64,000 nucleotides of DNA, taken from the NCBI GenBank assembly GCA_902516465.1, contig CABXZD010000001.1, forward strand, positions 186,001-250,000. Reading direction: 5' to 3'. Position numbers and translations under genes: made by a program. The notes under the pieces were generated by a model. The model was not told the origin of the DNA, made no database searches, and saw only the letters and a list, made by a program, of their open reading frames with translations. The DNA comes from an uncultured Pelagibacteraceae bacterium (lineage in GTDB: Bacteria; Pseudomonadota; Alphaproteobacteria; Pelagibacterales; Pelagibacteraceae). Each line of letters starts with the position of its first letter. Position 1 is the stretch's first letter. Positions 1 to 64,000 of this stretch are shown here, in pieces.

Positions 1-48
1 TAGATGACTTCCCAAAAAACCAGCTATACCTGTTATAAATATTTTCAT
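1..48 (-). CDS. NAD-dependent epimerase/dehydratase, N-terminal fragment
   Basis: Only the first 16 codons lie in the window; the gene runs off the left edge on the minus strand. They read MKIFITGIAGFLGSHL, the GxxGFxG dinucleotide-binding start of extended short-chain dehydrogenases such as nucleotide-sugar epimerases and dehydratases. It is divergent from the glycosyltransferase that starts 49 bp away, so a surface-sugar role is likely by context. The exact reaction cannot be told from this fragment. Confidence 0.7.
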   Translation of the reverse strand, partial: MKIFITGIAGFLGSHL

Positions 49-97
49 AGACAACTGTCTTTTATATCTTTATTTATAAATTGTAAATTAGTCACCT

Positions 98-1006
98 ATG
101 ACATATCTAAATAATTTGACTGTTATAATTGTAACTTTTCGTACTGATAAAGAAATTTTGTATAATTGCATCAATTCAATAGACTCAAATGTAAAAGTCC
201 TGATTATTGAAAACTCTGAAGATGTTAGTTTTAAAGATCTTTTGGAAAAAAAATATTTAAATGTTTCAGTAATTTTAGCTAAAAAAAACTTAGGTTATGG
301 TGCTGGAAATAATTTAGGATTAAAGAATATACAAACAAGGTATGGATTAGTTTCAAACCCAGATGTTGTTTATGAAAAAGATTTTTTTGTAAAATTAAAA
401 GATTATTTAACTTCAGATATACAATTCTCTATTATTGGTCCATCATATTTTAAAACAACAGATCATTCTCCTTTTGGAGCTTTTGATAATAAAAATGATA
501 TTCTGTTAAAGAAAAAAAATTACGATAATAATTTTCTTAAAGAGGTAGACTGGGTAGTAGGATGTTCTTTGTTGATCGACACAAAAAATGTTGATCTAAA
601 TGATATGTTTGATGAAAATATATTCTTATATTTTGAGGAAATTGATCTTTGTAAAAGAATAAAATTCAAAAGAGGTAAAATTTTTAATAGCTCTATTTTA
701 AAGATAAAACATTTGGGTCATAAAGGCTCGGCTGCTACAGATCCCAAATATTCAATTGAAACTGAAATGTTTAGAAATTGGCATTGGATGTGGTCCTCAT
801 TTTATTATTATAAAAAACATAATAATTATTTTTATGCTTTGATTAAAATGTCAGGAAAATTTGTAAAATCAATAATTAAAACAATCTTATTTTCAATTTT
901 ATATAACCAAAAAAAACAAACAATGTATTTTGCAAGATTTTATGGATTATTATGTTCTTTTCTTGGAATTAAATCTTTTTATAGAGTCAAATCTTTATTT
1001 AAATGA
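98..1006 (+). CDS. Glycosyltransferase family 2
   Basis: A 302-residue protein that starts with the GT-A nucleotide-binding strand (TVIIVTFRT near residue 9). It carries GYGAGNNLG near residue 66, the NPDV metal-binding stretch near residue 87, and an ENIFLYFEEIDLCKR acceptor-side motif near residue 174. These are the usual signs of rhamnosyltransferase-like GT2 enzymes, which move a sugar from a nucleotide donor to a growing surface glycan at the cytoplasmic face of the membrane. The tail is basic and hydrophobic and may associate with the membrane. Its last 8 bp overlap the convergent methyltransferase. Donor and acceptor are unknown. Confidence 0.85.
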   Translation: MTYLNNLTVIIVTFRTDKEILYNCINSIDSNVKVLIIENSEDVSFKDLLEKKYLNVSVILAKKNLGYGAGNNLGLKNIQTRYGLVSNPDVVYEKDFFVKLKDYLTSDIQFSIIGPSYFKTTDHSPFGAFDNKNDILLKKKNYDNNFLKEVDWVVGCSLLIDTKNVDLNDMFDENIFLYFEEIDLCKRIKFKRGKIFNSSILKIKHLGHKGSAATDPKYSIETEMFRNWHWMWSSFYYYKKHNNYFYALIKMSGKFVKSIIKTILFSILYNQKKQTMYFARFYGLLCSFLGIKSFYRVKSLFK

Positions 1007-1712
1007 TTTCCATTAATTGTTCGTACTCAATTATATTCATTAATTTTTTATGATGGTGGAAATAATCATCAAATTTCAAATTTAACGAATCAATGTTATT
1101 GTTATCAAGTAGGTTACGATTTGGTCTTTTAATTATTACACCTATACCAAAATCAGCGTAACAAGTATAAACATCAAGATCTTTTGATTTTCTAGACTCC
1201 ACTATAGCTTTCCAAACATCTCCATTCCATGTCCATTGACATCTAGGAACTGCTTGCTCAAAATAATTGTTTGGTAAACAATCGTGTAATAAAATTATTC
1301 CACCTTCGTTAAGAAATTTAAGGGAATTAGAAATATCTTTTCTTACTTGATGGTATTCATGAAGACCATCTATAAAAACACAATCAAAAAATTCTTTATT
1401 ATTTAAAAAAAACTGATCGCTGGTCATTCTTATAGTTCCGCCAGTCATTGGATCTACACCGACTTTTTTTAAACAATTTACATGATTAAATAACTCATCG
1501 TCAAAACATCCAATCTCTAAATATTTCTTATAGTTTTTTTTAACTATTATATTTTGAACTAACTCTTTTCTTGATTTTTTTTTTGAAAAATTAAATCCTA
1601 TATTTCCAAGTTTTTTGTCGTGAAAAAGGTAGTGATAAAAATATATAAGTTTAAGAACTTTTGAACTATTTTTTAATCGTATTAATTTTTTGTTTATAAA
1701 ATTTATCATCAC
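999..1712 (-). CDS. Class I SAM-dependent methyltransferase
   Basis: A 237-residue protein with a SAM-binding motif I (YLEIGCFDDELF, residues about 64-75), VGVDP for the ribose-binding acidic residue, and FDCVFIDGLHEYHQV, the pattern of the Methyltransf_24 group often found in glycan clusters. Then comes GGIILLHDCLP. The start is GTG at 1712, followed at once by an ATG at 1709; either may be used. Its neighbours are a glycosyltransferase and an epimerase, so O-methylation of a surface sugar is a reasonable inference. The substrate is not identifiable. Confidence 0.75.
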   Translation of the reverse strand: MMINFINKKLIRLKNSSKVLKLIYFYHYLFHDKKLGNIGFNFSKKKSRKELVQNIIVKKNYKKYLEIGCFDDELFNHVNCLKKVGVDPMTGGTIRMTSDQFFLNNKEFFDCVFIDGLHEYHQVRKDISNSLKFLNEGGIILLHDCLPNNYFEQAVPRCQWTWNGDVWKAIVESRKSKDLDVYTCYADFGIGVIIKRPNRNLLDNNNIDSLNLKFDDYFHHHKKLMNIIEYEQLMEII

Positions 1713-1860
1713 GTGCGTAATATTTTTGAATTTTTAATTAACAAAAAAAATATTAATGACTTTTTTTATAAGCACAAGATATAGTATTTATACAATTTCA
1801 GGTAGAAAAATAAAATTATTACAAATAGACACTTATGAATATTCTTAGTTAAATAAACTT

Positions 1861-2058
1861 ATGGCTATTAAGAAAAAAAAAATAGCAAAAAATAGGACCA
1901 AAAAAAAAAAATATAAATTGGTCAATATTTCCAGAAAAAAAAAAATTAAACGAATAAAAAAAGTCGTAAGAAAGAAATCTGCGACTAAGAAGCGTTCTAA
2001 AAAATCTGGAAAAAGTAATACAATCAAGACAACTAACAATAGAAGAGGAGTAAAAAAT
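1861..2058 (+). other. Lys/Arg-rich open stretch in frame with the aldehyde dehydrogenase
   Basis: Sixty-six codons open with ATG at 1861 and read straight into the downstream aldehyde dehydrogenase without a stop. Roughly half the residues are Lys or Arg (for example [17 protein letters not shown]), like the tails of histone-H1-like or DNA-condensing proteins. No Shine-Dalgarno sequence precedes 1861, whereas a very good one precedes the internal ATG at 2059. It may be an N-terminal extension made by a minor start, an untranslated leader, or a remnant. The A-rich coding bias of this genome inflates lysine content. Confidence 0.45.
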
Positions 2059-3603
2059 ATGAGTGCAGAAGCAATGAAAGTGTCATCTGTATTAGATACT
2101 TCTCATTTAAAGGTTAAATTTCCATTCAAAGCAAAGTATGGAAACTACATAAACGGTAAATTTGTAGAACCTAAATCAGGCAAATATTTTGACAATGTTA
2201 GCCCGATTTCGAATGAGAAAATCTGTTCAGTAGCACGATCAGATGATAAAGACGTAGAAGCTGCCTTAGACGCGGCTCACGCAGCTTTTCCAGAATGGGG
2301 AAAGACTGATATCACAACAAGGTCTAATATCTTAAACAAAATAGCCGACGTTTTAGAAAAAAATCTAAATTTGTTAGCTACAGCTGAATGTTTGGATAAC
2401 GGAAAACCTATAAGAGAATGTATGGCAGCAGACTTACCTTTGGTTATTGACCATTGGAGATATTTTGCTGGAGTAATTAGAGCAGAAGAAGGATCTATTG
2501 CTGAAATTGCTAATAACCAATATTCTTACAATTTTCACGAACCACTAGGAGTTGTTGGTCAGATAGTACCATGGAATTTCCCACTATTGATGGCAACATG
2601 GAAACTAGCACCAGCCCTTGCAGCCGGAAATTGTTCAGTTTTAAAACCAGCTGAGCAAACACCAGCTTCTATAATGGTAATGATGGAACTTATTGGAGAC
2701 TTATTGCCTCCAGGAGTAGTAAACATTGTAAGTGGTTTTGGATTAGAAGCAGGTAAACCTTTAGCATCCTCAAAAAGAGTCGCTAAAGTTGCTTTTACAG
2801 GCGAAACAACAACTGGAAGATTGATTATGCAGTATGCTGCACAAAACATCATTCCAATTACATTAGAGTTAGGTGGAAAATCTCCAAACATTTTCTTTGA
2901 AGACATTATGGAAAAAGATGATGATTTCTTTGATAAATGTATTGAAGGTTTTGTAATGTTTAACCTAAACCAAGGTGAAGTTTGTACTTGTCCTAGTAGA
3001 GCTTTAGTTCAAGAATCTATCTATGATAAATTCATGGAAAGAGCTATAGCTAGAACAAAAGCTGTCGTACAAGATAATCCTTTAAAAATGGAAACCATGA
3101 TTGGTGCTCAAGCCTCAGTAGAACAGATGGAAAAAATTAAATCTTATCTAGAACTAGGTAAAAAAGAGGGCGCTAAAGTTCTAACTGGAGGAAGTGTTGG
3201 TAAGCTTAATAGTGGATTGGAAAAGGGTAATTATATCCAACCAACTATTTTCGAAGCTAACAATCAGATGAGAATCTCTCAGGAAGAGATTTTTGGACCA
3301 GTTGTATCAGTAATTAAATTTAAAGACGAAGCAGAGGCATTAAAAATTGCTAATGATACTCTTTATGGTTTAGGCGCTGCAGTATGGACTAGAAATGGTA
3401 ATATAGCTCACAGAATGGGAAGAGCTATACAAGCAGGAATAGTATGGACTAATTGTTATCATGCTTATCCGGCTCACTCTCCATTTGGTGGATACAAACA
3501 ATCTGGAGTTGGAAGAGAAACTCACAAAATGATGCTTAATCATTATAGACAGAATAAGAACTTACATGTCTCTTATGCTGAGAAAAAATTAGGCTTCTTT
3601 TAA
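2059..3603 (+). CDS. NAD-dependent aldehyde dehydrogenase, acetaldehyde/AldB-ExaC type
   Basis: The start is placed at ATG 2059 because AGGAG at 2046-2050 sits 8 bp upstream, giving 515 residues, close to the AldB/ExaC/AcoD length. The open frame extends back to 1861. The sequence shows the Rossmann NAD site ([13 protein letters not shown]), TGETTTGR, the general-base motif ELGGKSPN and the catalytic cysteine in [11 protein letters not shown], a form typical of acetaldehyde dehydrogenases partnered with DUF779 proteins. The DUF779 gene follows directly, which supports the call. It should oxidise short aldehydes to acids in the cytoplasm. Confidence 0.9.
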
Positions 3604-3619
3604 TCAAATAATATATACT

Positions 3620-3644
3620 GGTCCATGATTCGATATCATGGGCC
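3620..3644 (+). other. Intercistronic hairpin between aldehyde dehydrogenase and DUF779 gene
   Basis: GGTCCATGAT (3620-3629) pairs with ATCATGGGCC (3635-3644) over 10 bp with one G-T pair and a 5-nt loop. There is no T tract, so it is not a standard terminator. The right arm contains ATG 3638, which would be buried, arguing for the next in-frame ATG at 3656 as the DUF779 start. It may stabilise or separate the two cistrons. Confidence 0.6.
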
Positions 3645-3655
3645 AGAGAAAACAA

Positions 3656-4009
3656 ATGAAAGTATCTGCAACACATTCGGCTTTGAATTTATTATCTGAG
3701 TTAAAAGAAAAATATGGTGAAAAGTTAATGTTTCACCAGTCTGGGGGATGTTGCGATGGAAGTGCTCCCATGTGCTTTCAAGAAGGTGAATTTCCATTGG
3801 GTGATAATGATATAAAACTTGGCGAAATTGGGGGTGTACCTTTTTATATGAATGGAGACCAATATGAAAAATGGAAACACACAGATCTAACAATTGATGC
3901 AGTAAAAGGCATTGGTGGAATGTTTTCTCTTGATAATGGCACAGGAAGAAGATTTTTAACTAAATCCGAAATATGTCTAGTTGTAGATAACGAAAACCCA
4001 AATCATTAA
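3656..4009 (+). CDS. DUF779 family protein
   Basis: A small cytoplasmic protein of about 117 residues with the family hallmark HQSGGCCDGSAPMC near the N terminus, a cysteine pair that suggests metal or thiol chemistry. DUF779 genes are commonly found beside acetaldehyde dehydrogenase genes, exactly as here (53 bp downstream), so the product probably assists that enzyme; its biochemical role is not established. An ATG at 3638 would add six residues but lies in a stem-loop; ATG 3656 gives the usual family start just before VSATHSALNLL. Confidence 0.82.
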   Translation: MKVSATHSALNLLSELKEKYGEKLMFHQSGGCCDGSAPMCFQEGEFPLGDNDIKLGEIGGVPFYMNGDQYEKWKHTDLTIDAVKGIGGMFSLDNGTGRRFLTKSEICLVVDNENPNH

Positions 4010-4034
4010 TTAAAAATCAAAGATTTTAGTTTAA

Positions 4035-4505
4035 ATGCCAGTAAAACTAAGCTCACAAAAAATTATAAAAGATTGGATTGATTATAATAATCATATGAAT
4101 GTTTCATATTACCTTTTAATATTTGATAAATATGGTGCTGATATTTTAAATGACGTTTTTAAAATGGGGGAGCATTCTGCAAAAACAACTGGAAAAAGTA
4201 CAATGATAGTAGAGTCTTATATTACATATAATCAAGAACTTAAAGTTGATGACGAAGTTGAAGTCAATTTATTGTATTTTGATCATGATAAGAAAAGACT
4301 TCAATATAAAATGGAAATGATACACAAGGAAAAAAAATATTTAGCTTCAACAATAGAAGTTCTCGCTTTATATGTTGATCTTAATTCTAGAAAAGTTTCT
4401 GAATTTGAAACTGAAAAAATTCAAATCATGGATGATTATATAAAAAATAATCAGCAAAAGTTTGATAATAATAATTTGAAATTTTCTGCAAAACTTAAGA
4501 AATAA
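4035..4505 (+). CDS. Hotdog-fold acyl-CoA thioesterase (4HBT family)
   Basis: 156 residues. The early DYNNHMNVSYYLLIFDKYG stretch is the 4HBT thioesterase active-site helix, where an Asp/Asn and HMN precede the long central helix. MIVESYITYNQELKVDDEVEV follows as a hotdog strand. Such enzymes hydrolyse acyl-CoA thioesters in the cytoplasm. The motif resembles thioesterases from carnitine/betainyl-CoA degradation, and a gamma-butyrobetaine-hydroxylase-like gene lies 4 kb away, but the substrate is inference. It sits 25 bp after the DUF779 gene and may be co-transcribed. Confidence 0.75.
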   Translation: MPVKLSSQKIIKDWIDYNNHMNVSYYLLIFDKYGADILNDVFKMGEHSAKTTGKSTMIVESYITYNQELKVDDEVEVNLLYFDHDKKRLQYKMEMIHKEKKYLASTIEVLALYVDLNSRKVSEFETEKIQIMDDYIKNNQQKFDNNNLKFSAKLKK

Positions 4506-4513
4506 ATGAAATA

Positions 4514-4550
4514 TACTACCAACTTCCAGTCCGCGAAACTGGAAGTAGTA
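4514..4550. terminator. Probable bidirectional stem-loop between convergent genes
   Basis: ACTTCCAGT (4522-4530) pairs perfectly with ACTGGAAGT (4538-4546) around a 7-nt loop, with extra TACTAC/GTAGTA pairing outside. It lies exactly between the ends of two convergent genes (4505 and 4557). T tracts are weak on both sides, so termination is likely but not certain. Confidence 0.6.
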
Positions 4551-4556
4551 CTATAA

Positions 4557-4883
4557 TTATTGACCTGGAGCTTTATAAGAACCTGCAGCAACTTCACTTG
4601 CCTTAACAGTAGCTTTATTAAAGTCTATTGCTTCTAGCATTGTCAAATTTTTAACTGCACCAGATGCCTCGACTACAAGCTTTACAGCAGCAAAGTCTTC
4701 AAAACTAGTTAGCTCATTTACAACCACAAAGTCATAAGAACCTCTAACTATATCCATACTATGCATTGTTCCACCCATAGCTTTCGTTAATTTTTCTACA
4801 ACCGCTTTTCTATCAGTTTTAGGATCTTTCAAAAAACCTTGAAAAGCTTTTTCAGTGTAGTTTCCCATAATGTATGCTTTCAT
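4557..4883 (-). CDS. GYD domain protein
   Basis: A 108-residue protein with the GYD-family layout: MKAYIMGNYTEKAFQGF at the start, then RGSYDFVVVNELTSFEDFAAV, matching the YDxVVVxE core of PF08734, and a second hydrophobic strand NLTMLEAIDF. These proteins form small ferredoxin-like alpha/beta folds; no reaction is established. An excellent ribosome site (GGAGG, 6 bp before the ATG) suggests strong expression. It diverges from the following aldehyde dehydrogenase. Similar small alpha/beta proteins occur in the 13-15 kb cluster. Confidence 0.75.
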   Translation of the reverse strand: MKAYIMGNYTEKAFQGFLKDPKTDRKAVVEKLTKAMGGTMHSMDIVRGSYDFVVVNELTSFEDFAAVKLVVEASGAVKNLTMLEAIDFNKATVKASEVAAGSYKAPGQ

Positions 4884-4970
4884 TGACGCCTCCTTTTTTA
4901 CATTTTAAAGTATCATTGTAACAAATTTTTCAAATGTGTAAAAATTTCATAGTGGACACAACCACAGGTA

Positions 4971-6428
4971 ATGTTAAGTTTAAATATGTACGAAAAGTTT
5001 GGTCAATTCATTGATGGTAAATGGCAACAATCATCAGATAAAGGGACCTATGAGGTAATCAATCCGGCCAGTGAAGAAGTTATAGGTAAAGCTTCTAAAG
5101 CTACACCCCAGGATGTTGATAGAGCACTTCAATCAGCAAAGAAAGGTTTAGAAGTTTGGAAAAAAACTGCTCCTTGGCAAAGATCTTATATTATTAGACG
5201 TATTGCTGATAAAATGAGAGAGAAGCAAGACGTACTTGCAAAGTGGATGACACTAGAAGTTGGAAAACCTTTTGTTGAAGCCAAAGGAGAAGTTAATGGA
5301 GCAGCAGATATTTTTGAATGGAATGCTGAAGAAACAAAAAGAATTTATGGGCAGACTGTAGAAAGCAGATTTGAAGACACAAGGGTTCATGTTTATTATC
5401 AACCAGTAGGAGTAGTTGCTGCATTATCTCCATGGAATTTTCCTGCAGTATTATCTGCTAGAAAAATAGCAACAGCTTTAGCTGCAGGCTGTTCCGTAAT
5501 AATAAAACCAGATGTCATTACTCCTGGGGTTGTAATGCAAATGGTTGACATTTGTCACGAGTGTGGAGTCCCTCCAGGAGTGGTTAATCTTTTATCAGGT
5601 GATCCCCCTAGTATTGCTCAACAGCTGATTGCTTCTGATATTATAAAAAAAATTTCTATAACGGGATCTTCAAGGGTTGGAAAATTAATTTTAAAACAAG
5701 CGGCTGATAAAGTTCAAAGAGTAACAATGGAATTGAGTGGACACTCACCTTTTATAGTTTTTGATGATGCAGATATTAAAAAAGCCTCTGATATGGCGAT
5801 CGCAGCAAAATTTAGAAACAATGGTCAAGTATGTATATCACCCAATAGGTTTTATATTCATGAAAAAAAGAAAGACGAATTCGTAAATCTATTTATCGAA
5901 AAAACTAAAAAGTTAAAAATTGGCAATGGTATGGATCTAGATACACAATTAGGTCCTCTCACAACTAAAAAAAGATTAAATGAGGTCGAAGCTCTTGTTG
6001 AAAAAACTAAACAAGAAGGTGCTAAGGTTTTATTGGGTGGAAAAAGACCAGCTGGGTTTAATAAAGGATTTTTCTATGAACCAACTATTTTTGATAATGT
6101 TAAAGATGATTATACTATTATGAAAGAAGAGCCTTTTGGACCTTTGGTGCCAATGCTTTCCTTTAAATCCTTTGATGAAGTTATTGAAAGAGCTAATAAT
6201 CACGAACTTGGTTTATGTAGCTATGTTTGTACAAATTCAATGGAGACAGCTCATTTAGCTTCAGAGCAACTGGAAACTGGAACAGTAGGAGTTAATACTG
6301 GTTTTATTGCGGTAGCTGAAGCTCCTTTTGGTGGTATTAAACAAAGCGGTTACGGTAGAGAAGGTGGGTCTGGAGCAATTAAAGATTATTTAAACGTAAA
6401 ATATACTCACCTAGGCATCAAAGGTTAA
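4971..6428 (+). CDS. Aldehyde dehydrogenase, succinate-semialdehyde dehydrogenase-like
   Basis: 485 residues, a full-length ALDH. NAD site LSPWNFPAVLSARKIA, ITGSSRVGK, and catalytic cysteine in FRNNGQVCISPNRFY, where the FxNxGQVC form is typical of NAD(P)-dependent semialdehyde dehydrogenases. The general-base segment reads MELSGHSPF instead of the common ELGGxxP; the glutamate is kept. The start could also be ATG 4986, since MYEKFGQFIDGKW looks like a natural N terminus. The next gene is an FAH-family hydrolase 4 bp later, suggesting a small catabolic operon for a keto or semialdehyde acid. Substrate unknown. Confidence 0.85.
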   Translation: MLSLNMYEKFGQFIDGKWQQSSDKGTYEVINPASEEVIGKASKATPQDVDRALQSAKKGLEVWKKTAPWQRSYIIRRIADKMREKQDVLAKWMTLEVGKPFVEAKGEVNGAADIFEWNAEETKRIYGQTVESRFEDTRVHVYYQPVGVVAALSPWNFPAVLSARKIATALAAGCSVIIKPDVITPGVVMQMVDICHECGVPPGVVNLLSGDPPSIAQQLIASDIIKKISITGSSRVGKLILKQAADKVQRVTMELSGHSPFIVFDDADIKKASDMAIAAKFRNNGQVCISPNRFYIHEKKKDEFVNLFIEKTKKLKIGNGMDLDTQLGPLTTKKRLNEVEALVEKTKQEGAKVLLGGKRPAGFNKGFFYEPTIFDNVKDDYTIMKEEPFGPLVPMLSFKSFDEVIERANNHELGLCSYVCTNSMETAHLASEQLETGTVGVNTGFIAVAEAPFGGIKQSGYGREGGSGAIKDYLNVKYTHLGIKG

Positions 6429-6432
6429 CTAA

Positions 6433-7278
6433 ATGAAATTATTGAGAGTGGGTGAGTTCGGTAAAGAAATCCCTGCTATTCTAGATGAGGAAAATACAAT
6501 AAGAGATTTATCCCAAATAATTAACGATTTTAATCCAGAAAACTTAACCTTTGAAACTTTAGATAAGATTAAAATGATAAAAATAAATTCTCTTCCAAAA
6601 ATAGAAATTGATAAGAGGATTGGATCATGTATCACAAAACCAGCAAACTTTTTTGCTATAGGTTTAAATTATAAAGCTCATGCTGATGAAACTAACTCAG
6701 ATGCTCCAAAAGAACCGATAGTATTTAATAAATCTCCAAATTGTATAGTTGGACCTCATGACAATATAATCATCCCAAAATCATCTAACTCTTTAGATCA
6801 TGAAATAGAAATAGCCCTAGTGATAGGAAAAAAAGCTCATTGTATAAAGGAGGAAGAAGCTCAAAATTTTGTTTTAGGATATTGTATTTGTAACGATATT
6901 AGCGAGAGAGAATGGCAGAAAAATAGAGGTGGTCAATGGGTGAAAGGTAAGTCGGGAGATACTTTTGGCCCATTAGGACCCTACTTAGTTACCAAAGATG
7001 AAATAAAAGATATATCCAATTTAAATTTATCATTAGACCTTAATCAAAAGAGAAGACAAACTGGCAACACAAGTTTAATGATATTTAATTTTAATTTTTT
7101 AATTTCTCACATAAGTCAATTTATTACTTTAATGCCGGGAGATATAATTACTACTGGCACACCTGCAGGAGTGGGAATGGGAATGAACCCACCTGATTAT
7201 TTGAAAGAGGGTGATGAGATGATTTTGAAGGTAGATTATTTAGGTGAACAAAGATTAAAAGTAGTTAAAGAAAAATAA
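6433..7278 (+). CDS. Fumarylacetoacetate hydrolase (FAH) family protein
   Basis: 281 residues. The N-terminal part is variable; the FAH domain starts at FFAIGLNYKAHADE and contains the metal ligands in DHEIEIALVIGK and the NDISEREWQ region. LMPGDIITTGTPAGVG near the C terminus is the family signature. Members cleave C-C bonds or hydrate or decarboxylate beta-diketo and 2-oxo acids with Mg or Mn; the sequence is close to ureidoglycolate-lyase/2,4-diketo-3-deoxy-fuconate hydrolase-like proteins. It follows an aldehyde dehydrogenase by 4 bp and overlaps ccdA by 1 bp. Confidence 0.85.
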   Translation: MKLLRVGEFGKEIPAILDEENTIRDLSQIINDFNPENLTFETLDKIKMIKINSLPKIEIDKRIGSCITKPANFFAIGLNYKAHADETNSDAPKEPIVFNKSPNCIVGPHDNIIIPKSSNSLDHEIEIALVIGKKAHCIKEEEAQNFVLGYCICNDISEREWQKNRGGQWVKGKSGDTFGPLGPYLVTKDEIKDISNLNLSLDLNQKRRQTGNTSLMIFNFNFLISHISQFITLMPGDIITTGTPAGVGMGMNPPDYLKEGDEMILKVDYLGEQRLKVVKEK

Positions 7279-7985
7279 TGACTGAATTAATAATTGCATT
7301 AGGAGCCGGATTGATAAGTTTCTTATCTCCATGTGTATTACCATTAATCCCAGGTTACATTTCATACATCTCAGGGAGTTCGTTAAATGAATTGATAGAA
7401 AGAAAAAATATTAATTTGATTCCTATAATTTTATTTACATTGGGTTTTTCTATAGTTTTTATTATTTTTGGGGCTGCTTCAACTTTTTTAGGTCAGGTAT
7501 TACTTCAAAATTCTAATGAACTAAGAATAGCTGCAGGACTGGTAATAATTATTTTTTCACTTCAAATTTTAGGTATCATAAACTTAAAATTTTTAAATTA
7601 TGAAAAAAGAGTCCAGACTAAAACGAATAATAATTTTTATAGTCCAATCGTAATCGGTATGGCTTTTGCTTTTGGATGGACTCCTTGTATAGGTCCTATC
7701 TTGGGATCAATTCTTGTTCTTGCTGCTACCGAAGAAAGTATAAATAAAGGAATTTTACTTTTAACCTTTTATTCTTTGGGATTAGCCCTACCATTTATTT
7801 TTTCAGGTTACTTAATTCAAAAATTTTTAATATTTTCAAAAAATTTTAGAAAAAATATAAACCTAGTATCCAAAATAGGTGGAATTATCCTATTAATAAC
7901 TGGAATTTTAATATTATCTAACCAATTACAAGCATTAGGGTATTATATATTAAATTTTTTTCCATTTTTACAGAATTTTGGATAA
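7278..7985 (+). CDS. ccdA: Cytochrome c biogenesis protein CcdA
   Basis: 235 residues with about six membrane helices, the length of the compact CcdA form rather than full DsbD. The redox cysteines are seen in helix 1 (FLSPCVLPLIPGYISY) and in the symmetry-related helix 4 (FGWTPCIGPILGS). CcdA moves electrons from cytoplasmic thioredoxin across the inner membrane to keep apocytochrome c cysteines reduced. The ATG overlaps the previous stop by one base, so it is translated from the same mRNA as the FAH gene, though the functions are unrelated. Confidence 0.9.
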   Translation: MTELIIALGAGLISFLSPCVLPLIPGYISYISGSSLNELIERKNINLIPIILFTLGFSIVFIIFGAASTFLGQVLLQNSNELRIAAGLVIIIFSLQILGIINLKFLNYEKRVQTKTNNNFYSPIVIGMAFAFGWTPCIGPILGSILVLAATEESINKGILLLTFYSLGLALPFIFSGYLIQKFLIFSKNFRKNINLVSKIGGIILLITGILILSNQLQALGYYILNFFPFLQNFG

Positions 7986-7993
7986 ATTAAATT

Positions 7994-8575
7994 ATGAAAA
8001 TTTATCAAATAGACTCTAGCGCAAGAAAAGAAGGTTCTACCTCAAGAGCTTTAGCTAAAAAATTATTAAAGAAAATTAAAAAACCTGAAGATCAAGTTAT
8101 CTACAGAGATCTTGACGATGAAATGGTTTTTGTTTCAGGTCTAACTGAGTCGGGCATGAAAATTGATATTAAAGATCAAACTGAACATCACAAAAAAATG
8201 TTTGAACTTTCAGATAAATTAGTAAAGGAACTTAAAGAAAGTGATATAATAATTATTTCAGCTCCAATTTATAATTATGGTCCGCCAGCTACCTTAAAAG
8301 CTTGGTCAGATCTTGCAGCAAGAGTTGGTGAAACCTTTAAATTTAAACCAAATGGAAGAAGAGAAGGTTTGTTAAAAAATAAAAGGGCGTATCTGGTTAT
8401 TACCTCGGGAGGAACAAAACTTAATAGTAATGAAGATTTTTTAACTCCTTGGTTAAAATTCATTCTAAATTTTTTTGGGATTGAAAAAATTGATATTGTC
8501 TGTGCTGATCAAATGGCTTTAGATTATGAAAAATCAATTAAAAATGCGGAAAAACAAATTGAAAATATTACCTAA
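7994..8575 (+). CDS. FMN-dependent NADH-azoreductase / flavodoxin-fold quinone reductase
   Basis: 193 residues in the AzoR (AcpD) family. It starts MKIYQIDSSARKEGSTSRAL, the FMN phosphate-binding loop, and carries APIYNYGPPATLKAWSDL, where FMN ring contacts lie, and AYLVITSGGTK near residue 135. These cytoplasmic enzymes reduce quinones and azo compounds by two electrons using NAD(P)H. It lies 8 bp after ccdA and its last 4 bp overlap the convergent dioxygenase gene. Confidence 0.85.
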   Translation: MKIYQIDSSARKEGSTSRALAKKLLKKIKKPEDQVIYRDLDDEMVFVSGLTESGMKIDIKDQTEHHKKMFELSDKLVKELKESDIIIISAPIYNYGPPATLKAWSDLAARVGETFKFKPNGRREGLLKNKRAYLVITSGGTKLNSNEDFLTPWLKFILNFFGIEKIDIVCADQMALDYEKSIKNAEKQIENIT

Positions 8576-9672
8576 AGATTAAATTTTCTTTTTAAATGTT
8601 TTAGTTTTCCCTCAGTACTATCATAATCAATGTAGCATCCTTGGAGAAATCTATCACCTTCATTCGAGTCATATTCAGTCCTTCCATGAAGTAATCGATG
8701 ATTGTCCATCATTAATAGTTCACCAGGCATGAGTTTAAATTCTATTTTATACTCACTTGAATTGTATAATTCGGATAATTTTCTTCTGGCAGAAAAATAT
8801 AACTCTAATTTTTCTTTATCCATTAAAGGAACAAAATCAAGTCTAGGACTGAATCTTACTTGTTTAAATTTTCCGTCATTATCAAGCTGTATCATTTCAG
8901 CCCAATCTTCTAAAATAACATTTTGATCAATAAATTGAAATCTGACTTTTATTTGAGTTAAAATTTTATAATGATCTAAGAAATCTTTTTTTAGTTTTTG
9001 AGTTACAGTATATCCATCTACCAAGGTAGAAAAACCACCGGTGACTTTATTTTCAATACAATGTAACATTTGTATGCAAGGAACTGGAATTCGGTAAGGA
9101 CTATCGGTATGAGGAGATAGTGAATAAGAGGTATAAGCTAAATCATTAGGGCTTGGTTTAGACCTAACATTAAAAAATTCTCCAAAATTAGTTCTTCTAA
9201 TACTTCCTATAGAATTTGCAAAGTTTACTATAAAATTATTTTTTGTTGGTACATCCTTAAAAATTACAAATCCATATTGGTAAAAATTGATAAGAGCTTC
9301 ATACATTTTTTTATCTTCAAAAAGATTATCTCTAAACTCATATTTATTGAAGTCTTTAAATGAAGAATCCCATTCTATTTTTTTGATATGCTCAATTTCA
9401 TTTTTTTGGGAAAATTCTCTAAAAATTTCTTGAATAGTCAATTTAGCATGAGCGCCATCACTAAACTTTATTTCTAAAAAATTATTAGATAAATTTAAGC
9501 TTTCAATCATTATATCTTTTTTAATCGTAGTTGGGTCAAATAACCTTTGTTGAGTTTTTTTATCAATAAAAGTCTCTCCATTTACTCTTTCTCTGAGCCA
9601 AAAAGGATGGATTTCTTTTTTTGAACCTCCATTATCAAAAAAGACCTTTTTATCTTTTAATTCAGTTTTCAT
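8572..9672 (-). CDS. Gamma-butyrobetaine hydroxylase-like Fe(II)/2-oxoglutarate dioxygenase
   Basis: 366 residues with the two-part layout of this family: an N-terminal DUF971-like domain (HPFWLRERVNGE, QQRLFDPTTI) and a TauD/TfdA catalytic domain from about residue 115. Iron ligands are visible as H188-x-D190 in SPHTDSPYR and distal H329 in RLLHGRTEY. The cysteines that bind zinc in animal butyrobetaine hydroxylases are absent from the N-terminal domain. It probably hydroxylates a trimethylammonium or similar osmolyte; carnitine synthesis is possible but unproven. Confidence 0.82.
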   Translation of the reverse strand: MKTELKDKKVFFDNGGSKKEIHPFWLRERVNGETFIDKKTQQRLFDPTTIKKDIMIESLNLSNNFLEIKFSDGAHAKLTIQEIFREFSQKNEIEHIKKIEWDSSFKDFNKYEFRDNLFEDKKMYEALINFYQYGFVIFKDVPTKNNFIVNFANSIGSIRRTNFGEFFNVRSKPSPNDLAYTSYSLSPHTDSPYRIPVPCIQMLHCIENKVTGGFSTLVDGYTVTQKLKKDFLDHYKILTQIKVRFQFIDQNVILEDWAEMIQLDNDGKFKQVRFSPRLDFVPLMDKEKLELYFSARRKLSELYNSSEYKIEFKLMPGELLMMDNHRLLHGRTEYDSNEGDRFLQGCYIDYDSTEGKLKHLKRKFNL

Positions 9673-9738
9673 AGATTTCTTAAATCATTATTTAAAATTA
9701 AGCTTTAATCAATAAGAATAAAATAGTATTAGTCCTTT

Positions 9739-10545
9739 GTGCCAATATTCAAATCTACAGATTACAAATTTTATTCGAAATTTATTGAGAATCTAGCTAA
9801 GAAGTTAACAAAGTTTTATCATTCTCAATTAAGCAAATCTTTTAAAGTTTCTAATAAGCTAAAAAGGAAAGGATATGACCCTGTAACAAGCTCTGACAGA
9901 GCATTTGAAAAGTTCATCAGAAATGAAATTAGTAAAAAATTTCCAGATCACCAAGTTATAGGCGAAGAATTTGGACATAAAAAATCAAAAAGTGATTTCA
10001 CATGGATTTTGGACCCTATAGATGGAACTAGGTCATTTATAATTGATAACCCTACATGGAGTAATTTAATTTCACTAAATTATAAAGAACAACCTGTTTT
10101 AGGGCTAGCTAATTTTCCAATTCTAGATAAATATTATTTTAACACCTCAAAAAAATGTGCTTATGTTTCTGAAAAAGGAAAAAAAAGAAAAATTAAAGTA
10201 AGTAAAAAAACTTCTTTTTCAAATTCGAAAGTTTCGGTAGCTTTCAATGGAGGACTACCATTAAACAAACAAAAAAAAATTCCAAAGATTTTAAAAATGA
10301 TGCAATTTCCTTGCACTGATGCTTTAAGTTATGCTCATTTTGCTGAGGGTAAAATTGATGTTGTAATTCAAGCAGTCAATAAAATTTGGGATGTAAATCC
10401 TTTAATTCCAATAATTAAAGCATCAGGTGGAATAGTTACAACATGGAGCAATCAAGATGCATCGAAAGGTGGTAATATTATTTGCTCAGTTAATAAAGAT
10501 GTTCATAAAAAATTTTTAAAAATTTTAAAGCCAGTTTCTAAGTAG
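9739..10545 (+). CDS. Inositol monophosphatase family protein, histidinol-phosphatase-like
   Basis: 268 residues, starting at GTG 9739. Metal-binding motifs are present in order: the DPVTSSDRA region, VIGEEFG (Glu of site 1), and WILDPIDGTRSF. The C-terminal motif reads WDVNPLIPIIKASGG in place of the usual WDxAA, keeping the Asp but with Asn for Ala. Members remove phosphate from inositol phosphate, histidinol phosphate or similar. The DPIDGTRSF form resembles HisN-type histidinol-phosphatases, but the substrate is inference. It overlaps the next convergent gene by 8 bp. Confidence 0.83.
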   Translation: MPIFKSTDYKFYSKFIENLAKKLTKFYHSQLSKSFKVSNKLKRKGYDPVTSSDRAFEKFIRNEISKKFPDHQVIGEEFGHKKSKSDFTWILDPIDGTRSFIIDNPTWSNLISLNYKEQPVLGLANFPILDKYYFNTSKKCAYVSEKGKKRKIKVSKKTSFSNSKVSVAFNGGLPLNKQKKIPKILKMMQFPCTDALSYAHFAEGKIDVVIQAVNKIWDVNPLIPIIKASGGIVTTWSNQDASKGGNIICSVNKDVHKKFLKILKPVSK

Positions 10546-10873
10546 TTTTACCAAGAGTATTTAATAATATTACCCCAATGATTATAAAAAAAATTCCAAT
10601 TACTCCGTAAAAATTTGGCACTTGATTATATTTAAAAATCCCAAATAAAGTTACTGCGGTAATTGTTAAACCTCCATATGTAGCATATGAAAAACCAACT
10701 GGGATTACATTCATCGCTTTTGATAAACAAAAAATACATGCTACTATCGAGATGATACAAAAAATTGTTGGACTAAGATTAGTAAAACCATTTGTAGATT
10801 TTAAAAGACCATTCGAAGTTATTCCAAGAATAATACTTAAAATTAAAAAAATATAAGCTGATAAATTAGTCAT
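10538..10873 (-). CDS. Small multidrug resistance (SMR)-like membrane protein, atypical
   Basis: 111 residues and four membrane helices, colinear with EmrE-type transporters (YIFLILSIILGITSNGLLK matches EmrE helix 1, PVGFSYATYGGLT helix 3). The membrane-embedded glutamate of helix 1 (Glu14 in EmrE), needed for proton-drug exchange, is replaced by Gly, and the helix 3 tryptophan by Tyr. A classical drug/proton antiport mechanism is therefore doubtful; a lipid-linked or other small-molecule flippase, or a partner subunit, is possible. It is the last gene of the long minus-strand cluster. Confidence 0.7.
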   Translation of the reverse strand: MTNLSAYIFLILSIILGITSNGLLKSTNGFTNLSPTIFCIISIVACIFCLSKAMNVIPVGFSYATYGGLTITAVTLFGIFKYNQVPNFYGVIGIFFIIIGVILLNTLGKTT

Positions 10874-10887
10874 TATTTAGATTATGA

Positions 10888-11109
10888 CTATTCGGTTATT
10901 TTATCTACAAACTTTTTTGCAATTGGGCCAACTATAAATGCAGCAGCAATTGCTATTGGGAGTCCTATTACCCATGCTTTTAAGAATCTATCTATATATC
11001 CGTTATCAATTCCTGTATTTATATAGGTGATGATTAATGTCATTATTAAGCTCATACTAAAGCCCATTACTAAAATAAATAAAAAATTAGAATATTTTTT
11101 TGGGATCAT
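10888..11109 (-). CDS. DUF2798 family small membrane protein
   Basis: 73 residues: two hydrophobic helices (FLFILVMGFSMSLIMTLIIT and AWVIGLPIAIAAAFIVGPIA) joined by a short polar loop, ending in a basic tail. The pattern PKKYSNFLF near the start and WVIGLPIA...VGPIAKK matches DUF2798, a two-helix inner membrane family of unknown function. Its start overlaps the stop of the DsbA-fold gene by one base (ATG shares A with TAA), so translation is coupled. Confidence 0.7.
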   Translation of the reverse strand: MIPKKYSNFLFILVMGFSMSLIMTLIITYINTGIDNGYIDRFLKAWVIGLPIAIAAAFIVGPIAKKFVDKITE

Positions 11110-11699
11110 TATTTTTTAGACCATTCTATAGCATCTTCCATTCTATCATCACCCCAAAATATTTCATTATTTACAATAAAAGATGGACTTCCAAAAATCT
11201 TATTTTTACGAGCTAAGTCTGTATTAGATTGATATATATCATTTATACCCTTGGTCTTAGCCTCAGATATTATTTCGTTTTTATCTAATTTTAATTGTTT
11301 ACATATCTCTGAAATACTAGGTTCTGTTGCTGGTTCTTTTGTTTCTTGGAACCATTTTTGATATGTTAGTCTCACATAATCAATTCCCCATCCTTTTTTT
11401 AATCCTAGAATAGCTATTTGATTAGCTAAATCAAATTCAGTCAATGGATAGGGTACTGGAGTTTTTGCAAAAAAGCCATATCCTTGAGCGCGTCTTTCTA
11501 TATCTCGCCACATATAATTTACTTTATTAATTTTATCTTTTGGAAATGGAATATTATTCATTTCTTTCATTATTGCCCTAACACTAAAAGGTTTCCAATT
11601 GAATTTTATTTGATGTTGCCTCTCAACATCGATAATTCTTGTAACAGATAAATAAGTATAGGTGCTACCTATTGAGAAATAGAAATCTATATTTTTCAT
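11109..11699 (-). CDS. DsbA-fold 2-hydroxychromene-2-carboxylate isomerase-like protein
   Basis: 196 residues with a thioredoxin/GST-kappa fold. It begins IDFYFSIGSTYTYL, where the DsbA CxxC is replaced and a serine occupies the glutathione-activating position, as in HCCA isomerases. PSFIVNNEIFWGDDRMEDAIEW at the C terminus contains the cis-proline and the family end signature. Members isomerise aromatic degradation intermediates with glutathione, but many are uncharacterised. The start overlaps the upstream TPR gene by 4 bp. Confidence 0.82.
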   Translation of the reverse strand: MKNIDFYFSIGSTYTYLSVTRIIDVERQHQIKFNWKPFSVRAIMKEMNNIPFPKDKINKVNYMWRDIERRAQGYGFFAKTPVPYPLTEFDLANQIAILGLKKGWGIDYVRLTYQKWFQETKEPATEPSISEICKQLKLDKNEIISEAKTKGINDIYQSNTDLARKNKIFGSPSFIVNNEIFWGDDRMEDAIEWSKK

Positions 11700-12250
11700 A
11701 TAGTTTCTTTTTTTATCTTTAATTGAAGTTTTTCAATCATGATTAAAGGTGATTTCATATTTGGATGAACTTTATGTGCTTCAATATAGCTATCCATAGC
11801 TTTTTGATAATTCTTTAATGCAGTCTGAACTAAACCTTGACCAGATAAAGCACCAAAATGCCTATTTTCGATTTCAAGAACTTTATTAATATCAGATTGA
11901 GAAAGCTCGTATCTTCCCATTAGATATAAAACAGTAGCTCTTTTATTCCAGGCTTCAGCCCAATTAGGATCTAAATTAATAGTTTTTGTGAAAGTCTCAT
12001 AAGCAGATTCTAGATTATTTTGAGACATATAAAATGATCCATCAGATAAAAGATTAGTCAAGCTTTCATCAGTTGGATGAGTAGTCCAAAGATCCCAAAT
12101 TTGAGACTCAATTTTTTTCGACTCCTCATAATTTGTTGTTTTTTTTAATTGATTAAATAATTTATCTATTTGTTTTTTTTCATTATCACTTGCTAAAGAA
12201 AAGTTAGATAGAAATAAGATTAAGACTGAATAAATTAATTTCCTCATCAT
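11696..12250 (-). CDS. Exported tetratricopeptide (TPR) protein
   Basis: 184 residues. The first about 20 form a signal peptide (MRKLIYSVLILFLSNFSLA). The rest is helical, with at least two clear TPR units: NLESAYETFTKTINLDPNWA with AWNKRATVLYLMGRYELS, then a unit at LSGQGLVQTALKNYQKAMDS. It probably acts in the periplasm as a protein-binding adaptor; the partner is unknown. It starts ATGATG, overlapping the previous stop by one base. Confidence 0.78.
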   Translation of the reverse strand: MMRKLIYSVLILFLSNFSLASDNEKKQIDKLFNQLKKTTNYEESKKIESQIWDLWTTHPTDESLTNLLSDGSFYMSQNNLESAYETFTKTINLDPNWAEAWNKRATVLYLMGRYELSQSDINKVLEIENRHFGALSGQGLVQTALKNYQKAMDSYIEAHKVHPNMKSPLIMIEKLQLKIKKETI

Positions 12251-12846
12251 TACTTAATCTTTCTGACTGTTAAACTAGTCATGGCTCTTTTTTTGCAAAA
12301 TTTGTAATCATTATCACCATATTTTTGTCCTGTTGCAGCATCAAATAATTTCCAATTAAATTTCACGCAACTTGATGGTTTTTTACCCAAATTTAATATT
12401 GTAAGTTCTACTGTCCTTGATCTCCCACCATCTGTAACTGAAAAAGTTCGGGTTTCGTCTTTTTTCCAAAAACCTAAAGGAAATTTACAGCCGTTTTTAA
12501 TGTATTTAGTTCCAGATCTTCTTTGATCGTATACTCTTCCCATACATTGCCCATCATTTGTTATAGTAAAGAGTTGTGTTTTTCTAACTTTACCTTCTCT
12601 ATTTTTTTGAGTTCTTTTATAGACTTTAATAATTTCATCGGAACCTGGAGCTCTCCAATCTATAGGCCCGACAATTTTTTTTCTTTTTTTTTCGCCAAAA
12701 GTTGTATCCGCACTAGTAAATCTAATTTCCGTATCATCTCTTATTTCTCCACCTGTAAATAATTCTAAGGGAATAAACCTTTCATTTGCTGAAGAATTAG
12801 AAGTGCTAACAAATATAAAAAGTACTAGTGCTAATATTTTTTTCAC
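12250..12846 (-). CDS. Secreted protein of unknown function
   Basis: 198 residues with a signal peptide (MKKILALVLFIFVSTSNSSA). The mature part is rich in beta-forming residues and Lys/Arg, with four cysteines (GQCMGR, NGCKF, SSCVKF and KFCKK) that could make two disulfides in the periplasm. I do not recognise a family. It overlaps the following TPR gene by one base, and its start shares a base with the end of the SnoaL-like gene, so it is part of the same transcript. Confidence 0.65.
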   Translation of the reverse strand: MKKILALVLFIFVSTSNSSANERFIPLELFTGGEIRDDTEIRFTSADTTFGEKKRKKIVGPIDWRAPGSDEIIKVYKRTQKNREGKVRKTQLFTITNDGQCMGRVYDQRRSGTKYIKNGCKFPLGFWKKDETRTFSVTDGGRSRTVELTILNLGKKPSSCVKFNWKLFDAATGQKYGDNDYKFCKKRAMTSLTVRKIK

Positions 12847-13166
12847 TATTTTGAAAGTTTAGTTGCTCCAGTTTCCTGGTGTAATACTTTTCCATCTTTA
12901 AATTTATAATAAGTCATAACGGCTTCTTTGTTACCATCATTAAAAGTTACCATAGCATGCTCAAAACCAACTTCATTATTTTCATAAAGTACTCTTACAT
13001 TGCTTTTTTTGACATCTTTCATGCCAACCCAACCAACTACATCTTTCTTGGTTAAGCTTTTACCAGATGAATGCATTAAAAATTTAAAATCATCATGTAT
13101 TAATTTTTCAGCTCCAGAGGTATCACCCTCATTTACAATTTTTGTCATTTTTTCTATAATAGACAC
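12846..13166 (-). CDS. SnoaL/NTF2-like small protein
   Basis: About 107 residues. I place the start at GTG 13166 because AGGAG lies 6 bp upstream and the previous stop (TAA at 13168-13170) is one base away; an ATG at 13199 would overlap the upstream gene by 32 bp and has no such site. The sequence shows the NTF2 cone pattern: a first helix (MTKIVNEGDTSGAEKLI), HDDFKFLMHSSGK, and strands ending VMTYYKFKDGKV. NTF2-like folds bind small hydrophobic ligands or act as enzymes; no activity is assigned. Confidence 0.68.
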   Translation of the reverse strand: MSIIEKMTKIVNEGDTSGAEKLIHDDFKFLMHSSGKSLTKKDVVGWVGMKDVKKSNVRVLYENNEVGFEHAMVTFNDGNKEAVMTYYKFKDGKVLHQETGATKLSK

Positions 13167-13167
13167 T

Positions 13168-13455
13168 TTATGCTCCTTTAATGATAATTCCGTTAGCAAC
13201 TGAGTTATCTAATCGGATTTGTTTTATTGGTTTATATTCTTCTGAGTCATACCATTCCAAAGCCTTTTCGTAGCTTGGAAATTTAATAACCACCGTTCTG
13301 GGGTAAGTCCATTCTCCCTCCACTACTTTAGTTTCACCACCTCGAATTATATAATCTCCTCCAAATTTTTCAGCTACTGGTTTTACTTTTTCAATATATT
13401 CTTTGTATTCTTCTGGTTTTTTTACTTCTATATTAAAAATTGCAAATCCTGACAT
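13168..13455 (-). CDS. DUF1330 family protein
   Basis: 95 residues with the family signatures EYKEYIEKVKPVAEKFGGDY and VVIKFPSYEKALEWYDSEEY, followed by the conserved YKPIKQIRLDNSVANG. DUF1330 proteins are small ferredoxin-like dimers in the dimeric alpha/beta barrel superfamily, with no settled biochemical role. The gene lies 6 bp after the cupin gene and one base before the SnoaL-like start, so it is within the same operon. Confidence 0.85.
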   Translation of the reverse strand: MSGFAIFNIEVKKPEEYKEYIEKVKPVAEKFGGDYIIRGGETKVVEGEWTYPRTVVIKFPSYEKALEWYDSEEYKPIKQIRLDNSVANGIIIKGA

Positions 13456-13461
13456 GAAGGA

Positions 13462-13812
13462 TTATTCTCCCCACATGCCATTAAATTCGTAAACTATTGC
13501 AGGCTCGTCCCCAACAACCCACCCATCATGACCTGGTTCTATTGAATAAGCATTTCCTGCTCTATAAGTAAGTTCTGTACCGTCATTATGTTTTGCACAA
13601 ACTGCCCCAGAAATAATTACACCAAGGTGTTTTGCTTGACAGCTGTCGCCTCCAACTTTTGGTTTTACATCTTTCGACCATTGCCAACCTGGTTGTAATG
13701 TAAGTTTCATTACTCTCTGATCACCAACCTTAACAGCTTCAATTTTTGCATTATTAAAATTATTATTAACTTCGTCAGCGTTATCGAAGCTTTTTACTAC
13801 TACTCCAGCCAT
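13462..13812 (-). CDS. Cupin domain protein
   Basis: 116 residues forming a single cupin barrel. Visible parts are QRVMKLTLQPGWQWSKDVKP, the first cupin motif region, CQAKHLGVIISGAVCAKHNDGTE, and the second motif region YSIEPGHDGWVVGDEPAIVYEF. Metal-ligand candidates are the histidines in AKHLG and PGHDGW. No enzyme activity can be named. A very strong ribosome site (AAAGGAGGG) precedes the ATG, suggesting high expression. Confidence 0.75.
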   Translation of the reverse strand: MAGVVVKSFDNADEVNNNFNNAKIEAVKVGDQRVMKLTLQPGWQWSKDVKPKVGGDSCQAKHLGVIISGAVCAKHNDGTELTYRAGNAYSIEPGHDGWVVGDEPAIVYEFNGMWGE

Positions 13813-13828
13813 TATCCCTCCTTTAAAA

Positions 13829-14245
13829 TTAAATATAGATTTTATCAGCTAAACCATAACAAAGTACAGCACTTAGAATAGTTAAAAATAAGGGGGCATA
13901 GATTGCTTCATCCGAAGTTTTGTCCGTATGTCCAAGTTTATTTATTTTTGTACTATAAAAACCAACTATAAATGCTGACAAGTTTTGTAAAAATATTAGA
14001 TTAAAAAAGGCCCATGTTGCTTCTAACCCGTTAGGTCTAATAAATCCTACATAAATTGCCATTAAAGTGGAGCCAATAAATATAGAACCAAAAAATCTGA
14101 CTATACCAGCACCAGTTTCATGCATTCCGTATTGATTTAAAAAAGACTGTGTTTGAAACACACATCTAAATCCATAGTAAGCAAATCCCATAAAGTGAAT
14201 TAAAAATATTGCTAAGTAAATTATTCCATTAAATTTTTCTAACAT
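13829..14245 (-). CDS. Four-helix membrane protein of unknown function
   Basis: 138 residues with four predicted membrane segments: about 8-25 (IIYLAIFLIHFMGFAYYG), 46-66, 76-96 and 117-133. A conserved-looking FRCVFQTQSFLNQYG loop follows helix 1 and a polar loop (INKLGHTDKTSDEA) precedes helix 4. I do not recognise a family. It sits among small soluble genes in one operon and is the cluster's main integral membrane protein besides the SMR-like and DUF2798 genes. Confidence 0.6.
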   Translation of the reverse strand: MLEKFNGIIYLAIFLIHFMGFAYYGFRCVFQTQSFLNQYGMHETGAGIVRFFGSIFIGSTLMAIYVGFIRPNGLEATWAFFNLIFLQNLSAFIVGFYSTKINKLGHTDKTSDEAIYAPLFLTILSAVLCYGLADKIYI

Positions 14246-14257
14246 AATTTAATTCTT

Positions 14258-14566
14258 TTAACTAAATATCGGTCTAATTTCATCTTCAATAGTACCTTCT
14301 ATTGCAACTTCTTTTAATTGCTCCAAAAGTTTTTTAAATTCTGGGTCTGCGGACATATTCGCGTCAGCCTCATTATCACCTTCAAACATTGGTCCAATTA
14401 CAGTTTCTCTTATTGTCCTTGGGTCCCCACCCATTTGAAAAGAAAAATAAACGTCATGATTAGGATAATGTTTTTTTCTGACTGCAGCTAAACCTTTTCC
14501 TATTTCCATTGCTTTTCCTAAACCATCATCTTTTACCCTCATGGTTCTAGTATAAATTACCTTCAT
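14258..14566 (-). CDS. Small alpha/beta protein of unknown function
   Basis: 102 residues, soluble, without a signal peptide. The layout strand-helix-strand-strand-helix (MKVIYTRTMRV, KAMEIGKGLAAVRKKH, VYFSFQMGG, then RETVIGPMFEG) suggests a ferredoxin-like dimeric barrel, as in the neighbouring DUF1330 protein. This is inference from pattern only. A good TCTCC-type ribosome site precedes the ATG. No catalytic residues can be named. Confidence 0.55.
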   Translation of the reverse strand: MKVIYTRTMRVKDDGLGKAMEIGKGLAAVRKKHYPNHDVYFSFQMGGDPRTIRETVIGPMFEGDNEADANMSADPEFKKLLEQLKEVAIEGTIEDEIRPIFS

Positions 14567-14600
14567 TATTTCTCCTTATTTAATAAAAGTTTAGACATTT

Positions 14601-14891
14601 TTATTTAGCATTAAAGTCTATAACATCATCTGTACACTCAACAAACTTATGAGGTTCATAGAAATCATTCATGGACTCTAATTGTTTATTAATTGCATCT
14701 GGATCTTTACCTTTCCACCAGCAATACATTGTTAAATTATCACCTGGTGTGTTCCAGCTCATTTGACATTTTGCATTTTCACTTGTCATTGCTTTAGTCA
14801 TATCTTCCATAGACATCGAACCAGTAACTTCTATCATTTTAGCTTTTGCTTCTTTTGACTTAAAAGTGTGTGTTACTATATAGTTTTTCAT
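14601..14891 (-). CDS. Small alpha/beta protein of unknown function
   Basis: 96 residues, soluble. It opens MKNYIVTHTFKSKEAKAKM and contains CQMSWNTPGDNLTMYCWWKGKDPDAINKQ and NDFYEPHKFVECTDDV. The order of strands and helices resembles small ferredoxin-like dimers, perhaps related to the DUF4242 type, but the match is weak. Three cysteines and a histidine near the second half might bind metal. It lies 7 bp from the next cluster gene. Confidence 0.55.
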   Translation of the reverse strand: MKNYIVTHTFKSKEAKAKMIEVTGSMSMEDMTKAMTSENAKCQMSWNTPGDNLTMYCWWKGKDPDAINKQLESMNDFYEPHKFVECTDDVIDFNAK

Positions 14892-14898
14892 ATCTCTC

Positions 14899-15183
14899 CT
14901 ATTTTACTTTTGTTAAATCATAGATTGAATAGCTATCTAAAACAGCATCCATGATTGGTTTTGATACTTCAGTACCTTCAATGAATTTATGCAACGCAGG
15001 TTCATCAATGCAAAATATCTTAAACATTACAGTACTTTTATCTGGGCTTACCGTTCCAATAGTTTTTTCTACTACTGCAACTTTAGCTCTTTCCGCCAAA
15101 CCCTCTGGTGATTGCATAAATCCCATAAATTTTTCTAACATACCTTCTTTTAATTTAGCCACTACTAACATTTCTTTTTCCAT
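14899..15183 (-). CDS. Small alpha/beta protein of unknown function
   Basis: 94 residues, soluble. MLVVAKLKEGMLEKFMGFM (strand then helix), TVMFKIFCIDEPALHKFIEG (strand then helix) and a final strand near SIYDLTKVK form the repeat expected of a dimeric alpha/beta barrel. I cannot name a family. The gene is preceded by a strong AAAGGAG ribosome site. Three such small proteins in a row, plus DUF1330 downstream, suggest an expanded group from one fold. Confidence 0.55.
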   Translation of the reverse strand: MEKEMLVVAKLKEGMLEKFMGFMQSPEGLAERAKVAVVEKTIGTVSPDKSTVMFKIFCIDEPALHKFIEGTEVSKPIMDAVLDSYSIYDLTKVK

Positions 15184-15206
15184 TTTATCTCCTTTTATTA
15201 ATTAAT

Positions 15207-15683
15207 TTAATATGTGTACTCACCACTCATTTGATTCATTGAGTGAGCGAATCCAGTTTTTCCTTTAAGGTTTTGTCTGCTAGAAAAACCAGAACCTGTA
15301 ATTTTTTCATATTTTCCAGTACCCCCAACAATTATAAAAGTTCCTGATCCACCTTGGCCACCAGTACCTTTACCTTTATAATTTATAAAAACTTTTTCAC
15401 CATCAGATAAGTAAAAAGTACACATACCCGTTTCATCTTCAAACTTTCCACCAACTAATGTAAGTCCACCCACACAATTCATTGTAGACTTATCAAATAT
15501 ACTATTAGGGTCTTTATCTGCTAGCCCAGCATTTCCATCATAAGTAATTGCCATATTACCATTTCCAGCATTCATGATATTCATTTCCCAAGATCCCATA
15601 CCGCTTGCATTAAATTTCCCAGAATTAGCATAAGCTATTGTGGAAATAATTGTTAAAGCAAATGTTAATATTATTTTTTTCAT
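15207..15683 (-). CDS. Secreted beta-barrel-like protein of unknown function
   Basis: 158 residues with a clear signal peptide (MKKIILTFALTIISTIAYA). The mature chain is rich in Gly and beta-forming residues, with one cysteine pair (NCVGG, GMCTF). The segment GTFIIVGGTGKYEKITGSG resembles the strand-turn motif of allene-oxide-cyclase/dirigent-type barrels, so a small periplasmic or secreted barrel is plausible. Function unknown. It is followed closely by the small alpha/beta genes. Confidence 0.6.
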   Translation of the reverse strand: MKKIILTFALTIISTIAYANSGKFNASGMGSWEMNIMNAGNGNMAITYDGNAGLADKDPNSIFDKSTMNCVGGLTLVGGKFEDETGMCTFYLSDGEKVFINYKGKGTGGQGGSGTFIIVGGTGKYEKITGSGFSSRQNLKGKTGFAHSMNQMSGEYTY

Positions 15684-15696
15684 TTTTTCTCCTTTT

Positions 15697-16074
15697 TTAT
15701 TTTAAAGTTCCTCTTAGTTTTTCTATTTGTTCTTCTGAACCTGGTATTAAATTGTAAATAAACGAGTTACACTCATCGTTTCTTTCATTATTGAATGATT
15801 GCCCAATCAATTTATCTAATTCCTCAATAGTCCCTTTATTTATCTCATCCTCCTTCACTTTTTCATTTAGTAAATAAGCTTTTACTATTTTGTATGAGGC
15901 TAAAGCATATTCAATTTGAATGGCTTCAACTTCGTTAGCTGCAATAAACGTTATTGCTGTATAGTGGCCCAAACATTTAATTGCTTTTTCTTTATCCTCT
16001 TTGCTTATGTGACCTCCAGCAAATGATGAGGTCGCAAAGTGTAAGATTACAAGAGTTAAGATTATTTTTTTCAT
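15697..16074 (-). CDS. Small secreted protein, paralogue of the 16090-16461 product
   Basis: 125 residues with signal peptide MKKIILTLVILHFATSSFA. The mature part is helical and shares its frame with the next upstream gene product: a KCLGHY motif early, a central basic helix, and DECNSFIYNLIPGSEEQIEK near the end. The two conserved cysteines could form a disulfide in the periplasm. It probably arose by tandem duplication. Function unknown. Confidence 0.65.
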   Translation of the reverse strand: MKKIILTLVILHFATSSFAGGHISKEDKEKAIKCLGHYTAITFIAANEVEAIQIEYALASYKIVKAYLLNEKVKEDEINKGTIEELDKLIGQSFNNERNDECNSFIYNLIPGSEEQIEKLRGTLK

Positions 16075-16089
16075 ATTAAAAGATTCATT

Positions 16090-16461
16090 TTAATATAAAG
16101 TTTGAACTACTTTTTTTACTCTTTCAGCTCCATTTGGAACTAAAGCTTCGACAAATGTATGACATTTTTCAGTTTTAGCTTGGTCATATTTAGATCCATA
16201 ATGCTTATCTACTGCATTGTTAACTCCTTCATCCCATTCATTTTCTGGTATGCCTATCTCTAGGGCATATGTTTTAAGAACCTTTACAGTCGAAATAGAC
16301 TTTTCTTTCATACCATACTCAAATTTTTCACCTGATGGCAGAAAATAGTTCGCCATATAAATTCCTACACAATCCAAAGCCTGAGATTTATCTTTATCGT
16401 TCATTTCTGCATAAGCAGAACTGAAAAATAATACAGATAATGTGAAGATCAATTTTTTCAT
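16090..16461 (-). CDS. Small secreted protein, paralogue of the 15697-16074 product
   Basis: 123 residues with signal peptide MKKLIFTLSVLFFSSAYA. It matches its downstream neighbour in length and plan: DCVGIY early and EKCHTFVEALVPNGAERVKK late, against KCLGHY and DECNSFIYNLIPGSEEQIEK in the neighbour. The two cysteines and the V/I-P-x-G turn are shared. It is the first gene after the cysK terminator and so heads the fifteen-gene minus-strand run. Function unknown. Confidence 0.65.
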   Translation of the reverse strand: MKKLIFTLSVLFFSSAYAEMNDKDKSQALDCVGIYMANYFLPSGEKFEYGMKEKSISTVKVLKTYALEIGIPENEWDEGVNNAVDKHYGSKYDQAKTEKCHTFVEALVPNGAERVKKVVQTLY

Positions 16462-16485
16462 TATTTAACGTTATTTAATAATATA

Positions 16486-16511
16486 TAAAAAATGTAACCG
16501 TTTTGTTACAT
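16486..16511 (-). terminator. Rho-independent terminator of cysE-cysK
   Basis: On the minus strand ATGTAAC and GTTACAT pair over 7 bp around the loop AAAACG, followed by a run of T. It lies 15 bp past the cysK stop, so it should end the cysE-cysK transcript and separate it from the small-protein cluster. Confidence 0.75.
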
Positions 16512-16526
16512 GTCTGGTATGCGATA

Positions 16527-17528
16527 TTATAACCAACTAGGGATAGGAAGGTTTTTATCTTGTAGAAAAGATTTATTAAACATCTTTGAGTTGTATTTGT
16601 CTGATTTATCACAAAGTATTGTTACAATTGTTTTTCCAGGACCTAATTTTTTTCCAAGCCTAATAGCTCCAGCTATATTAATACCGCAACTAGTACCTAA
16701 ACTTAAACCTTCATTTTGGATTAAATCATAAAGTATAGGTAATGCTTCATTATCATCAATAGAGTAGGCATCATCAATCTTAGCATTTTCAAAATTCTTA
16801 GTAACTCTACTAGAACCAATTCCTTCAGTGATTGACCCACCCTCAGATTTTAATTCACCATTTTTAATATAATTATAAAGAGAGGAACCTTTGGGATCTG
16901 CTAAATAAATCTTTATACTTTTATTTTTTTCTTTTAAAGCGTTACTAACACCAGAAATCGTCCCTCCTGTTCCTGAGGAACATACAAATCCATCAATTTT
17001 ACCTTCTGTTTGCTCCCATATTTCTTTTCCAGTTCCTTCATAATGTCCATTAGCATTAGCAGTATTATCAAATTGATTAGCCCAAATTACTCCGTTATTA
17101 TTTGTAGGTCTTAACTCATCTGCAAGTCTTGCAGCTACTTTTACAAAATTATTATCATCTTTGTATGGTTTAGGAGGCACTAGTCTTAATTCAGCTCCTA
17201 AGTTTTTTAAAATATCTTTCTTTTCTTGAGTTTGATTATCATTCATAACAATTATCGTTTTATAACCAAGTGAGTTACCTAATAGTCCTAAGCCAATACC
17301 AGTATTTCCAGCGGTACCCTCAACAATAGTACCACCCTTAGAAATTAATTTTTTGTTTTGAGCGTCTTTAATAAGAGCTAATGCCGCTCTATCTTTAACA
17401 GAACCACCAGGATTTAAAAATTCGGCTTTACCGTAAATATTACATCCAGTAATTTCTGAAGCAGCTCTTAATTTAATTAACGGAGTATTCCCTATTGCGG
17501 AAATAAAATCTTCATGATTATTTTTCAT
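16527..17528 (-). CDS. cysK: Cysteine synthase A (O-acetylserine sulfhydrylase)
   Basis: 333 residues, PLP fold type II. The PLP lysine lies in [11 protein letters not shown], the substrate loop in [12 protein letters not shown], and the phosphate loop in [11 protein letters not shown]. It makes cysteine from O-acetylserine and sulfide in the cytoplasm. The gene starts 11 bp inside the 3' end of cysE, so the two are co-translated. A terminator follows. The SGTGGT form fits the CysK group. Confidence 0.92.
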
Positions 17529-18102
17529 TATTACTCTCTTTAGAGTCTTCTGTTACAGCATAAGGTTTAAACTCCCCAGAAGTAGTACCAACGTTTCTTG
17601 CTGGTATGCCAATCATTACCGCATTGTCTGGAACATCTTTCGTAATTACTGCGTTAGCTCCAATTTTTGCATTTTTTCCTATAGTAACCGGACCTAATAT
17701 TTGAGCACCAGAGCCCACAACAACATTATCCATTAATGTTGGATGTCTTTTAATTTCTCTTTGACTATCAGAATTAATACTGGGAGAAATTCCTCCTAAA
17801 GTTACCATATGATAAATTGTTACGTTATCTCCAATTTCAGATGTCTCTCCAATTACAACTCCCATACCATGATCAATAAATAGGTTTTTTCCAATTTTAG
17901 CTTTTGGATGAATTTCTATTCCTGTTAAAAATCTTGAAAATTGAGAAATGACTCTTGCCACTATGTCAAATTTTGCTACAGCAAAAAAATTTGAAATTTT
18001 GTGAAAAAATATTGCTTTAACTCCTGGGTAAGTTAAAATTAAACTTACTTTTGATTTCGCTGCAGGATCTCTATCTATTATAGATTGCAAATATTCATTC
18101 AT
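17518..18102 (-). CDS. cysE: Serine O-acetyltransferase
   Basis: 194 residues, the short EpsC-like form. It starts with the helical SATase domain ([18 protein letters not shown], then [17 protein letters not shown]), then left-handed beta-helix hexapeptide repeats with the catalytic [24 protein letters not shown] and [20 protein letters not shown] follow. It makes O-acetylserine from serine and acetyl-CoA, the precursor used by cysK, which overlaps its end. It has its own upstream gap shared with the divergent peroxiredoxin gene. Confidence 0.93.
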
Positions 18103-18195
18103 AATGAGGCTATATAGTAGTTTTTTATAAAATTTAAACCTAATTTAACTAGTCTAATGCCATCCTTTTTGAGGTTTTAGTGATATCACAAAAGT

Positions 18196-18224
18196 TTGCA
18201 TAGCAAATCAATCTTGCATATAAT
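18196..18224 (+). promoter_or_regulatory. Sigma-70-type promoter of the peroxiredoxin gene
   Basis: TTGCAT at 18196-18201 and a perfect TATAAT at 18219-18224 are separated by exactly 17 bp, about 25 bp before the ATG. AGGAGGAG at 18239-18246 is the ribosome site. This is the clearest housekeeping promoter in the window and suggests strong constitutive expression. Confidence 0.7.
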
Positions 18225-18248
18225 TTTTATATTAAAATAGGAGGAGAA

Positions 18249-18911
18249 ATGAGTTTAAAAATAAATAGTGTGGCTCCAGATTTTAAAGCAAAAACTCAAC
18301 AAGGAGATATCTCTTTTCATGAGTGGCTTGGTGATAGCTGGGGAGTGTTATTTTCACATCCAAAAGACTTTACACCTGTTTGTACAACTGAACTTGGTGC
18401 TTTAGCTAAAATGAAACCTGAGTTTGATAAAAGAAATGTAAAAGTTATCGGTTTAAGTGTAGATCCAGTGGAGGATCATGTTAAATGGTTAGATGACATT
18501 ACAGATGTTTGTGGAATGAAACCAGAATATCCAATTGTAGCCGATGAAGATTTGTCTGTTGCAAAGCTATATAATATGCTTGAAGCTGATGCTGGTGTTT
18601 CTTCTGGAGGTAGAACTGCTGTGGACAATGAAACAGTCAGAACAGTCTATGTAATAAGACCGGATAAAAGAATTGGTCTATTTTTGACATATCCTATGAC
18701 AACTGGCAGGAATTTTAATGAAATTTTAAGAGCGATAGACTCAATGCAAAGGACTATCAAACATAAAATTGCTACACCAGCTGATTGGAAGCCAGGAGAA
18801 AAAGTTATAATTGTGCCCAAAGTTACAAACGAAGAAGCAAAAAAAATATATCCAGATGGATGGGAAACAGTTAAGCCTTATCTAAGAAAAGTTCCTGATC
18901 CGTCAAGTTAA
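18249..18911 (+). CDS. Peroxiredoxin, Prx6 (1-Cys) type
   Basis: 220 residues, the long Prx6 form. The peroxidatic cysteine is in FTPVCTTELG near residue 46, with the assisting Thr before it; DPVEDHVKWLDDI and the C-terminal arm (PADWKPGEKVIIVP) are typical of this subfamily. It reduces hydrogen peroxide and organic peroxides in the cytoplasm. A near-ideal promoter and ribosome site precede it. It lies between cysteine synthesis and the alternative oxidase/MsrB genes, giving a redox-defence neighbourhood. Confidence 0.92.
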   Translation: MSLKINSVAPDFKAKTQQGDISFHEWLGDSWGVLFSHPKDFTPVCTTELGALAKMKPEFDKRNVKVIGLSVDPVEDHVKWLDDITDVCGMKPEYPIVADEDLSVAKLYNMLEADAGVSSGGRTAVDNETVRTVYVIRPDKRIGLFLTYPMTTGRNFNEILRAIDSMQRTIKHKIATPADWKPGEKVIIVPKVTNEEAKKIYPDGWETVKPYLRKVPDPSS

Positions 18912-18912
18912 A

Positions 18913-19584
18913 TTGATTAAAAAATATCTAGATCAACAATCTCAGTATTGGGACAAAAGCTTCAGAAACAATACTGGGATGTTTGGTCATGAGCCAAGTG
19001 AAGGAGCAAAATATACTCTAGAGTATTTAAAAAAGAAAAATGAAATATTTTCTAATGAAAATAAAATTAATTTACTTGAATTGGGAGCTGGATTAGGAAG
19101 AGATACAAGATATTTTATAACAGAATCAAATCTAATTAATATTACTGCTGTAGATTATAGCGTTGAAGCAATTAAAAATATCGACAAAAAAAAATTAGAT
19201 TCAAAGAGAGTTGACACTAAAGTTTGGGATGTTCGAAACGGATTGCCATTTAAAGAAAACTCATTTGATGGATGTTTTTCTCATATGCTTTATTGTATGG
19301 CTCTTACTACCAAAGAAATTATTAATTTAAATAAAGAAGTAAAAAGAGTTCTAAGACCTGGGGGTATTAATATTTTTACTGTTAGGCATGTTGGGGATGA
19401 AGATTATAAAAATGGAAAACATATTGGAGAAGATATGTACCAAAATGATGGATTTATAGTTCATTTTTTTTCTAAAGAAAAAATAAAAGAAGTATCAAAG
19501 GGTTTTAAAATTGAAACTATAAATGAATTTCACGAAGGTAAATTTCCAAGAAAGTTATTTATTGTCACTTTGAAAAAAGAATAA
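18913..19584 (+). CDS. Class I SAM-dependent methyltransferase
   Basis: 223 residues from a TTG start at 18913, one base after the peroxiredoxin stop. SAM motif I is LLELGAGLGRDTRYF, motif II the acidic end of ITAVDYS, then VKRVLRPGGINIFTVRH for the later strand. The plan resembles TehB/type-11 small-molecule methyltransferases. The conserved opening YWDKSFRNNTGMFGHEPSEG may define substrate. Tight linkage to peroxiredoxin hints at a stress or thiol role, which is inference. Confidence 0.75.
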   Translation: MIKKYLDQQSQYWDKSFRNNTGMFGHEPSEGAKYTLEYLKKKNEIFSNENKINLLELGAGLGRDTRYFITESNLINITAVDYSVEAIKNIDKKKLDSKRVDTKVWDVRNGLPFKENSFDGCFSHMLYCMALTTKEIINLNKEVKRVLRPGGINIFTVRHVGDEDYKNGKHIGEDMYQNDGFIVHFFSKEKIKEVSKGFKIETINEFHEGKFPRKLFIVTLKKE

Positions 19585-20198
19585 TGGAATTTTTAATTTT
19601 GGGTTTTCTTACGGGGCTGAGTTTAATTTTAGCCATTGGAGCGCAAAATATATTTGTCATTGAGCAAGGTTTAAAAAAACAGTTTGTCTTATTAGTTTGT
19701 TTGATTTGCTCATTTTCAGACTTGATATTAATTTTTTTTGGAATTTTTGTTTTCCATTTTTTTAATCAATTTTTTAATTTATATATAGAGCTCACCTTAA
19801 ATATTTTATTAATTTTTTTTCTAATTTATTTTATATATACAAAAATAAAGTCCTTAAAAACTAATTTAAGTTTTGATAGTAGGATAACGGATACATCAAA
19901 AAAAAAGATTATTTTAAAAACACTTGGTTTTACTTACCTTAATCCTCATGTTTACTCTGACACAGTTTTTTTCTTGGGTAATTTTACAAAAAATTTTTTA
20001 TTAGAGGAAAAAGTATATTTCGGAATAGGGGCGTCTATAGCATCTTTTATTTTTTTCTTTTTGTTAGGTTATTCATCTAATTATTTATCAATATACGCTC
20101 AAAATAAAAATACGTGGAAGTATATTAATATATTTATAATTATTTTTATGTCTTTGCTCACGATCTATATCTTTAAGGAGACACTATATTTTCTTTAA
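19584..20198 (+). CDS. LysE/ArgO family amino acid exporter
   Basis: 204 residues and six membrane helices. The N terminus FLTGLSLILAIGAQNIFVIEQG matches the LysE/ArgO signature (GLSLIxAIGxQNxFVxxQG), and YLNPHVYSDTVFFLG is the second conserved loop (xxNPHxYLDT). These inner membrane proteins export lysine, arginine or related amino acids. The ATG overlaps the methyltransferase stop by one base. Substrate not determined. Confidence 0.85.
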   Translation: MEFLILGFLTGLSLILAIGAQNIFVIEQGLKKQFVLLVCLICSFSDLILIFFGIFVFHFFNQFFNLYIELTLNILLIFFLIYFIYTKIKSLKTNLSFDSRITDTSKKKIILKTLGFTYLNPHVYSDTVFFLGNFTKNFLLEEKVYFGIGASIASFIFFFLLGYSSNYLSIYAQNKNTWKYINIFIIIFMSLLTIYIFKETLYFL

Positions 20199-20266
20199 TT
20201 ATTGATACATTTTAGGGACGATTATGGCGCATGTTAAAATTATCATAAGTAATTATCTTTAATTGT

Positions 20267-20941
20267 ATGAGTGATTTAGATAAACATTTTAAACCAAAAA
20301 ATTTTAGTGACAAGATTGCTTTAAACTTTACTAAATTTTTAAGATTGTTAGCTGATACTTTTTTTAAAAAAAGATATGGTCATCGAGCTGTTGTACTTGA
20401 AACGGTGGCTGCAGTTCCAGGTATGGTAGCTGGAATGTTATTACACCTTAAATCTCTTAGAAAAATTGAAGATGACAAAGGCTGGATAAAAACTCTTTTA
20501 GATGAAGCCGAAAATGAAAGAATGCATCTAATGACATTCATTCATGTTGCTAAACCTACCGCTGTTGAAAGATTTATAATAATGGTTGCTCAATTTATCT
20601 TTATTCTAACTTATGCAATCATTTATTTGGTTTCTCAAAGAACTGCTCATAGAATTGTTGGTTATTTTGAGGAGGAAGCTGTAATTAGTTATACTGAATA
20701 TTTAAACGAACTTGAAGCTGGGACTATTCCAGATCAACCAGCTCCTCTAATTGCTATCAATTATTGGAATTTACCTCTTCACGCAACTTTACGAGATGTA
20801 GTAAGAGTTATAAGAGATGATGAAGCGGGACATAGAGACGTAAATCATAAATTTGCAGATTTGATTAATTTAAAAAAATCTAAACTTGCCTATAAGAAAA
20901 ATAAGATTAAAGAAAAAAAAACTGAGGAAATTTTAAACTAA
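20267..20941 (+). CDS. Alternative oxidase (cyanide-insensitive ubiquinol oxidase)
   Basis: 224 residues, complete for the catalytic core. All four di-iron helix motifs are present: VLETVAAVPGMV, DEAENERMHLMTF, VGYFEEEAVISYTEY and RDDEAGHRD. They give the four Glu and two His ligands. Alternative oxidase passes electrons from ubiquinol to oxygen at the inner membrane without pumping protons. It is known in plants, fungi and some marine alphaproteobacteria. It is followed 9 bp later by msrB. Confidence 0.93.
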   Translation: MSDLDKHFKPKNFSDKIALNFTKFLRLLADTFFKKRYGHRAVVLETVAAVPGMVAGMLLHLKSLRKIEDDKGWIKTLLDEAENERMHLMTFIHVAKPTAVERFIIMVAQFIFILTYAIIYLVSQRTAHRIVGYFEEEAVISYTEYLNELEAGTIPDQPAPLIAINYWNLPLHATLRDVVRVIRDDEAGHRDVNHKFADLINLKKSKLAYKKNKIKEKKTEEILN

Positions 20942-20950
20942 TTTTATAAT

Positions 20951-21412
20951 ATGTCTTTGAGAAGAAGCTTTCTAAAATTATTAGGTTTATCTTGCTTTTT
21001 TTTTATATCTATACCTTATAAATTTTTAAATTCTGCCAGTAAAAAAATAATTAACCCAAAACTTTCTAAAGCTCAAAAAGACATAATGTTTAATCAAGGG
21101 ACTGAAAAACCTTTTACTAGCGATTTGCTTAAAGAAGATAGAGAAGGATTTTACCATTGTGCAAATTGTGAAGCAAAATTATTTTCTTCAACTGCAAAAT
21201 TTGATAGTGGTACGGGCTGGCCCTCATTTTCCGAGGCTCTTCCTGGAGCATTTAAAACAAAAATAGACTATTCTTTTGGAATGAGAAGAGTTGAATATCA
21301 TTGCGCAAATTGTGGAGTACATCATGGTCATGTTTTCTTAGACGGTCCAACTACAACTGGAAAAAGATTTTGTAATAATGGATTATGTTTAATTTTTATT
21401 CCAGAGAATTAA
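20951..21412 (+). CDS. msrB: Peptide methionine-R-sulfoxide reductase, exported
   Basis: 153 residues. The N terminus MSLRRSFLKLLGLSCFFFIS is a Tat-type signal (RRSFLK), so the enzyme should act in the periplasm. Zinc-binding CANC appears twice (HCANCEA and HCANCGVHHGH). The catalytic cysteine is in KRFCNNGLCLIF; a second Cys three residues on replaces the usual Ser/Ala. The substrate site is FDSGTGWPSF. It repairs oxidised methionine in exported proteins and probably shares a transcript with the alternative oxidase. Confidence 0.92.
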   Translation: MSLRRSFLKLLGLSCFFFISIPYKFLNSASKKIINPKLSKAQKDIMFNQGTEKPFTSDLLKEDREGFYHCANCEAKLFSSTAKFDSGTGWPSFSEALPGAFKTKIDYSFGMRRVEYHCANCGVHHGHVFLDGPTTTGKRFCNNGLCLIFIPEN

Positions 21413-22695
21413 TTAGAAAATCCATATTTTCTAAGTCTTGCATCACCTGTTCTTGCATGTGCTTCCATACCCTCATATCTAGATATTCTTGCACATGCAG
21501 CACCAACAGATTTGGTAGACTCTTTAGTCATTCTTTGAAAGCTTAAAGTTTTAATAAATTTTCCCACAAATAGTCCTCCAGTGTAACGACCAGCACCTTT
21601 TGTTGGTAGAATGTGATTTGTACCAGAACACTTATCTCCATAGGCTACTGTTGTTTCTTCTCCAATAAAAAGAGAACCATAGTTTTTTAATCTATTATGA
21701 AACCATTCAACATTTTGAGTTTGAACCTCCAAATGTTCAGGAGCGTATTCGTCACTTATAGATGCCATTTCTTCGTCTGTGTTACATAAAATAACTTCTC
21801 CATAGTCTCTCCATGCTGCCTCAGCACTTTTTTTTGGAATTTCAGGTAATTCAGAGATTAACTCAGGAACTCTTTTCATTACTTTTTCTGCAAGCCTTTT
21901 GCTAGTTGTGTAAAGCCAAGCTGGAGAATTATAACCGTGTTCCGCTTGTCCAACTAAATCCACAGCAACCATTTCCTCATCAGCTTTATCATCAGCGATA
22001 ATACCAATCTCTGTCGGGCCAGCGAATAAATCAATCCCCACTTTTCCGAATAAAATTCTTTTTGCTTCCGCAACATATTGATTTCCTGGACCAACTAAAA
22101 TATCTGCTGGAGGATTTTTAAATAATCCATTAGTCATTGCAGCGATACCAGGTACTCCTCCGAGATTCATTATTACGTTAGCACCACATAGATCAGCGGT
22201 ATAAATAACAGCTGGGTTTATACCTACACCTTCTTTAGGAGGGCTACAGGCTAAAATATTTTTAACTCCAGCAACTTTAGCTGTTGTTACACTCATAACA
22301 GCAGATGCTATATGTGCGTATCTACCACCCGGTATATAACATCCAGCTGTATTAACTGGAATTAACTTCTGTCCAGCAAATAATCCTGGTGAAAGTTCAA
22401 CCTCAAAATCTTGACCATAATTTTTTAATTGTGCTTCTGCAAATTTTTTTACTCTTTCATGAGAAAATTGAATATCGTCTTTTGTTTTTTGATCTAACTC
22501 TTTTTTAATCTTTTCAATTCTTTCTTTTGAAACAATAATTTCACCATCATATCCATCAAATTTTTTAGTCAACTTAATACAAGCTTCTTCCTTAGAGTTT
22601 TCTATTTCTTTTAATAAACTTTTAACTATCTCAGTAGTTTTATTATCATCAGTAGATGATGTTTTAGGTGATTTTTTTAAATATGTTATAGCCAT
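21409..22695 (-). CDS. Histidinol-dehydrogenase-family enzyme, sulfopropanediol 3-dehydrogenase-like
   Basis: 428 residues in the HisD fold. Family motifs are AGCYIPGGRYAHIAS, GPGNQYVAEAKR, FAGPTEIGIIAD, the zinc-site GQAEHGYNS and EYAPEHLEVQT. Context argues against histidine synthesis: no his genes adjoin, and the same strand carries a Pta-like enzyme, an Ldh_2 dehydrogenase and a taurine-type transporter. HpsN, which oxidises (R)-2,3-dihydroxypropane-1-sulfonate to sulfolactate with NAD, belongs to this HisD-like group, so that role is the best guess. The last bases overlap the msrB end by 4 bp. Confidence 0.75.
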   Translation of the reverse strand: MAITYLKKSPKTSSTDDNKTTEIVKSLLKEIENSKEEACIKLTKKFDGYDGEIIVSKERIEKIKKELDQKTKDDIQFSHERVKKFAEAQLKNYGQDFEVELSPGLFAGQKLIPVNTAGCYIPGGRYAHIASAVMSVTTAKVAGVKNILACSPPKEGVGINPAVIYTADLCGANVIMNLGGVPGIAAMTNGLFKNPPADILVGPGNQYVAEAKRILFGKVGIDLFAGPTEIGIIADDKADEEMVAVDLVGQAEHGYNSPAWLYTTSKRLAEKVMKRVPELISELPEIPKKSAEAAWRDYGEVILCNTDEEMASISDEYAPEHLEVQTQNVEWFHNRLKNYGSLFIGEETTVAYGDKCSGTNHILPTKGAGRYTGGLFVGKFIKTLSFQRMTKESTKSVGAACARISRYEGMEAHARTGDARLRKYGFSN

Positions 22696-22756
22696 TATTA
22701 TTATTTGAATTAATGAAACTATTTAATGCAAATTAGTTTTTTTTTCAATGAAACAA

Positions 22757-23683
22757 TCAATCTAAAGCTACAACTGCTGCTGCAATTGAGGCTAATCTGG
22801 CTGGAGCTTCATCTGATCGACTTGTAATTACCACTGGTACTTTACTACCTACCACAACTCCAGCTGCACAAGCTCCACAAAAATAAATTAACATTTTAAC
22901 TAAGGCATTTCCAGTTTCTACACTTGGAACTAATAAAACATCAGCTTCACCAGCAACTATATTTTTAATACCTTTAATATTTGCTGATTTTTTTGAAATA
23001 CTGTTATCAAAAGCTAATGGACCAAATACTTCAGCATTTAAATTTTCTTCACTAGCCAGTCTTGTTATTTCAGCTGCTTCTATAGAACTTGGAACACTGT
23101 CTAGGACTTCCTCAGTCGCAGATAAAATAGCAATCTTTGGTCGACTGATACCAATTCTATTTGAAAAATTAATTACATTTTTTAGAATATGCATCTTTGT
23201 TTTTATATTTGGTAAAACATTCAATGCTCCATCTGTAATTATCAACGGTTTACTTTCTTTATCAATAGACATATGCCAGATATGGCTTAATCTAGTCTTT
23301 CCTAATAAATTATATTCTCTTTTTAAAACTTCTTTCATCAAAACATCTGTGTGAATATGACCTTTAACGATAATTCTTACTTTTTTTTCGGAAGCTAATT
23401 TTGTAGCTATCTTTGCAGTATTATTCTCTATTGGTTCATCAATTATTTCATATTTAGATATATCCCACTTTAAATCTTGGGCACATATTAAAATTTCTTT
23501 TTTATCTCCAATAAATATTGGTTCTATTAAGTTCTCATTAACAGCATCTTGTACTGAAATCATGGGCAAAGGTTTCCCTGCATTAACTATTGCAGCTTTT
23601 ACTCCCTTTTTTTTATGAGCAATATTTAAAAGACTATTTGGACAGACTATTTCTTTATTAGATAGCATAAATTTAATTCGCAA
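22757..23683 (-). CDS. Phosphate acetyl/butyryltransferase family protein
   Basis: 308 residues from TTG 23683, or 303 from ATG 23668, which avoids overlap with the upstream gene. The PTA_PTB fold is recognisable: DAVNENLIEPIFIGDK, a VRIIVKGHIHTDVLMK phosphate/CoA region, VEVTR-type AAEITRLAS and LLVPSVETGNALVKML, ending GSKVPVVITSRSDEAPARL. It would convert acetyl phosphate to acetyl-CoA. In taurine and sulfonate pathways Pta takes the acetyl phosphate made by sulfoacetaldehyde acetyltransferase (Xsc); xsc itself is not in this window. Confidence 0.83.
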   Translation of the reverse strand: MRIKFMLSNKEIVCPNSLLNIAHKKKGVKAAIVNAGKPLPMISVQDAVNENLIEPIFIGDKKEILICAQDLKWDISKYEIIDEPIENNTAKIATKLASEKKVRIIVKGHIHTDVLMKEVLKREYNLLGKTRLSHIWHMSIDKESKPLIITDGALNVLPNIKTKMHILKNVINFSNRIGISRPKIAILSATEEVLDSVPSSIEAAEITRLASEENLNAEVFGPLAFDNSISKKSANIKGIKNIVAGEADVLLVPSVETGNALVKMLIYFCGACAAGVVVGSKVPVVITSRSDEAPARLASIAAAVVALD

Positions 23684-24692
23684 GTTTTTTTAGATCTTTT
23701 CTAATTATTTCTGAGATTTTTATATCTTTTTTTGAATTTATTTTGAACCTTTTAAATTTGTTTTCACCGGGGTACATAATTTTTTTGACACCTTTAATTT
23801 TAGGTAATTTTTTTATTGTCCTAATATTATTTTTAATTCGATTTTTATAATTTTTTACAAATAAATTTGTTTTAAATGTGATAAATAGATGTCCAATATT
23901 TTGTGGGCCTGAAAAGTCATCAAAAGGGTCCTTAACTTTGCCTGAATGATTACTTCCAGTTAATACCCCGCTTAATATATCAACCATCCAAGCTAGTCCT
24001 GAACCTCTAAAGCTTGCGATAGGTAATTGAACTCCTTTTAAAGCTTTTTTAGCATCAGTTGTTGGTTTACCAAATTTATCCAAAGCAACTCCTTTTGGTA
24101 TTTTGTTATTGGTTCTTGAAGCCAATCTAATATTTCCTCTATTTATCATTGAAATAGATGTATCTAAAATAAAAGGAATTCTTGATCCAGTTGGCGTTCC
24201 AAAGCAAATAGGGTTTGTTCCAAATAAACTTTTTGATGCACCATAAGGCGCAACAGCAGGAGGAGCATTTGTGTAAATCATTGTTATTAAATTTTTTTGG
24301 GTTGCTTGCTCCGCGTAATATCCTGATAAACCGTAATGACCACTATTTTTTACTGCAACCATCCCAATTCCTGTTTTAGTAGCATTTTGAATTGCTTTTT
24401 TAATAGCAACATCTGCAGCTACAAAACCTATACTATTATTTGCATCTACAAGTGAGATAGACTGTGAAATTTTTTTAATCTTAATTTTGGGTTTTGGGTT
24501 AATTACCTTTTTAGAAATTCTTTCACAATACATTTTAAGTCGTGAAAGACCGTGTCCATTAGCACCAACTAATTCAGCGTTGATTAAAGCGTTGGCTGAG
24601 ATTAAAGCATGATTATTATTTAAACCAAATTTTTTGAAAATTTTAAAAACTTCTTTTTTTAGAATATCTATTTTCAAATCAACCTTTTCCAC
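23673..24692 (-). CDS. Ldh_2 (malate/L-lactate dehydrogenase) family oxidoreductase, possible sulfolactate dehydrogenase
   Basis: 339 residues from GTG 24692, overlapping the tauC end by 14 bp. Family signs: ELVGANGHGLSRLKMYCERI, the catalytic-histidine GMVAVKNSGHYGLSGYYAEQA, TNAPPAVAPYGASKSLFGTNP and GSGLAWMVDILSGVLTGS. This NAD(P)-dependent family includes ComC/SlcC-type sulfolactate dehydrogenases, which interconvert sulfolactate and sulfopyruvate. The position between a sulfonate-type transporter and an HpsN-like dehydrogenase supports that reading. Generic 2-hydroxyacid oxidation cannot be excluded. Confidence 0.78.
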   Translation of the reverse strand: MEKVDLKIDILKKEVFKIFKKFGLNNNHALISANALINAELVGANGHGLSRLKMYCERISKKVINPKPKIKIKKISQSISLVDANNSIGFVAADVAIKKAIQNATKTGIGMVAVKNSGHYGLSGYYAEQATQKNLITMIYTNAPPAVAPYGASKSLFGTNPICFGTPTGSRIPFILDTSISMINRGNIRLASRTNNKIPKGVALDKFGKPTTDAKKALKGVQLPIASFRGSGLAWMVDILSGVLTGSNHSGKVKDPFDDFSGPQNIGHLFITFKTNLFVKNYKNRIKNNIRTIKKLPKIKGVKKIMYPGENKFKRFKINSKKDIKISEIIRKDLKKLAN

Positions 24693-26604
24693 GCCATGGA
24701 ATTGTTTTATCTATAATTTTTCGTAAAGTTATATCAAATAACAATCCAAGCATTCCCATAATAAAAATTGTTATCCAGATTACCTCATATTGAAAATATT
24801 TTTTCGCAACATTTTCAACAAATCCTATACCAGTTGTTCCAGCTAAAAATTCAGCTGCAACTAAAGTTCCCCAACACATACCTACGGCAACTCTTATACC
24901 AGTAAGTATTTCTGGTAACGAATTTGGGAAAATTACGTATCTAAGTATTTGTTTTTTAGATGCTCCTAAAGAATGCGCAGCATGAATTTTTGAAAGTTGA
25001 GTTCCAGAAGCACCAGCTCTAGCTGAAATAATCATAATTGATAAAGAAACCATAAACAGTAGAAATACTTTCCCGGTATTGTCTATACCTAGTACTGAGA
25101 TGATTAATGGTGCCCAAGCCAAAGGTGGAACAGGTCTATAAAGTTCGATCAGGGGATCAAAGAAGCCTTTGGCAAATCTATTTAATCCCATAAACAGTCC
25201 TAACGGTACACCGATGAGTATTCCAAATACCAATCCTAAAAAAACTCTTAAAAAAGAGTCCCAAATATGACCATAAGGTACCGGTACTTTAAATAAATTA
25301 AAATCACCCGTTACAATTTTAAGTACTTTACCCTTAAAGTTTTCTTTAACTAATCCATCTTTGGTATGAACAGGGTAATCACCAGGTAAAATATCAGCTA
25401 TCCAATCTGGTAAAATAAAACCAATCATTTTACTTACGTCAACCATATCTATCCATAGAAGAGGTATATCTTTGTAACCAACACTTGGTTTTGACATTAA
25501 TATAAATTTATTAAAAGTATCTGATGGCTTTGGTAGCCATCTTCCAGATCCTTGTTCAGAACAGCTTGGACCGCTGGCAACTATTGTTCCAGCTGGAAAT
25601 AACAAAATATCGATAAATCTTAAACCTCCTTGCGCCTTTATTTGTGCGTCATCAAATTTAACAATAGCATTTTGCATTTTGTTTAATGCATTTGGTGGAT
25701 ATATACTCGCAAATTCTATTCTCCTCGCGATCTTTACAATATTTTTTGCATAAGTAGATGCTACTTCCTCACTATCATTTAGCCCTTTTCTATAAGATTT
25801 AATATTATCTTTTAGTTGTTTGATTTGACTCTTAAATTGTGGATTATGATTTCTAAGTTTAAAAAATTCATCACTAATTAAATTTAATTCTTGTGCAGCA
25901 GCATGAAATTTTAAACCTCTATCAGTTGCTGGAATTAAAGGCACTTCCATCGTATTTTCTATAGAACCAGTCCCTGATTGTACTTTTACAATTCCCCATC
26001 CACCTTCTTCACTCACAGCTTTAAGTCTTTCATTAAGTTCCTTTTCAGTTTCAAATGGATAATCTGGTTTTTGAAAATTTTCAGTTAAAAGGTTAATTTT
26101 ACCTGTTATGTCACTAATCCTTTGTTTGGTCTCATTTTCAATTAAATCTTCATTTGTTAATAATGGAATTAATTGATTTGTTTTATTTATAAATCCGGTA
26201 AGAACTATTTTTTGTTGATTATCTATTTTTTGAGAATTTTGTATTTCTTCTAAAATTAGTTTAAGATTTTTATTCTCTTTCTTAATTTGTGAAGTGCTTT
26301 TAAATTCTCTCTCTTCAATAGGAAATTGATATTTCAAACCTAGCAATGAATCATTTACTTTTGCAACTTGGCATAACTCGTTGGCAGATTTTGGATAAAA
26401 TCCTTTTGCAATATCCCAAGAATAATAAAGCCAAATTAAAAGAAGAAAGCTGCTTCCTACAATAACCCAATGTGTACCACCTAATGCCCTTTCTGGATTT
26501 CCAAAAACTGCATCAACTTTTTCAGTTCTTATTAAACGTCTTCCGTAGAGAATACAGCCAATAACTGCTACAAATATTAAGAAAGTTATTATTTGAGTAA
26601 GCAT
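24679..26604 (-). CDS. Taurine-type ABC transporter permease with a long N-terminal domain
   Basis: 641 residues, against about 270 for ordinary TauC/SsuC. Residues from about 442 form the standard permease with the EAA loop (HAAHSLGASKKQILRYV) and TauC-like AEFLAGTTGIGFV. Ahead of it are two membrane helices (about 4-21 and 45-62) and some 370 residues, largely helical and charged, between helix 2 and the core, plus a GPSCSEQGSGRWLPKPSDTF stretch near residue 345. The extra region may act in the periplasm. It abuts tauB with no gap. Sulfonate substrate is inferred from neighbours. Confidence 0.82.
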   Translation of the reverse strand: MLTQIITFLIFVAVIGCILYGRRLIRTEKVDAVFGNPERALGGTHWVIVGSSFLLLIWLYYSWDIAKGFYPKSANELCQVAKVNDSLLGLKYQFPIEEREFKSTSQIKKENKNLKLILEEIQNSQKIDNQQKIVLTGFINKTNQLIPLLTNEDLIENETKQRISDITGKINLLTENFQKPDYPFETEKELNERLKAVSEEGGWGIVKVQSGTGSIENTMEVPLIPATDRGLKFHAAAQELNLISDEFFKLRNHNPQFKSQIKQLKDNIKSYRKGLNDSEEVASTYAKNIVKIARRIEFASIYPPNALNKMQNAIVKFDDAQIKAQGGLRFIDILLFPAGTIVASGPSCSEQGSGRWLPKPSDTFNKFILMSKPSVGYKDIPLLWIDMVDVSKMIGFILPDWIADILPGDYPVHTKDGLVKENFKGKVLKIVTGDFNLFKVPVPYGHIWDSFLRVFLGLVFGILIGVPLGLFMGLNRFAKGFFDPLIELYRPVPPLAWAPLIISVLGIDNTGKVFLLFMVSLSIMIISARAGASGTQLSKIHAAHSLGASKKQILRYVIFPNSLPEILTGIRVAVGMCWGTLVAAEFLAGTTGIGFVENVAKKYFQYEVIWITIFIMGMLGLLFDITLRKIIDKTIPWRGKG

Positions 26605-27402
26605 TTAAACGTCTTTCCCCATAATTTCCTCTTCCATGTTCCAAATCATCTCTAATATTTCTTCACGTTTTGCAGAAAAATCTTTATTTTTCTTAATTTC
26701 TCTTAAATCTTCATTTAATCCCATAGAAGCAAAAGGTAGGTTGTATTCTTTATGTATACGACCTGGTCTTGGAGCCATTACATATAATCTCTCACCAAGT
26801 AATAATGCTTCCTCAACCGAGTGAGTAATAAGAATAATTGTTTTTCCAGTTTCTTTCCAAATCTTCAAAACTAAAGACTGCATTTTTTCTCTGGTTAATG
26901 CATCAAGCGCCCCTAAAGGCTCATCCATTAAAATCAAATCCGGATCGTTTATAAGACATCTTGCTAGAGCAACTCTTTGCTGCATTCCTCCAGACAACTG
27001 ATAGGTTGGGGTATTACCAAAACCTTTTAAACCAACAATATCTAACCACTCATCTACTTTTTTAGCAGTTTTTATTGGATCTTCTTTCTTCATTCTTAAT
27101 CCGAAGTTGACATTTTCTGCAACAGTTAACCATTCAAACAGTGCTCCTTGTTGAAAAACCATACCTCTCTCAACACCGGGCCCATCGATTTCTTTTTTAT
27201 TTAAAGTAATAACTCCAGAAGTTGGTCTTATAAATCCAGCAGTGATATTTAGTAAAGTCGTTTTTCCACACCCAGACGGTCCAAGTACAGTAAGTAGTTC
27301 CCCTTTTTTGAGAGTAAAGTTTAAATCTTTTAAAGCGTGAACAGTTTCACCCTTAGGGGTTTTAAAAATCATATTAAGATTTTCAGAAACTAAATCACTC
27401 AT
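26605..27402 (-). CDS. tauB: Taurine-type ABC transporter ATPase
   Basis: 265 residues. Walker A GPSGCGKTT, Q-loop VFQQGALFEWLTV, signature LSGGMQQRV, Walker B LILMDEPLGALD and the H-loop ITHSVEEAL are all intact. It belongs to the nitrate/sulfonate/taurine ABC group and energises the permease encoded directly downstream on the same strand (stop and start abut). It lies after the hairpin that separates it from the binding-protein gene. Confidence 0.88.
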   Translation of the reverse strand: MSDLVSENLNMIFKTPKGETVHALKDLNFTLKKGELLTVLGPSGCGKTTLLNITAGFIRPTSGVITLNKKEIDGPGVERGMVFQQGALFEWLTVAENVNFGLRMKKEDPIKTAKKVDEWLDIVGLKGFGNTPTYQLSGGMQQRVALARCLINDPDLILMDEPLGALDALTREKMQSLVLKIWKETGKTIILITHSVEEALLLGERLYVMAPRPGRIHKEYNLPFASMGLNEDLREIKKNKDFSAKREEILEMIWNMEEEIMGKDV

Positions 27403-27430
27403 ATAAAAACTTTATATTTGAATTCAAAGT

Positions 27431-27470
27431 AAAAAAATAGGCACCAATTTAATAAAATTGGCGCCTATTT
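27431..27470 (-). terminator. Strong stem-loop with T tail between tauA and tauB
   Basis: On the minus strand a 16-bp stem (27455-27470 pairing with 27435-27450, one G-U wobble) closes a UAUU loop and is followed by T residues. It meets the criteria for a Rho-independent terminator yet lies inside the tauABC operon, 20 bp after the tauA stop. It probably lowers tauBC expression below tauA or protects the tauA 3' end. Confidence 0.8.
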
Positions 27471-27490
27471 AAATTTTTATTACCTCTATA

Positions 27491-28432
27491 TTATAAAGGT
27501 AAGAAACTAGTATCTACATTTCCTTTTGGTGTTCCCATACCATCTAAGAACCCCTTAAGATTTCCACTTTCCATAGACTGTTTAGTTTCTTCTGGTGAAA
27601 GAAATTTAAAACCACTTAAAGTTTCTTTCATATCAGCAACTTTCATTTCAGAAGCTTTTGACATAGCATTCATATCCGCTTTACCAGCTTTATATCTAGC
27701 ATTAGCTTCATGAGTTACTTCTATAAAAGTTCTAAGCATGCCAGGATTTTCTTTCATAAACTTTGTCGTTACTGAAGTAATATCTATACCTAAGATACCA
27801 GCATCTCTAGCTTCTTGAACTGTAAGTAACCTAGATCCAATAGCCGTTGCAGCTTTTATAGAATTACCACCAAATAAACATGCCATTACAACATCACCAC
27901 TGACTAATGCAGCAGCTCCTTCTTCAGGATCCATTTGAATAATATCCATTTTACCTCTATCTGCACCAACAACTTTCATACTTTCATCAAAAACATATTC
28001 TGCCATTGTTCCAAGTGGAACAGCAACTTTTTTACCCTCTAATTCAGTTGCATTTGCTTTTGTAATTCCAGAAGCATTAGAAGTAACACAAGTAGTTCCT
28101 CCCATTCCATACTCCATAGCAATATCAACTAATTTGATAGGCGCTTTTGATTTAACTGCATTAATGAAAGGCACTAATCCTTGAGAGTAAGAGATATCAA
28201 TATCCCCTGCTAACATTGCATCAGTCATTGCCCCACCATTTGTAAAGTTTGTCCATTTAACTGGCACACCAAGTGCTTTTGCAAAATTTTTCTTCTGCAT
28301 GTCCTCTAAATTTGGACTTGGCCATTCTAGAAAGTAAGCTACTCTAACTTCATTAGCTGCAGAATTAGCTACTGAAATACTTAAGTTTAGAGCTACAAAA
28401 CATCCTAAAAGAAAACTAATTATTTTTTTCAT
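27491..28432 (-). CDS. tauA: Taurine-type ABC transporter periplasmic binding protein
   Basis: 313 residues with a signal peptide (MKKIISFLLGCFVALNLSIS then ANSAANE). The mature protein shows the TauA/SsuA-like pattern: VRVAYFLEWPSPNLEDMQK, FTNGGAMTDAMLAGDIDISY, and LEGKKVAVPLGTMAEYVFD. It captures a sulfonate, probably taurine, in the periplasm for tauBC. It heads the minus-strand operon and faces the aminotransferase gene. AGAGG sits just before the ATG. Exact ligand is not proven. Confidence 0.85.
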   Translation of the reverse strand: MKKIISFLLGCFVALNLSISVANSAANEVRVAYFLEWPSPNLEDMQKKNFAKALGVPVKWTNFTNGGAMTDAMLAGDIDISYSQGLVPFINAVKSKAPIKLVDIAMEYGMGGTTCVTSNASGITKANATELEGKKVAVPLGTMAEYVFDESMKVVGADRGKMDIIQMDPEEGAAALVSGDVVMACLFGGNSIKAATAIGSRLLTVQEARDAGILGIDITSVTTKFMKENPGMLRTFIEVTHEANARYKAGKADMNAMSKASEMKVADMKETLSGFKFLSPEETKQSMESGNLKGFLDGMGTPKGNVDTSFLPL

Positions 28433-28565
28433 TTATTCCTCTTTGTTTAATTTAATTAAATTACATATATTTAAATTCAATTTTGAATAGAAGTAAAACA
28501 AATTATATCTCTAAGCAGTATTGCAAATATTTCAATTGTACAATTCAAAGTTGTAATGTATATAT

Positions 28566-28581
28566 TGTTCAAATTGAGTTT
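28566..28581 (-). promoter_or_regulatory. Candidate operator in the tauA / aminotransferase divergent promoter
   Basis: On the minus strand this reads AAACTCAATTTGAACA. It matches AAACTCAAAATGAACA at 35553-35568, upstream of the two-winged-helix regulator, in 14 of 16 positions. A related TTCAATTTTGAA lies at 28476-28487 in the same 213-bp gap (28433-28645), which otherwise holds only promoters. It may be the binding site of that regulator. Confidence 0.5.
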
Positions 28582-28645
28582 TGAGAAATTCCTAGTAAAC
28601 AATCAAATTTAGTCTATGAATTAAACTTGAAACTTTAATAAAATT

Positions 28646-29992
28646 ATGAGCTCAGAAAACAGAACAAATATTCCTAATTCTCTTAATGAACATTGGATGC
28701 CTTTTACATCTAATAAAGATTTCAAAAAAAGTCCTAGATTAATCACAGAGGCTAAAGGAGTTTATTTAAAAACACATCACGGTAAAACTCAAATTGACGC
28801 TAGCTCAGGTCTGTTTTGTAATCCACTTGGTCACGGTAGAAAAGAAATAACAGAAGCAGTGACAAAACAATTAGAAACTTTAGATTATGCTCAACCATTT
28901 CAACAAGGTTTTGGTGGGTCATTTGAATTAGCTACAAAAATTTCAAAACATACCCCAGGTGATTTAAATAAAATTTTTTATACTATTTGTGGATCAACTG
29001 CTGTTGAGACAGCTCTTAAAATTGCAATAGCTTATCATAGGTCAAAGGGAAAGGCCGAAAGATTTAGATTTGTTGGAAGAGAACGTGGTTATCATGGGAT
29101 GAACATTGGATGTATTTCGGTTGGTGGTATGATTAATAATGTTAAAACATTTGCCAGTGTTCTCATGCCAGGTGTTCAGCATATGAGACACACTCATTTA
29201 CCAGAACATAAATTTATTAGTGGACAACCTGATACAGGTGCAGATCGTGCAGATGATTTGGAAAGAATAGCAATGAATTTTGGACCAGAAAATATAGCAG
29301 CATGTATAGTCGAACCAATAGCTGGATCTACAGGGACATTAGTGCCACCAAAAGGTTATTTACAAAAATTAAGAGACACATGTGATAAACACGGAATACT
29401 TTTAATTTTTGATGAAGTGATTACTGGATGGGGAAGAACTGGATCTTCATTTGCAAGTATAGAATATGGCGTTACACCAGATATAATGACAATGGCTAAA
29501 GCTACAACAAACGGAGTTGTGCCAATGGGTGTGGTTGCATGTAAAGATGAAATATATGACTCAGTTATGGATGCATCTCCAATGGGATCAGTAGAATTGT
29601 TTCATGGATATACTTATTCAGGGATTCCAGTAGCTGTTGCAGCTGCATTAGCTGTACAAGATATTTTTGAAAAAGAGGATATTTTTAATAGAGCAAAAGA
29701 TTTATCGCCATACTTCCAAAAAGGTTTGTTTTCTCTTCAGGATTTAGAGTCTGTGGAAAATATTAGAGGATATGGAATGATGGGCGGTATAGATATGAAG
29801 TTAAATACTAAACCTGGAAAAGCTGGTTACGAATGTTTTAAAGCTTGTTATGAAGCGGGGGTAAACTTTAAAGCAACAGGTGATTGTTTAATCATTGCAC
29901 CACAATTTATATGTGAAAAAAAACATATTGATGAGATTATTGATAAATTAAGAACAGGTATCACTAATTATCAAAAGAACCAAAAAAACTAG
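28646..29992 (+). CDS. Class III omega-amino acid (taurine-like):pyruvate aminotransferase
   Basis: 448 residues, fold type I PLP enzyme. EHWMPFTSNKDFKKSPRLI is the start typical of beta-alanine/taurine:pyruvate aminotransferases; YHGMNIGCISVGGM, LLIFDEVITGWGRTG (PLP-binding Asp) and MAKATTNGVVPMG (Schiff-base lysine) are present. It should move the amino group of taurine or a related omega-amine to pyruvate, giving sulfoacetaldehyde and alanine. Alanine dehydrogenase follows 44 bp later to regenerate pyruvate. tauA lies opposite, sharing the promoter region. Confidence 0.85.
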   Translation: MSSENRTNIPNSLNEHWMPFTSNKDFKKSPRLITEAKGVYLKTHHGKTQIDASSGLFCNPLGHGRKEITEAVTKQLETLDYAQPFQQGFGGSFELATKISKHTPGDLNKIFYTICGSTAVETALKIAIAYHRSKGKAERFRFVGRERGYHGMNIGCISVGGMINNVKTFASVLMPGVQHMRHTHLPEHKFISGQPDTGADRADDLERIAMNFGPENIAACIVEPIAGSTGTLVPPKGYLQKLRDTCDKHGILLIFDEVITGWGRTGSSFASIEYGVTPDIMTMAKATTNGVVPMGVVACKDEIYDSVMDASPMGSVELFHGYTYSGIPVAVAAALAVQDIFEKEDIFNRAKDLSPYFQKGLFSLQDLESVENIRGYGMMGGIDMKLNTKPGKAGYECFKACYEAGVNFKATGDCLIIAPQFICEKKHIDEIIDKLRTGITNYQKNQKN

Positions 29993-30036
29993 TAAGTTTA
30001 TATTTTACATATCTATAATTAACACAGAGAGAGAAA

Positions 30037-31155
30037 ATGCGGATAGGCGTACCTAAAGAAATAAAACCTCAAGAAACAAGAATTGGCTTAACCCCTGAAA
30101 GCGTAAAAACTTTGGTAGGCGAAGGTCATGAAGTTTTAGTTGAGAATAATGGTGGATATGAAGCTGGATTTGAAAATTCACATTATACTTTTGCTGGTGC
30201 AAAAATAATTGACAAAGCTGAAGATATTTTTAACGACTCTGAAATAATTGTAAAAGTAAAAGAACCTCTCTTAAACGAGGTAAAAATGATAAGAGAAAAC
30301 CAAATTTTATTTACTTATCTACATCTTGCTGCGGCAAAAGAACTAACACAAGGATTAATTAATTCCAAAGGTGTTTGTATAGCTTATGAAACTGTCACTG
30401 ATCAAAATGGAGGATTACCGCTTTTAGCCCCAATGAGTGCAGTAGCCGGAAGAATGTCAATTCAAGAGGGAGCACATTGTTTAGAAAAAAATCAAGGAGG
30501 CGAAGGTTTACTTTTAGGTGGAGCCCCAGGTGTTGAGGGAGGAACCGTAGTTATTTTGGGTGGTGGTGTTGTTGGAGAAAATGCAGCTATTATAGCTACT
30601 GGTATGCAGGCAAAAGTTCATATTGTAGATAAATCAGAAAAAAGACTTGAAGAACTTACTAAAAAATTTGGAGATAAAATAATTCCTCAACTATCAGACA
30701 ATATTGATTTAAAAAAATTGATTTCAAAAGCAGATCTTTTAGTTGGAGGTGTATTAATTCCTGGTGCAGAGGCTCCAAAATTAGTTACAAGAGATATGCT
30801 AAAATTAATGAGAAGAGGATCAGTAATTGTTGATGTTGCAATTGATCAAGGAGGATGCATTGAAACTAGTAAACCAACCACACATGCAAATCCAACTTAC
30901 ATAGTGGACGATATAGTTCATTATTGCGTTGCTAACATGCCAGGAGGAGTACCTAGAACTTCAACATTTGCACTTAATAAAGTAACACTTCCATATTTAG
31001 TAAAATTAGCAAATAAAGGCTATCAAAAAGCTTTAGGGGAAGATAAAAACTTTTTAGCAGGATTGAATGTTTATAAAGGCTGTGTGACTTATAAAGCAGT
31101 TGCAGATGTGTTCGGACATGAATATTTTGACCCTAGTGAAGCTATCAAAAATTAA
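30037..31155 (+). CDS. ald: Alanine dehydrogenase
   Basis: 372 residues, complete. MRIGVPKEIKPQETRIGLTP contains the conserved substrate-binding Arg and Lys, AYETV and MSAVAGRMSIQEGA are family motifs, and VVILGGGVVGENAA is the NAD-binding loop. VDVAIDQGGCIETSKPTTH is the alanine dehydrogenase signature. It deaminates alanine to pyruvate and ammonium with NAD. Next to the aminotransferase it closes a pyruvate/alanine cycle that releases ammonium from taurine. Confidence 0.95.
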   Translation: MRIGVPKEIKPQETRIGLTPESVKTLVGEGHEVLVENNGGYEAGFENSHYTFAGAKIIDKAEDIFNDSEIIVKVKEPLLNEVKMIRENQILFTYLHLAAAKELTQGLINSKGVCIAYETVTDQNGGLPLLAPMSAVAGRMSIQEGAHCLEKNQGGEGLLLGGAPGVEGGTVVILGGGVVGENAAIIATGMQAKVHIVDKSEKRLEELTKKFGDKIIPQLSDNIDLKKLISKADLLVGGVLIPGAEAPKLVTRDMLKLMRRGSVIVDVAIDQGGCIETSKPTTHANPTYIVDDIVHYCVANMPGGVPRTSTFALNKVTLPYLVKLANKGYQKALGEDKNFLAGLNVYKGCVTYKAVADVFGHEYFDPSEAIKN

Positions 31156-31159
31156 TTGA

Positions 31160-33604
31160 ATGGAAAAAAAGTTACCAGCTAATGCGAAGGTTGTTGTAAT
31201 TGGAGGTGGAGTTGTTGGATGTTCATGCGCCTATCACTTAGCAAAATTTGGCTGGAAAGACGTAATATTAGTCGAGAGAGATAAGTTAACATCTGGAACT
31301 ACTTGGCATGCTGCAGGTTTAGTAAGTCAAATTGGGCCATCTGCACCTATTACCAAAATTAGAAAATATTCTTTGGATCTTTATAAAGAGCTCGAAAAAA
31401 AAGTAGACCATTCTGCTGGATTACGTCTAAACGGTGCAATGTCAATTGCACAGGAAGAGGGAAGATGGCAAGAGTTAAAAAGACAAGCGACAACAGCTCA
31501 ATTATATGATTTTGATGTAAAAATTTTGAATAAAGATCAAATTAAAGAAAAAGTTCCATTAATTAAAAATGACGATTTATTAGGTGGTATATTAATGCCT
31601 GGAGATGGATCTGGTGATCCATCTGGTATTACACATCTTCTTGCAAAAGCAGCTAGAGCAGAAGGTGCAAAAATTTATGAAGGCTCTCCAGTTGATAATA
31701 TACTAGTTAAAAATAAAAGAATAGAAGGTGTTATTGTCAAAGGCGAAAAAATAGAATGTGAATATATTGTTTTAGCGACAGGAATGTGGTCTAGACAAAT
31801 CGGTGAAAAAATTGGAGTAAGTATTCCTTTGTATCCTGCTGAACATTTTTATGTGATAACAGAACCGATACACAACTTGCCTAAAGATTTACCTGTTATA
31901 AGGGACTTTGACAGCAGGACATACTTCAAAGAAGATGCAGGCAAACTTCTACTAGGTATTTTTGAAGGAAAATCTATTCCTGCTTTTGATAAAACAAATA
32001 AAGTTCCAGAAGATTTTTCTTTTGGTGAATTTCCTGAAAACTTAGAACATTTTGAACCCTATCTAAATGCTTGTGTGAAAAGATTTCCAATTTTAGAAAA
32101 AGCTGGTATTAGAAAATTTTTTGCAGGCCCAGAGTCTTTTACTCCAGATACCAATACATTGTTGGGTGAGGTTCCTGAAGTAAAAAACTTTTTTGTCTGC
32201 TGTGGATTAAATAGTATCGGAATCGCAAGTGCTGGCGGTGTTGGTAAAGTAACTGCTGAGTGGATGATGAATGGTCATATAAATGAGGATATATTTAGTT
32301 ATGACATAAAAAGATTTCAAAACTTTCATTCAGAAATAGATTTCATTAAAGAAAGAGTTACAGAGACACTCGGTGATTTATATGGAATGCACTGGCCATT
32401 TAAACAACATAAGACTTCAAGAAATATCAAAACATTACCTCATCATGATAATTTAAAAAGTTTTGGTGCATGTTTTGGTGTTTCAGGTGGCTATGAAAGA
32501 CCTATGTGGTTTGCTTTAGACGGGGAAAGAGCAGAATATGTATATAGCTACAATTATCAAAGTTGGTATCCATCAGTAGAATATGAAACAAATAATACAA
32601 TCAAAAATGTTGGTTTATTTGACCTTACTCCTTTTTCAAAGTTTGAAATTAAGTCAGTTAAAGCACATCAAGAATTACAGAAAATTTGCACAGCAAACAT
32701 TAAAAATGAGCCTGGTAAATGTGTTTATACTCATATGCTAAATCCAGATGGAGGTATTGAAACTGATTTGACAGTAGTCTGTATTGATAAAAATTATTTT
32801 AGAATAATAAGCTCTGCAGCAACTAGAGAAAGGGACAAATTTCATATAAAAAAATATTTATCTAAAAATATAGAATTAAAAGATACAACAGATGATCTAT
32901 GTGTATTTGGTTTGTTTGGTCCAAAAAGCAGAGATTTAATTAAAACTTTAAGCAAAGATAATTTTGAAAATGATCAATTTAGATTTGGATTTGCAAAGTT
33001 TATTACAATTGATGGGGTTAAAATCTGGATTCAAAGATTATCTTATGTAGGTGAATTAGGCTACGAGCTATATGTAGATCTTAAAGACACAAAAAAAATA
33101 TACGAATTACTTATAGCAAAAGGTAAAGACTTTAATCTTTCTAATTGTGGAATGCATGCAATGGATATTATGCGAATGGAAAGTGGGTTTTTACACTGGG
33201 GACATGATATTTCTCCTGAAGAAAACCAGTATCAAGCAGGTTTAGCTTTTACTATTAGCAACAAAAAAGAAGTTGATTTTATAGGCAAACAAGCTCTTGA
33301 AAAAATTAAACAAGATAAAGCTAGAACTAGATTTTCAATGTTTACTTTAAAAGAAAGTGAACCAGGAAAACCATTATTACTCCATGATGAACCAATTTAT
33401 GACGATGAAAGAATTATAGGAAGATCTACATCAGGAAATTATTCATTTAATTTCAAAAAGAATTTAGTATTTGGATATATTAATAATGATTTTTCTAATG
33501 ACGAACTTCAAAATAAAAATTTATTTATTGAGGTAGAAAAAAAGAAATATCCTATAGAAATAATTAACCAACCTTTAAAACAAACAGATTTTAAAAATAA
33601 TTAA
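31160..33604 (+). CDS. Dimethylglycine/sarcosine dehydrogenase-like FAD protein
   Basis: 814 residues in three parts. DAO domain to about residue 365 with [21 protein letters not shown] and TTWHAAGLV, whose His is the covalent FAD site in this family. Then a linking FAO_M-like part, and a C-terminal aminomethyltransferase (GCV_T) domain from about residue 430 ([26 protein letters not shown]). Such enzymes remove N-methyl groups as formaldehyde or to tetrahydrofolate. It starts 4 bp after ald, so an N-methylated sulfonate such as N-methyltaurine is a possible substrate; dimethylglycine or sarcosine are equally possible. Confidence 0.85.
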
Positions 33605-34452
33605 ACTTTATTTTTTAGAAGAAAAACAAATATAAAACCGGTGATGTACATAATTAAAGCATATGCCGCAGTTGGAGTTATGTAGACTATATCTGTGCCA
33701 AATATTTGCGTAGAAACAAATATCGCTAAAGTGCCATTTTGTAATCCACATTCTAAAGCAATACATTTTTGTTGTTTTATTCCTGAAGCAAAAGTTTTAC
33801 CAAGGTAATAAGCTACAATCATCATTGTTATATTTAGAATTAAAGTAATAAAACCCGCTTGAATTAGAAAATCTATAAAACTTTCTTTTTCTTCATAGAA
33901 TGCAGCTATAAAAAAAACGACAAATAATACTATATTAAGTTTTTCAAATATCTGAATTTTTGAATTTACAAAATTTTCAGCAAATTTTCTTATGATCATT
34001 CCCAAGATAACTGGAACTGTTACAACTAAAAACATTTTTAGCGATATCTCTGCCATCGAAATATTTTGAGAGATATTTGTAATTCCAAATAAATCAGCAG
34101 ATGTAAAAATTATCAAAGGAACTGTAATAATAGAAATTAAACTGATTATAGCTGTTAAAGTAATAGATAAAGCGACATCTCCATTAGCAAATTTAGTTAA
34201 TATATTTGATGTAACTCCGCCCGGTGCAGCAGCAATAATCATAACTCCAATTGCTATTTCTGGCTTTGTTTTTAAAATTATAATTAATAAATAAGCAACC
34301 AATGGAAGAATAATTAATTGAGAAAGAAAACCTATAAAAAAATCTTTTGGTGTCTTTAATACTCTTGTAAAATCTTCAACTTTTAAACCTAAGCCCAAAC
34401 CTAGCATTATTAGGGCGAGAATAAGTGGTGCAATCTTTGTTACTATTTCCAT
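33601..34452 (-). CDS. BASS/SBF family sodium-dependent transporter
   Basis: 283 residues with about nine to ten helices. [19 protein letters not shown] is the family start, [21 protein letters not shown] the conserved core with the unwound helix, and [16 protein letters not shown] the ECGxQN sodium/substrate site. Members take up bile acids, pyruvate, pantothenate and other organic anions with sodium. Placed between the sulfonate block and the regulator, it may carry a sulfonate or carboxylate. It overlaps the dehydrogenase by 4 bp, convergent. Confidence 0.82.
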
Positions 34453-34513
34453 GCTTTCTAAAAAGAAATTAACAATAATTAAATATTATATCAAAAATTT
34501 TATTAAGGGGTTT

Positions 34514-35533
34514 TTACGATATTGTCAAAAGATTAAGAACTTTTCTAATAAATTTAGCTTTATTTTTAAAAATTAACTTTTGATACGGAAGAACTCTTTG
34601 AACATTGAAACCTGTTAAAATATATTGTTTTTTTTCATTTAATTTTAAGTAATCATTTTTTATTAAAAACTTACATTTCCTAATAACTGTTGCTCTAGGT
34701 ATTCCGGTCATGTCAGAAACTGACATCGCACTTACGCCATTAGATACAGCTCGATTACCTTTTATTACTTCCTCATTAAATTTTGTGTAGTCACCCTTAA
34801 ATAATTCTTTTTGGTATTCTAAATAATTGTGAACATTATTTTGACTGTTCTGTTTTTCTAAAGTTGAACTATAATTAAAAGCTTGGTTCATACAAACTGT
34901 GCCCCAAACGTGAAATGTTGTTAAGTCTTCAAACATTTCGTGGTAGCCGATAATCATTGGAATTTGCATCCTGTAAAACCATCTCCAACATATAGAAAAA
35001 TTTTTCCTTAAAGCATTTTCAATTATTTTTGGTTCAAGTTTTTTGGAGTAAAGTTTTTCTTTATTAAGAATTTCTGAAATTTTAACAATATAACTGGATG
35101 TATATTTCATTTGGTTTTTAGGTTTAATAAAACTAAATGATCTACGATCAATTATAATTTGTTTTTTTTGTCTCTTAAGAACTCCCAACGCTTCAAGTTC
35201 TAAAACTTTTCTTCTGATAGTTTCCTTTGGTAACTGAAGTTTTTCACATAGTTCAGAAATACTGAATTTATCAATTTGAAGAAAATTTTTGGAATAAAAT
35301 TGATCATAACTTAGTTTAATATTCATTTGATCATAAAACTGTAAAGTTTTTTCAACCAATGAAATAATAATCAAATATTTATAATGATCTTTGAAGGCTC
35401 GATAAACTGCATTCATCCATCTCCATTGATGATTAATCCAATCTTTTCCTAATTGATCGTAATTAGCCATCATGTGATCATAGACTTGATCGTCATTTAC
35501 TACTTTTGAAAAATCTATCTGTCTAAGGTTCAT
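34514..35533 (-). CDS. Regulator with two winged helix-turn-helix units
   Basis: 339 residues containing an internal duplication. Unit 1: WRWMNAVYR near residue 37 and HTH SISELCEKLQLPKETIRRKV at about 91-110. Unit 2: WRWFYRM near residue 183 and SVSDMTGIPRATVIRKC at about 271-287. Both HTH units end in a beta-wing (KRQKKQIIID, KLNEKKQYIL). No ligand domain is recognised. It probably binds DNA as a pseudo-dimer. Its promoter and the tauA/aminotransferase promoter share a 16-bp element, so it may control the sulfonate genes. Family unknown to me. Confidence 0.65.
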   Translation of the reverse strand: MNLRQIDFSKVVNDDQVYDHMMANYDQLGKDWINHQWRWMNAVYRAFKDHYKYLIIISLVEKTLQFYDQMNIKLSYDQFYSKNFLQIDKFSISELCEKLQLPKETIRRKVLELEALGVLKRQKKQIIIDRRSFSFIKPKNQMKYTSSYIVKISEILNKEKLYSKKLEPKIIENALRKNFSICWRWFYRMQIPMIIGYHEMFEDLTTFHVWGTVCMNQAFNYSSTLEKQNSQNNVHNYLEYQKELFKGDYTKFNEEVIKGNRAVSNGVSAMSVSDMTGIPRATVIRKCKFLIKNDYLKLNEKKQYILTGFNVQRVLPYQKLIFKNKAKFIRKVLNLLTIS

Positions 35534-35552
35534 ATTTATAAAAGATTATTTG

Positions 35553-35597
35553 AAACTCAAAATGAACATGTGTCAACTATATATAGACCCATTTTGA
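35553..35597 (+). promoter_or_regulatory. Inverted-repeat operator candidate upstream of the regulator
   Basis: TCAAAATG (35557-35564) and CATTTTGA (35590-35597) form a perfect inverted repeat 25 bp apart in the regulator promoter. The left copy lies in AAACTCAAAATGAACA, which recurs (14/16) in the tauA promoter. Both copies are also followed by a GAAC, giving CAAAATGAAC and CATTTTGAAC. Autoregulation is a likely reading. Confidence 0.5.
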
Positions 35598-35646
35598 ACT
35601 TTATTATAATTGTTTATCTAAATAAAATATGTTTTAACATTTTTTT

Positions 35647-35877
35647 ATGGTTAGCAAAGGCTTTACAGATAGTCAAAATAGTATACAGACCGCTAATAAT
35701 GTGAGATTAGCTGAAAAGTCCTCTAAGGAAGACTCTGATGGAGTCGCTAGAGTAGATATCAATGTTCTAAAGTCTAAGCTACAAAAAACTCAGAACAAAG
35801 AGTTTAAAAAAAACTTAATCTTTATTTCTCTATTAATTTTGGGGATGATTTCTTTAGCCATTTTTTTATCTATATAA
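35647..35877 (+). CDS. Small single-pass membrane protein, paralogue of 35917-36126
   Basis: 76 residues: a polar N terminus, an amphipathic DINVLKSKLQKTQNKEFKKN segment, then one C-terminal helix (LIFISLLILGMISLAIFLSI). The arrangement matches the next gene, so they seem to be tandem duplicates. The charged segment ahead of the helix suggests an N-in, tail-anchored orientation. No family recognised. It is divergent from the regulator gene. Confidence 0.6.
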   Translation: MVSKGFTDSQNSIQTANNVRLAEKSSKEDSDGVARVDINVLKSKLQKTQNKEFKKNLIFISLLILGMISLAIFLSI

Positions 35878-35916
35878 AAATTTGCAAAAATTGTTTTTAC
35901 GTGATTAAATTAAAAT

Positions 35917-36126
35917 ATGAAAAATAGTGGAATTAGCATAAAAGCAAAACTCATTTCAAAATATTTAAGTAAAGATCTCTCACAAAATCTTCATAGAAGT
36001 ACTAATATAAATGTTCTTTTGAATAGAGTTAAAAATAATCAAAAAAATGAAAAAAGAAAAAAATTATATTTTTCTTTTTCTGTTTCTGCTGGCTTAATAT
36101 TGTTTGCAATAGTAATCTTTAATTAA
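35917..36126 (+). CDS. Small single-pass membrane protein, paralogue of 35647-35877
   Basis: 69 residues with the same plan as its neighbour: NINVLLNRVKNNQKNEKRKK, then a C-terminal helix (LYFSFSVSAGLILFAIVIF). The shared core is INVL followed by a basic stretch and a helix ending in IF and one or two residues. It lies 90 bp before tRNA-Met. Function unknown. Confidence 0.58.
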   Translation: MKNSGISIKAKLISKYLSKDLSQNLHRSTNINVLLNRVKNNQKNEKRKKLYFSFSVSAGLILFAIVIFN

Positions 36127-36215
36127 TTTTATTGAATTTCCTATAAAAATTATTGTTAAAATGATTATTAATATTGAATCAAATTATTAAACTATTATAA
36201 ATCAATTCATAATAA

Positions 36216-36292
36216 GGCGGGGTAGCTCAGTTGGTTAGAGCGCGGGACTCATAAGCCCGAGGTCAGTGGTTCGATCCCACTTCCCGCTACCA
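36216..36292 (+). tRNA. tRNA-Met (anticodon CAT)
   Basis: 77 bases with encoded CCA. Acceptor GGCGGGG pairs with TCCCGCT (G-T at both ends), D stem GCTC/GAGC, anticodon loop CTCATAA and T arm AGTGG/CCACT around TTCGATC. The body matches the alphaproteobacterial elongator Met form. The inner anticodon-stem pair is A-G, a mismatch. tRNA-Ile2 with a lysidine-modified CAT cannot be excluded from sequence alone. No attachment-site repeat is seen. Confidence 0.9.
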
Positions 36293-36354
36293 ACAAACGC
36301 TAAAAGCAAAAATAAATTTGAAACGTCGGGTGAATGAAAAGGTTTATAAATAGT

Positions 36355-37152
36355 TTATTTATAGGTCCAATCAATTTTTTTAATTGAAGTATAGCTTCCA
36401 TAAAAAAAGTACCTTTTATTATTTGTTGGTAAGATTGTATCAACACCGTGTAAAGAATTTGGCGAAGATAAAAAAGTAACTAAAAAACCTCTTTGAGGCT
36501 CAATCTTTTTAATCATCTCAACATCGTTAAGTAAAGGTTGTCTAAGATACTCTTTTGGGTTTTCTTTGTATTTAAAAATTTGGAAGTTTCCTCCTTTTTT
36601 ACCATCAAAGTTATTAATATATAAAAGAAAATTTAAGATTCTTCCTTCTTTATCGTGATGGGGCTCCCTTTCATAACCTGATCCTGCTACAGAAAAGTCA
36701 AAATCACAATAAATTCTACAGTCATTAATAAGATTTGATAATATCTTAGAGGATCTATTCCTTATTTTAAAGGAAATATCATTTTTTCGGCTAATAAAAT
36801 TTTTTAGAAATTTAAAGTTTTTATTTTTAAAATCAAAATATTTAGCATTTTTTTTGTTTAAATTATTTAAATTATTATAAAAAAAATTAAAAACAAAGCT
36901 ATTCTCAAAAAAATTGTTAATATCATTAGCAATTGAATTTTTTATTATAAAATTCTTAAAGTTTTTAGTTCCTTTTAAAATAGTTTTTCTGTTTCCCATT
37001 ACTGTTTTGTCAAAAATAGTACTATCATTAGATAAAGAATTTTGAAGAGCATCTAACTGACTTTTTTCCAAAAAATTTTTATAAATAATTAATGGGTATG
37101 GATTAAAAAATTGATCAACAATTTGTATATTATTTAAATTTAAGTTATTCAT
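36355..37152 (-). CDS. 2-oxoglutarate/Fe(II) oxygenase, prolyl-hydroxylase-like
   Basis: 265 residues. The C-terminal half is a cupin-type 2OG oxygenase: EPHHDKEGRILNFLLYIN gives the H-x-D iron ligands, SPNSLHGVDTI the distal His, and KRYFFYGSYTS the arginine that binds 2-oxoglutarate. The N-terminal half is Asn/Phe/Lys-rich and variable. It overlaps the methyltransferase gene by 4 bp and belongs to the sugar island. A glycan or sugar substrate is inferred from place only. Confidence 0.75.
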   Translation of the reverse strand: MNNLNLNNIQIVDQFFNPYPLIIYKNFLEKSQLDALQNSLSNDSTIFDKTVMGNRKTILKGTKNFKNFIIKNSIANDINNFFENSFVFNFFYNNLNNLNKKNAKYFDFKNKNFKFLKNFISRKNDISFKIRNRSSKILSNLINDCRIYCDFDFSVAGSGYEREPHHDKEGRILNFLLYINNFDGKKGGNFQIFKYKENPKEYLRQPLLNDVEMIKKIEPQRGFLVTFLSSPNSLHGVDTILPTNNKRYFFYGSYTSIKKIDWTYK

Positions 37153-38213
37153 CTCTTAAAATTTTTTTTTATTTTTTCATGTAAATAAACAGCAAAATTT
37201 GGACTTATGTAGTTTATTATCATAAATAGAAAGGTATATGAAGTATGAAAAAACATATTAATAAGAGTTTTAAATCTAAACAAGACCAACTTTAAACCGA
37301 CATTATTTCTTTCTTTTTTCAAATTTAAATAAACTTTTTTTCCAACCAAAACTTTTGGAAAAAAAATATCTTTTTTATTAATTGATTTTGCCAAAATATG
37401 TAAATTTAAATTTTTGTTATTTCTTAATAAACTTCCTTGTTGATATAGACCTCTTTGCTCCAAAGTGATTATTTTATAATTGCAACTTTTTAAAATATAC
37501 TCAATCGTATCCTTAGAATATAGAAATAAGTGGGTAGGATCATTTAATGGATTAGAATAAGGGTTTGGTATTTCTAAATATAATAGACCATTGTTTTTTA
37601 AAACATTTTTTTTAATTTTACGTAAAAAATCAACTGGATCCATCAAATGTTCAAAAACATGTAATAACGTAATTATATCAGCATTTATTTTTTTTTTATA
37701 AAAATTATTAAAAGTTTCAAAAACTTCATCTACTAAAAAAAAAGATTTTGCCATTTTTAAACCCTCTTTATTATAATCTGTACCAATAGTTCTAAAATTC
37801 AAAATTTTTTTGCATGCAAATAAAAAAGCTCCTTGGTAACACCCATAATCTAAAATTTTATTTTTTTTTTTAAAATTAAAATTATTTTTATTTTTTAATA
37901 AAATTTCATAAAAAGCATGAAATCTATGAAAACTAACCGAAGTCCAGTCAAATCTTAAGGGTAAATCAATAGTTCTATTTTTAAGATAAATTGCTGAACC
38001 CGTTTTTCTATAAGCTGTTTGGTAATGATTAATTAATTTTTTTTTATCTATGTCAGGGTGATGATAGATTGTTCCACAATTATCACAAACTAGGTTGTCA
38101 TAATTAATTAACTTTTTATCTGAAGAGTCGATTCTCAAAAAAAAATTATTTTTCGTAACTACTGTACTGTTGTTTTCACCACATATTTTACAAGAAATTT
38201 TTCTTTTTTTCAT
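37149..38213 (-). CDS. Zinc-ribbon SAM methyltransferase, sugar C-methyltransferase-like
   Basis: 354 residues. Starts with a zinc ribbon (CKICGE, CDNCGTIYHHP), then a class I SAM domain with KILDYGCYQGAFLF, TIGTDYN and ITLLHVFEHLMDP, followed by LYLEIPNPYSN. This plan is typical of Methyltransf_23 proteins with N-terminal zinc-binding domains, including TDP-sugar C-methyltransferases. With rmlA and rmlB directly upstream on the strand, a dTDP-sugar substrate is plausible. A similarly built protein is encoded at 47549-48472. Confidence 0.78.
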   Translation of the reverse strand: MKKRKISCKICGENNSTVVTKNNFFLRIDSSDKKLINYDNLVCDNCGTIYHHPDIDKKKLINHYQTAYRKTGSAIYLKNRTIDLPLRFDWTSVSFHRFHAFYEILLKNKNNFNFKKKNKILDYGCYQGAFLFACKKILNFRTIGTDYNKEGLKMAKSFFLVDEVFETFNNFYKKKINADIITLLHVFEHLMDPVDFLRKIKKNVLKNNGLLYLEIPNPYSNPLNDPTHLFLYSKDTIEYILKSCNYKIITLEQRGLYQQGSLLRNNKNLNLHILAKSINKKDIFFPKVLVGKKVYLNLKKERNNVGLKLVLFRFKTLINMFFHTSYTFLFMIINYISPNFAVYLHEKIKKNFKR

Positions 38214-38232
38214 TTTCCCTATTCCAATAATA

Positions 38233-39102
38233 TTAACTAATCAGTTTCTTAAGGTAATTTGAATATTCACAGTTTCCATAAAATTTAATAGAATCATTAA
38301 TATTTTTTTTCGTTATCCACTTTTTATTTAATGAAATCTCCTCTAAACAAGCAATTTTAAATCCTTGTCTATTCTCAATTGCTGAAACAAATGATGAGGT
38401 TTTATAAAAATCATCAATAGAACCGGTATCTAGCCAAGCACCACCCCTACCTATTAAACCTGCAGTTAATTGTTTTTTCTTTTTATAAAAATTTAACAGA
38501 TCTACAATTTCAACTTCACCTCTTTTGGAAGGTTTTAATTTTTTGGCGTATTTTACAACATCATTATCAAAGAAATATAAACCTGTAATAGCTAAATCAG
38601 ATAAATATTTTTTAGGCTTTTCTTCAATAGAAATAATTTTATTATTTTTATCTATTTTTGCTACCCCAAAAAGCTCAGGTTTTGTAACTTTATGCAAAAC
38701 AACTCTTGCCCCTTTTTTAAGTTTTGTATTTTCTAAAAGTTGACCTGTTAAATTTTGTCCATAAAAAAAATTATCTCCTAAAATCATTGAAACATTAGAC
38801 TTACCAATAAATTTTTCTCCGATTACGAATGCATCAGGTAGACCTCTTGGTTTACTTTGTTCTATATATGAAATTTTTATTCCTAAATTTTTGCCATTAG
38901 GCAAAATTTTTTGGTATTGATTTAATTGTCCTTTATTTACAATTATTAATATGTCTTTTATATTTGCTAACATTAGAATAGATAAGGGATAAAATATCAA
39001 AGGTTTGTCATAAATTGGCAATAATTGTTTATTTACTGCCTTTGTTAAAGGACTCATTCGAGTTCCTTTTCCACCAGCTAAAATAATTCCCTTTTTAATC
39101 AT
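38233..39102 (-). CDS. rfbA: Glucose-1-phosphate thymidylyltransferase
   Basis: 289 residues, the expected RmlA length. GIILAGGKGTRMSPLT is the nucleotide-binding loop, KQLLPIYDKPLIFYPLS and LGDNFFYGQ bind substrate and metal, and GGAWLDTGSIDDF is conserved late. It makes dTDP-glucose from glucose-1-phosphate and dTTP. The start overlaps the rmlB stop by 4 bp, so the pair is translationally linked. Confidence 0.93.
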   Translation of the reverse strand: MIKKGIILAGGKGTRMSPLTKAVNKQLLPIYDKPLIFYPLSILMLANIKDILIIVNKGQLNQYQKILPNGKNLGIKISYIEQSKPRGLPDAFVIGEKFIGKSNVSMILGDNFFYGQNLTGQLLENTKLKKGARVVLHKVTKPELFGVAKIDKNNKIISIEEKPKKYLSDLAITGLYFFDNDVVKYAKKLKPSKRGEVEIVDLLNFYKKKKQLTAGLIGRGGAWLDTGSIDDFYKTSSFVSAIENRQGFKIACLEEISLNKKWITKKNINDSIKFYGNCEYSNYLKKLIS

Positions 39103-40112
39103 CCTTTACCTAATCTTTTTATAATATCTTTTTGTGACAATGAATTATAATATTTTTTATTTTTATTGTACCACTCAAATGTTAATTTAATTCCTTGTCT
39201 AAAATTTGTTTTAGGATACCACTTTAATTTTTTCCTTATTTTGTTACTATTAATAGCATACCTAAAATCATGGCCAGGTCTGTCTTTTACAAACAAAATT
39301 TTAACTTTGTTATTTAATTCTTTTATACTTTTTGAGATTTTTATTAGTTCGCGGGATACCTGTAAATTAGTCAAATTTTTATTTGAACCAATGTTATAAA
39401 ATTCACCAATCGCTCCTTTTATTAAAACTTTTATCAATGCTTCACAGTGATCTTTTACATATATCCATTCTCTAGAATTTTTACCTTTTCCATAAATTGG
39501 TAAAGGTTTGTTATTCATAATGTTGTAAATAAGCTTAGGAATTAGCTTTTCTGGATGTTGTTTGGGACCATAATTATTCGAACAATTAGTGACAATTGCA
39601 GGAATTTTATAAGTTCTAATATACGAATTTACTAAATGATCAGATGCAGCCTTACTAGCAGCATAAGGGGAACTTGGTTTATAAGGATAATTTTCTGATG
39701 ATCGTCCGGCTAAAATATCACCATAAACTTCGTCAGTGGAAATGTGTATCAATTTTGAATTATTTTTCTTCGAATACTCTTTGAAACATTCTAATAAATT
39801 AAAAGTTCCTACAATATTGCTTTGAATAAAATTCTTTGGTTTATCTATAGACCTATCAACATGGGTTTCAGCTGCAAGATTGAAAACTCCAATTGGTTTA
39901 TATTTGAATAGAATTTTTTTTAGCTTTTTATTTTTAATGTCACATTTAACAAATCTGTATTTTTTTGAGTTTTTAAATTCTTTGACATTATAAAAATTTG
40001 AGGAATAGGTTACCTTATCAATATTAATTACGTAATAATTTTTACTAATTAATAGATCTATAAGATTACTTCCTATAAAACCCAGTCCTCCTGTAACAAT
40101 TATCTTTTTCAT
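39099..40112 (-). CDS. rfbB: dTDP-glucose 4,6-dehydratase
   Basis: 337 residues. GGLGFIGSNLID binds NAD, STDEVYGD carries the catalytic Asp/Glu, and YAASKAASDHLV carries the Tyr-x3-Lys pair; NCSNNYGPKQHPEKLIP and RDWIYVKDH-like REWIYVKDHCEAL follow. It turns dTDP-glucose into dTDP-4-keto-6-deoxyglucose. rmlC and rmlD are not adjacent, so the sugar made may not be rhamnose. First gene of the minus-strand island operon. Confidence 0.93.
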   Translation of the reverse strand: MKKIIVTGGLGFIGSNLIDLLISKNYYVINIDKVTYSSNFYNVKEFKNSKKYRFVKCDIKNKKLKKILFKYKPIGVFNLAAETHVDRSIDKPKNFIQSNIVGTFNLLECFKEYSKKNNSKLIHISTDEVYGDILAGRSSENYPYKPSSPYAASKAASDHLVNSYIRTYKIPAIVTNCSNNYGPKQHPEKLIPKLIYNIMNNKPLPIYGKGKNSREWIYVKDHCEALIKVLIKGAIGEFYNIGSNKNLTNLQVSRELIKISKSIKELNNKVKILFVKDRPGHDFRYAINSNKIRKKLKWYPKTNFRQGIKLTFEWYNKNKKYYNSLSQKDIIKRLGKG

Positions 40113-40120
40113 TTCAATTA

Positions 40121-40648
40121 TTAATGGCCCGGAAACTCAATTAAATTTTCAACTTTATAACCTTTTTTAATTAAATTTTCTGAACCATTTAGATCAAAAA
40201 GGTTAATTACAAAAATGAATCCAGCAACTTCACCACCAGAAATTTCTACTAATTTAGCAGCAGCTTCTGCCGTCCCACCTGTAGCAATTAAATCATCAAT
40301 TATTAAAACATTTTCTTTTTTATTTATTGAATCTTTATGAATTTCGATAGTTGCCGTTCCATACTCCAACTCAAAATTTACCGAATGAACATCTGAAGGT
40401 AACTTATTTTTTTTTCTAAGCATTATAAAAGGTTTCTTTAAAATAAATGAAACAGCTGAGGCAAAAACAAAGCCTCTTGACTCAATAGCTGCAATTTTTT
40501 CAAATTTAATTCCCTTTGATCTACTTACAATTTGATTTATAGTTTCTGTAAATGCATTTTCATCTTTGATAAGTGTAGTAATATCTCTAAATAATATACC
40601 TTTTTTTGGATAATCTGGAATCGATCTAATAAAGTCTTTTAAATTCAT
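40121..40648 (-). CDS. apt: Adenine phosphoribosyltransferase
   Basis: 175 residues. The PRPP loop is VLIIDDLIATGGTAEAAAKL, ESRGFVFASAV lies in the core, and the N terminus IRSIPDYPKKGILFRDITTL is diagnostic of Apt. It makes AMP from adenine and PRPP. It is divergent from mtnP with 41 bp between starts. MtnP releases adenine, so the pairing makes functional sense: adenine from methylthioadenosine can be recycled at once. Confidence 0.95.
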   Translation of the reverse strand: MNLKDFIRSIPDYPKKGILFRDITTLIKDENAFTETINQIVSRSKGIKFEKIAAIESRGFVFASAVSFILKKPFIMLRKKNKLPSDVHSVNFELEYGTATIEIHKDSINKKENVLIIDDLIATGGTAEAAAKLVEISGGEVAGFIFVINLFDLNGSENLIKKGYKVENLIEFPGH

Positions 40649-40689
40649 AATTGTTATTTATAAAAGTATAAATAAGTTAATTTTTAGAC

Positions 40690-41562
40690 ATGACAATAAA
40701 TAAATTAGCAATAATAGGCGGTAGTGGGCTTTATGATGTTGAGGAATTCAAAAATAGAGAATTATTAGATATCGATACTCCTTGGGGAAATCCTTCTGAT
40801 CAAATACTAAAAACTAATTATAAACATAAAGAGGTATATTTTTTACCTAGACATGGTAGGGGGCATTTCATTTCTCCAACAAAAATTAATTTTAGGGCAA
40901 ATATCGATGCACTCAAACAATTAGGAGTTACTGATATAGTCTCGGTTTCAGCAGTAGGATCCTTAAAGGAAGATCTGCCGCCTGGAAAATTTGTGATTGT
41001 AAATCAGTTTATTGACAGAACTTTTGCAAGAGAAAAAACCTTTTTTGATGAAGAAATTGTAGCACATGTTTCAATGGCCCATCCGACATCTAGTGGCTTA
41101 ATGAATGCGTGTGAAGAGGCTATTAAAAAAGAAAAAATTGAGTATCAAAGAAATGGAACATATGTTGTTATGGAAGGACCTCAATTTTCAACATTAGCAG
41201 AATCAAATTTATACAGATCATGGAAAGCTGATGTTATTGGAATGACAAATATGCCTGAAGCAAAATTAGCACGCGAAGCTGAAATAAGATATGCTTCTGT
41301 TTCGATGGTAACAGATTATGATTGTTGGCATCCTGATCACGAAAATGTTGATGTTCAACAGGTAATAAAAATTTTATTAAGTAATGCTGAAAAAGCTAAA
41401 AATATGATTAAAAATTTAATAGATAATTTTGAAAATCATATTGATCCTAAAGATCCAACAAATAATTGTTTAGATGTTGCTATTATTACTGCACCTGAAA
41501 AAAGAACAAAAAAAACTATAGAAAAATTAAAAACTGTGGCTGGAAGGGCATTAAAGAAATGA
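40690..41562 (+). CDS. mtnP: S-methyl-5'-thioadenosine phosphorylase
   Basis: 290 residues. KLAIIGGSGLYDVEEF, LPRHGRGHFISPTKINFRAN and VVMEGPQFSTLAESNLYR are the MtnP motifs, and MTDYDCWH-like VTDYDCWHPDHENV is typical of the MTA-specific branch. It splits methylthioadenosine into adenine and methylthioribose-1-phosphate. Next genes on the strand overlap it in a chain (hydrolase, mtnA, aldolase, speD-speE), forming an operon. Confidence 0.93.
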   Translation: MTINKLAIIGGSGLYDVEEFKNRELLDIDTPWGNPSDQILKTNYKHKEVYFLPRHGRGHFISPTKINFRANIDALKQLGVTDIVSVSAVGSLKEDLPPGKFVIVNQFIDRTFAREKTFFDEEIVAHVSMAHPTSSGLMNACEEAIKKEKIEYQRNGTYVVMEGPQFSTLAESNLYRSWKADVIGMTNMPEAKLAREAEIRYASVSMVTDYDCWHPDHENVDVQQVIKILLSNAEKAKNMIKNLIDNFENHIDPKDPTNNCLDVAIITAPEKRTKKTIEKLKTVAGRALKK

Positions 41563-42488
41563 AAAAATTATTATTAATTTTAATATTTTTAGCAATTTCA
41601 AATACAGGTTATGCAAATGGAAAAATTTTAAAAAGTGGCTTTATTACTAAATCCGCCTCGGTAAATGAGAGCATGATTATTGAAGACCCAAAAAATAAAA
41701 TTATAATTATTTATAATCATGGGCAAAATAAAAATGATAAAGCAATAAAGAATGAATGCATTTGGGTTAGTCAAATAAGAAATCAAGCTTCACTGGTAGA
41801 TTTGGAAATAAATGGTAAAAAAATTATGGTTTATAATTTTTGTACTAACGATTTAGCTGGAGACATGTCACCGAAAAAATACTGGAAGTTTAAAGAACCT
41901 TATGAAGGTATACATAAATTAGATAAAAGAATTGAAAAAAATTTAGAATTAGTGGATAAATTTGTAAAAATAGGTGTGCCTAGAAAACAGATTATTGTAT
42001 CAGGCCACTCTTGTGGAGGTCTATTAACTTTAATGTTATTGGCCGCTCATCCTAAAAAAGTGGGTGGAGGCATATCATATATGCAAGCTTGTTATGGTAA
42101 ACTCTCCTCAAAATATAAGGCGAAAAAAGTTGGTTCTGAGGAGGCACTAGCAAAATTTGCAAAAAAATATCCAGGGGGTGCTGAGCTAAGACAAAGACAG
42201 ATTGATAACATAAAAAAATTAAACAATATACCTGTTCTTGCTTTTACACATCCAAAAGATAAGTATGAGGGTCTGTTATCTGATTGGTTAGAAGAAGTTC
42301 CAGGTGTTAAAAGAATTGTTATTTCAGAGGATTTTAAAATAAATGGAAAAAACTGTGTCATGAAAGGAAATGACTGGGAAGAAAAAGTTTCTGAAAGAAA
42401 AAATGCCGGTCATGAAATGAGTCAGGGACTTTGCTTTCAGTATTATAATCCAGAAATTCTCGAATATATTGCCTCACGATTGAAATGA
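41559..42488 (+). CDS. Exported alpha/beta hydrolase
   Basis: 309 residues with a signal peptide (MKKLLLILIFLAISNTGYA). IIIIYNHGQN resembles the oxyanion loop, QIIVSGHSCGGLLTLML holds the nucleophile Ser (GxSxGG), and AFTHPKDKY and GHEMSQGLC may hold the acid and His. Dienelactone-hydrolase-like. It overlaps mtnP by 4 bp and mtnA by 4 bp. An exported hydrolase inside a cytoplasmic MTA-recycling operon has no obvious role. Substrate unknown. Confidence 0.7.
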   Translation: MKKLLLILIFLAISNTGYANGKILKSGFITKSASVNESMIIEDPKNKIIIIYNHGQNKNDKAIKNECIWVSQIRNQASLVDLEINGKKIMVYNFCTNDLAGDMSPKKYWKFKEPYEGIHKLDKRIEKNLELVDKFVKIGVPRKQIIVSGHSCGGLLTLMLLAAHPKKVGGGISYMQACYGKLSSKYKAKKVGSEEALAKFAKKYPGGAELRQRQIDNIKKLNNIPVLAFTHPKDKYEGLLSDWLEEVPGVKRIVISEDFKINGKNCVMKGNDWEEKVSERKNAGHEMSQGLCFQYYNPEILEYIASRLK

Positions 42489-43555
42489 AAATAGAAGGAA
42501 AAGAATATCGTACAATTTGGTTTGAAAATAATGTTGTAAAGATTATTGACCAAACAAAACTTCCACACCAATTTATTATAAAGGATTTAAGAACAGTAAA
42601 TGATGCGATAAACGCCATTAAAGTAATGGAGGTGAGAGGCGCACCTTTAATAGGGGCTACAGCAGCTTATGGATTGGTTTTGGCAATTATTGAAAATAAC
42701 GATCAGTCATTTTTAAAGAAATCATCAGAAGACTTGATTAATTCAAGACCAACTGCAATTAATCTTAAGTGGGCTGTTGATAGAATGATGAATAAATTAT
42801 CGGGCGTTAATAGTGATAAAATTTTAGAAATTGCTCTCAATGAGGCAAATGAAATTTGTGAAGAAGATATAAGATTTTGTGAAAATATAGGTTTAAACGG
42901 TCTTAAAATTATTGAGGAAATTTATGATAAAAAAAAAGATACGGTTAATATTTTAACCCATTGTAACGCAGGTTGGCTTGCAACAATAAATTGGGGGACA
43001 GCAACTTCTCCAATTTATCATGCTCATAAAAAAGGTATACCAGTTCATGTTTGGGCTGATGAAACGAGACCAAGAAACCAAGGAGCTAATTTAACTTCAT
43101 ATGAATTAAATGAAGAAGGAATTAAAAATACAATTATTGCAGATAATACTGGTGGTATTTTAATGCAAAGAGGTGAAGTTGATATGTGTATTGTTGGTAC
43201 AGATAGAACTTTATCTAATGGAGATGTTTGTAATAAAGTTGGAACTTACTTAAAAGCACTAGTAGCTCATGATAACAAAGTTCCTTTTTATGTTGCGCTG
43301 CCAAGTTCAACTATTGATTGGAATATTAAAAATCATAAGGATATTCCAATCGAAGAGAGAAATTCAGATGAATTATCTCATATTGAAGGTTTAGATGAAA
43401 AAGGAGATATAAAAAAAATACTAATTTATCCAAAAAAAAGTAAAGCTATGAATTTAGCTTTTGATGTTACACCTGCCAAATATGTTACAGGTTTGATAAC
43501 TGAAAAAGGCGTATGTGAGGCATCAGAAAAAGGACTTAAAGAATTATTTAAATAA
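42485..43555 (+). CDS. mtnA: S-methyl-5-thioribose-1-phosphate isomerase
   Basis: 356 residues. VMEVRGAPLIGATAAYG binds phosphate, NILTHCNAGWLAT holds the catalytic Cys, and DMCIVGTDRTLSNGDVCNKVGT holds the catalytic Asp. It converts methylthioribose-1-phosphate to methylthioribulose-1-phosphate. Substrate comes from MtnP, encoded two genes upstream; the product should go to the aldolase, whose ATG shares a base with the mtnA stop. Confidence 0.94.
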   Translation: MKIEGKEYRTIWFENNVVKIIDQTKLPHQFIIKDLRTVNDAINAIKVMEVRGAPLIGATAAYGLVLAIIENNDQSFLKKSSEDLINSRPTAINLKWAVDRMMNKLSGVNSDKILEIALNEANEICEEDIRFCENIGLNGLKIIEEIYDKKKDTVNILTHCNAGWLATINWGTATSPIYHAHKKGIPVHVWADETRPRNQGANLTSYELNEEGIKNTIIADNTGGILMQRGEVDMCIVGTDRTLSNGDVCNKVGTYLKALVAHDNKVPFYVALPSSTIDWNIKNHKDIPIEERNSDELSHIEGLDEKGDIKKILIYPKKSKAMNLAFDVTPAKYVTGLITEKGVCEASEKGLKELFK

Positions 43556-44205
43556 TGAATTTAGATCAAAGAAATCAGATAATTGAATATTCGTTAAAAT
43601 TAAATTCAACAAATCTTTCACCTCTTAGGTCAGGCAATATATCATTAAGAGGAATAGAAGATGGTATAGAAGGATACTTAATTACTCCATCAGGAAAAAA
43701 ATATGAAACTTTAAAACCAGAGGATATTGTTTTTATGGGTTTAAATGAAGAAGAAGAAAAAAACTCCACGAACAAACCTTCATCTGAATGGAGATTTCAT
43801 CGAGATATTTATGCAAATAAAAAAGAAGCACATGCTATTGTTCATGCTCATTCTCTACACGCAACAGCTGTATCTTCACACGGAAAACCTATTCCACCTT
43901 TTCATTACATGGTTGCTCTTGCAGGAGGAGATGACATTAAATGTGCTGAATACGCTACTTTTGGAACAGAAGAATTATCTAAAAATATTATTAAAGCTCT
44001 AGAAAATAGAACTGCTTGTTTAATGTCTAATCACGGGCAGGTTGCTTTTGGAAAAAATCTTGATGATGCATTTGAACTAGCACAAGAGATAGAAAATATT
44101 TGTCATCAATACACTATTGCTTTAAAATTAGGACAACCTAGGATTCTTTCATTTGAAGAAATGAAAAAAATTTTAGATAAGGCTAAAAATTATAAAAAAG
44201 GGTAA
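43555..44205 (+). CDS. Class II aldolase, methylthioribulose-phosphate aldolase-like
   Basis: 216 residues in the fuculose-phosphate aldolase/AraD family. SGNISLRG binds phosphate, SSEWRFHRDIY holds the catalytic Glu, AIVHAHSLHATAVSS the zinc histidines and SNHGQVAFGK the third. Next to mtnA it most likely acts like the Ald2 aldolase of the DHAP shunt, splitting methylthioribulose-1-phosphate into DHAP and methylthioacetaldehyde. MtnB dehydratases share this fold; the rest of the classic mtn route is absent here. Confidence 0.83.
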   Translation: MNLDQRNQIIEYSLKLNSTNLSPLRSGNISLRGIEDGIEGYLITPSGKKYETLKPEDIVFMGLNEEEEKNSTNKPSSEWRFHRDIYANKKEAHAIVHAHSLHATAVSSHGKPIPPFHYMVALAGGDDIKCAEYATFGTEELSKNIIKALENRTACLMSNHGQVAFGKNLDDAFELAQEIENICHQYTIALKLGQPRILSFEEMKKILDKAKNYKKG

Positions 44206-44206
44206 G

Positions 44207-45247
44207 ATGATTAAAGTTGGGGAGCATATTACTTTAGATATTATCGGTACTACAAAAGAGTACGATCCTTCAATTTTTGAAAAAGTTATACATAAAATAG
44301 CTAAAGCAGCCAATGTTACTATTTTGAATATTTCAAAATATAAATTCGAACCTCAAGGTTTTACTATTTTAGCGTTATTGGCCGAAAGTCATATTAGTTT
44401 TCACACATTTCCAGAAAATGGAATTATTAGTTTTGATTTTTTTACCTGTGGAAAAATAAGCCCATCAGTAGCAATTGATATTGTAAAAAAAGAATTTAAA
44501 CATAAAAGAATTGTAAAAAAAGAATTTAATAGAGACACTCGATCTCTCTACCACGATATCTATAGTTCACCTGGATTACAAAAATCTTACGTTGTCAATG
44601 AAGTTCTAGAAGATTTTAAATCAAAAGTTGGTCAACATATTGAAATTTTAGAATTAGAACAATTTGGAAAATCTCTATTTATTGATGGCGAAATACAAGT
44701 TGCAGCTTCAGATGAACACTTGTACAGCTCAACTTTTGTAGGATCTGGCTTAAAATTAAATAAAAAAAATGAAAGAGCAGCAATAATTGGTGGTGGTGAT
44801 GGTGGTGTTGCAAGAGAATGTATTTCAAAAAAGTTTAATTTTATAGATTGGTATGAATTAGATCCAGAAGTTGTAGAAGTTTGTAATAAACATCTTGGTG
44901 ATATAGGAAAAAAATCTACAGAGAAAAATTCAGTAAAATGTGTATGGGGCGATGCTTTTGAAAGTATAAAGTCGGTTAATGAGGATACATATGACCACAT
45001 TTTTGTCGATTTAAATGATGACCAGTTTTGTATAGACCTAGCTGCTAAAAATATGGATTCTTTAGTAAGAATACTCAAACCTAAAGGCGTAATTACCGCT
45101 CAAGTTGGCAGCCAAGATAAAAAACCCCATCAAGTTGAAAATTGGCTCAATGTATTTAACCATCACTTTGGAAATACTAAATTATCTAGGGTTTACGTAC
45201 CTAGTTTTGACTGTTCTTGGAATTTTTCATCTTCAATAAATCATTAA
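44207..45247 (+). CDS. Fusion of S-adenosylmethionine decarboxylase (SpeD) and aminopropyltransferase (SpeE)
   Basis: 346 residues. Residues 1-115 are a prokaryotic AdoMet decarboxylase: LLAESHISFHTFPE has the self-cleavage site at Glu60-Ser61, which gives the pyruvoyl group, with His66 and Cys81 in place. From about 118 it is an aminopropyltransferase: SLFIDGEIQVAASDEHLYSS, IIGGGDGGVARE (195-204), and YDHIFVDLNDD with the catalytic Asp. The usual YHE after DE is YSS. It should make a polyamine and release methylthioadenosine, which mtnP upstream recycles. It starts 1 bp after the aldolase stop. Confidence 0.9.
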   Translation: MIKVGEHITLDIIGTTKEYDPSIFEKVIHKIAKAANVTILNISKYKFEPQGFTILALLAESHISFHTFPENGIISFDFFTCGKISPSVAIDIVKKEFKHKRIVKKEFNRDTRSLYHDIYSSPGLQKSYVVNEVLEDFKSKVGQHIEILELEQFGKSLFIDGEIQVAASDEHLYSSTFVGSGLKLNKKNERAAIIGGGDGGVARECISKKFNFIDWYELDPEVVEVCNKHLGDIGKKSTEKNSVKCVWGDAFESIKSVNEDTYDHIFVDLNDDQFCIDLAAKNMDSLVRILKPKGVITAQVGSQDKKPHQVENWLNVFNHHFGNTKLSRVYVPSFDCSWNFSSSINH

Positions 45248-45307
45248 TTTTTTCTTTTTTATATAATGAAATTGTGAAATACTATTTTTTTATTAAAGGA
45301 GATTATA

Positions 45308-46135
45308 ATGAATATATTTAAAAAAACTATTTTTTCAGTTTTACTTTCTTTGTTAGTGATAGGAAATGCTAATGCTGACAAAATAAGAATTGGTACTGAA
45401 GGTGCCTACCCCCCGTGGAATTCTAAAAATGAAGCAGGTAAGTTAATAGGTTTTGAAGTAGAATTAGCTTGGTCGCTTTGTAGATACATGGGTAAACAGT
45501 GTACGATCGTAGAGCAAGATTGGGATGGGATGATACCAGCATTAATTATGAGAAAATTTGATGCGATCATGGCAGGAATGTCGATTACAGCTGAGAGACA
45601 AAAAGCTATTAGCTTCTCTCAAGGTTATGCTGACGAGGTTGCTTCACTAGCAGTTATGAAAGGCTCTAGTCTTGAGGGTTTAGCAACTCCGGCTGGTATT
45701 AATTTAACTAAGCCTAATTCTGATGCGAAAAAAGCATTAAAGACACTTACAACAGCATTGGCTGGTAAAACAGTTTGTGTACAAACTGCAACCATTCACC
45801 AAAACTTCTTAGATTCAGGTGATGTAGGAAAAGTAAATGTAAGAACTTATAAAACACAGGATGAAGTTAATTTGGATTTAGCATCAGGAAGATGTGATGC
45901 AGCATTAGCAGCTGCTGTGGCTTTTAGTGATTATGCAGAAAAATCTGGTAAGCCAGTCGTTTTAACTGGTCCTACTTTTTCAGGTGGAGCTTTTGGTAAT
46001 GGTGTTGGAGTTGGTATTAGAAAAGACGATACTGAACTTTTAAGTGCATTTAACAAAGCAATCGATAAAGCAAGAAAAAACGGAGACATTAGTAGAATTG
46101 CTACTAAATGGTTCGGCTTCGACGCTTCTATGTAA
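45308..46135 (+). CDS. Polar amino acid ABC transporter binding protein (Lys/Arg/ornithine/octopine type)
   Basis: 275 residues with a signal peptide ending ANADK. RIGTEGAYPPWN, LIGFEVELAWSLCRYMGKQC and WDGMIPALIMRKFDAIMAGMSIT are typical of the HisJ/OccT/ArgT family; DEVNLDLASGRCDAALA follows in lobe 2. It binds a basic amino acid or opine in the periplasm. AAAGGAG sits 5 bp before the ATG, suggesting high expression. A strong hairpin separates it from the permease genes. Confidence 0.88.
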   Translation: MNIFKKTIFSVLLSLLVIGNANADKIRIGTEGAYPPWNSKNEAGKLIGFEVELAWSLCRYMGKQCTIVEQDWDGMIPALIMRKFDAIMAGMSITAERQKAISFSQGYADEVASLAVMKGSSLEGLATPAGINLTKPNSDAKKALKTLTTALAGKTVCVQTATIHQNFLDSGDVGKVNVRTYKTQDEVNLDLASGRCDAALAAAVAFSDYAEKSGKPVVLTGPTFSGGAFGNGVGVGIRKDDTELLSAFNKAIDKARKNGDISRIATKWFGFDASM

Positions 46136-46144
46136 TTAAATTTT

Positions 46145-46178
46145 AGATTTGGCGACTATAATGTATAGTCGCCAATCT
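46145..46178 (+). other. Stem-loop between the binding-protein and permease genes
   Basis: TTGGCGACTATA (46149-46160) and TATAGTCGCCAA (46164-46175) pair perfectly over 12 bp around ATG, and AGAT/TCT outside adds to the stem. It ends a few bases before the permease ATG at 46181. There is no T tract, so it more likely stabilises the upstream mRNA or limits permease expression than terminates. Confidence 0.75.
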
Positions 46179-46180
46179 GT

Positions 46181-46873
46181 ATGGAACTTCTAGCATTTGG
46201 AGATACTGGTTGGGGTGACGAGTTATTTTATGCAACCCTAATGACAATAGCTGTTTCAATAACAGCAATGTTAATTGGTTTTCTATTTGCATTAATTTTT
46301 ACCCCTTTAAAATTATCGAAAAATAAGTTTCTAAATTTTGTAGCAAATACTTACACAACTATAATTAGAGGAGTTCCAGAGCTATTGGTTATTTATCTTT
46401 TCTTTTTTGGTGGTACTGGTGCAGTTATGTATGTAGCTTCAATTTTTGGTTATAATGAATATATTGAGATAAACGCATTTATAACAGGCGCTTTTGCAAT
46501 TGGAATTATATCAGGTGCTTATTCAACAGAGGTATTTAGAGGTGCAATACAATCTATAGACCAAGGCCAATTTGAAGCTTCAAAAGTTTTAGGGCTAAGT
46601 AAATTTGGACAGTTTTTTAAGATTATTTTGCCACAAACATTAAGACTTGCCATACCAAATCTAAGTAACGTCTGGCAAATTACACTTAAAGATACTTCTT
46701 TAATTTCAGTAACTGGTTTAGTTGAAATCATGAGACAATCTTATATAGCTGCTGGCTCTACAAGAGATCCATTGTTTTTCTATTCTTTTGCTGCAGTTTT
46801 ATACTTATCTTTAACTTTTTTAAGTATGAAATTAATTAATAAATTAGAAGTTAAATATAGCAGGGGCTATTAA
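46181..46873 (+). CDS. Polar amino acid ABC transporter permease (HisQ/OccQ type)
   Basis: 230 residues with about five helices. FYATLMTIAVSITAMLIGFL is the usual start of HisMQ permeases, TTIIRGVPELLVIYLFFFGG the conserved loop, and GAIQSIDQGQFEASKVLGLS the EAA-type loop. It forms the inner membrane channel with the next gene product; the ATG of that gene shares a base with this stop. Substrate is set by the upstream binding protein. Confidence 0.88.
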   Translation: MELLAFGDTGWGDELFYATLMTIAVSITAMLIGFLFALIFTPLKLSKNKFLNFVANTYTTIIRGVPELLVIYLFFFGGTGAVMYVASIFGYNEYIEINAFITGAFAIGIISGAYSTEVFRGAIQSIDQGQFEASKVLGLSKFGQFFKIILPQTLRLAIPNLSNVWQITLKDTSLISVTGLVEIMRQSYIAAGSTRDPLFFYSFAAVLYLSLTFLSMKLINKLEVKYSRGY

Positions 46874-47547
46874 TGGATTTAGAATTAATGATAAATAGTT
46901 TTCCTAAGCTTTTAAATGCCACTGTTGTAACTTTAAAACTCTTATCAGCCTCTCTAATCATAGGATTATTTATTGGATTATTGTTTGCAATTTTAAGACT
47001 AAATAAAAATGTTTTTATAAATAAATTTGCTTACGTATATTCTTATATTTTTAGAGGCACACCATTATTAGTCCAAATATTTATTATATATTTTGGTCTA
47101 GGTCAGATTGAGTACTTAAGATCAACGGTTCTATGGGTTGTATTAAAAGAACCTTACTGGTGTGCAATTATAGCTTTTGCTTTAAACACTGGTGCTTATA
47201 CTTCTGAAATTTTGAGATCTGCATTTCAAACAATAAAACCAGGGATTATAGAGGCCGGAAAAAGTCTAGGTATACCAAATAAAATAATTTTTTATAAAAT
47301 TCAAATACCTATAGCGATCAGACAGTCTTTACCAGCATATGGGAATGAAATTATATTGATGATGAAAGGAACATCCTTAGCTAGCACAGTCACTTTAATG
47401 GACCTTACAGGGGTAGCAAAATATATTATTTCAACTACATTTAAACCTGTCGAAGTCTTTGTTGTTGCAGGTGGAATATATTTATTTATGACATTTATCA
47501 TTCATAATACTATAAAGTTTTTAGAAAAAAAATATAATTATAATTAA
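46873..47547 (+). CDS. Polar amino acid ABC transporter permease (HisM/OccM type)
   Basis: 224 residues, about five helices. YSYIFRGTPLLVQIFIIYFG is the FRGTPL signature of this permease group and SAFQTIKPGIIEAGKSLGIP the EAA loop. It pairs with the upstream permease. The expected ATPase gene (HisP/OccP) does not follow; a convergent methyltransferase starts 2 bp past its stop. The ATPase must be encoded elsewhere or shared. Confidence 0.88.
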   Translation: MDLELMINSFPKLLNATVVTLKLLSASLIIGLFIGLLFAILRLNKNVFINKFAYVYSYIFRGTPLLVQIFIIYFGLGQIEYLRSTVLWVVLKEPYWCAIIAFALNTGAYTSEILRSAFQTIKPGIIEAGKSLGIPNKIIFYKIQIPIAIRQSLPAYGNEIILMMKGTSLASTVTLMDLTGVAKYIISTTFKPVEVFVVAGGIYLFMTFIIHNTIKFLEKKYNYN

Positions 47548-47548
47548 A

Positions 47549-48472
47549 TTATTTAATCTTTTTAGCTACGACCTTCATTTGATCTCCATTTAAAAGATCT
47601 AAAATATTTAAAATAAATTCAGAGATTCTGTTAATTAAACTTTTAAATTTTAGAGAAAATATATCTAAAAAACATTTGATGACAAGTTTTGGGACATTTC
47701 TTAAAAGTCTATATACTTCAACATAAGAAAAAGGTTGTATAACAATATCTTTATAGCCATTTTGTTCTAAAACTATTTTTATAGATTTTTTTGAAAAAAA
47801 ATGAAGGTGAGAAAGTGGATGAACCATTGGCCATTTTGAACCTAGAATTTTTGATTTAAAAGACTCTCCATTTGGGAAAGTAAGAAACAATAAACCCTCT
47901 TTAGTTTGATAAGTACTTAATTTATTTACAAGTAAAATTGGATCAACTGTATGTTCTAATACATCTAACATGACTATTAGGTCCTTTTTATCTTTTTTGA
48001 TTAGATCAAATTTATGAACAATACCTGGACCTTTAATCCACTCTTGCAACTCTAAAGCCTCACAAATCCATTCTTTTTCAACAAATACTTTATATAAATT
48101 ACATAATCCTGGGCCGATTTCAAAATAAGTACCCTTTTTTTTAAGATTTATAAATTTTAACACCCAATGATTATTATCAGGTAGAACTTGAGTAAATCCT
48201 TTGTCTATGAACTCTTGTTTCCTTAATTTCCTCTCTTCGTATTGACCAATAACATAATTAGAATTATTTCTGTAAAGTTCATTTAAATATTTTTCATTAG
48301 GAAATTTTGATATAAATCTGTGTTTACATGTTTTACATAAAACTAAATTAAAAAAATTATGAAAATCATTTATATTTGATTCAATCTTATCAATTATTTT
48401 CAAGTTTAAACTTTTACATATCGGACACTTTTTGTTATCCGAAACATTAATTAGTAATTCATTTCTACTCAT
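47549..48472 (-). CDS. Zinc-ribbon SAM methyltransferase
   Basis: 307 residues. CPICKS and CKTCKHRF form an N-terminal zinc ribbon; TYFEIGPGLCNLYKVF is a SAM motif, and DLIVMLDVLEHTVDP the post-II motif, followed by FLTFPNGESF and HPLSHLHFFSKKSI. The same plan as the 37149-38213 product, but sequences differ well. It shares a base with the DUF6165 gene and lies beside a heptosyltransferase-like gene, so a cell-surface sugar role is likely. Confidence 0.75.
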   Translation of the reverse strand: MSRNELLINVSDNKKCPICKSLNLKIIDKIESNINDFHNFFNLVLCKTCKHRFISKFPNEKYLNELYRNNSNYVIGQYEERKLRKQEFIDKGFTQVLPDNNHWVLKFINLKKKGTYFEIGPGLCNLYKVFVEKEWICEALELQEWIKGPGIVHKFDLIKKDKKDLIVMLDVLEHTVDPILLVNKLSTYQTKEGLLFLTFPNGESFKSKILGSKWPMVHPLSHLHFFSKKSIKIVLEQNGYKDIVIQPFSYVEVYRLLRNVPKLVIKCFLDIFSLKFKSLINRISEFILNILDLLNGDQMKVVAKKIK

Positions 48473-48861
48473 TAATAAGAAGTGTATTCTTTAATCTCCT
48501 TAATTAAAGAACCTGTATGAATATTTATTTCTAATTTAATTTTAGCTCTATCATCGTTAAAAAAATGAACATCCCTAGATAGTTGAACAAATTTTTCACC
48601 AAAGTTTTTTTCTTTCTCACATTGTCTTTTGTCGTCTTCAATAACCCAAAGTTTTGCATTAATTTTCTTTAATGAATCAAATAGGTCATTAAGTTTATCA
48701 TCAATTTTTACGTTTTTTTTAAGCTGATTTTTTAAAATTAAGTGTTCGTTTAATATAAATTTTAATTTTTCTGGATCTTTAATTTTTTCCTGTTTAATTT
48801 CTAAAATTGAAATTTTATCTAAAAGTTCACCAATCGACACTTCTGCCAAAATCTTATTCAT
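48472..48861 (-). CDS. DUF6165 family protein
   Basis: 129 residues, all helical and charged. VSIGELLDKISILEIKQEKIKDPEKL, AKLWVIEDDKRQCEKEKNFGEKFVQLSRDVH and NDDRAKIKLEINIHTGS match the DUF6165 pattern, a small family found beside glycosyltransferase genes. No catalytic motif is seen; a coiled-coil or helper role is possible. It starts 32 bp from the divergent GT9 gene and overlaps the methyltransferase start by one base. Confidence 0.72.
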   Translation of the reverse strand: MNKILAEVSIGELLDKISILEIKQEKIKDPEKLKFILNEHLILKNQLKKNVKIDDKLNDLFDSLKKINAKLWVIEDDKRQCEKEKNFGEKFVQLSRDVHFFNDDRAKIKLEINIHTGSLIKEIKEYTSY

Positions 48862-48893
48862 AAAATTAAATACTGTGTTATCATGTTATTATT

Positions 48894-49835
48894 ATGTCTA
48901 ACATATTAATTATAAAACATGGTTCATTAGGAGATATAGCCCAAGCTAGTGGGGCAATTCAAGACATATCTGACAATCATCAAAATGATCAGATTTATTT
49001 ACTTACAACAAAACCATACATTGAATTATTTAAGAAGAATCCTTTTATTCATGACGTTATTTTAGACAAAAGATTACCAAAATATAATTTAATTTACCTA
49101 TATCTTTTGATGCGAGAAGTTAAGAAATATTCATTTTCGAAAGTTTTTGATCTTCAAAATTCATCTAGGACATCATTTTATAAAAATATTTTATTTCCAA
49201 AAGCATCAACCGAAGTTTGGTCATCTTCAAAAACAACTCTTCCAAAAGAAAACAATAAAAGAGAATTTGATAAAAACTCCGTTTTAGAAAGATTTGATCA
49301 TCAATTAAAATCTTCTGGATTAAAAACTCTTAATACTTTAAAACCGGATTTTAGTTGGGCTGCATCTGACATAAATGAAATTAAAAGCAAATATAATTTA
49401 AAAAAATATATTTTATTATTTCCTTTTTGTTCACCTCATTTATCTATAAAGAAATGGCCGTATTATAATAAGTTAATTAAAATTTTTGTTAATAAGTTTG
49501 GAGAAGAATATAAAATTATTACAGCGCCAGGCCCTAATGAGATCAACGAAGCAAAAAAAATTAATGCAATCAGTATATTAGATAATGGAAAAGCTTTAGA
49601 TATTTCTCAATTAACTAAAGTTATACAAGATAGTTCATTTATTGTTGCAAATGACACTGGACCTGCTCATATAGCAGCTCATGTGGGGGCTAAAGGATTA
49701 ACTTTATTTGGCAAACATACAACAGCTAACAAAGTCAGTATTGAAAGAGAAAATTTTAAGGCAATAGAGGTAAGTGATTTAAATAATTTAAGTGCTGAAA
49801 AAGTTTTTGAAAGATTAATTAATTCTTTAACTTAG
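48894..49835 (+). CDS. Glycosyltransferase family 9 (heptosyltransferase-like)
   Basis: 313 residues. ILIIKHGSLGDIAQASGAI is the GT9 N-terminal motif, and the C-terminal nucleotide-sugar site reads FIVANDTGPAHIAAHVGAKGLTLFG. KYILLFPFCSPHLSIKKWP lies between. GT9 enzymes add heptose or related sugars to the lipopolysaccharide core at the inner face of the membrane. It sits opposite the DUF6165/methyltransferase pair and overlaps the AbrB gene end by 17 bp. Confidence 0.87.
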   Translation: MSNILIIKHGSLGDIAQASGAIQDISDNHQNDQIYLLTTKPYIELFKKNPFIHDVILDKRLPKYNLIYLYLLMREVKKYSFSKVFDLQNSSRTSFYKNILFPKASTEVWSSSKTTLPKENNKREFDKNSVLERFDHQLKSSGLKTLNTLKPDFSWAASDINEIKSKYNLKKYILLFPFCSPHLSIKKWPYYNKLIKIFVNKFGEEYKIITAPGPNEINEAKKINAISILDNGKALDISQLTKVIQDSSFIVANDTGPAHIAAHVGAKGLTLFGKHTTANKVSIERENFKAIEVSDLNNLSAEKVFERLINSLT

Positions 49836-50898
49836 TTTTTTCAATCAATCGTATTGCTACTGGAACAATAAAAAGTATAAACAATAATCTTATTATATGA
49901 TGAAAAGCTACAAAGTCTGGCTCTAAATCAAAAGCAATAGCAATTACAGCTACTTCATAAATTCCACCAGGACAAAAAGATAAAATCAAAGTTAAAAAAT
50001 TATTTTCTACCAAAAAAGTTGCAATAAAAGCAGCAACTAAACCCAATAGAACCAATAATATTGTAGCTACTAAACCGTGGAATGAATTGTTTGCTACTTC
50101 CTTTACTGTTTTGTTAGCAAATCTGCATCCAACAGAAGCTCCTAATATTAGCAAACAAAAATTAATTGATGCATCAGGCAATTTATACGATGCAATATCA
50201 AAAATTTGTAAAAGACCACTTGCTACAAGAGTTCCAGAAAGTAATGCAGCTGGTATTTTTGCTTTATCAAAAAAGAAAATAAAAACTATTGAAGCTATGA
50301 TTAAAATAACTAGATCCCAGTGATTTTGAGCCATGTAATCAAATTTATTAATTTCTAGGATGTCTGCGTCTGAAAGACTGACAATAATAAAAGGAAAAAG
50401 AGTTATTATAATAATTAATCTAATAAGATGAGCAGTTGCAACTTGAGATAAATCAGATTTTTCATATTCAGCCAATATCAATAAAGGACCTAAAGCTCCA
50501 GGTGCTGCTGAAAAAATTGAAGTTTTTTGTTTATAACCAGAAAATTTTTGTAAGTATTTTGAAACAATCAATATGCTAATAATAATATAACCAAACATTA
50601 TAATAGTTGTCCAAATCCAATTTACCATTTGATTTAAAAGATTTTGATCTATGTAATTTCCAATATGAAGCCCTAACACAATTAAAATTGAACTTAGAGC
50701 AAGTCTAGGCATAAAAATCTTAAGTCCATTTAAGGCAGCTACAGAAACAGCAATCATTGGACCAATCATCCATGCAAGAGGAACGTTAAAAAAATCAGCA
50801 ATAATTGCACTTGGAATAGATATAATGATGACTATCAAAAATTTTTTAGAAAAAAGATCTTTAAAATTTTCTCGGCTAAAGGGAATTGCTTGTTGCAT
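49819..50898 (-). CDS. AbrB family membrane protein (PF05145)
   Basis: 359 residues with about ten helices and an internal twofold repeat: APLAWMIGPM-like VPLAWMIGPMIAVSVAALNG in the first half, and IPAALLSGTLVASGLLQI in the second. SAAPGALGPLLILAE and SFCPGGIYEVAVIAIAFDL match the family's conserved PGG loops. These proteins are often labelled putative ammonia monooxygenase, but the fold is transporter-like; no reaction is known. It diverges from tctC. Confidence 0.8.
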   Translation of the reverse strand: MQQAIPFSRENFKDLFSKKFLIVIIISIPSAIIADFFNVPLAWMIGPMIAVSVAALNGLKIFMPRLALSSILIVLGLHIGNYIDQNLLNQMVNWIWTTIIMFGYIIISILIVSKYLQKFSGYKQKTSIFSAAPGALGPLLILAEYEKSDLSQVATAHLIRLIIIITLFPFIIVSLSDADILEINKFDYMAQNHWDLVILIIASIVFIFFFDKAKIPAALLSGTLVASGLLQIFDIASYKLPDASINFCLLILGASVGCRFANKTVKEVANNSFHGLVATILLVLLGLVAAFIATFLVENNFLTLILSFCPGGIYEVAVIAIAFDLEPDFVAFHHIIRLLFILFIVPVAIRLIEKTKLKN

Positions 50899-50977
50899 AT
50901 GTTCTATTAAAGGTTGTTGACTACTTCATTAAAAATATGTTTAATCTAGCTATTAACTATAACAACGAGAGGAAATA

Positions 50978-51958
50978 ATGAAACTAATTAAATCTTTTTT
51001 TTCAGTTTTATTCTCAGCAGTTCTTTTACTTTCAGCAACAACAACTAGTTCAATTGCAATTGATAAAATTCATTTTGTAATTGGTGGTGGTGCTGGTGGT
51101 GGTTGGGATGGAACCGCTAGAGGTACTGGAGAGGCTTTAACAAAAGCTGGATTCTTAAAAAGTGCATCGTTTGAAAACATGTCAGGTGGTGGTGGTGGTA
51201 AAGCACTCGCTTACATGATCAATACTAAGCCAGAAAATACTATTTTAGTACAATCAACACCATTGGTTTTAAGATCAATTACAAGACACAAAGGTTACGT
51301 AAGTGGCAGTGGAACTTTATCTTATAAAGATGTTGTACCAATTGCTGGAGTAATTGGTGACTATGGGGCAATTGCAGTTGCTAAAAACTCACCTTACAAA
51401 AACTTTGATGATGTGGTGAAGGCATATAAAGCAAACCCTAGCTCAATTAAAATGGCTGGTGGTTCTGTTAGAGGAAGTATGGACCATTTGATTGGTGCTT
51501 TAGCATTTCAAGCTGCTGGAGCAAATCCAAACGATGTAGCTTACATTCCTTATGATGCAGGTGGAAAAGCATTAGCTGGACTTTTATCTGGAGAAACTCA
51601 AATTATTTCTACAGGTTTAGGTGAACTTATGGGCGCAAGAGATCAAGTAAGAATTATTGGTATCACTGCACCTTCAAGAGTAAGTGATGCACCAGATGCA
51701 CCAACACTTAAAGAACAAGGATACGATGTACAATTCGTTAACTGGAGAGGATTTTTTGGTCCTCCAGGCATGAGCAGTAAAGATAAGAAAGCTATTGCAA
51801 AAATGCTAGGCGATGTTCAAAAAACTCCTGAATGGGAATCTGTAAGAGCAAGAAATGCTTGGGTAAATATTTACAACCCAGACAAAAAGTTTGTTAAGTT
51901 TTTACAAAACCAAACCAAAGAAATGACAGCTCTAATGAAAAAACTAGGGGTAATTTAA
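50978..51958 (+). CDS. tctC: Tripartite tricarboxylate transporter binding protein
   Basis: 326 residues with a signal peptide (VLFSAVLLLSATTTSSIAI). Mature protein begins IHFVIGGGAGGGWDGTARG, a Bug-family ligand loop rich in Gly; AGGSVRGSMDHLIGALAF and YIPYDAGGKALAGLLSGE are family motifs. It binds a carboxylate in the periplasm for TctAB. GAGAGG precedes the ATG. It is followed by a terminator-like hairpin that contains the tctB start. Confidence 0.88.
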   Translation: MKLIKSFFSVLFSAVLLLSATTTSSIAIDKIHFVIGGGAGGGWDGTARGTGEALTKAGFLKSASFENMSGGGGGKALAYMINTKPENTILVQSTPLVLRSITRHKGYVSGSGTLSYKDVVPIAGVIGDYGAIAVAKNSPYKNFDDVVKAYKANPSSIKMAGGSVRGSMDHLIGALAFQAAGANPNDVAYIPYDAGGKALAGLLSGETQIISTGLGELMGARDQVRIIGITAPSRVSDAPDAPTLKEQGYDVQFVNWRGFFGPPGMSSKDKKAIAKMLGDVQKTPEWESVRARNAWVNIYNPDKKFVKFLQNQTKEMTALMKKLGVI

Positions 51959-51978
51959 TCCAACGGATTAATTAATTT

Positions 51979-52028
51979 AAAGAGCAGTGAATATAAATAC
52001 AACAAAAGTTATATCACTGCTCTTTTTT
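51979..52028 (+). terminator. Terminator-like hairpin overlapping the tctB start
   Basis: AAAGAGCAGTGA (51979-51990) pairs perfectly with TCACTGCTCTTT (52014-52025), an inner TATAA/TTATA pair shortens the loop, and six Ts with more beyond follow. This is a standard Rho-independent shape, but the tctB GTG (51987) lies in the left arm and the T tract inside its coding region. It may end most tctC mRNA, with tctBA made by read-through. Confidence 0.78.
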
Positions 52029-52457
52029 ATTTTTTCTGCATTTTATTTATATACAGCATATCAAATACAAGTTTTTGCATTTGATGAAAATGCACCTTTT
52101 AATGCAAGAACATTTCCAATTTATTTAGGTTATGTAGGTTTATTTTTTTCTGGTTTAAAGTTAATTTTACCAGATCCTGATACAATTAAAGTAGAACACA
52201 AAACTTTAGAATATAAAAAAACTGCTTTATTAATTGTAATTGCAATTATCTATGGAGCAACAATTTTAAAAGTTGGCTATTTTTTAACAACATCATTATT
52301 CCTATTTGTATCTTATTATTTTCTAGGTGAGAGAAGATGGATACTTATGTTTTTACTATCTTTTCCATTTGTTGCAGCATTTATGTACCTTCTACACGGA
52401 ATACTTGAAATTTACTTAAGAGATCCATTTTTACAATCAATAGGAGTGATGGGATGA
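51987..52457 (+). CDS. tctB: Tripartite tricarboxylate transporter small permease
   Basis: 156 residues with four helices, first at about 8-26 (VISLLFFIFSAFYLYTAYQI). The start is GTG 51987, since the first helix begins at once and no ATG fits. FNARTFPIYLGYVGLFFSGL is the usual TctB loop. It partners TctA. The start codon is in the left arm of a terminator-like hairpin, so its translation may depend on that hairpin opening. It overlaps tctA by 4 bp. Confidence 0.83.
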   Translation: MNINTTKVISLLFFIFSAFYLYTAYQIQVFAFDENAPFNARTFPIYLGYVGLFFSGLKLILPDPDTIKVEHKTLEYKKTALLIVIAIIYGATILKVGYFLTTSLFLFVSYYFLGERRWILMFLLSFPFVAAFMYLLHGILEIYLRDPFLQSIGVMG

Positions 52458-53956
52458 TTGAAGGAATACTCATTGGTCTAACTACTGCTCTTACATTTCA
52501 AAATATTTTTATGGTGATGATTGGTTGTTTCTTTGGAACGATCATTGGAATGCTACCCGGACTTGGTCCAATGACTGCAATAGCTTTAATGATCCCAATT
52601 ACATATGGTTTTGATCCAGCAACAGGATTGATTTTAATGGCTGGTGTTTATTATGGAGCAGTTTTTGGAGGTTCAACATCTTCAATTTTACTAAATGCTC
52701 CTGGTGTTCCAGGAACAGTAGCAACTTCATTCGATGGATATCCAATGGCTCAACAGGGTAAAGCTGGAAAAGCTTTAGCTATTGCAGCATGGAGTTCATT
52801 TGCTGGAGGAACTTTGTCTGCAATATATTTATTATTCATGGCACCAAGTTTATCTAAAGTAAGTTTATCATTTAGGTCTCCAGATTATTTTGCTTTAATG
52901 ATTTTAGGTTTAACTGCTATTGCAGCTTTTTCCTCAAAAGGTCAGTTTTTAAAAGCAATGATGATGGTTGTGCTTGGTTTAATGTTAGCATCAGTTGGGC
53001 AAGATTCTTTATCTGATATTACAAGATTTACATTTAATAACATGAATTTAACTGATGGAATAAGTTTTGTTCTTGTAGTGATGGCTACATTTGCAATGAG
53101 TGAAGCTTTAACCATTATTTTAAAAAGAAATGACCCAACAGCAGCTGCTAAACAGGTTTCACTAACTGAATTAGGATCAATTAGAATAAATAAAGAGGAA
53201 CGTGGAAAGATGTATAAAACTATTCCAAGATCCTCAGTTATAGGTTTTTTAATTGGGGTATTACCTGGTGCTGGAGCAACAATTGCATCATTTTTAGCTT
53301 ACGGGATGGAAAGAAATTTAGTTAAAGATGAGGAAAAAGAAAAATTTGGAAAAGGTAGCGTGAATGGACTATCTGCTCCTGAAACAGCAAATAATGCAGC
53401 TTGTTCTGGCTCTTTTGTTCCAATGTTAACTTTAGGTATACCAGGAAGTGGAACTACAGCGGTTATGTTAGGTGCTCTTTTAGGCTTTGGAATTCAACCA
53501 GGTCCAAGACTTTATATGACCAACCCCGAAATTTTTTGGTCAGTAATAATGTCAATGTATATAGGAATGGTTGTCTTATTGATATTAAACTTACCATTAA
53601 TTCCATATATTGCCCGAATACTTGCAGTACCAAAAAATTATTTAATTCCTTTAATTTTATTTTTTTCAATTACTGGAATTTATGTAATGTCATTTAATAA
53701 TTTTGATATTTATTTAATGATTGGAATTGCAGTTGTTGCAACTTTTTTAAGGCTTTATGATTTTCCAATGCCTCCATTAATATTAGCATTCGTTCTTGGT
53801 GGGTTAATGGAAGAAAATTTAAGAAGGTCTTTGCTTTTAAGTAATGGATCTTGGGAATTCTTATGGGATAGAACTCTTACAGTTTGTATATTAGTAACAA
53901 CAATTTTAATTGTTCTTTGGCATATTTATAAAACAATTACAAAAATGAGATCTTAA
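52454..53956 (+). CDS. tctA: Tripartite tricarboxylate transporter large permease
   Basis: 500 residues with about twelve helices. GTIIGMLPGLGPMTAIALMIP, YYGAVFGGSTSSILLNAPG and the second-half GVLPGAGATIASFLAYGMER are TctA signatures, and FVPMLTLGIPGSGTTAVMLG follows. It moves a carboxylate across the inner membrane with an ion gradient, taking it from TctC. The gene overlaps tctB and ends 4 bp inside the convergent GT4 gene. Confidence 0.92.
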   Translation: MIEGILIGLTTALTFQNIFMVMIGCFFGTIIGMLPGLGPMTAIALMIPITYGFDPATGLILMAGVYYGAVFGGSTSSILLNAPGVPGTVATSFDGYPMAQQGKAGKALAIAAWSSFAGGTLSAIYLLFMAPSLSKVSLSFRSPDYFALMILGLTAIAAFSSKGQFLKAMMMVVLGLMLASVGQDSLSDITRFTFNNMNLTDGISFVLVVMATFAMSEALTIILKRNDPTAAAKQVSLTELGSIRINKEERGKMYKTIPRSSVIGFLIGVLPGAGATIASFLAYGMERNLVKDEEKEKFGKGSVNGLSAPETANNAACSGSFVPMLTLGIPGSGTTAVMLGALLGFGIQPGPRLYMTNPEIFWSVIMSMYIGMVVLLILNLPLIPYIARILAVPKNYLIPLILFFSITGIYVMSFNNFDIYLMIGIAVVATFLRLYDFPMPPLILAFVLGGLMEENLRRSLLLSNGSWEFLWDRTLTVCILVTTILIVLWHIYKTITKMRS

Positions 53957-55035
53957 TTAAGAATTTTTTTGTATTTCTCTAATGTTTTTTCCCATGTAAA
54001 CTTTGAAACATATTCTTTGGCTTTTTTACCAAATTCTAAATATTTTTTATTTTCTATCATGGAATTTAATGATGAATAGATATCATCTAAGTTATTTCCA
54101 TCACAAATTAATCCAGTTTTATCATGATTTATTGCATCTGATGCTCCACCATCTTTTCCTCCAAGTGAAGGAATTCCATACTGAGCAGCTTCGACATAAG
54201 CTATTCCAAAACCTTCTACAGAAGTTTTATGTATTATAGATGGCATGACAAAGATATTAGATTTAGCCACTAACGCATTTTTTAAATCAGCACTTATGTC
54301 TTTAAAGAACATTACTTGTGAAGTTAGATCTAATTCTTCAACTAATTTTTTTATATTTTCCTCTTCGTCGCCATAACCAATACAAATATAAACAATATCA
54401 GGGTATAACTGTTTTAAATTTTTTAGTGCCATAATTATCTTTTCATGATTTTTTCTTTTATCAAATCTAGAAACAGTAATTAGTCTTGGCGTTTTTACTT
54501 TTAATAAACTTTCAACCTTCTCCAGAGATTTTTTATTTAATTCTTTAACTGGATCAGATCCGGGATTTATAACTATAACTTTATCTTGTTCTACACCATT
54601 ATTTATTGCTAAATTTTTTGTGTATTCAGAATTCGCTATTACTCTCTCTACATTATTAAGAACTTTTATAACTCTTTTGTTTAATGAACTTCCTGATGGA
54701 TGGTTGATTTCCTTACCATGAATTAAGCAATACTTTTTTTTTTCAGTTTTAATTAATTCTAAACTTTTCCAGTGATCAGCGATAATGCCCTCAACCTTAT
54801 TTTCTTTTAGAAATGTATTTATTAATTGAGCTTTTCTTATTTTCCTTAGAAATTTTATTCCACCAACTCTTTCAATTGAAAAACTTGCCTGTTCATCAAA
54901 ATCTTTATGATTTTCATGATAATCTGCAAAAACTTTAATCATAAAATTTTTTGACATTTCACCGGATAAACCCCACATCAAACTTTGCATTCCACCTAAT
55001 TCAGGAGGAAATGCCCTTGTTACAATAAGATACAT
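53953..55035 (-). CDS. Glycosyltransferase family 4
   Basis: 360 residues, GT-B fold. N-terminal FPPELGGMQSLMWGLS is the GG(M/V)-type acceptor loop, ANSEYTKNLAINNGV lies mid-chain, and LITVSRFDKRKNHEKIIMAL, VMPSIIHKTSVEGFGIAYVEAAQYGIP carry the nucleotide-binding EX7E motif. Such enzymes add hexose to glycolipids or glycans. The stop of the upstream thioredoxin-like gene shares a base with its start. Acceptor unknown. Confidence 0.85.
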   Translation of the reverse strand: MYLIVTRAFPPELGGMQSLMWGLSGEMSKNFMIKVFADYHENHKDFDEQASFSIERVGGIKFLRKIRKAQLINTFLKENKVEGIIADHWKSLELIKTEKKKYCLIHGKEINHPSGSSLNKRVIKVLNNVERVIANSEYTKNLAINNGVEQDKVIVINPGSDPVKELNKKSLEKVESLLKVKTPRLITVSRFDKRKNHEKIIMALKNLKQLYPDIVYICIGYGDEEENIKKLVEELDLTSQVMFFKDISADLKNALVAKSNIFVMPSIIHKTSVEGFGIAYVEAAQYGIPSLGGKDGGASDAINHDKTGLICDGNNLDDIYSSLNSMIENKKYLEFGKKAKEYVSKFTWEKTLEKYKKILN

Positions 55036-55589
55036 TAATTAGTCTTCCACTTGATACTACATCCTGCACTAGGAATTTGATTTTCTGGCCCTTTGTTAGT
55101 TTCAGCTATTCGTTTCATAGCTTTCAAAAGATCACTATCTCCATCTCTTACTGGAATTAATTTTTTTAGTTCTCTTACTCTTCCTCTATATTGAAGCTCT
55201 AAATCTTTGTTATATCCAAAAAAATCTGGAGTGCATACCGCATTATAAGTTTTCGCGATTTCTTGAGTTTCATCAACTAAATAGGGGAAACCAAATTGAT
55301 TTTTTTTTGAAAACTCAATCATATTTTCAAATGAATCTTCAGGATAATTTTTTGCGTCATTAGCGCAAATAGCTACTGAGTTGATACCGATATCTTTTAA
55401 TTTTTTACAATCTTCAACAATGTCTTTTGTTACAGCTTTAACATACGGACAGTGATTACAGATAAACATGATTAATGTTCCCTTTTCACCTTTAATATCT
55501 GTTAATGAAAGTATCGTACCTTCTGTTGATTTAAGCTTAAAGTCATAAGCTTTTTGACCAAAATCACATATTGGAGTTTGTATGGGCAT
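55035..55589 (-). CDS. Thioredoxin-fold (AhpC/TSA-like) protein
   Basis: 184 residues. The redox motif is FICNHCPYVKAV, a CxxC followed by Pro, as in the HCPYV-type redoxin group found in many bacteria. AICANDAKNYPEDSFENM and CTPDFFGYNKDLELQYRGR follow, with cis-Pro in TPDFF. It may act as a peroxiredoxin or thiol oxidoreductase in the cytoplasm; no signal peptide is seen. It diverges from the gamma-carbonic anhydrase by 20 bp. Confidence 0.78.
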   Translation of the reverse strand: MPIQTPICDFGQKAYDFKLKSTEGTILSLTDIKGEKGTLIMFICNHCPYVKAVTKDIVEDCKKLKDIGINSVAICANDAKNYPEDSFENMIEFSKKNQFGFPYLVDETQEIAKTYNAVCTPDFFGYNKDLELQYRGRVRELKKLIPVRDGDSDLLKAMKRIAETNKGPENQIPSAGCSIKWKTN

Positions 55590-55609
55590 AATGTAATAAT
55601 ATATAAATT

Positions 55610-56122
55610 ATGTTTTACGATTTAAAAGATAAAAAACCAAAAAACTCTGGCGAAAATTGGGTAGCGCCTAATGCAACTATTATAGGCGATGTTACCTTAG
55701 AAAAAAATTCTAGTATCTGGTTTAATGCTACTTTAAGAGGTGATTTAGAAAATATTCATATTGGAGAAGGTTCTAACATTCAAGATGGGAGCGTTTTACA
55801 CACAGATCCTGGTTATCCATTAAAAGTTGGAAGGAATGTTACTGTTGGACATATGGTTATGCTTCACGGCTGTATGATAGGTGACAATAGTTTAATCGGA
55901 ATCGGTGCAGTGATTCTTAATAATGCTAAAATTGGAAAAAACTGTCTTATTGGAGCAAAAGCACTAATTACAGAAAATAAAGAAATTCCAGACAACTCTC
56001 TAGTAATAGGTTCACCTGGTAAGGTTGTAAGGGAAATTACTGAAGATGAAAAAAAAGCAATCTATGAAAATACAAAGCACTATCAAGATAATTGGAAAAA
56101 ATATTCTAAATCTATATTTTAA
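55610..56122 (+). CDS. Gamma-carbonic anhydrase family protein
   Basis: 170 residues forming a left-handed beta-helix of hexapeptide repeats (NATIIGDVTLEKNSSIWFNA onward). The metal histidines are in GSVLHTDPG and NVTVGHMVMLHGCMIGD. RGDLENIHIGEGSNIQDGS is conserved. Family includes YrdA/PaaY and active zinc carbonic anhydrases; activity here is unproven. The secreted hydrolase gene starts 4 bp after its stop. Confidence 0.85.
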   Translation: MFYDLKDKKPKNSGENWVAPNATIIGDVTLEKNSSIWFNATLRGDLENIHIGEGSNIQDGSVLHTDPGYPLKVGRNVTVGHMVMLHGCMIGDNSLIGIGAVILNNAKIGKNCLIGAKALITENKEIPDNSLVIGSPGKVVREITEDEKKAIYENTKHYQDNWKKYSKSIF

Positions 56123-56126
56123 TTTA

Positions 56127-57146
56127 ATGAAAAAAATTTTTCTTACATTATTGATAACTTTATTTACTTCATCACTTTTTGCTGCTCAACTAAAATCTCC
56201 TTTAGATAAATTATTTAAATATTTTAAAAATGGTCAAATGATTAAAATTAATTCGTATAACGCAAAAAATTACATGGAAATTAAAGATGGAACTTTTAAA
56301 AAATCACCTTTAGAAATAGATGCATTTATAGCATATCCAAAAAAAGGTGAAGGACCTTTCCCTCTAGTAATGTTTGCTCATGCGAGTGGTGGCCCACTTT
56401 TATTTACTGATAAATGGTTTAAGTTCAATAGACTAGCCGCCAAATCTTTACAGAAAAAAGGGATTGCAGTTATGTTTATAGATAATTTTGCTCCTCGAGG
56501 AACTTATACAACTTATGCAAATCAACAAAAGGTCCCACATTGGTCTACTTTTATTGATACTTTTATGGCTCTTAAACACGTTTCAGAAGATCCTAAAATA
56601 AATATTAATAAAGTGGGAATAACAGGTTGGTCAAGAGGAGGTGCAATTTCTATTATGGCTTCAGAAAAAAAGTTAAGAGATGCACTTATTGATAAAAATT
56701 TATTTTTTGCAGCTGCTCAACCTAGATCACCACCATGTTGGAGCATTGGTATGTTCAAAAATCCAACACCAACACCAGAGACAAAAACTTGGATGGTTTT
56801 AGGTGGTGCTGACGATTATACAGCAGCAGAACCATGTGTTGAACTAGGTAAAAAAATTAAAGCTAATGGTGGAAACATCGAGGTTACAGTTAAAAAAGGA
56901 TGGCATCATGGTTTTACAGCAAACTATGAAGAAGAATGGGAAAAAGAAGGTATGGTATTTACCAATTGTCCAGGTTTTTTCACTAATGATGATGGAACAA
57001 CTAGTTCAAGTGATCCAAATTACAAATGGGCTAAATCATGGTGGAATGACAAGTGTATAAAAAGGGGTGCACATATAGGAGGGGACAAAGGTAAAGTCTT
57101 TAAATCTAAGTTTGTAAAATTTTTTAAAAAGGAACTTCTTAATTAA
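56127..57146 (+). CDS. Exported dienelactone-hydrolase-like protein
   Basis: 339 residues from ATG 56127. An in-frame ATG at 56046 lies inside the previous gene, but the later start gives a proper signal peptide (MKKIFLTLLITLFTSSLFA). VMFAHASGGP is the oxyanion loop, VGITGWSRGGAISIMAS the nucleophile, VLGGADDYTAAEPC the acid, and KKGWHHGFTANY the His. It probably hydrolyses an ester or lactone in the periplasm. The tautomerase starts 1 bp later. Confidence 0.78.
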   Translation: MKKIFLTLLITLFTSSLFAAQLKSPLDKLFKYFKNGQMIKINSYNAKNYMEIKDGTFKKSPLEIDAFIAYPKKGEGPFPLVMFAHASGGPLLFTDKWFKFNRLAAKSLQKKGIAVMFIDNFAPRGTYTTYANQQKVPHWSTFIDTFMALKHVSEDPKININKVGITGWSRGGAISIMASEKKLRDALIDKNLFFAAAQPRSPPCWSIGMFKNPTPTPETKTWMVLGGADDYTAAEPCVELGKKIKANGGNIEVTVKKGWHHGFTANYEEEWEKEGMVFTNCPGFFTNDDGTTSSSDPNYKWAKSWWNDKCIKRGAHIGGDKGKVFKSKFVKFFKKELLN

Positions 57147-57147
57147 T

Positions 57148-57588
57148 ATGCCAACATATACAGTAACAAATTCAAACTTCAATTTATCCTCAAAACAACA
57201 ACAAAAATTAGCGAAAGGAATTACTAAAGTTCATAATGTAGTAACTGGAGCAAATACTTATTTTGCTCAAGTAATATTCAATAAAACAAAAAAAAATAAT
57301 CATTTTATGGGTGGAAAAAAAGTAAAAGAACCCTCATTATTTTTACTTGGTCAAATTAGAGCAGGTCGATCAAAAGAGGTCAAAGACAAATTAATTTCAG
57401 ATTTAAAACATGTATTAGTAAAAAATTCAAAATTAGATGAAACTCAAATTTGGGTTTATATTAATGATCTTCCCCCATCTCAAATGATTGAATATGGGGC
57501 TGTCTTACCAGACTCTGGCAAAGAGAAAGAGTGGTTCGCAAATTTACCAGTTAAATTAAAGAAAAAATTAGCTGCTATTGAAAAATAA
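57148..57588 (+). CDS. Tautomerase-family protein
   Basis: 146 residues. It begins with Pro2 (MPTYTVTNSN), the catalytic base of 4-oxalocrotonate tautomerase-like enzymes, then a helix (SSKQQQKLAKGITKVHNVV) and strand AQVIFNK; a second strand-helix-strand unit holds LLGQIRAGRSKEVKDKLISD and WVYINDLPPSQMIEYGAVLP. It is a fused two-unit form, common in the cis-CaaD-like group. Substrate unknown. One base follows the hydrolase stop. Confidence 0.8.
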   Translation: MPTYTVTNSNFNLSSKQQQKLAKGITKVHNVVTGANTYFAQVIFNKTKKNNHFMGGKKVKEPSLFLLGQIRAGRSKEVKDKLISDLKHVLVKNSKLDETQIWVYINDLPPSQMIEYGAVLPDSGKEKEWFANLPVKLKKKLAAIEK

Positions 57589-57589
57589 T

Positions 57590-58189
57590 TTAAGGAACTA
57601 ACCAATCATTCTTGTTTGTTTCCAAATCAAACTTAGCTCTTCTATGACCTTTAGCAGCAAGATATAGCCATTCTATAGATTTTATTTTGCATTTAATTAC
57701 AGTAAAATTTTTATAACCATCTTCACTTTGTTCCATTGTGTAATCAAAATCTTCCAATTTAGATATCATTCCAGAAGTTGGTTTTTCTGATGCAGTTCCT
57801 GGGGGACTATCAGTTAAATAACAACGTCTGCTTATATGTTGAGTTTTTTTCCAAGACTCTTCAGTTGTAGAATTTTGATTATTAATTTCACATTCTACTT
57901 TAACTCTTAGTTGTATCTTTTCTTCTTTATCGTAAAAAACTAGAGAGGCATTCTTATTTTTTTTTAAAATATTCACCTTCGGAGATCTTAAATCAGTATG
58001 AAATTGTAATAAATTATTTGCTCTATCTGATTTACGCAAAACAACAATTCTACCATCGACCTCATCTTGGTGAGCACATATGAAAACTGGAATTCTAAAT
58101 GGTGAACCTCTGTTAGTGACAGCATCATCTAACATAGACCAATACTTATTTTGAATTTCTACAAAATCTTCATAGTATGCTGGCTGCAT
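57590..58189 (-). CDS. Pyridoxamine-phosphate-oxidase-like FMN protein
   Basis: 199 residues. Split-barrel flavin-binding pattern: GRIVVLRKSDRANNLLQFHT, DLRSPKVNILKKNKNASLVF and QLRVKVECEI, ending IEWLYLAAKGHRRAKFD, which resembles the PNPOx family C terminus. It lies 3 bp after the HIBADH-family gene in an operon. Whether it oxidises pyridoxamine phosphate or another substrate is unknown; the family contains many flavin reductases and heme-binding proteins. Confidence 0.75.
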   Translation of the reverse strand: MQPAYYEDFVEIQNKYWSMLDDAVTNRGSPFRIPVFICAHQDEVDGRIVVLRKSDRANNLLQFHTDLRSPKVNILKKNKNASLVFYDKEEKIQLRVKVECEINNQNSTTEESWKKTQHISRRCYLTDSPPGTASEKPTSGMISKLEDFDYTMEQSEDGYKNFTVIKCKIKSIEWLYLAAKGHRRAKFDLETNKNDWLVP

Positions 58190-58192
58190 ACT

Positions 58193-59062
58193 TTACTTTC
58201 TAAATCTTTTTATTAAGCTTGAAGTATCCCAACGATTACCACCCATGCCTTGTACTTCACCATAATATTTATCAACGAGTTCAGTGACAGGTAATAATGA
58301 GCCATTATTTTTAGCTTCATCCATCGCAATTTTTAAATCTTTTCTCATCCAATCTACTGCAAAACCAAAATCAAATTTGTCATCAATCATTGTTTTATAT
58401 CTATTTTCCATTTGCCAAGATTGTGCAGCACCTTTTGAAATAACCTCAATTACATCTTCCATGTTCAACCCAGCCTTCATTCCAAAGTTAATAGCTTCAG
58501 ATAAACCTTGAACTAAACCTGCAATACAAATCTGATTAACCATTTTAGCAAGCTGTCCATTTCCTGGACCACCGAGTAATTTCATTTTTTTACTATAACA
58601 ATCAATTTTATCTTTTGCTTTATCAAAGTCAGATTGATCACCACCAATCATAACTGTTAATGCACCATTTTCTGCACCAGCTTGTCCTCCTGATACTGGT
58701 GCATCTAATGCACCAAATTCATTTTTTTTTGCATAGGCATATATTTCTTTTGCAATTGTTGCAGAAGCAGTTGTGTTATCAATGTAAACAGCGCCTTTTT
58801 TTATTGTTTTAAATGCACCGTTATCTCCAAAAGTTACCTCTCTTAAGTCATTGTCATTTCCAACACAGGTAAAAATATATTCAGCATCCTTTGCAGCCTC
58901 TGCAGGTGTTTCAGCCATTTTTCCCTTGTGTTCTCCAATCCATTTTTCAGCTTTTGATTTTGTTCTATTAAAAACAGTTACATTGTGGCCACCTTTTGAT
59001 ATATAACCAGCCATTGGGTAGCCCATAACCCCAAGACCTATGAAAGCAACATTACAAGTCAT
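58193..59062 (-). CDS. 3-hydroxyisobutyrate dehydrogenase-family enzyme
   Basis: 289 residues. VAFIGLGVMGYPMAGYISKG binds NAD(P), DAPVSGGQAGAENGALTVMIGG binds substrate, and GQLAKMVNQICIAG holds the catalytic Lys (GxxxxxK). The family includes 3-hydroxyisobutyrate, tartronate-semialdehyde and sulfolactaldehyde reductases. Which one applies is uncertain. It is divergent from the MFS gene with 11 bp between starts, which must therefore share promoter space. Confidence 0.87.
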   Translation of the reverse strand: MTCNVAFIGLGVMGYPMAGYISKGGHNVTVFNRTKSKAEKWIGEHKGKMAETPAEAAKDAEYIFTCVGNDNDLREVTFGDNGAFKTIKKGAVYIDNTTASATIAKEIYAYAKKNEFGALDAPVSGGQAGAENGALTVMIGGDQSDFDKAKDKIDCYSKKMKLLGGPGNGQLAKMVNQICIAGLVQGLSEAINFGMKAGLNMEDVIEVISKGAAQSWQMENRYKTMIDDKFDFGFAVDWMRKDLKIAMDEAKNNGSLLPVTELVDKYYGEVQGMGGNRWDTSSLIKRFRK

Positions 59063-59073
59063 AAATTTTTTAT

Positions 59074-60282
59074 ATGTTTAAGAGTTTAAGTTTAAAAGTA
59101 ATTTTATTTGGATTTATATTTACATTTTTTTCTAGTTTTGGACAGAGTTTTTTTCTTGGGCTATTTAATTCTAGCATACGTGATGCGCTTTCTATCACTC
59201 AGGGACAATTTGGATCAATTTATGCTACTGCGACGTTACTTAGTAGTTTTCTATTGATTTGGGTAGGAAAAAAAATTGATGATGTAAACATTTTTAAATT
59301 TGTTTTTTTTGTAACATTACTTCTTTCTTTTTCATGTTTTCTCTTCTCAAAAATATCATCAATTATATTTTTATTTTTTGCAATCTTTCTTATGAGATTT
59401 TCAGGTCAAGGAATGATGTCTCATACTGCAACGACTACTATCTCAAGATATTTTACAAAATCAAGAGGTAAAGCTTTAAGCACATGCTGGTTTGGCCTTT
59501 CAACAGCCGAATTCTTTTTACCAGTTTTAATAGTTTATTTATTGACCATTACTACTTGGCAAAACATGTGGATTTCGATTTCGTTATTAGTTTTGATATT
59601 CCTACCAATAACTTCTTTCATTTTAATCAAAAATCTAAATTTAAATTCTAGAGAGGAAATAAATAAAGATGATTTTAAAGATAGAGATATTAAACAGTGG
59701 AAAAGAACTGAAGTTTTAAAAGATTATAGATTCTATATCATTTGTTTGAATATGTTAGCTATGCCTTGGATTGCTACTGGAGTGTTTGTATACCAATCAT
59801 TTATTACTGAGTCTAAAGATTGGGGAAATTATATTATTGCACAATCTTTCATGGTATATTCAGTCTTATCGGTAATTACTTTGTTAATTTCAGGGTTCTT
59901 AATCGATAAATTTACAAGCAGAAAATTATTAATTTTTATGAATATTCCCTTGTTATTTGCTTCTTTAGTTTTGATTTTTTTTGAAAGTGCTACAACTGGA
60001 TTTGTTTTTTTAGGACTTATAGGTGTTTCTAATGGGTTTGCAAATGTATTAGGTTCATCGACTTGGGCTGAGATTTATGGAGTAAAACATATTGGATCAA
60101 TTAAAGCCTTAACTACTGCATTAATGGTTTTTTCTACTGCTTTTGGTACAGCTTTATTTGGAATACTAATTGATACAGGCTTTTCTTTAGAGCAAATAGC
60201 ATTAGTATCAGTAATTTATATTTCCTTTTCTCTAATTCTACTATTTTTAATCAGAAACAAGCTGAATCCTCAATATACTTAA
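59074..60282 (+). CDS. MFS transporter
   Basis: 402 residues and twelve helices. LIWVGKKIDDVN is the loop 2-3 signature region, MSHTATTTISRYFTKSRGKALS marks the family of MFS nitrate/oxalate-like or monocarboxylate-like proteins, and ISGFLIDKFTSRKLLIF repeats it in the second half. Substrate unknown. Head-to-head with the dehydrogenase gene 11 bp away. Confidence 0.82.
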   Translation: MFKSLSLKVILFGFIFTFFSSFGQSFFLGLFNSSIRDALSITQGQFGSIYATATLLSSFLLIWVGKKIDDVNIFKFVFFVTLLLSFSCFLFSKISSIIFLFFAIFLMRFSGQGMMSHTATTTISRYFTKSRGKALSTCWFGLSTAEFFLPVLIVYLLTITTWQNMWISISLLVLIFLPITSFILIKNLNLNSREEINKDDFKDRDIKQWKRTEVLKDYRFYIICLNMLAMPWIATGVFVYQSFITESKDWGNYIIAQSFMVYSVLSVITLLISGFLIDKFTSRKLLIFMNIPLLFASLVLIFFESATTGFVFLGLIGVSNGFANVLGSSTWAEIYGVKHIGSIKALTTALMVFSTAFGTALFGILIDTGFSLEQIALVSVIYISFSLILLFLIRNKLNPQYT

Positions 60283-60324
60283 AAACTCCTTGATTTTTTT
60301 AAAGTCTCCTTATACATACTCCAC

Positions 60325-60861
60325 ATGGCAAGAGTAACAGTAGAAGATTGTGTAGATAAAGTAGATAGCCCTTATGAACTTGTTTTGGTAGCGAAAGAAA
60401 GAGCTACTCAACTTAACTCTGGGATTGAACCAACACTAGAGAGAGACGACGATAAACATACTGTAATAGCTTTAAGAGAAATAGCTGAAGAGAATGTTAA
60501 AGTTCCAGATTTAACTGAAAGTGCTATCTATAAATTAAGGAAACATGTCGAACAAGTTGATGATGGATCTGAAGATGATGAGGATTTAGGTGATGATTTT
60601 GAAAACTTATACAAAGGGGAGATTTCTAAAAGTGGAACACCAATTCTTCCATCCAAAAGAGCTAGAAAGGCACCTGAAAAAATTCAAGTTTCTAAAGAAG
60701 ACTTAGCGGAATTATCTCAAACAGCTAATCCAGATATAGATACTTCTAAGAGTGAAGAGAGCATTGATGGAGAAGGAGATATTTCTTTAGACGAAGTTGT
60801 GGAGTCAGAAGATCAAGTAGTACAGGAAAACTCTGACGAAACAGAGCCTTCAAATTCTTAA
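60325..60861 (+). CDS. rpoZ: RNA polymerase omega subunit with a long acidic tail
   Basis: 178 residues. The first about 75 are a normal omega: [46 protein letters not shown]. The usual length is 80-130. After it comes an acidic tail of about 100 residues ([37 protein letters not shown]), split by a short basic stretch ([13 protein letters not shown]). Omega helps assemble and stabilise the beta-prime subunit. The role of the tail is unknown. Confidence 0.9.
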
Positions 60862-60878
60862 CAAAAATTTTATTTTAG

Positions 60879-61829
60879 TTATCTAATTGGATTATCACTA
60901 ACAATAAGTTGTTCTTTAATTTTTTCTCGTAAATAAATATAAATTCCTGCACCAATAATTATTGTTGAGCCCAACAATGTTCTAATAGATGGAATATTAT
61001 CAAATAATATATATCCAATTAATATTGCCCAAATTATTAAAGAATATTCAAAGAGAGATACTACTGAGGGAGAAGCTATGCTATAAGCATTTAAAATAAA
61101 ATAGAATGCTAAGACACTTATCAAACCCATACTTATGATAAATGGCCAAGCATAAGAAGGGTTAGTGAACCATTCCCTAAAAATAAATTGAAAAGTAGGA
61201 TTATCAAAATTATTAAATTGACCATTACCTGTAAAAACAAAAAACAATATACTTATTATGATTGCTCCAATGTATAAGTGTAGCATTTGAGTATAAACAT
61301 TATCTTTATCAGATGTTATTTTTGTAATAGTCATTGATATTGCATAACAAAGTGCACAAGCAATAGGTGCTAATTCCAAATAATTGAAATTACTAAAGTC
61401 AGGATTTAAAACAATATAAACTCCAATAAATCCTGTAATAATTGCAGACCACCTTCTAATACCAATTTTTTCTTTTAAAAAAATTATTGCAAGAATTGAA
61501 ACAAAAAATGGACAACAAAAAAATAATGCATTTGCTGTTGCAAGTGTCATATATGTTAATGAAATATAAAAAAAACTAAATCCAAAAAAGAAACAGACAA
61601 CTCTAATAGTTGTTAGTAAAGGGTAGTGGGTTTTAAGATCAATTTTTTTTTTTGAAAATTTAAGATAACTGACTAATAATATAATGGCTGCCAGAGTTCT
61701 TCCAAAGTAAAGTTCGTACAAGGCCGCATCATTATATATAAATTTTATTAAGGCATCTTGAATTGAAAATGTTGCCATTCCTAGTAATATGAAAATTATA
61801 CCTTTGGTGTTATTCTCTGTTCTGTTCAT
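60879..61829 (-). CDS. EamA/DMT family transporter
   Basis: 316 residues and ten helices in two EamA repeats. Repeat 1: GIIFILLGMATFSIQDALIK, LYELYFGRTLAAIILL. Repeat 2 from about residue 153. KEKIGIRRWSAIITGFIGVYIV ends the first repeat. These proteins move metabolites across the inner membrane; substrate unknown. The start overlaps the GMC gene stop by 4 bp, so the two are probably co-expressed. Confidence 0.85.
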   Translation of the reverse strand: MNRTENNTKGIIFILLGMATFSIQDALIKFIYNDAALYELYFGRTLAAIILLVSYLKFSKKKIDLKTHYPLLTTIRVVCFFFGFSFFYISLTYMTLATANALFFCCPFFVSILAIIFLKEKIGIRRWSAIITGFIGVYIVLNPDFSNFNYLELAPIACALCYAISMTITKITSDKDNVYTQMLHLYIGAIIISILFFVFTGNGQFNNFDNPTFQFIFREWFTNPSYAWPFIISMGLISVLAFYFILNAYSIASPSVVSLFEYSLIIWAILIGYILFDNIPSIRTLLGSTIIIGAGIYIYLREKIKEQLIVSDNPIR

Positions 61830-63436
61830 GAGTTGAGAACAAAATCAGAAGCTCTTTCTCCAATCATCAGAGTAGGCGCATTAAGATTACCACTCGTTAT
61901 CTCAGGCATTACCGACGCATCTGCAACCCTAATATTTTCTAATCCGTAAATTTTTAATTTTTCATCAACAACTGACATATCATCTAAACCCATTTTTAAA
62001 GTACATGAGGGATGATAAGCAGTTTCAGCTTTAGATTTTATATATTCTACAATTTCATTATCACTTTTTGCATTTTCCCCAGGTCCAATTTCTATACCAG
62101 CATAAGGTTTCATTGCATTTTGACTTAATATTTTTCTCGCAACTTTTACACATTTAACTGTTTCATGTAAGTCGTATTCATTTTCTAGATAATTAAATTG
62201 AATTTTAGGATAATCATAAGGGTTAGAACTCTTGAGAGTTATAGTACCTCTACTTTTTGGTTGGTTTAAACTTGCATGAAGTTGATAACCATGTCTGTCA
62301 GGATCCACATTTCCATGATCAATTACAAAAGCAGGAAAAAAATGAAACTGTATATTAGGATGCTTCTTATCTTCCGATGATTTACAAAACCCTCCTGCTT
62401 CAAGAAAAGATGTAGCACATGGTCCGCTTTTATTTAAAAACCATTGAATACCTATTTTTAACATACTTATTTTATTAATATAAGAGTATAGAGTGTCTGG
62501 TGTTTTACATTCTTGTTGTATGTAAGTTTCCAAATGATCTTGAAGATTTTTACCAACTCCTTTTAAATTATGAACTACTTCGATACCTTTTTCTTTTAAA
62601 TGATCAGCAGGTCCTATTCCCGAAATCATCAGTAATTGTGGGGAGTTTATTGAGCCGCCACTAAGTATGATTTCTTTATTTGCATAAATTTTTTCAACTT
62701 TATCTTTTATCTTAACCTCAATACCAATTGCTTTTTTTCCCTCAAAAATTATTTTTTCTACAAAAGAATTGGTAAAAACTTTTAAGTTATCCCTTTTTTT
62801 GGCTGGATTTAGATAATATTTTGATGCACTCGCTCTTTGTCCCTTATGAATTGTGACATCATACATACCAAATCCTTCCTGATCTTCACCATTCATATCA
62901 TCATTTAGTTTATATCCAGCTTCTTTAGCGGAATTTAAAAAAGCTCTAAATAATGGATTTTTATTTTTGGATTGGTTAATTGGAAGTAGGCCATTTCCAC
63001 CTCTAAATTCATTTCCCCCTTCTGACCATGTTTCAATTTTCTTAAAAAAAGGTAAAACCTTTTCATAATTCCAATTTTTTAATCCAAATGATGCCCATCT
63101 TTCATAATCATTTTTATTTCCTCTAACATAAACCATTCCATTATGTGCAGAGCACCCACCAACCATTTTTCCTCTAGGACAAAATAATCTTCTGTTATTT
63201 AAGTAAGGTTCAGGCTCTGTGTAATATTTGTAATTATATTTTGGATCATGCATTGTATAAAGAATAGCTAGAGGCATGTTTACTTTCCAAATATCGCTTT
63301 CTTTACCCGCCTCAAAAATAGCTACAGTATTTTGTTTTTTTTCTGACAATCTATTTGCTAGAACACTTCCAGCTGTACCTGCTCCTATAATTAAATAATC
63401 AAATTTCAAAGTAATAATTTTATTTTGGGTGATCAC
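61826..63436 (-). CDS. GMC-family FAD oxidoreductase, choline-dehydrogenase-like
   Basis: 536 residues from GTG 63436; TTG 63409 would give MKFDYLIIGAG, a more usual family start. DYLIIGAGTAGSVLANRLSE binds FAD, CPRGKMVGGCSAHNGMVYVR is GMC signature 1, and SGGSINSPQLLMISGIG signature 2. AYHPSCTLKMG and NLNAPTLMIGERAS carry the catalytic His/Asn. It oxidises an alcohol, choline being only one option. It overlaps the dioxygenase gene by 17 bp. Confidence 0.87.
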   Translation of the reverse strand: MITQNKIITLKFDYLIIGAGTAGSVLANRLSEKKQNTVAIFEAGKESDIWKVNMPLAILYTMHDPKYNYKYYTEPEPYLNNRRLFCPRGKMVGGCSAHNGMVYVRGNKNDYERWASFGLKNWNYEKVLPFFKKIETWSEGGNEFRGGNGLLPINQSKNKNPLFRAFLNSAKEAGYKLNDDMNGEDQEGFGMYDVTIHKGQRASASKYYLNPAKKRDNLKVFTNSFVEKIIFEGKKAIGIEVKIKDKVEKIYANKEIILSGGSINSPQLLMISGIGPADHLKEKGIEVVHNLKGVGKNLQDHLETYIQQECKTPDTLYSYINKISMLKIGIQWFLNKSGPCATSFLEAGGFCKSSEDKKHPNIQFHFFPAFVIDHGNVDPDRHGYQLHASLNQPKSRGTITLKSSNPYDYPKIQFNYLENEYDLHETVKCVKVARKILSQNAMKPYAGIEIGPGENAKSDNEIVEYIKSKAETAYHPSCTLKMGLDDMSVVDEKLKIYGLENIRVADASVMPEITSGNLNAPTLMIGERASDFVLNS

Positions 63437-64000
63437 CTTCTATTGCAATTCTATCCATTACTCTCTCATAACCTAAGCCTCTGCCAGGAAAAAAATCACT
63501 CAGGCCTTGATGCAGAAGAGATCGGTTATCCCAAATTGCAACAGCATTTTCAGTCCATTTTATTCTACAGGTAAAGTCCAATCTTTCTTGGTGTTTAAAG
63601 ATCTTTTTAAGTGTTTCATTACTTTCCTTTTCGTCCATATCTAATATCCTTTTGGTGTACATTGAATTTACGAATAGAATTTTATTACCTGTTTCAGGAT
63701 GCACTCTCACAATGGGGTGAATATTTGAATATTCTTTTAGATTTCCATTGCCCTCCATCTTTTTGTAATTTTCAGTAAATGCTGCTGCACCTAATGAACT
63801 ATGTATTGCTTTTTTGTCTTTTATTTTATCTTTAATTTTATCATCTAAAGTTTCGTATGCTACTTCCATATTTGAAAACATTGTATCTCCTCCAACTGGT
63901 GGAATTTTATGTGATCTTAGTATAATTACTTTTGTAGGCTTTGGATTATAACTTACATCAGTATGCCAACCTTCACCCCATTGATGTTTTTCATCCGAGG
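63420..64000 (-). CDS. TauD/TfdA-family Fe(II)/2-oxoglutarate dioxygenase, 5' end cut by window
   Basis: The open frame continues past the ATG at 63881 to the right edge without a stop, so the gene starts outside the window. The added codons read GEGWHTDVSYNPKP and PPVGGDTMFSNM, giving the H-x-D iron ligands; the distal His is in WDNRSLLHQGLSDF, and the arginine in GLGYERVMDRI. All required residues are therefore present. It hydroxylates an unknown substrate, possibly sulfonate-like (taurine dioxygenase group), and sits upstream of the GMC gene. Confidence 0.85.
   Translation of the reverse strand, partial: SDEKHQWGEGWHTDVSYNPKPTKVIILRSHKIPPVGGDTMFSNMEVAYETLDDKIKDKIKDKKAIHSSLGAAAFTENYKKMEGNGNLKEYSNIHPIVRVHPETGNKILFVNSMYTKRILDMDEKESNETLKKIFKHQERLDFTCRIKWTENAVAIWDNRSLLHQGLSDFFPGRGLGYERVMDRIAIEGDHPK

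Follow-up and report, generated by a model that had tools for sequence, protein, structure and literature searches.

Genes at the Locus

The window, that is, the whole 64,000-nt stretch of DNA analyzed here, comes from an assembly of an uncultured Pelagibacteraceae bacterium that comprises 1,043,497 bases and is 87% complete. Genes resembling hpsN, pta, slcD, tauC, tauB, and tauA lie on the minus strand; the names hpsN, tauB, and tauC were presumed from resemblance. Genes for a class-III aminotransferase, an alanine dehydrogenase, and a DAO/GcvT protein follow on the plus strand, and beyond them an SBF transporter gene and a regulator gene occupy the minus strand. The first of the tauABC-like genes (27491–28432, minus strand) encodes a TauA/SsuA-like substrate-binding protein that scored below the curated TauA and SsuA cut-offs. 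The class-III aminotransferase (omega-amino acid/taurine-type; 28646–29992, plus strand) was recognized by NCBIfam AptA above cut-off. The names "tau" and "taurine-type" rest on resemblance.

The regulator gene (34514–35533, minus strand) encodes a protein of 339 aa. Downstream of it, after a gap of 61 bp, lies the gene for a transporter of the SBF/bile-acid:sodium symporter family (33601–34452, minus strand). On the other side, a gene for a small protein (35647–35877, plus strand) diverges from the regulator gene and shares its putative operator region, and a second small protein of the same kind is encoded at 35917–36126 (plus strand). Both possess a VDIN/NINVLL motif and a hydrophobic end, which in the first is a C-terminal stretch that looks, by eye, like one membrane span. 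No Pfam or NCBIfam family scored above cut-off for either of the two.

We fetched 71 stretches around regulators and tau genes from relatives and mapped their genes. An SBF homologue was present at most 600 bp from the regulator in 55 of the 62 fetched stretches with a regulator match; in the group L123–L130, the homologue is distant (28–33% identical). A VDIN-like small-protein gene adjoined the regulator in all 12 loci inspected. In L123, L129, L130, and L140, the regulator lies elsewhere, yet one or two copies of the motif described below directly precede the small gene, which makes this gene a likely target. As a separate observation, the SBF gene of some relatives (e.g., L131–L139) stands beside homologues of slcD, pta, and hpsN, a company that hints at a sulfonate-type substrate.

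A Shared Element and a Putative Tandem Operator

A sequence-only reading of the window had proposed that two occurrences of a 16-bp element connect the tau genes with the regulator. We confirmed from the sequence that both lie at the positions claimed and agree in 14 of 16 bases. One (28566–28581; TGTTCAAATTGAGTTT on the plus strand, AAACTCAATTTGAACA on the minus strand) is situated between the ATG of tauA (28432, minus strand) and that of the class-III aminotransferase (28646, plus strand), 64 bp before the latter, as a single operator-like site (hereafter, the tau-side site). The other (35553–35568; TGTTCATTTTGAGTTT on the minus strand, AAACTCAAAATGAACA on the plus strand) is situated in the regulator promoter, 19 bp before the regulator ATG (35533, minus strand). 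The latter had been described as part of an inverted repeat, and this proved wrong: positions 35585–35600 (minus strand, AGTTCAAAATGGGTCT) hold a direct repeat of it, 32 bp upstream. The regulator promoter has TGTYCAWWWTGGGTY twice, at a distance of 32 bp, and we treat the two as putative proximal and distal operator copies. The palindromic core CAwwwTG gives them an inverted look; when the family is compared, the TGGGTY side points the same way in both.

Taken alone, the 14/16 match is weak. At most two mismatches are expected 0.2 times in window-like sequence, and at up to three mismatches, the window held eight matches to the element versus a mean of 4.74 after shuffling. A chance resemblance of two AT-rich 16-mers would accommodate this pairwise figure, as it would the 0.6 matches scoring at least 15 that the matrix introduced below yields by itself per 64 kb of Markov sequence, but it accounts for neither the conservation nor the tandem architecture, and we consider it extremely improbable.

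The pair was present in all 80 of the named SAR11 loci kept, at a spacing of exactly 32 bp, although 28–36 bp were permitted. These loci were the best 80 of 570 confirmed relatives and therefore represent one clade. Among the 63 regulator upstream regions obtained from the fetched stretches, 49 contained the pair (44 at 32 bp and five at 31 bp) and 14 did not; here, L121 has a weak third match between its two copies, and the L159 gene is cut by a contig end. Pairs spaced by 31–32 bp reached down to a protein identity of 28%.

A genome-wide search for the tandem pattern at fixed spacing covered 201 genomes of the genus. The pattern was present in 102, two of which had two sites and the remainder one each; a reversed-pattern control in the same search gave three matches. 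For 91 genomes common to this search and to the search for the regulator protein, the tandem site was found in 46 of the 66 with the regulator vs. one of the 25 without it, and in that sole exception, the site lies about 210 bp from the contig start. Because the genomes are related, the corresponding Fisher value (6e-9) should not be read as a true probability; in all conservation counts of this study, the rows are related genomes rather than independent events. The remaining 20 of the 66 regulator-bearing genomes lacked the pattern at up to three mismatches (this count was first made on 90 genomes, with G090 left out, and the comparison of regulator and tandem site was repeated with 91). Some of the 20 have copies 31 bp apart or elsewhere. 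The tandem site accompanying the regulator gene is the signature of a putative dedicated autoregulatory operator.

The position of the copies relative to promoter elements was compared across the 80-locus clade. A −35 box, TTGACA, is found at 35571–35576 (minus strand); it is exact in 78 of the 80 loci, and its offset from the proximal copy is identical in all 80. Among spacers of 14–20 bp, one of 17 bp gave the best mean match to TATAAT (3.75 of 6), and at this distance, the window has the −10 candidate TCAAAT (35548–35553, minus strand). With TTGACA at a fixed offset in every locus, the proximal copy would lie in the spacer between −35 and −10, and a site filling this spacer makes repression of the regulator by itself likely. 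This geometry was counted in the 80-locus clade; in more distant regulators, TTGAC is nearer to the distal copy.

The Regulator Protein

The regulator protein was detected in 67 of 150 genomes searched, including the window's own, and 66 of these genomes belong to the genus. Its closest named match (97% identical) is from the Pelagibacteraceae assembly AG-325-P21. Profiles, alignment, and a structural model all point to two winged-helix domains derived from an internal duplication. The first winged helix scored 21.3 bits with HTH_DeoR (cut-off 21) and 21.4 bits with HTH_IclR (cut-off 22); several other HTH models scored similarly, below their own cut-offs, and no clear family emerged. The second half of the chain is likewise a helical unit plus a winged helix, and the two halves were found to be homologous by hhalign (98.6% probability and E 6e-15, for a single comparison). 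When 60 relatives were aligned, 12 columns were invariant, and nine of these fall within or border the two predicted recognition helices (E104, R107, R108, and K109 in one; P279, R280, T282, R285, and K286 in the other).

The AlphaFold2 model of the regulator (pLDDT 84) consists of two units, each of helices plus a winged helix. Neither the Foldseek nor the VIA-align lists contained a whole-chain match to a solved structure, a result that falls short of proof of a new fold. Both programs matched parts of the chain to winged-helix proteins of the CRP, MarR, and IclR kinds, the best VIA-align match having a Z of 7.4 over 81 residues and an rmsd of 2.9.

Two irregular cases were noted among the homologues. 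In G392 (L360/L359), the regulator match has stops in its first part, reflecting either a decayed gene or an assembly fault. L154 and L155 have distant homologues (about 30%) without the operator, possibly a paralogous group, located directly after what appears by eye to be the end of a RodA/FtsW-type gene.

Motif Score and Conservation of the Tau-Side Site

For scoring, we derived a matrix from 44 distinct regulator-promoter sites; the window's own genome and tau promoters contributed no sites to it. The tau-side site scored 15.8 and the distal operator copy of the window 21.6. The degenerate motif WGTYCAWWWTGRGTYW, written after these sites had been seen, has three exact matches in the 1.04-Mb genome, compared to about 0.33 expected from base composition, and the three are the tau-side site and the two regulator-promoter copies; equal matches at random sites, which would have refuted the sequence-only proposal, did not appear. 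At up to two mismatches, the same genome held 213 matches vs. 182 for the reversed pattern, an excess so small that weaker sites are indistinguishable from chance. Applied to 1.2 Mb of fetched stretches, the matrix yielded 112 sites scoring at least 15, versus six with the reversed matrix. A reading of the list by eye placed nearly all of the 112 at promoters of the regulator, the small genes, or the tau genes; no other target gene stood out among them.

In an alignment of 53 tauA–aminotransferase intergenic rows, 10 scored at least 12 and 43 scored below 12. The 10 comprised the window's own row, L145, whose site has the same position, and a group of eight rows that carry TGTCTAAAATRGGTTC 112–116 bp before the gene, i.e., a second clade with another position. 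The view that the element is unconserved in the nearest relatives, taken from this first alignment, was dropped once relatives with the same promoter type were compared. A search with the aminotransferase protein covered 28 named relatives, 24 of which yielded a promoter. Five of these 24 keep the site at scores of 14.5–16.9, and all five have the long promoter type (five of seven long-type rows, the other two scoring 8.5 and 4.6). The site was absent from the 17 short-type relatives, which had been chosen for a close regulator homologue (best score 8.9).

When 399 genomes were searched at the DNA level for the window's promoter type, 97 matched; 30 loci were obtained, and the 29 besides the window's were used. 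Since the query contained the element, these rows favor it. After removal of nine duplicate rows, the same-type set was defined as rows with 212 bp or more through the end of the ATG, with L331 added by hand and L333 (−0.3) and L341 (16.1, at another position) dropped by hand. In 20 of the 23 distinct rows, the site scored at least 12 (21 of 25 with L333 and L341 restored), as against 0.6% of Markov rows. Its position, 63–68 bp before the aminotransferase gene, and its orientation are kept, with the proviso that the best site 60–72 bp before the gene was taken in each row, a choice that favors the site somewhat. The rows below 12, apart from L333, were L287 (8.5), L317 (4.6; identical in sequence to L293), and L331 (11.6). 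All 17 distinct variants other than the window's beat the mean of equally many random substitutions, and for 13 of the 17, fewer than 2.5% of random variants scored as well. Near-consensus sites occur in L319 (22.9) and L320 (20.3); that of L319 reads AGTCCAATTTGGGTTT, and the regulator promoter of its genome has the proximal copy TGTTCATTTTGAGTTT, like the window.

The tau-side site differs from the regulator-promoter pair in several respects. It stands alone, with a score lower than is usual for the regulator pair, and in the window sequence, it is not accompanied by TTGACA at the regulator-promoter offset. TGAGT or TAGGT replaces the TGGGT of the regulator motif in 19 of the 23 same-type rows, which leads us to expect weaker binding than at the tandem pair. 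As the site is close to the aminotransferase gene, we confine its putative effect to that gene and do not extend it to tauABC. The site was also seen without a regulator match in G165 (77% complete) and G434 (83% complete), and its other-position counterpart in G004 (96% complete), G044, and G047. Incomplete assemblies may be the reason; G004, however, is 96% complete. We also considered whether the regulator site and the tau site change together, with TGAG in both here and TAGG in both in G068, and rejected this, as it fails in other genomes.

Such a distribution bears on a more restricted explanation, in which autoregulation alone is real and the tau-side element has no function, being a relic or a resemblance confined to one lineage; the regulator would then control its own gene, the SBF gene, and the small membrane proteins. 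The tandem pair is indeed frequent beside the regulator (49/63 and 80/80), most tau promoters lack the tau-side site, which occurs singly, and in L118, L119, and L121, the regulator and the SBF gene occur without tau genes in the stretch. Against it, 20 of the 23 same-type rows keep the position and orientation, the substitutions mirror the variation that the motif itself allows, and L319 and L320 have near-consensus sites. On balance, we judge this explanation unlikely. The predicted tau-side operator is nonetheless not general: it is confined to one lineage and, at a different position, to a second clade.

Other Conserved Elements of the Tau Intergenic Region

Eleven bp from the tau-side site lies a palindrome, ACAATTCAAAGTTGT (28540–28554), which is the sole exact match to ACAAYTNNARRTTGT in the window's own genome. 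Its form CAA-N7-TTG was found in 52 of the 53 tau intergenic rows, and it probably serves a different factor of the tau divergon as its operator. A TAGTCTA box (28610–28616) before the aminotransferase gene was likewise present in 52 of 53 rows. We sought a promoter for the aminotransferase in this region and assigned none.

These elements raise the question of whether a different transcription factor, e.g., that of the CAA-N7-TTG palindrome, reads the 16-bp sites, with the regulator as a bystander. That binding by the regulator is something we infer from sequence leaves room for such a factor, and so does a second conserved element without a known reader at such a short distance. The tandem site, however, tracks the regulator gene across genomes (46/66 vs. 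1/25), and the factor of the palindrome in particular fits poorly, as 52 of the 53 tau rows contain the palindrome, whereas the element reaches 12 in 10 of the 53. We therefore hold a different reader to be very unlikely.

Proposed Mechanism

The explanation that we favor, and regard as probable, is that the element is the regulator's site, that the regulator represses its own gene via two direct repeats with the SBF transporter and the small protein under the same control, and that in this lineage the aminotransferase is controlled as well. Direct observation covers the sites with their spacing and conservation, as well as how rarely they occur elsewhere. From these, we infer that this protein binds the sites, that the effect on its own gene would be repression, and that the aminotransferase would respond.

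The regulator would bind each 15-bp site. At its own promoter, two molecules separated by three helical turns would occupy the same face of the DNA, with the −35/−10 spacer under one of them, and RNA polymerase would be excluded; a ligand would release the regulator from this promoter. Control would extend from the regulator to the SBF transporter downstream and to the small membrane protein encoded divergently. A third, single, and probably weaker site would place the aminotransferase under the same regulator in the lineage of this genome, where a single site might give a weaker or ligand-graded response. The regulon with autoregulation that the sequence-only reading had suggested is thereby supported at the level of sequence: the regulator-promoter pair and the tau-side site are kept in relatives and rare elsewhere, the latter in those of the same promoter type.

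Significance and Comparison with Known Systems

Members of SAR11 have been described as the most abundant heterotrophs of the oceans (PMC3160333). Strain HTCC1062 uses taurine for growth, and as of 2011, Ca. P. ubique was described as having no genetic system (PMC3090418), so that in-cell tests of its regulators were impossible at that time. Taurine-transport promoters were among the dominant ones mapped in situ to SAR11 HTCC7211 (PMC5069720), and control at this tau divergon would therefore matter. Among the open-licence PMC matches listed, titles and abstract beginnings mentioned neither a regulator nor an operator of SAR11 taurine genes. At the locus described here, a regulator has a precise predicted operator, whose tandem form occurs about once per genome, and a link to taurine transamination that depends on the lineage. 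The locus also provides a clear example of close relatives that differ by the gain or loss of a predicted operator. The shared site suggests that a local regulator helps control the use by SAR11 of taurine, a common marine nutrient.

We compared the regulator with several known types. The first winged helix scores near the cut-offs of the DeoR and IclR models, alongside several other HTH families; the regulator here has two winged helices per chain, and Pfam matches up to E 0.1 included no sensor domain of the DeoR (DeoRC) or IclR family. SarS-like proteins also have two winged-helix units in one chain, and SarS was the first Foldseek row for the regulator, but with an E of 0.2 and TM of 0.19/0.23, it is a lead only. 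A relation to plasmid Rep initiators, which combine two winged helices with direct-repeat iterons, was considered as well.

A parallel in architecture is TauR, a member of the MocR subfamily of GntR that controls the taurine genes of Rhodobacter and Sinorhizobium. MocR factors are described as often using direct repeats two or three helical turns apart and as often repressing themselves (PMC5320631), and the regulator here resembles them in its 32-bp direct repeats over its own promoter, where we predict repression. TauR itself is reported to act as an activator (PMC4254191). Its consensus is given as CTGGACYTAA (PMC5320631); the motif of our regulator differs from this, and by reading, CTGGAC is absent from both strands of 28433–28645. 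No Pfam row up to E 0.1 placed the GntR winged helix (PF00392) in the regulator, and the 339-aa chain gave no match to the fold-type-I aminotransferase-like domain that forms the MocR C-terminus. PF00392 had no match in the window's own genome (87% complete) either, and thus, a standard TauR was not detected there. Lacking both defining MocR domains, the regulator is not a TauR, and it would appear to work like one.

More tentatively, and with somewhat less than even confidence, we suggest that SAR11 swapped the MocR-type TauR for an unnamed family. Its members would be single-chain pseudodimers, built from a duplicated helical bundle plus winged helix; the two winged helices differ, and each would recognize one of the dissimilar halves of an asymmetric 15-bp site. 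The direct repeat would then be exactly three turns apart because the orientation of each bound monomer is fixed. A single, weaker copy of the site would have been recruited to taurine transamination in one lineage and, independently and elsewhere, in a second clade.
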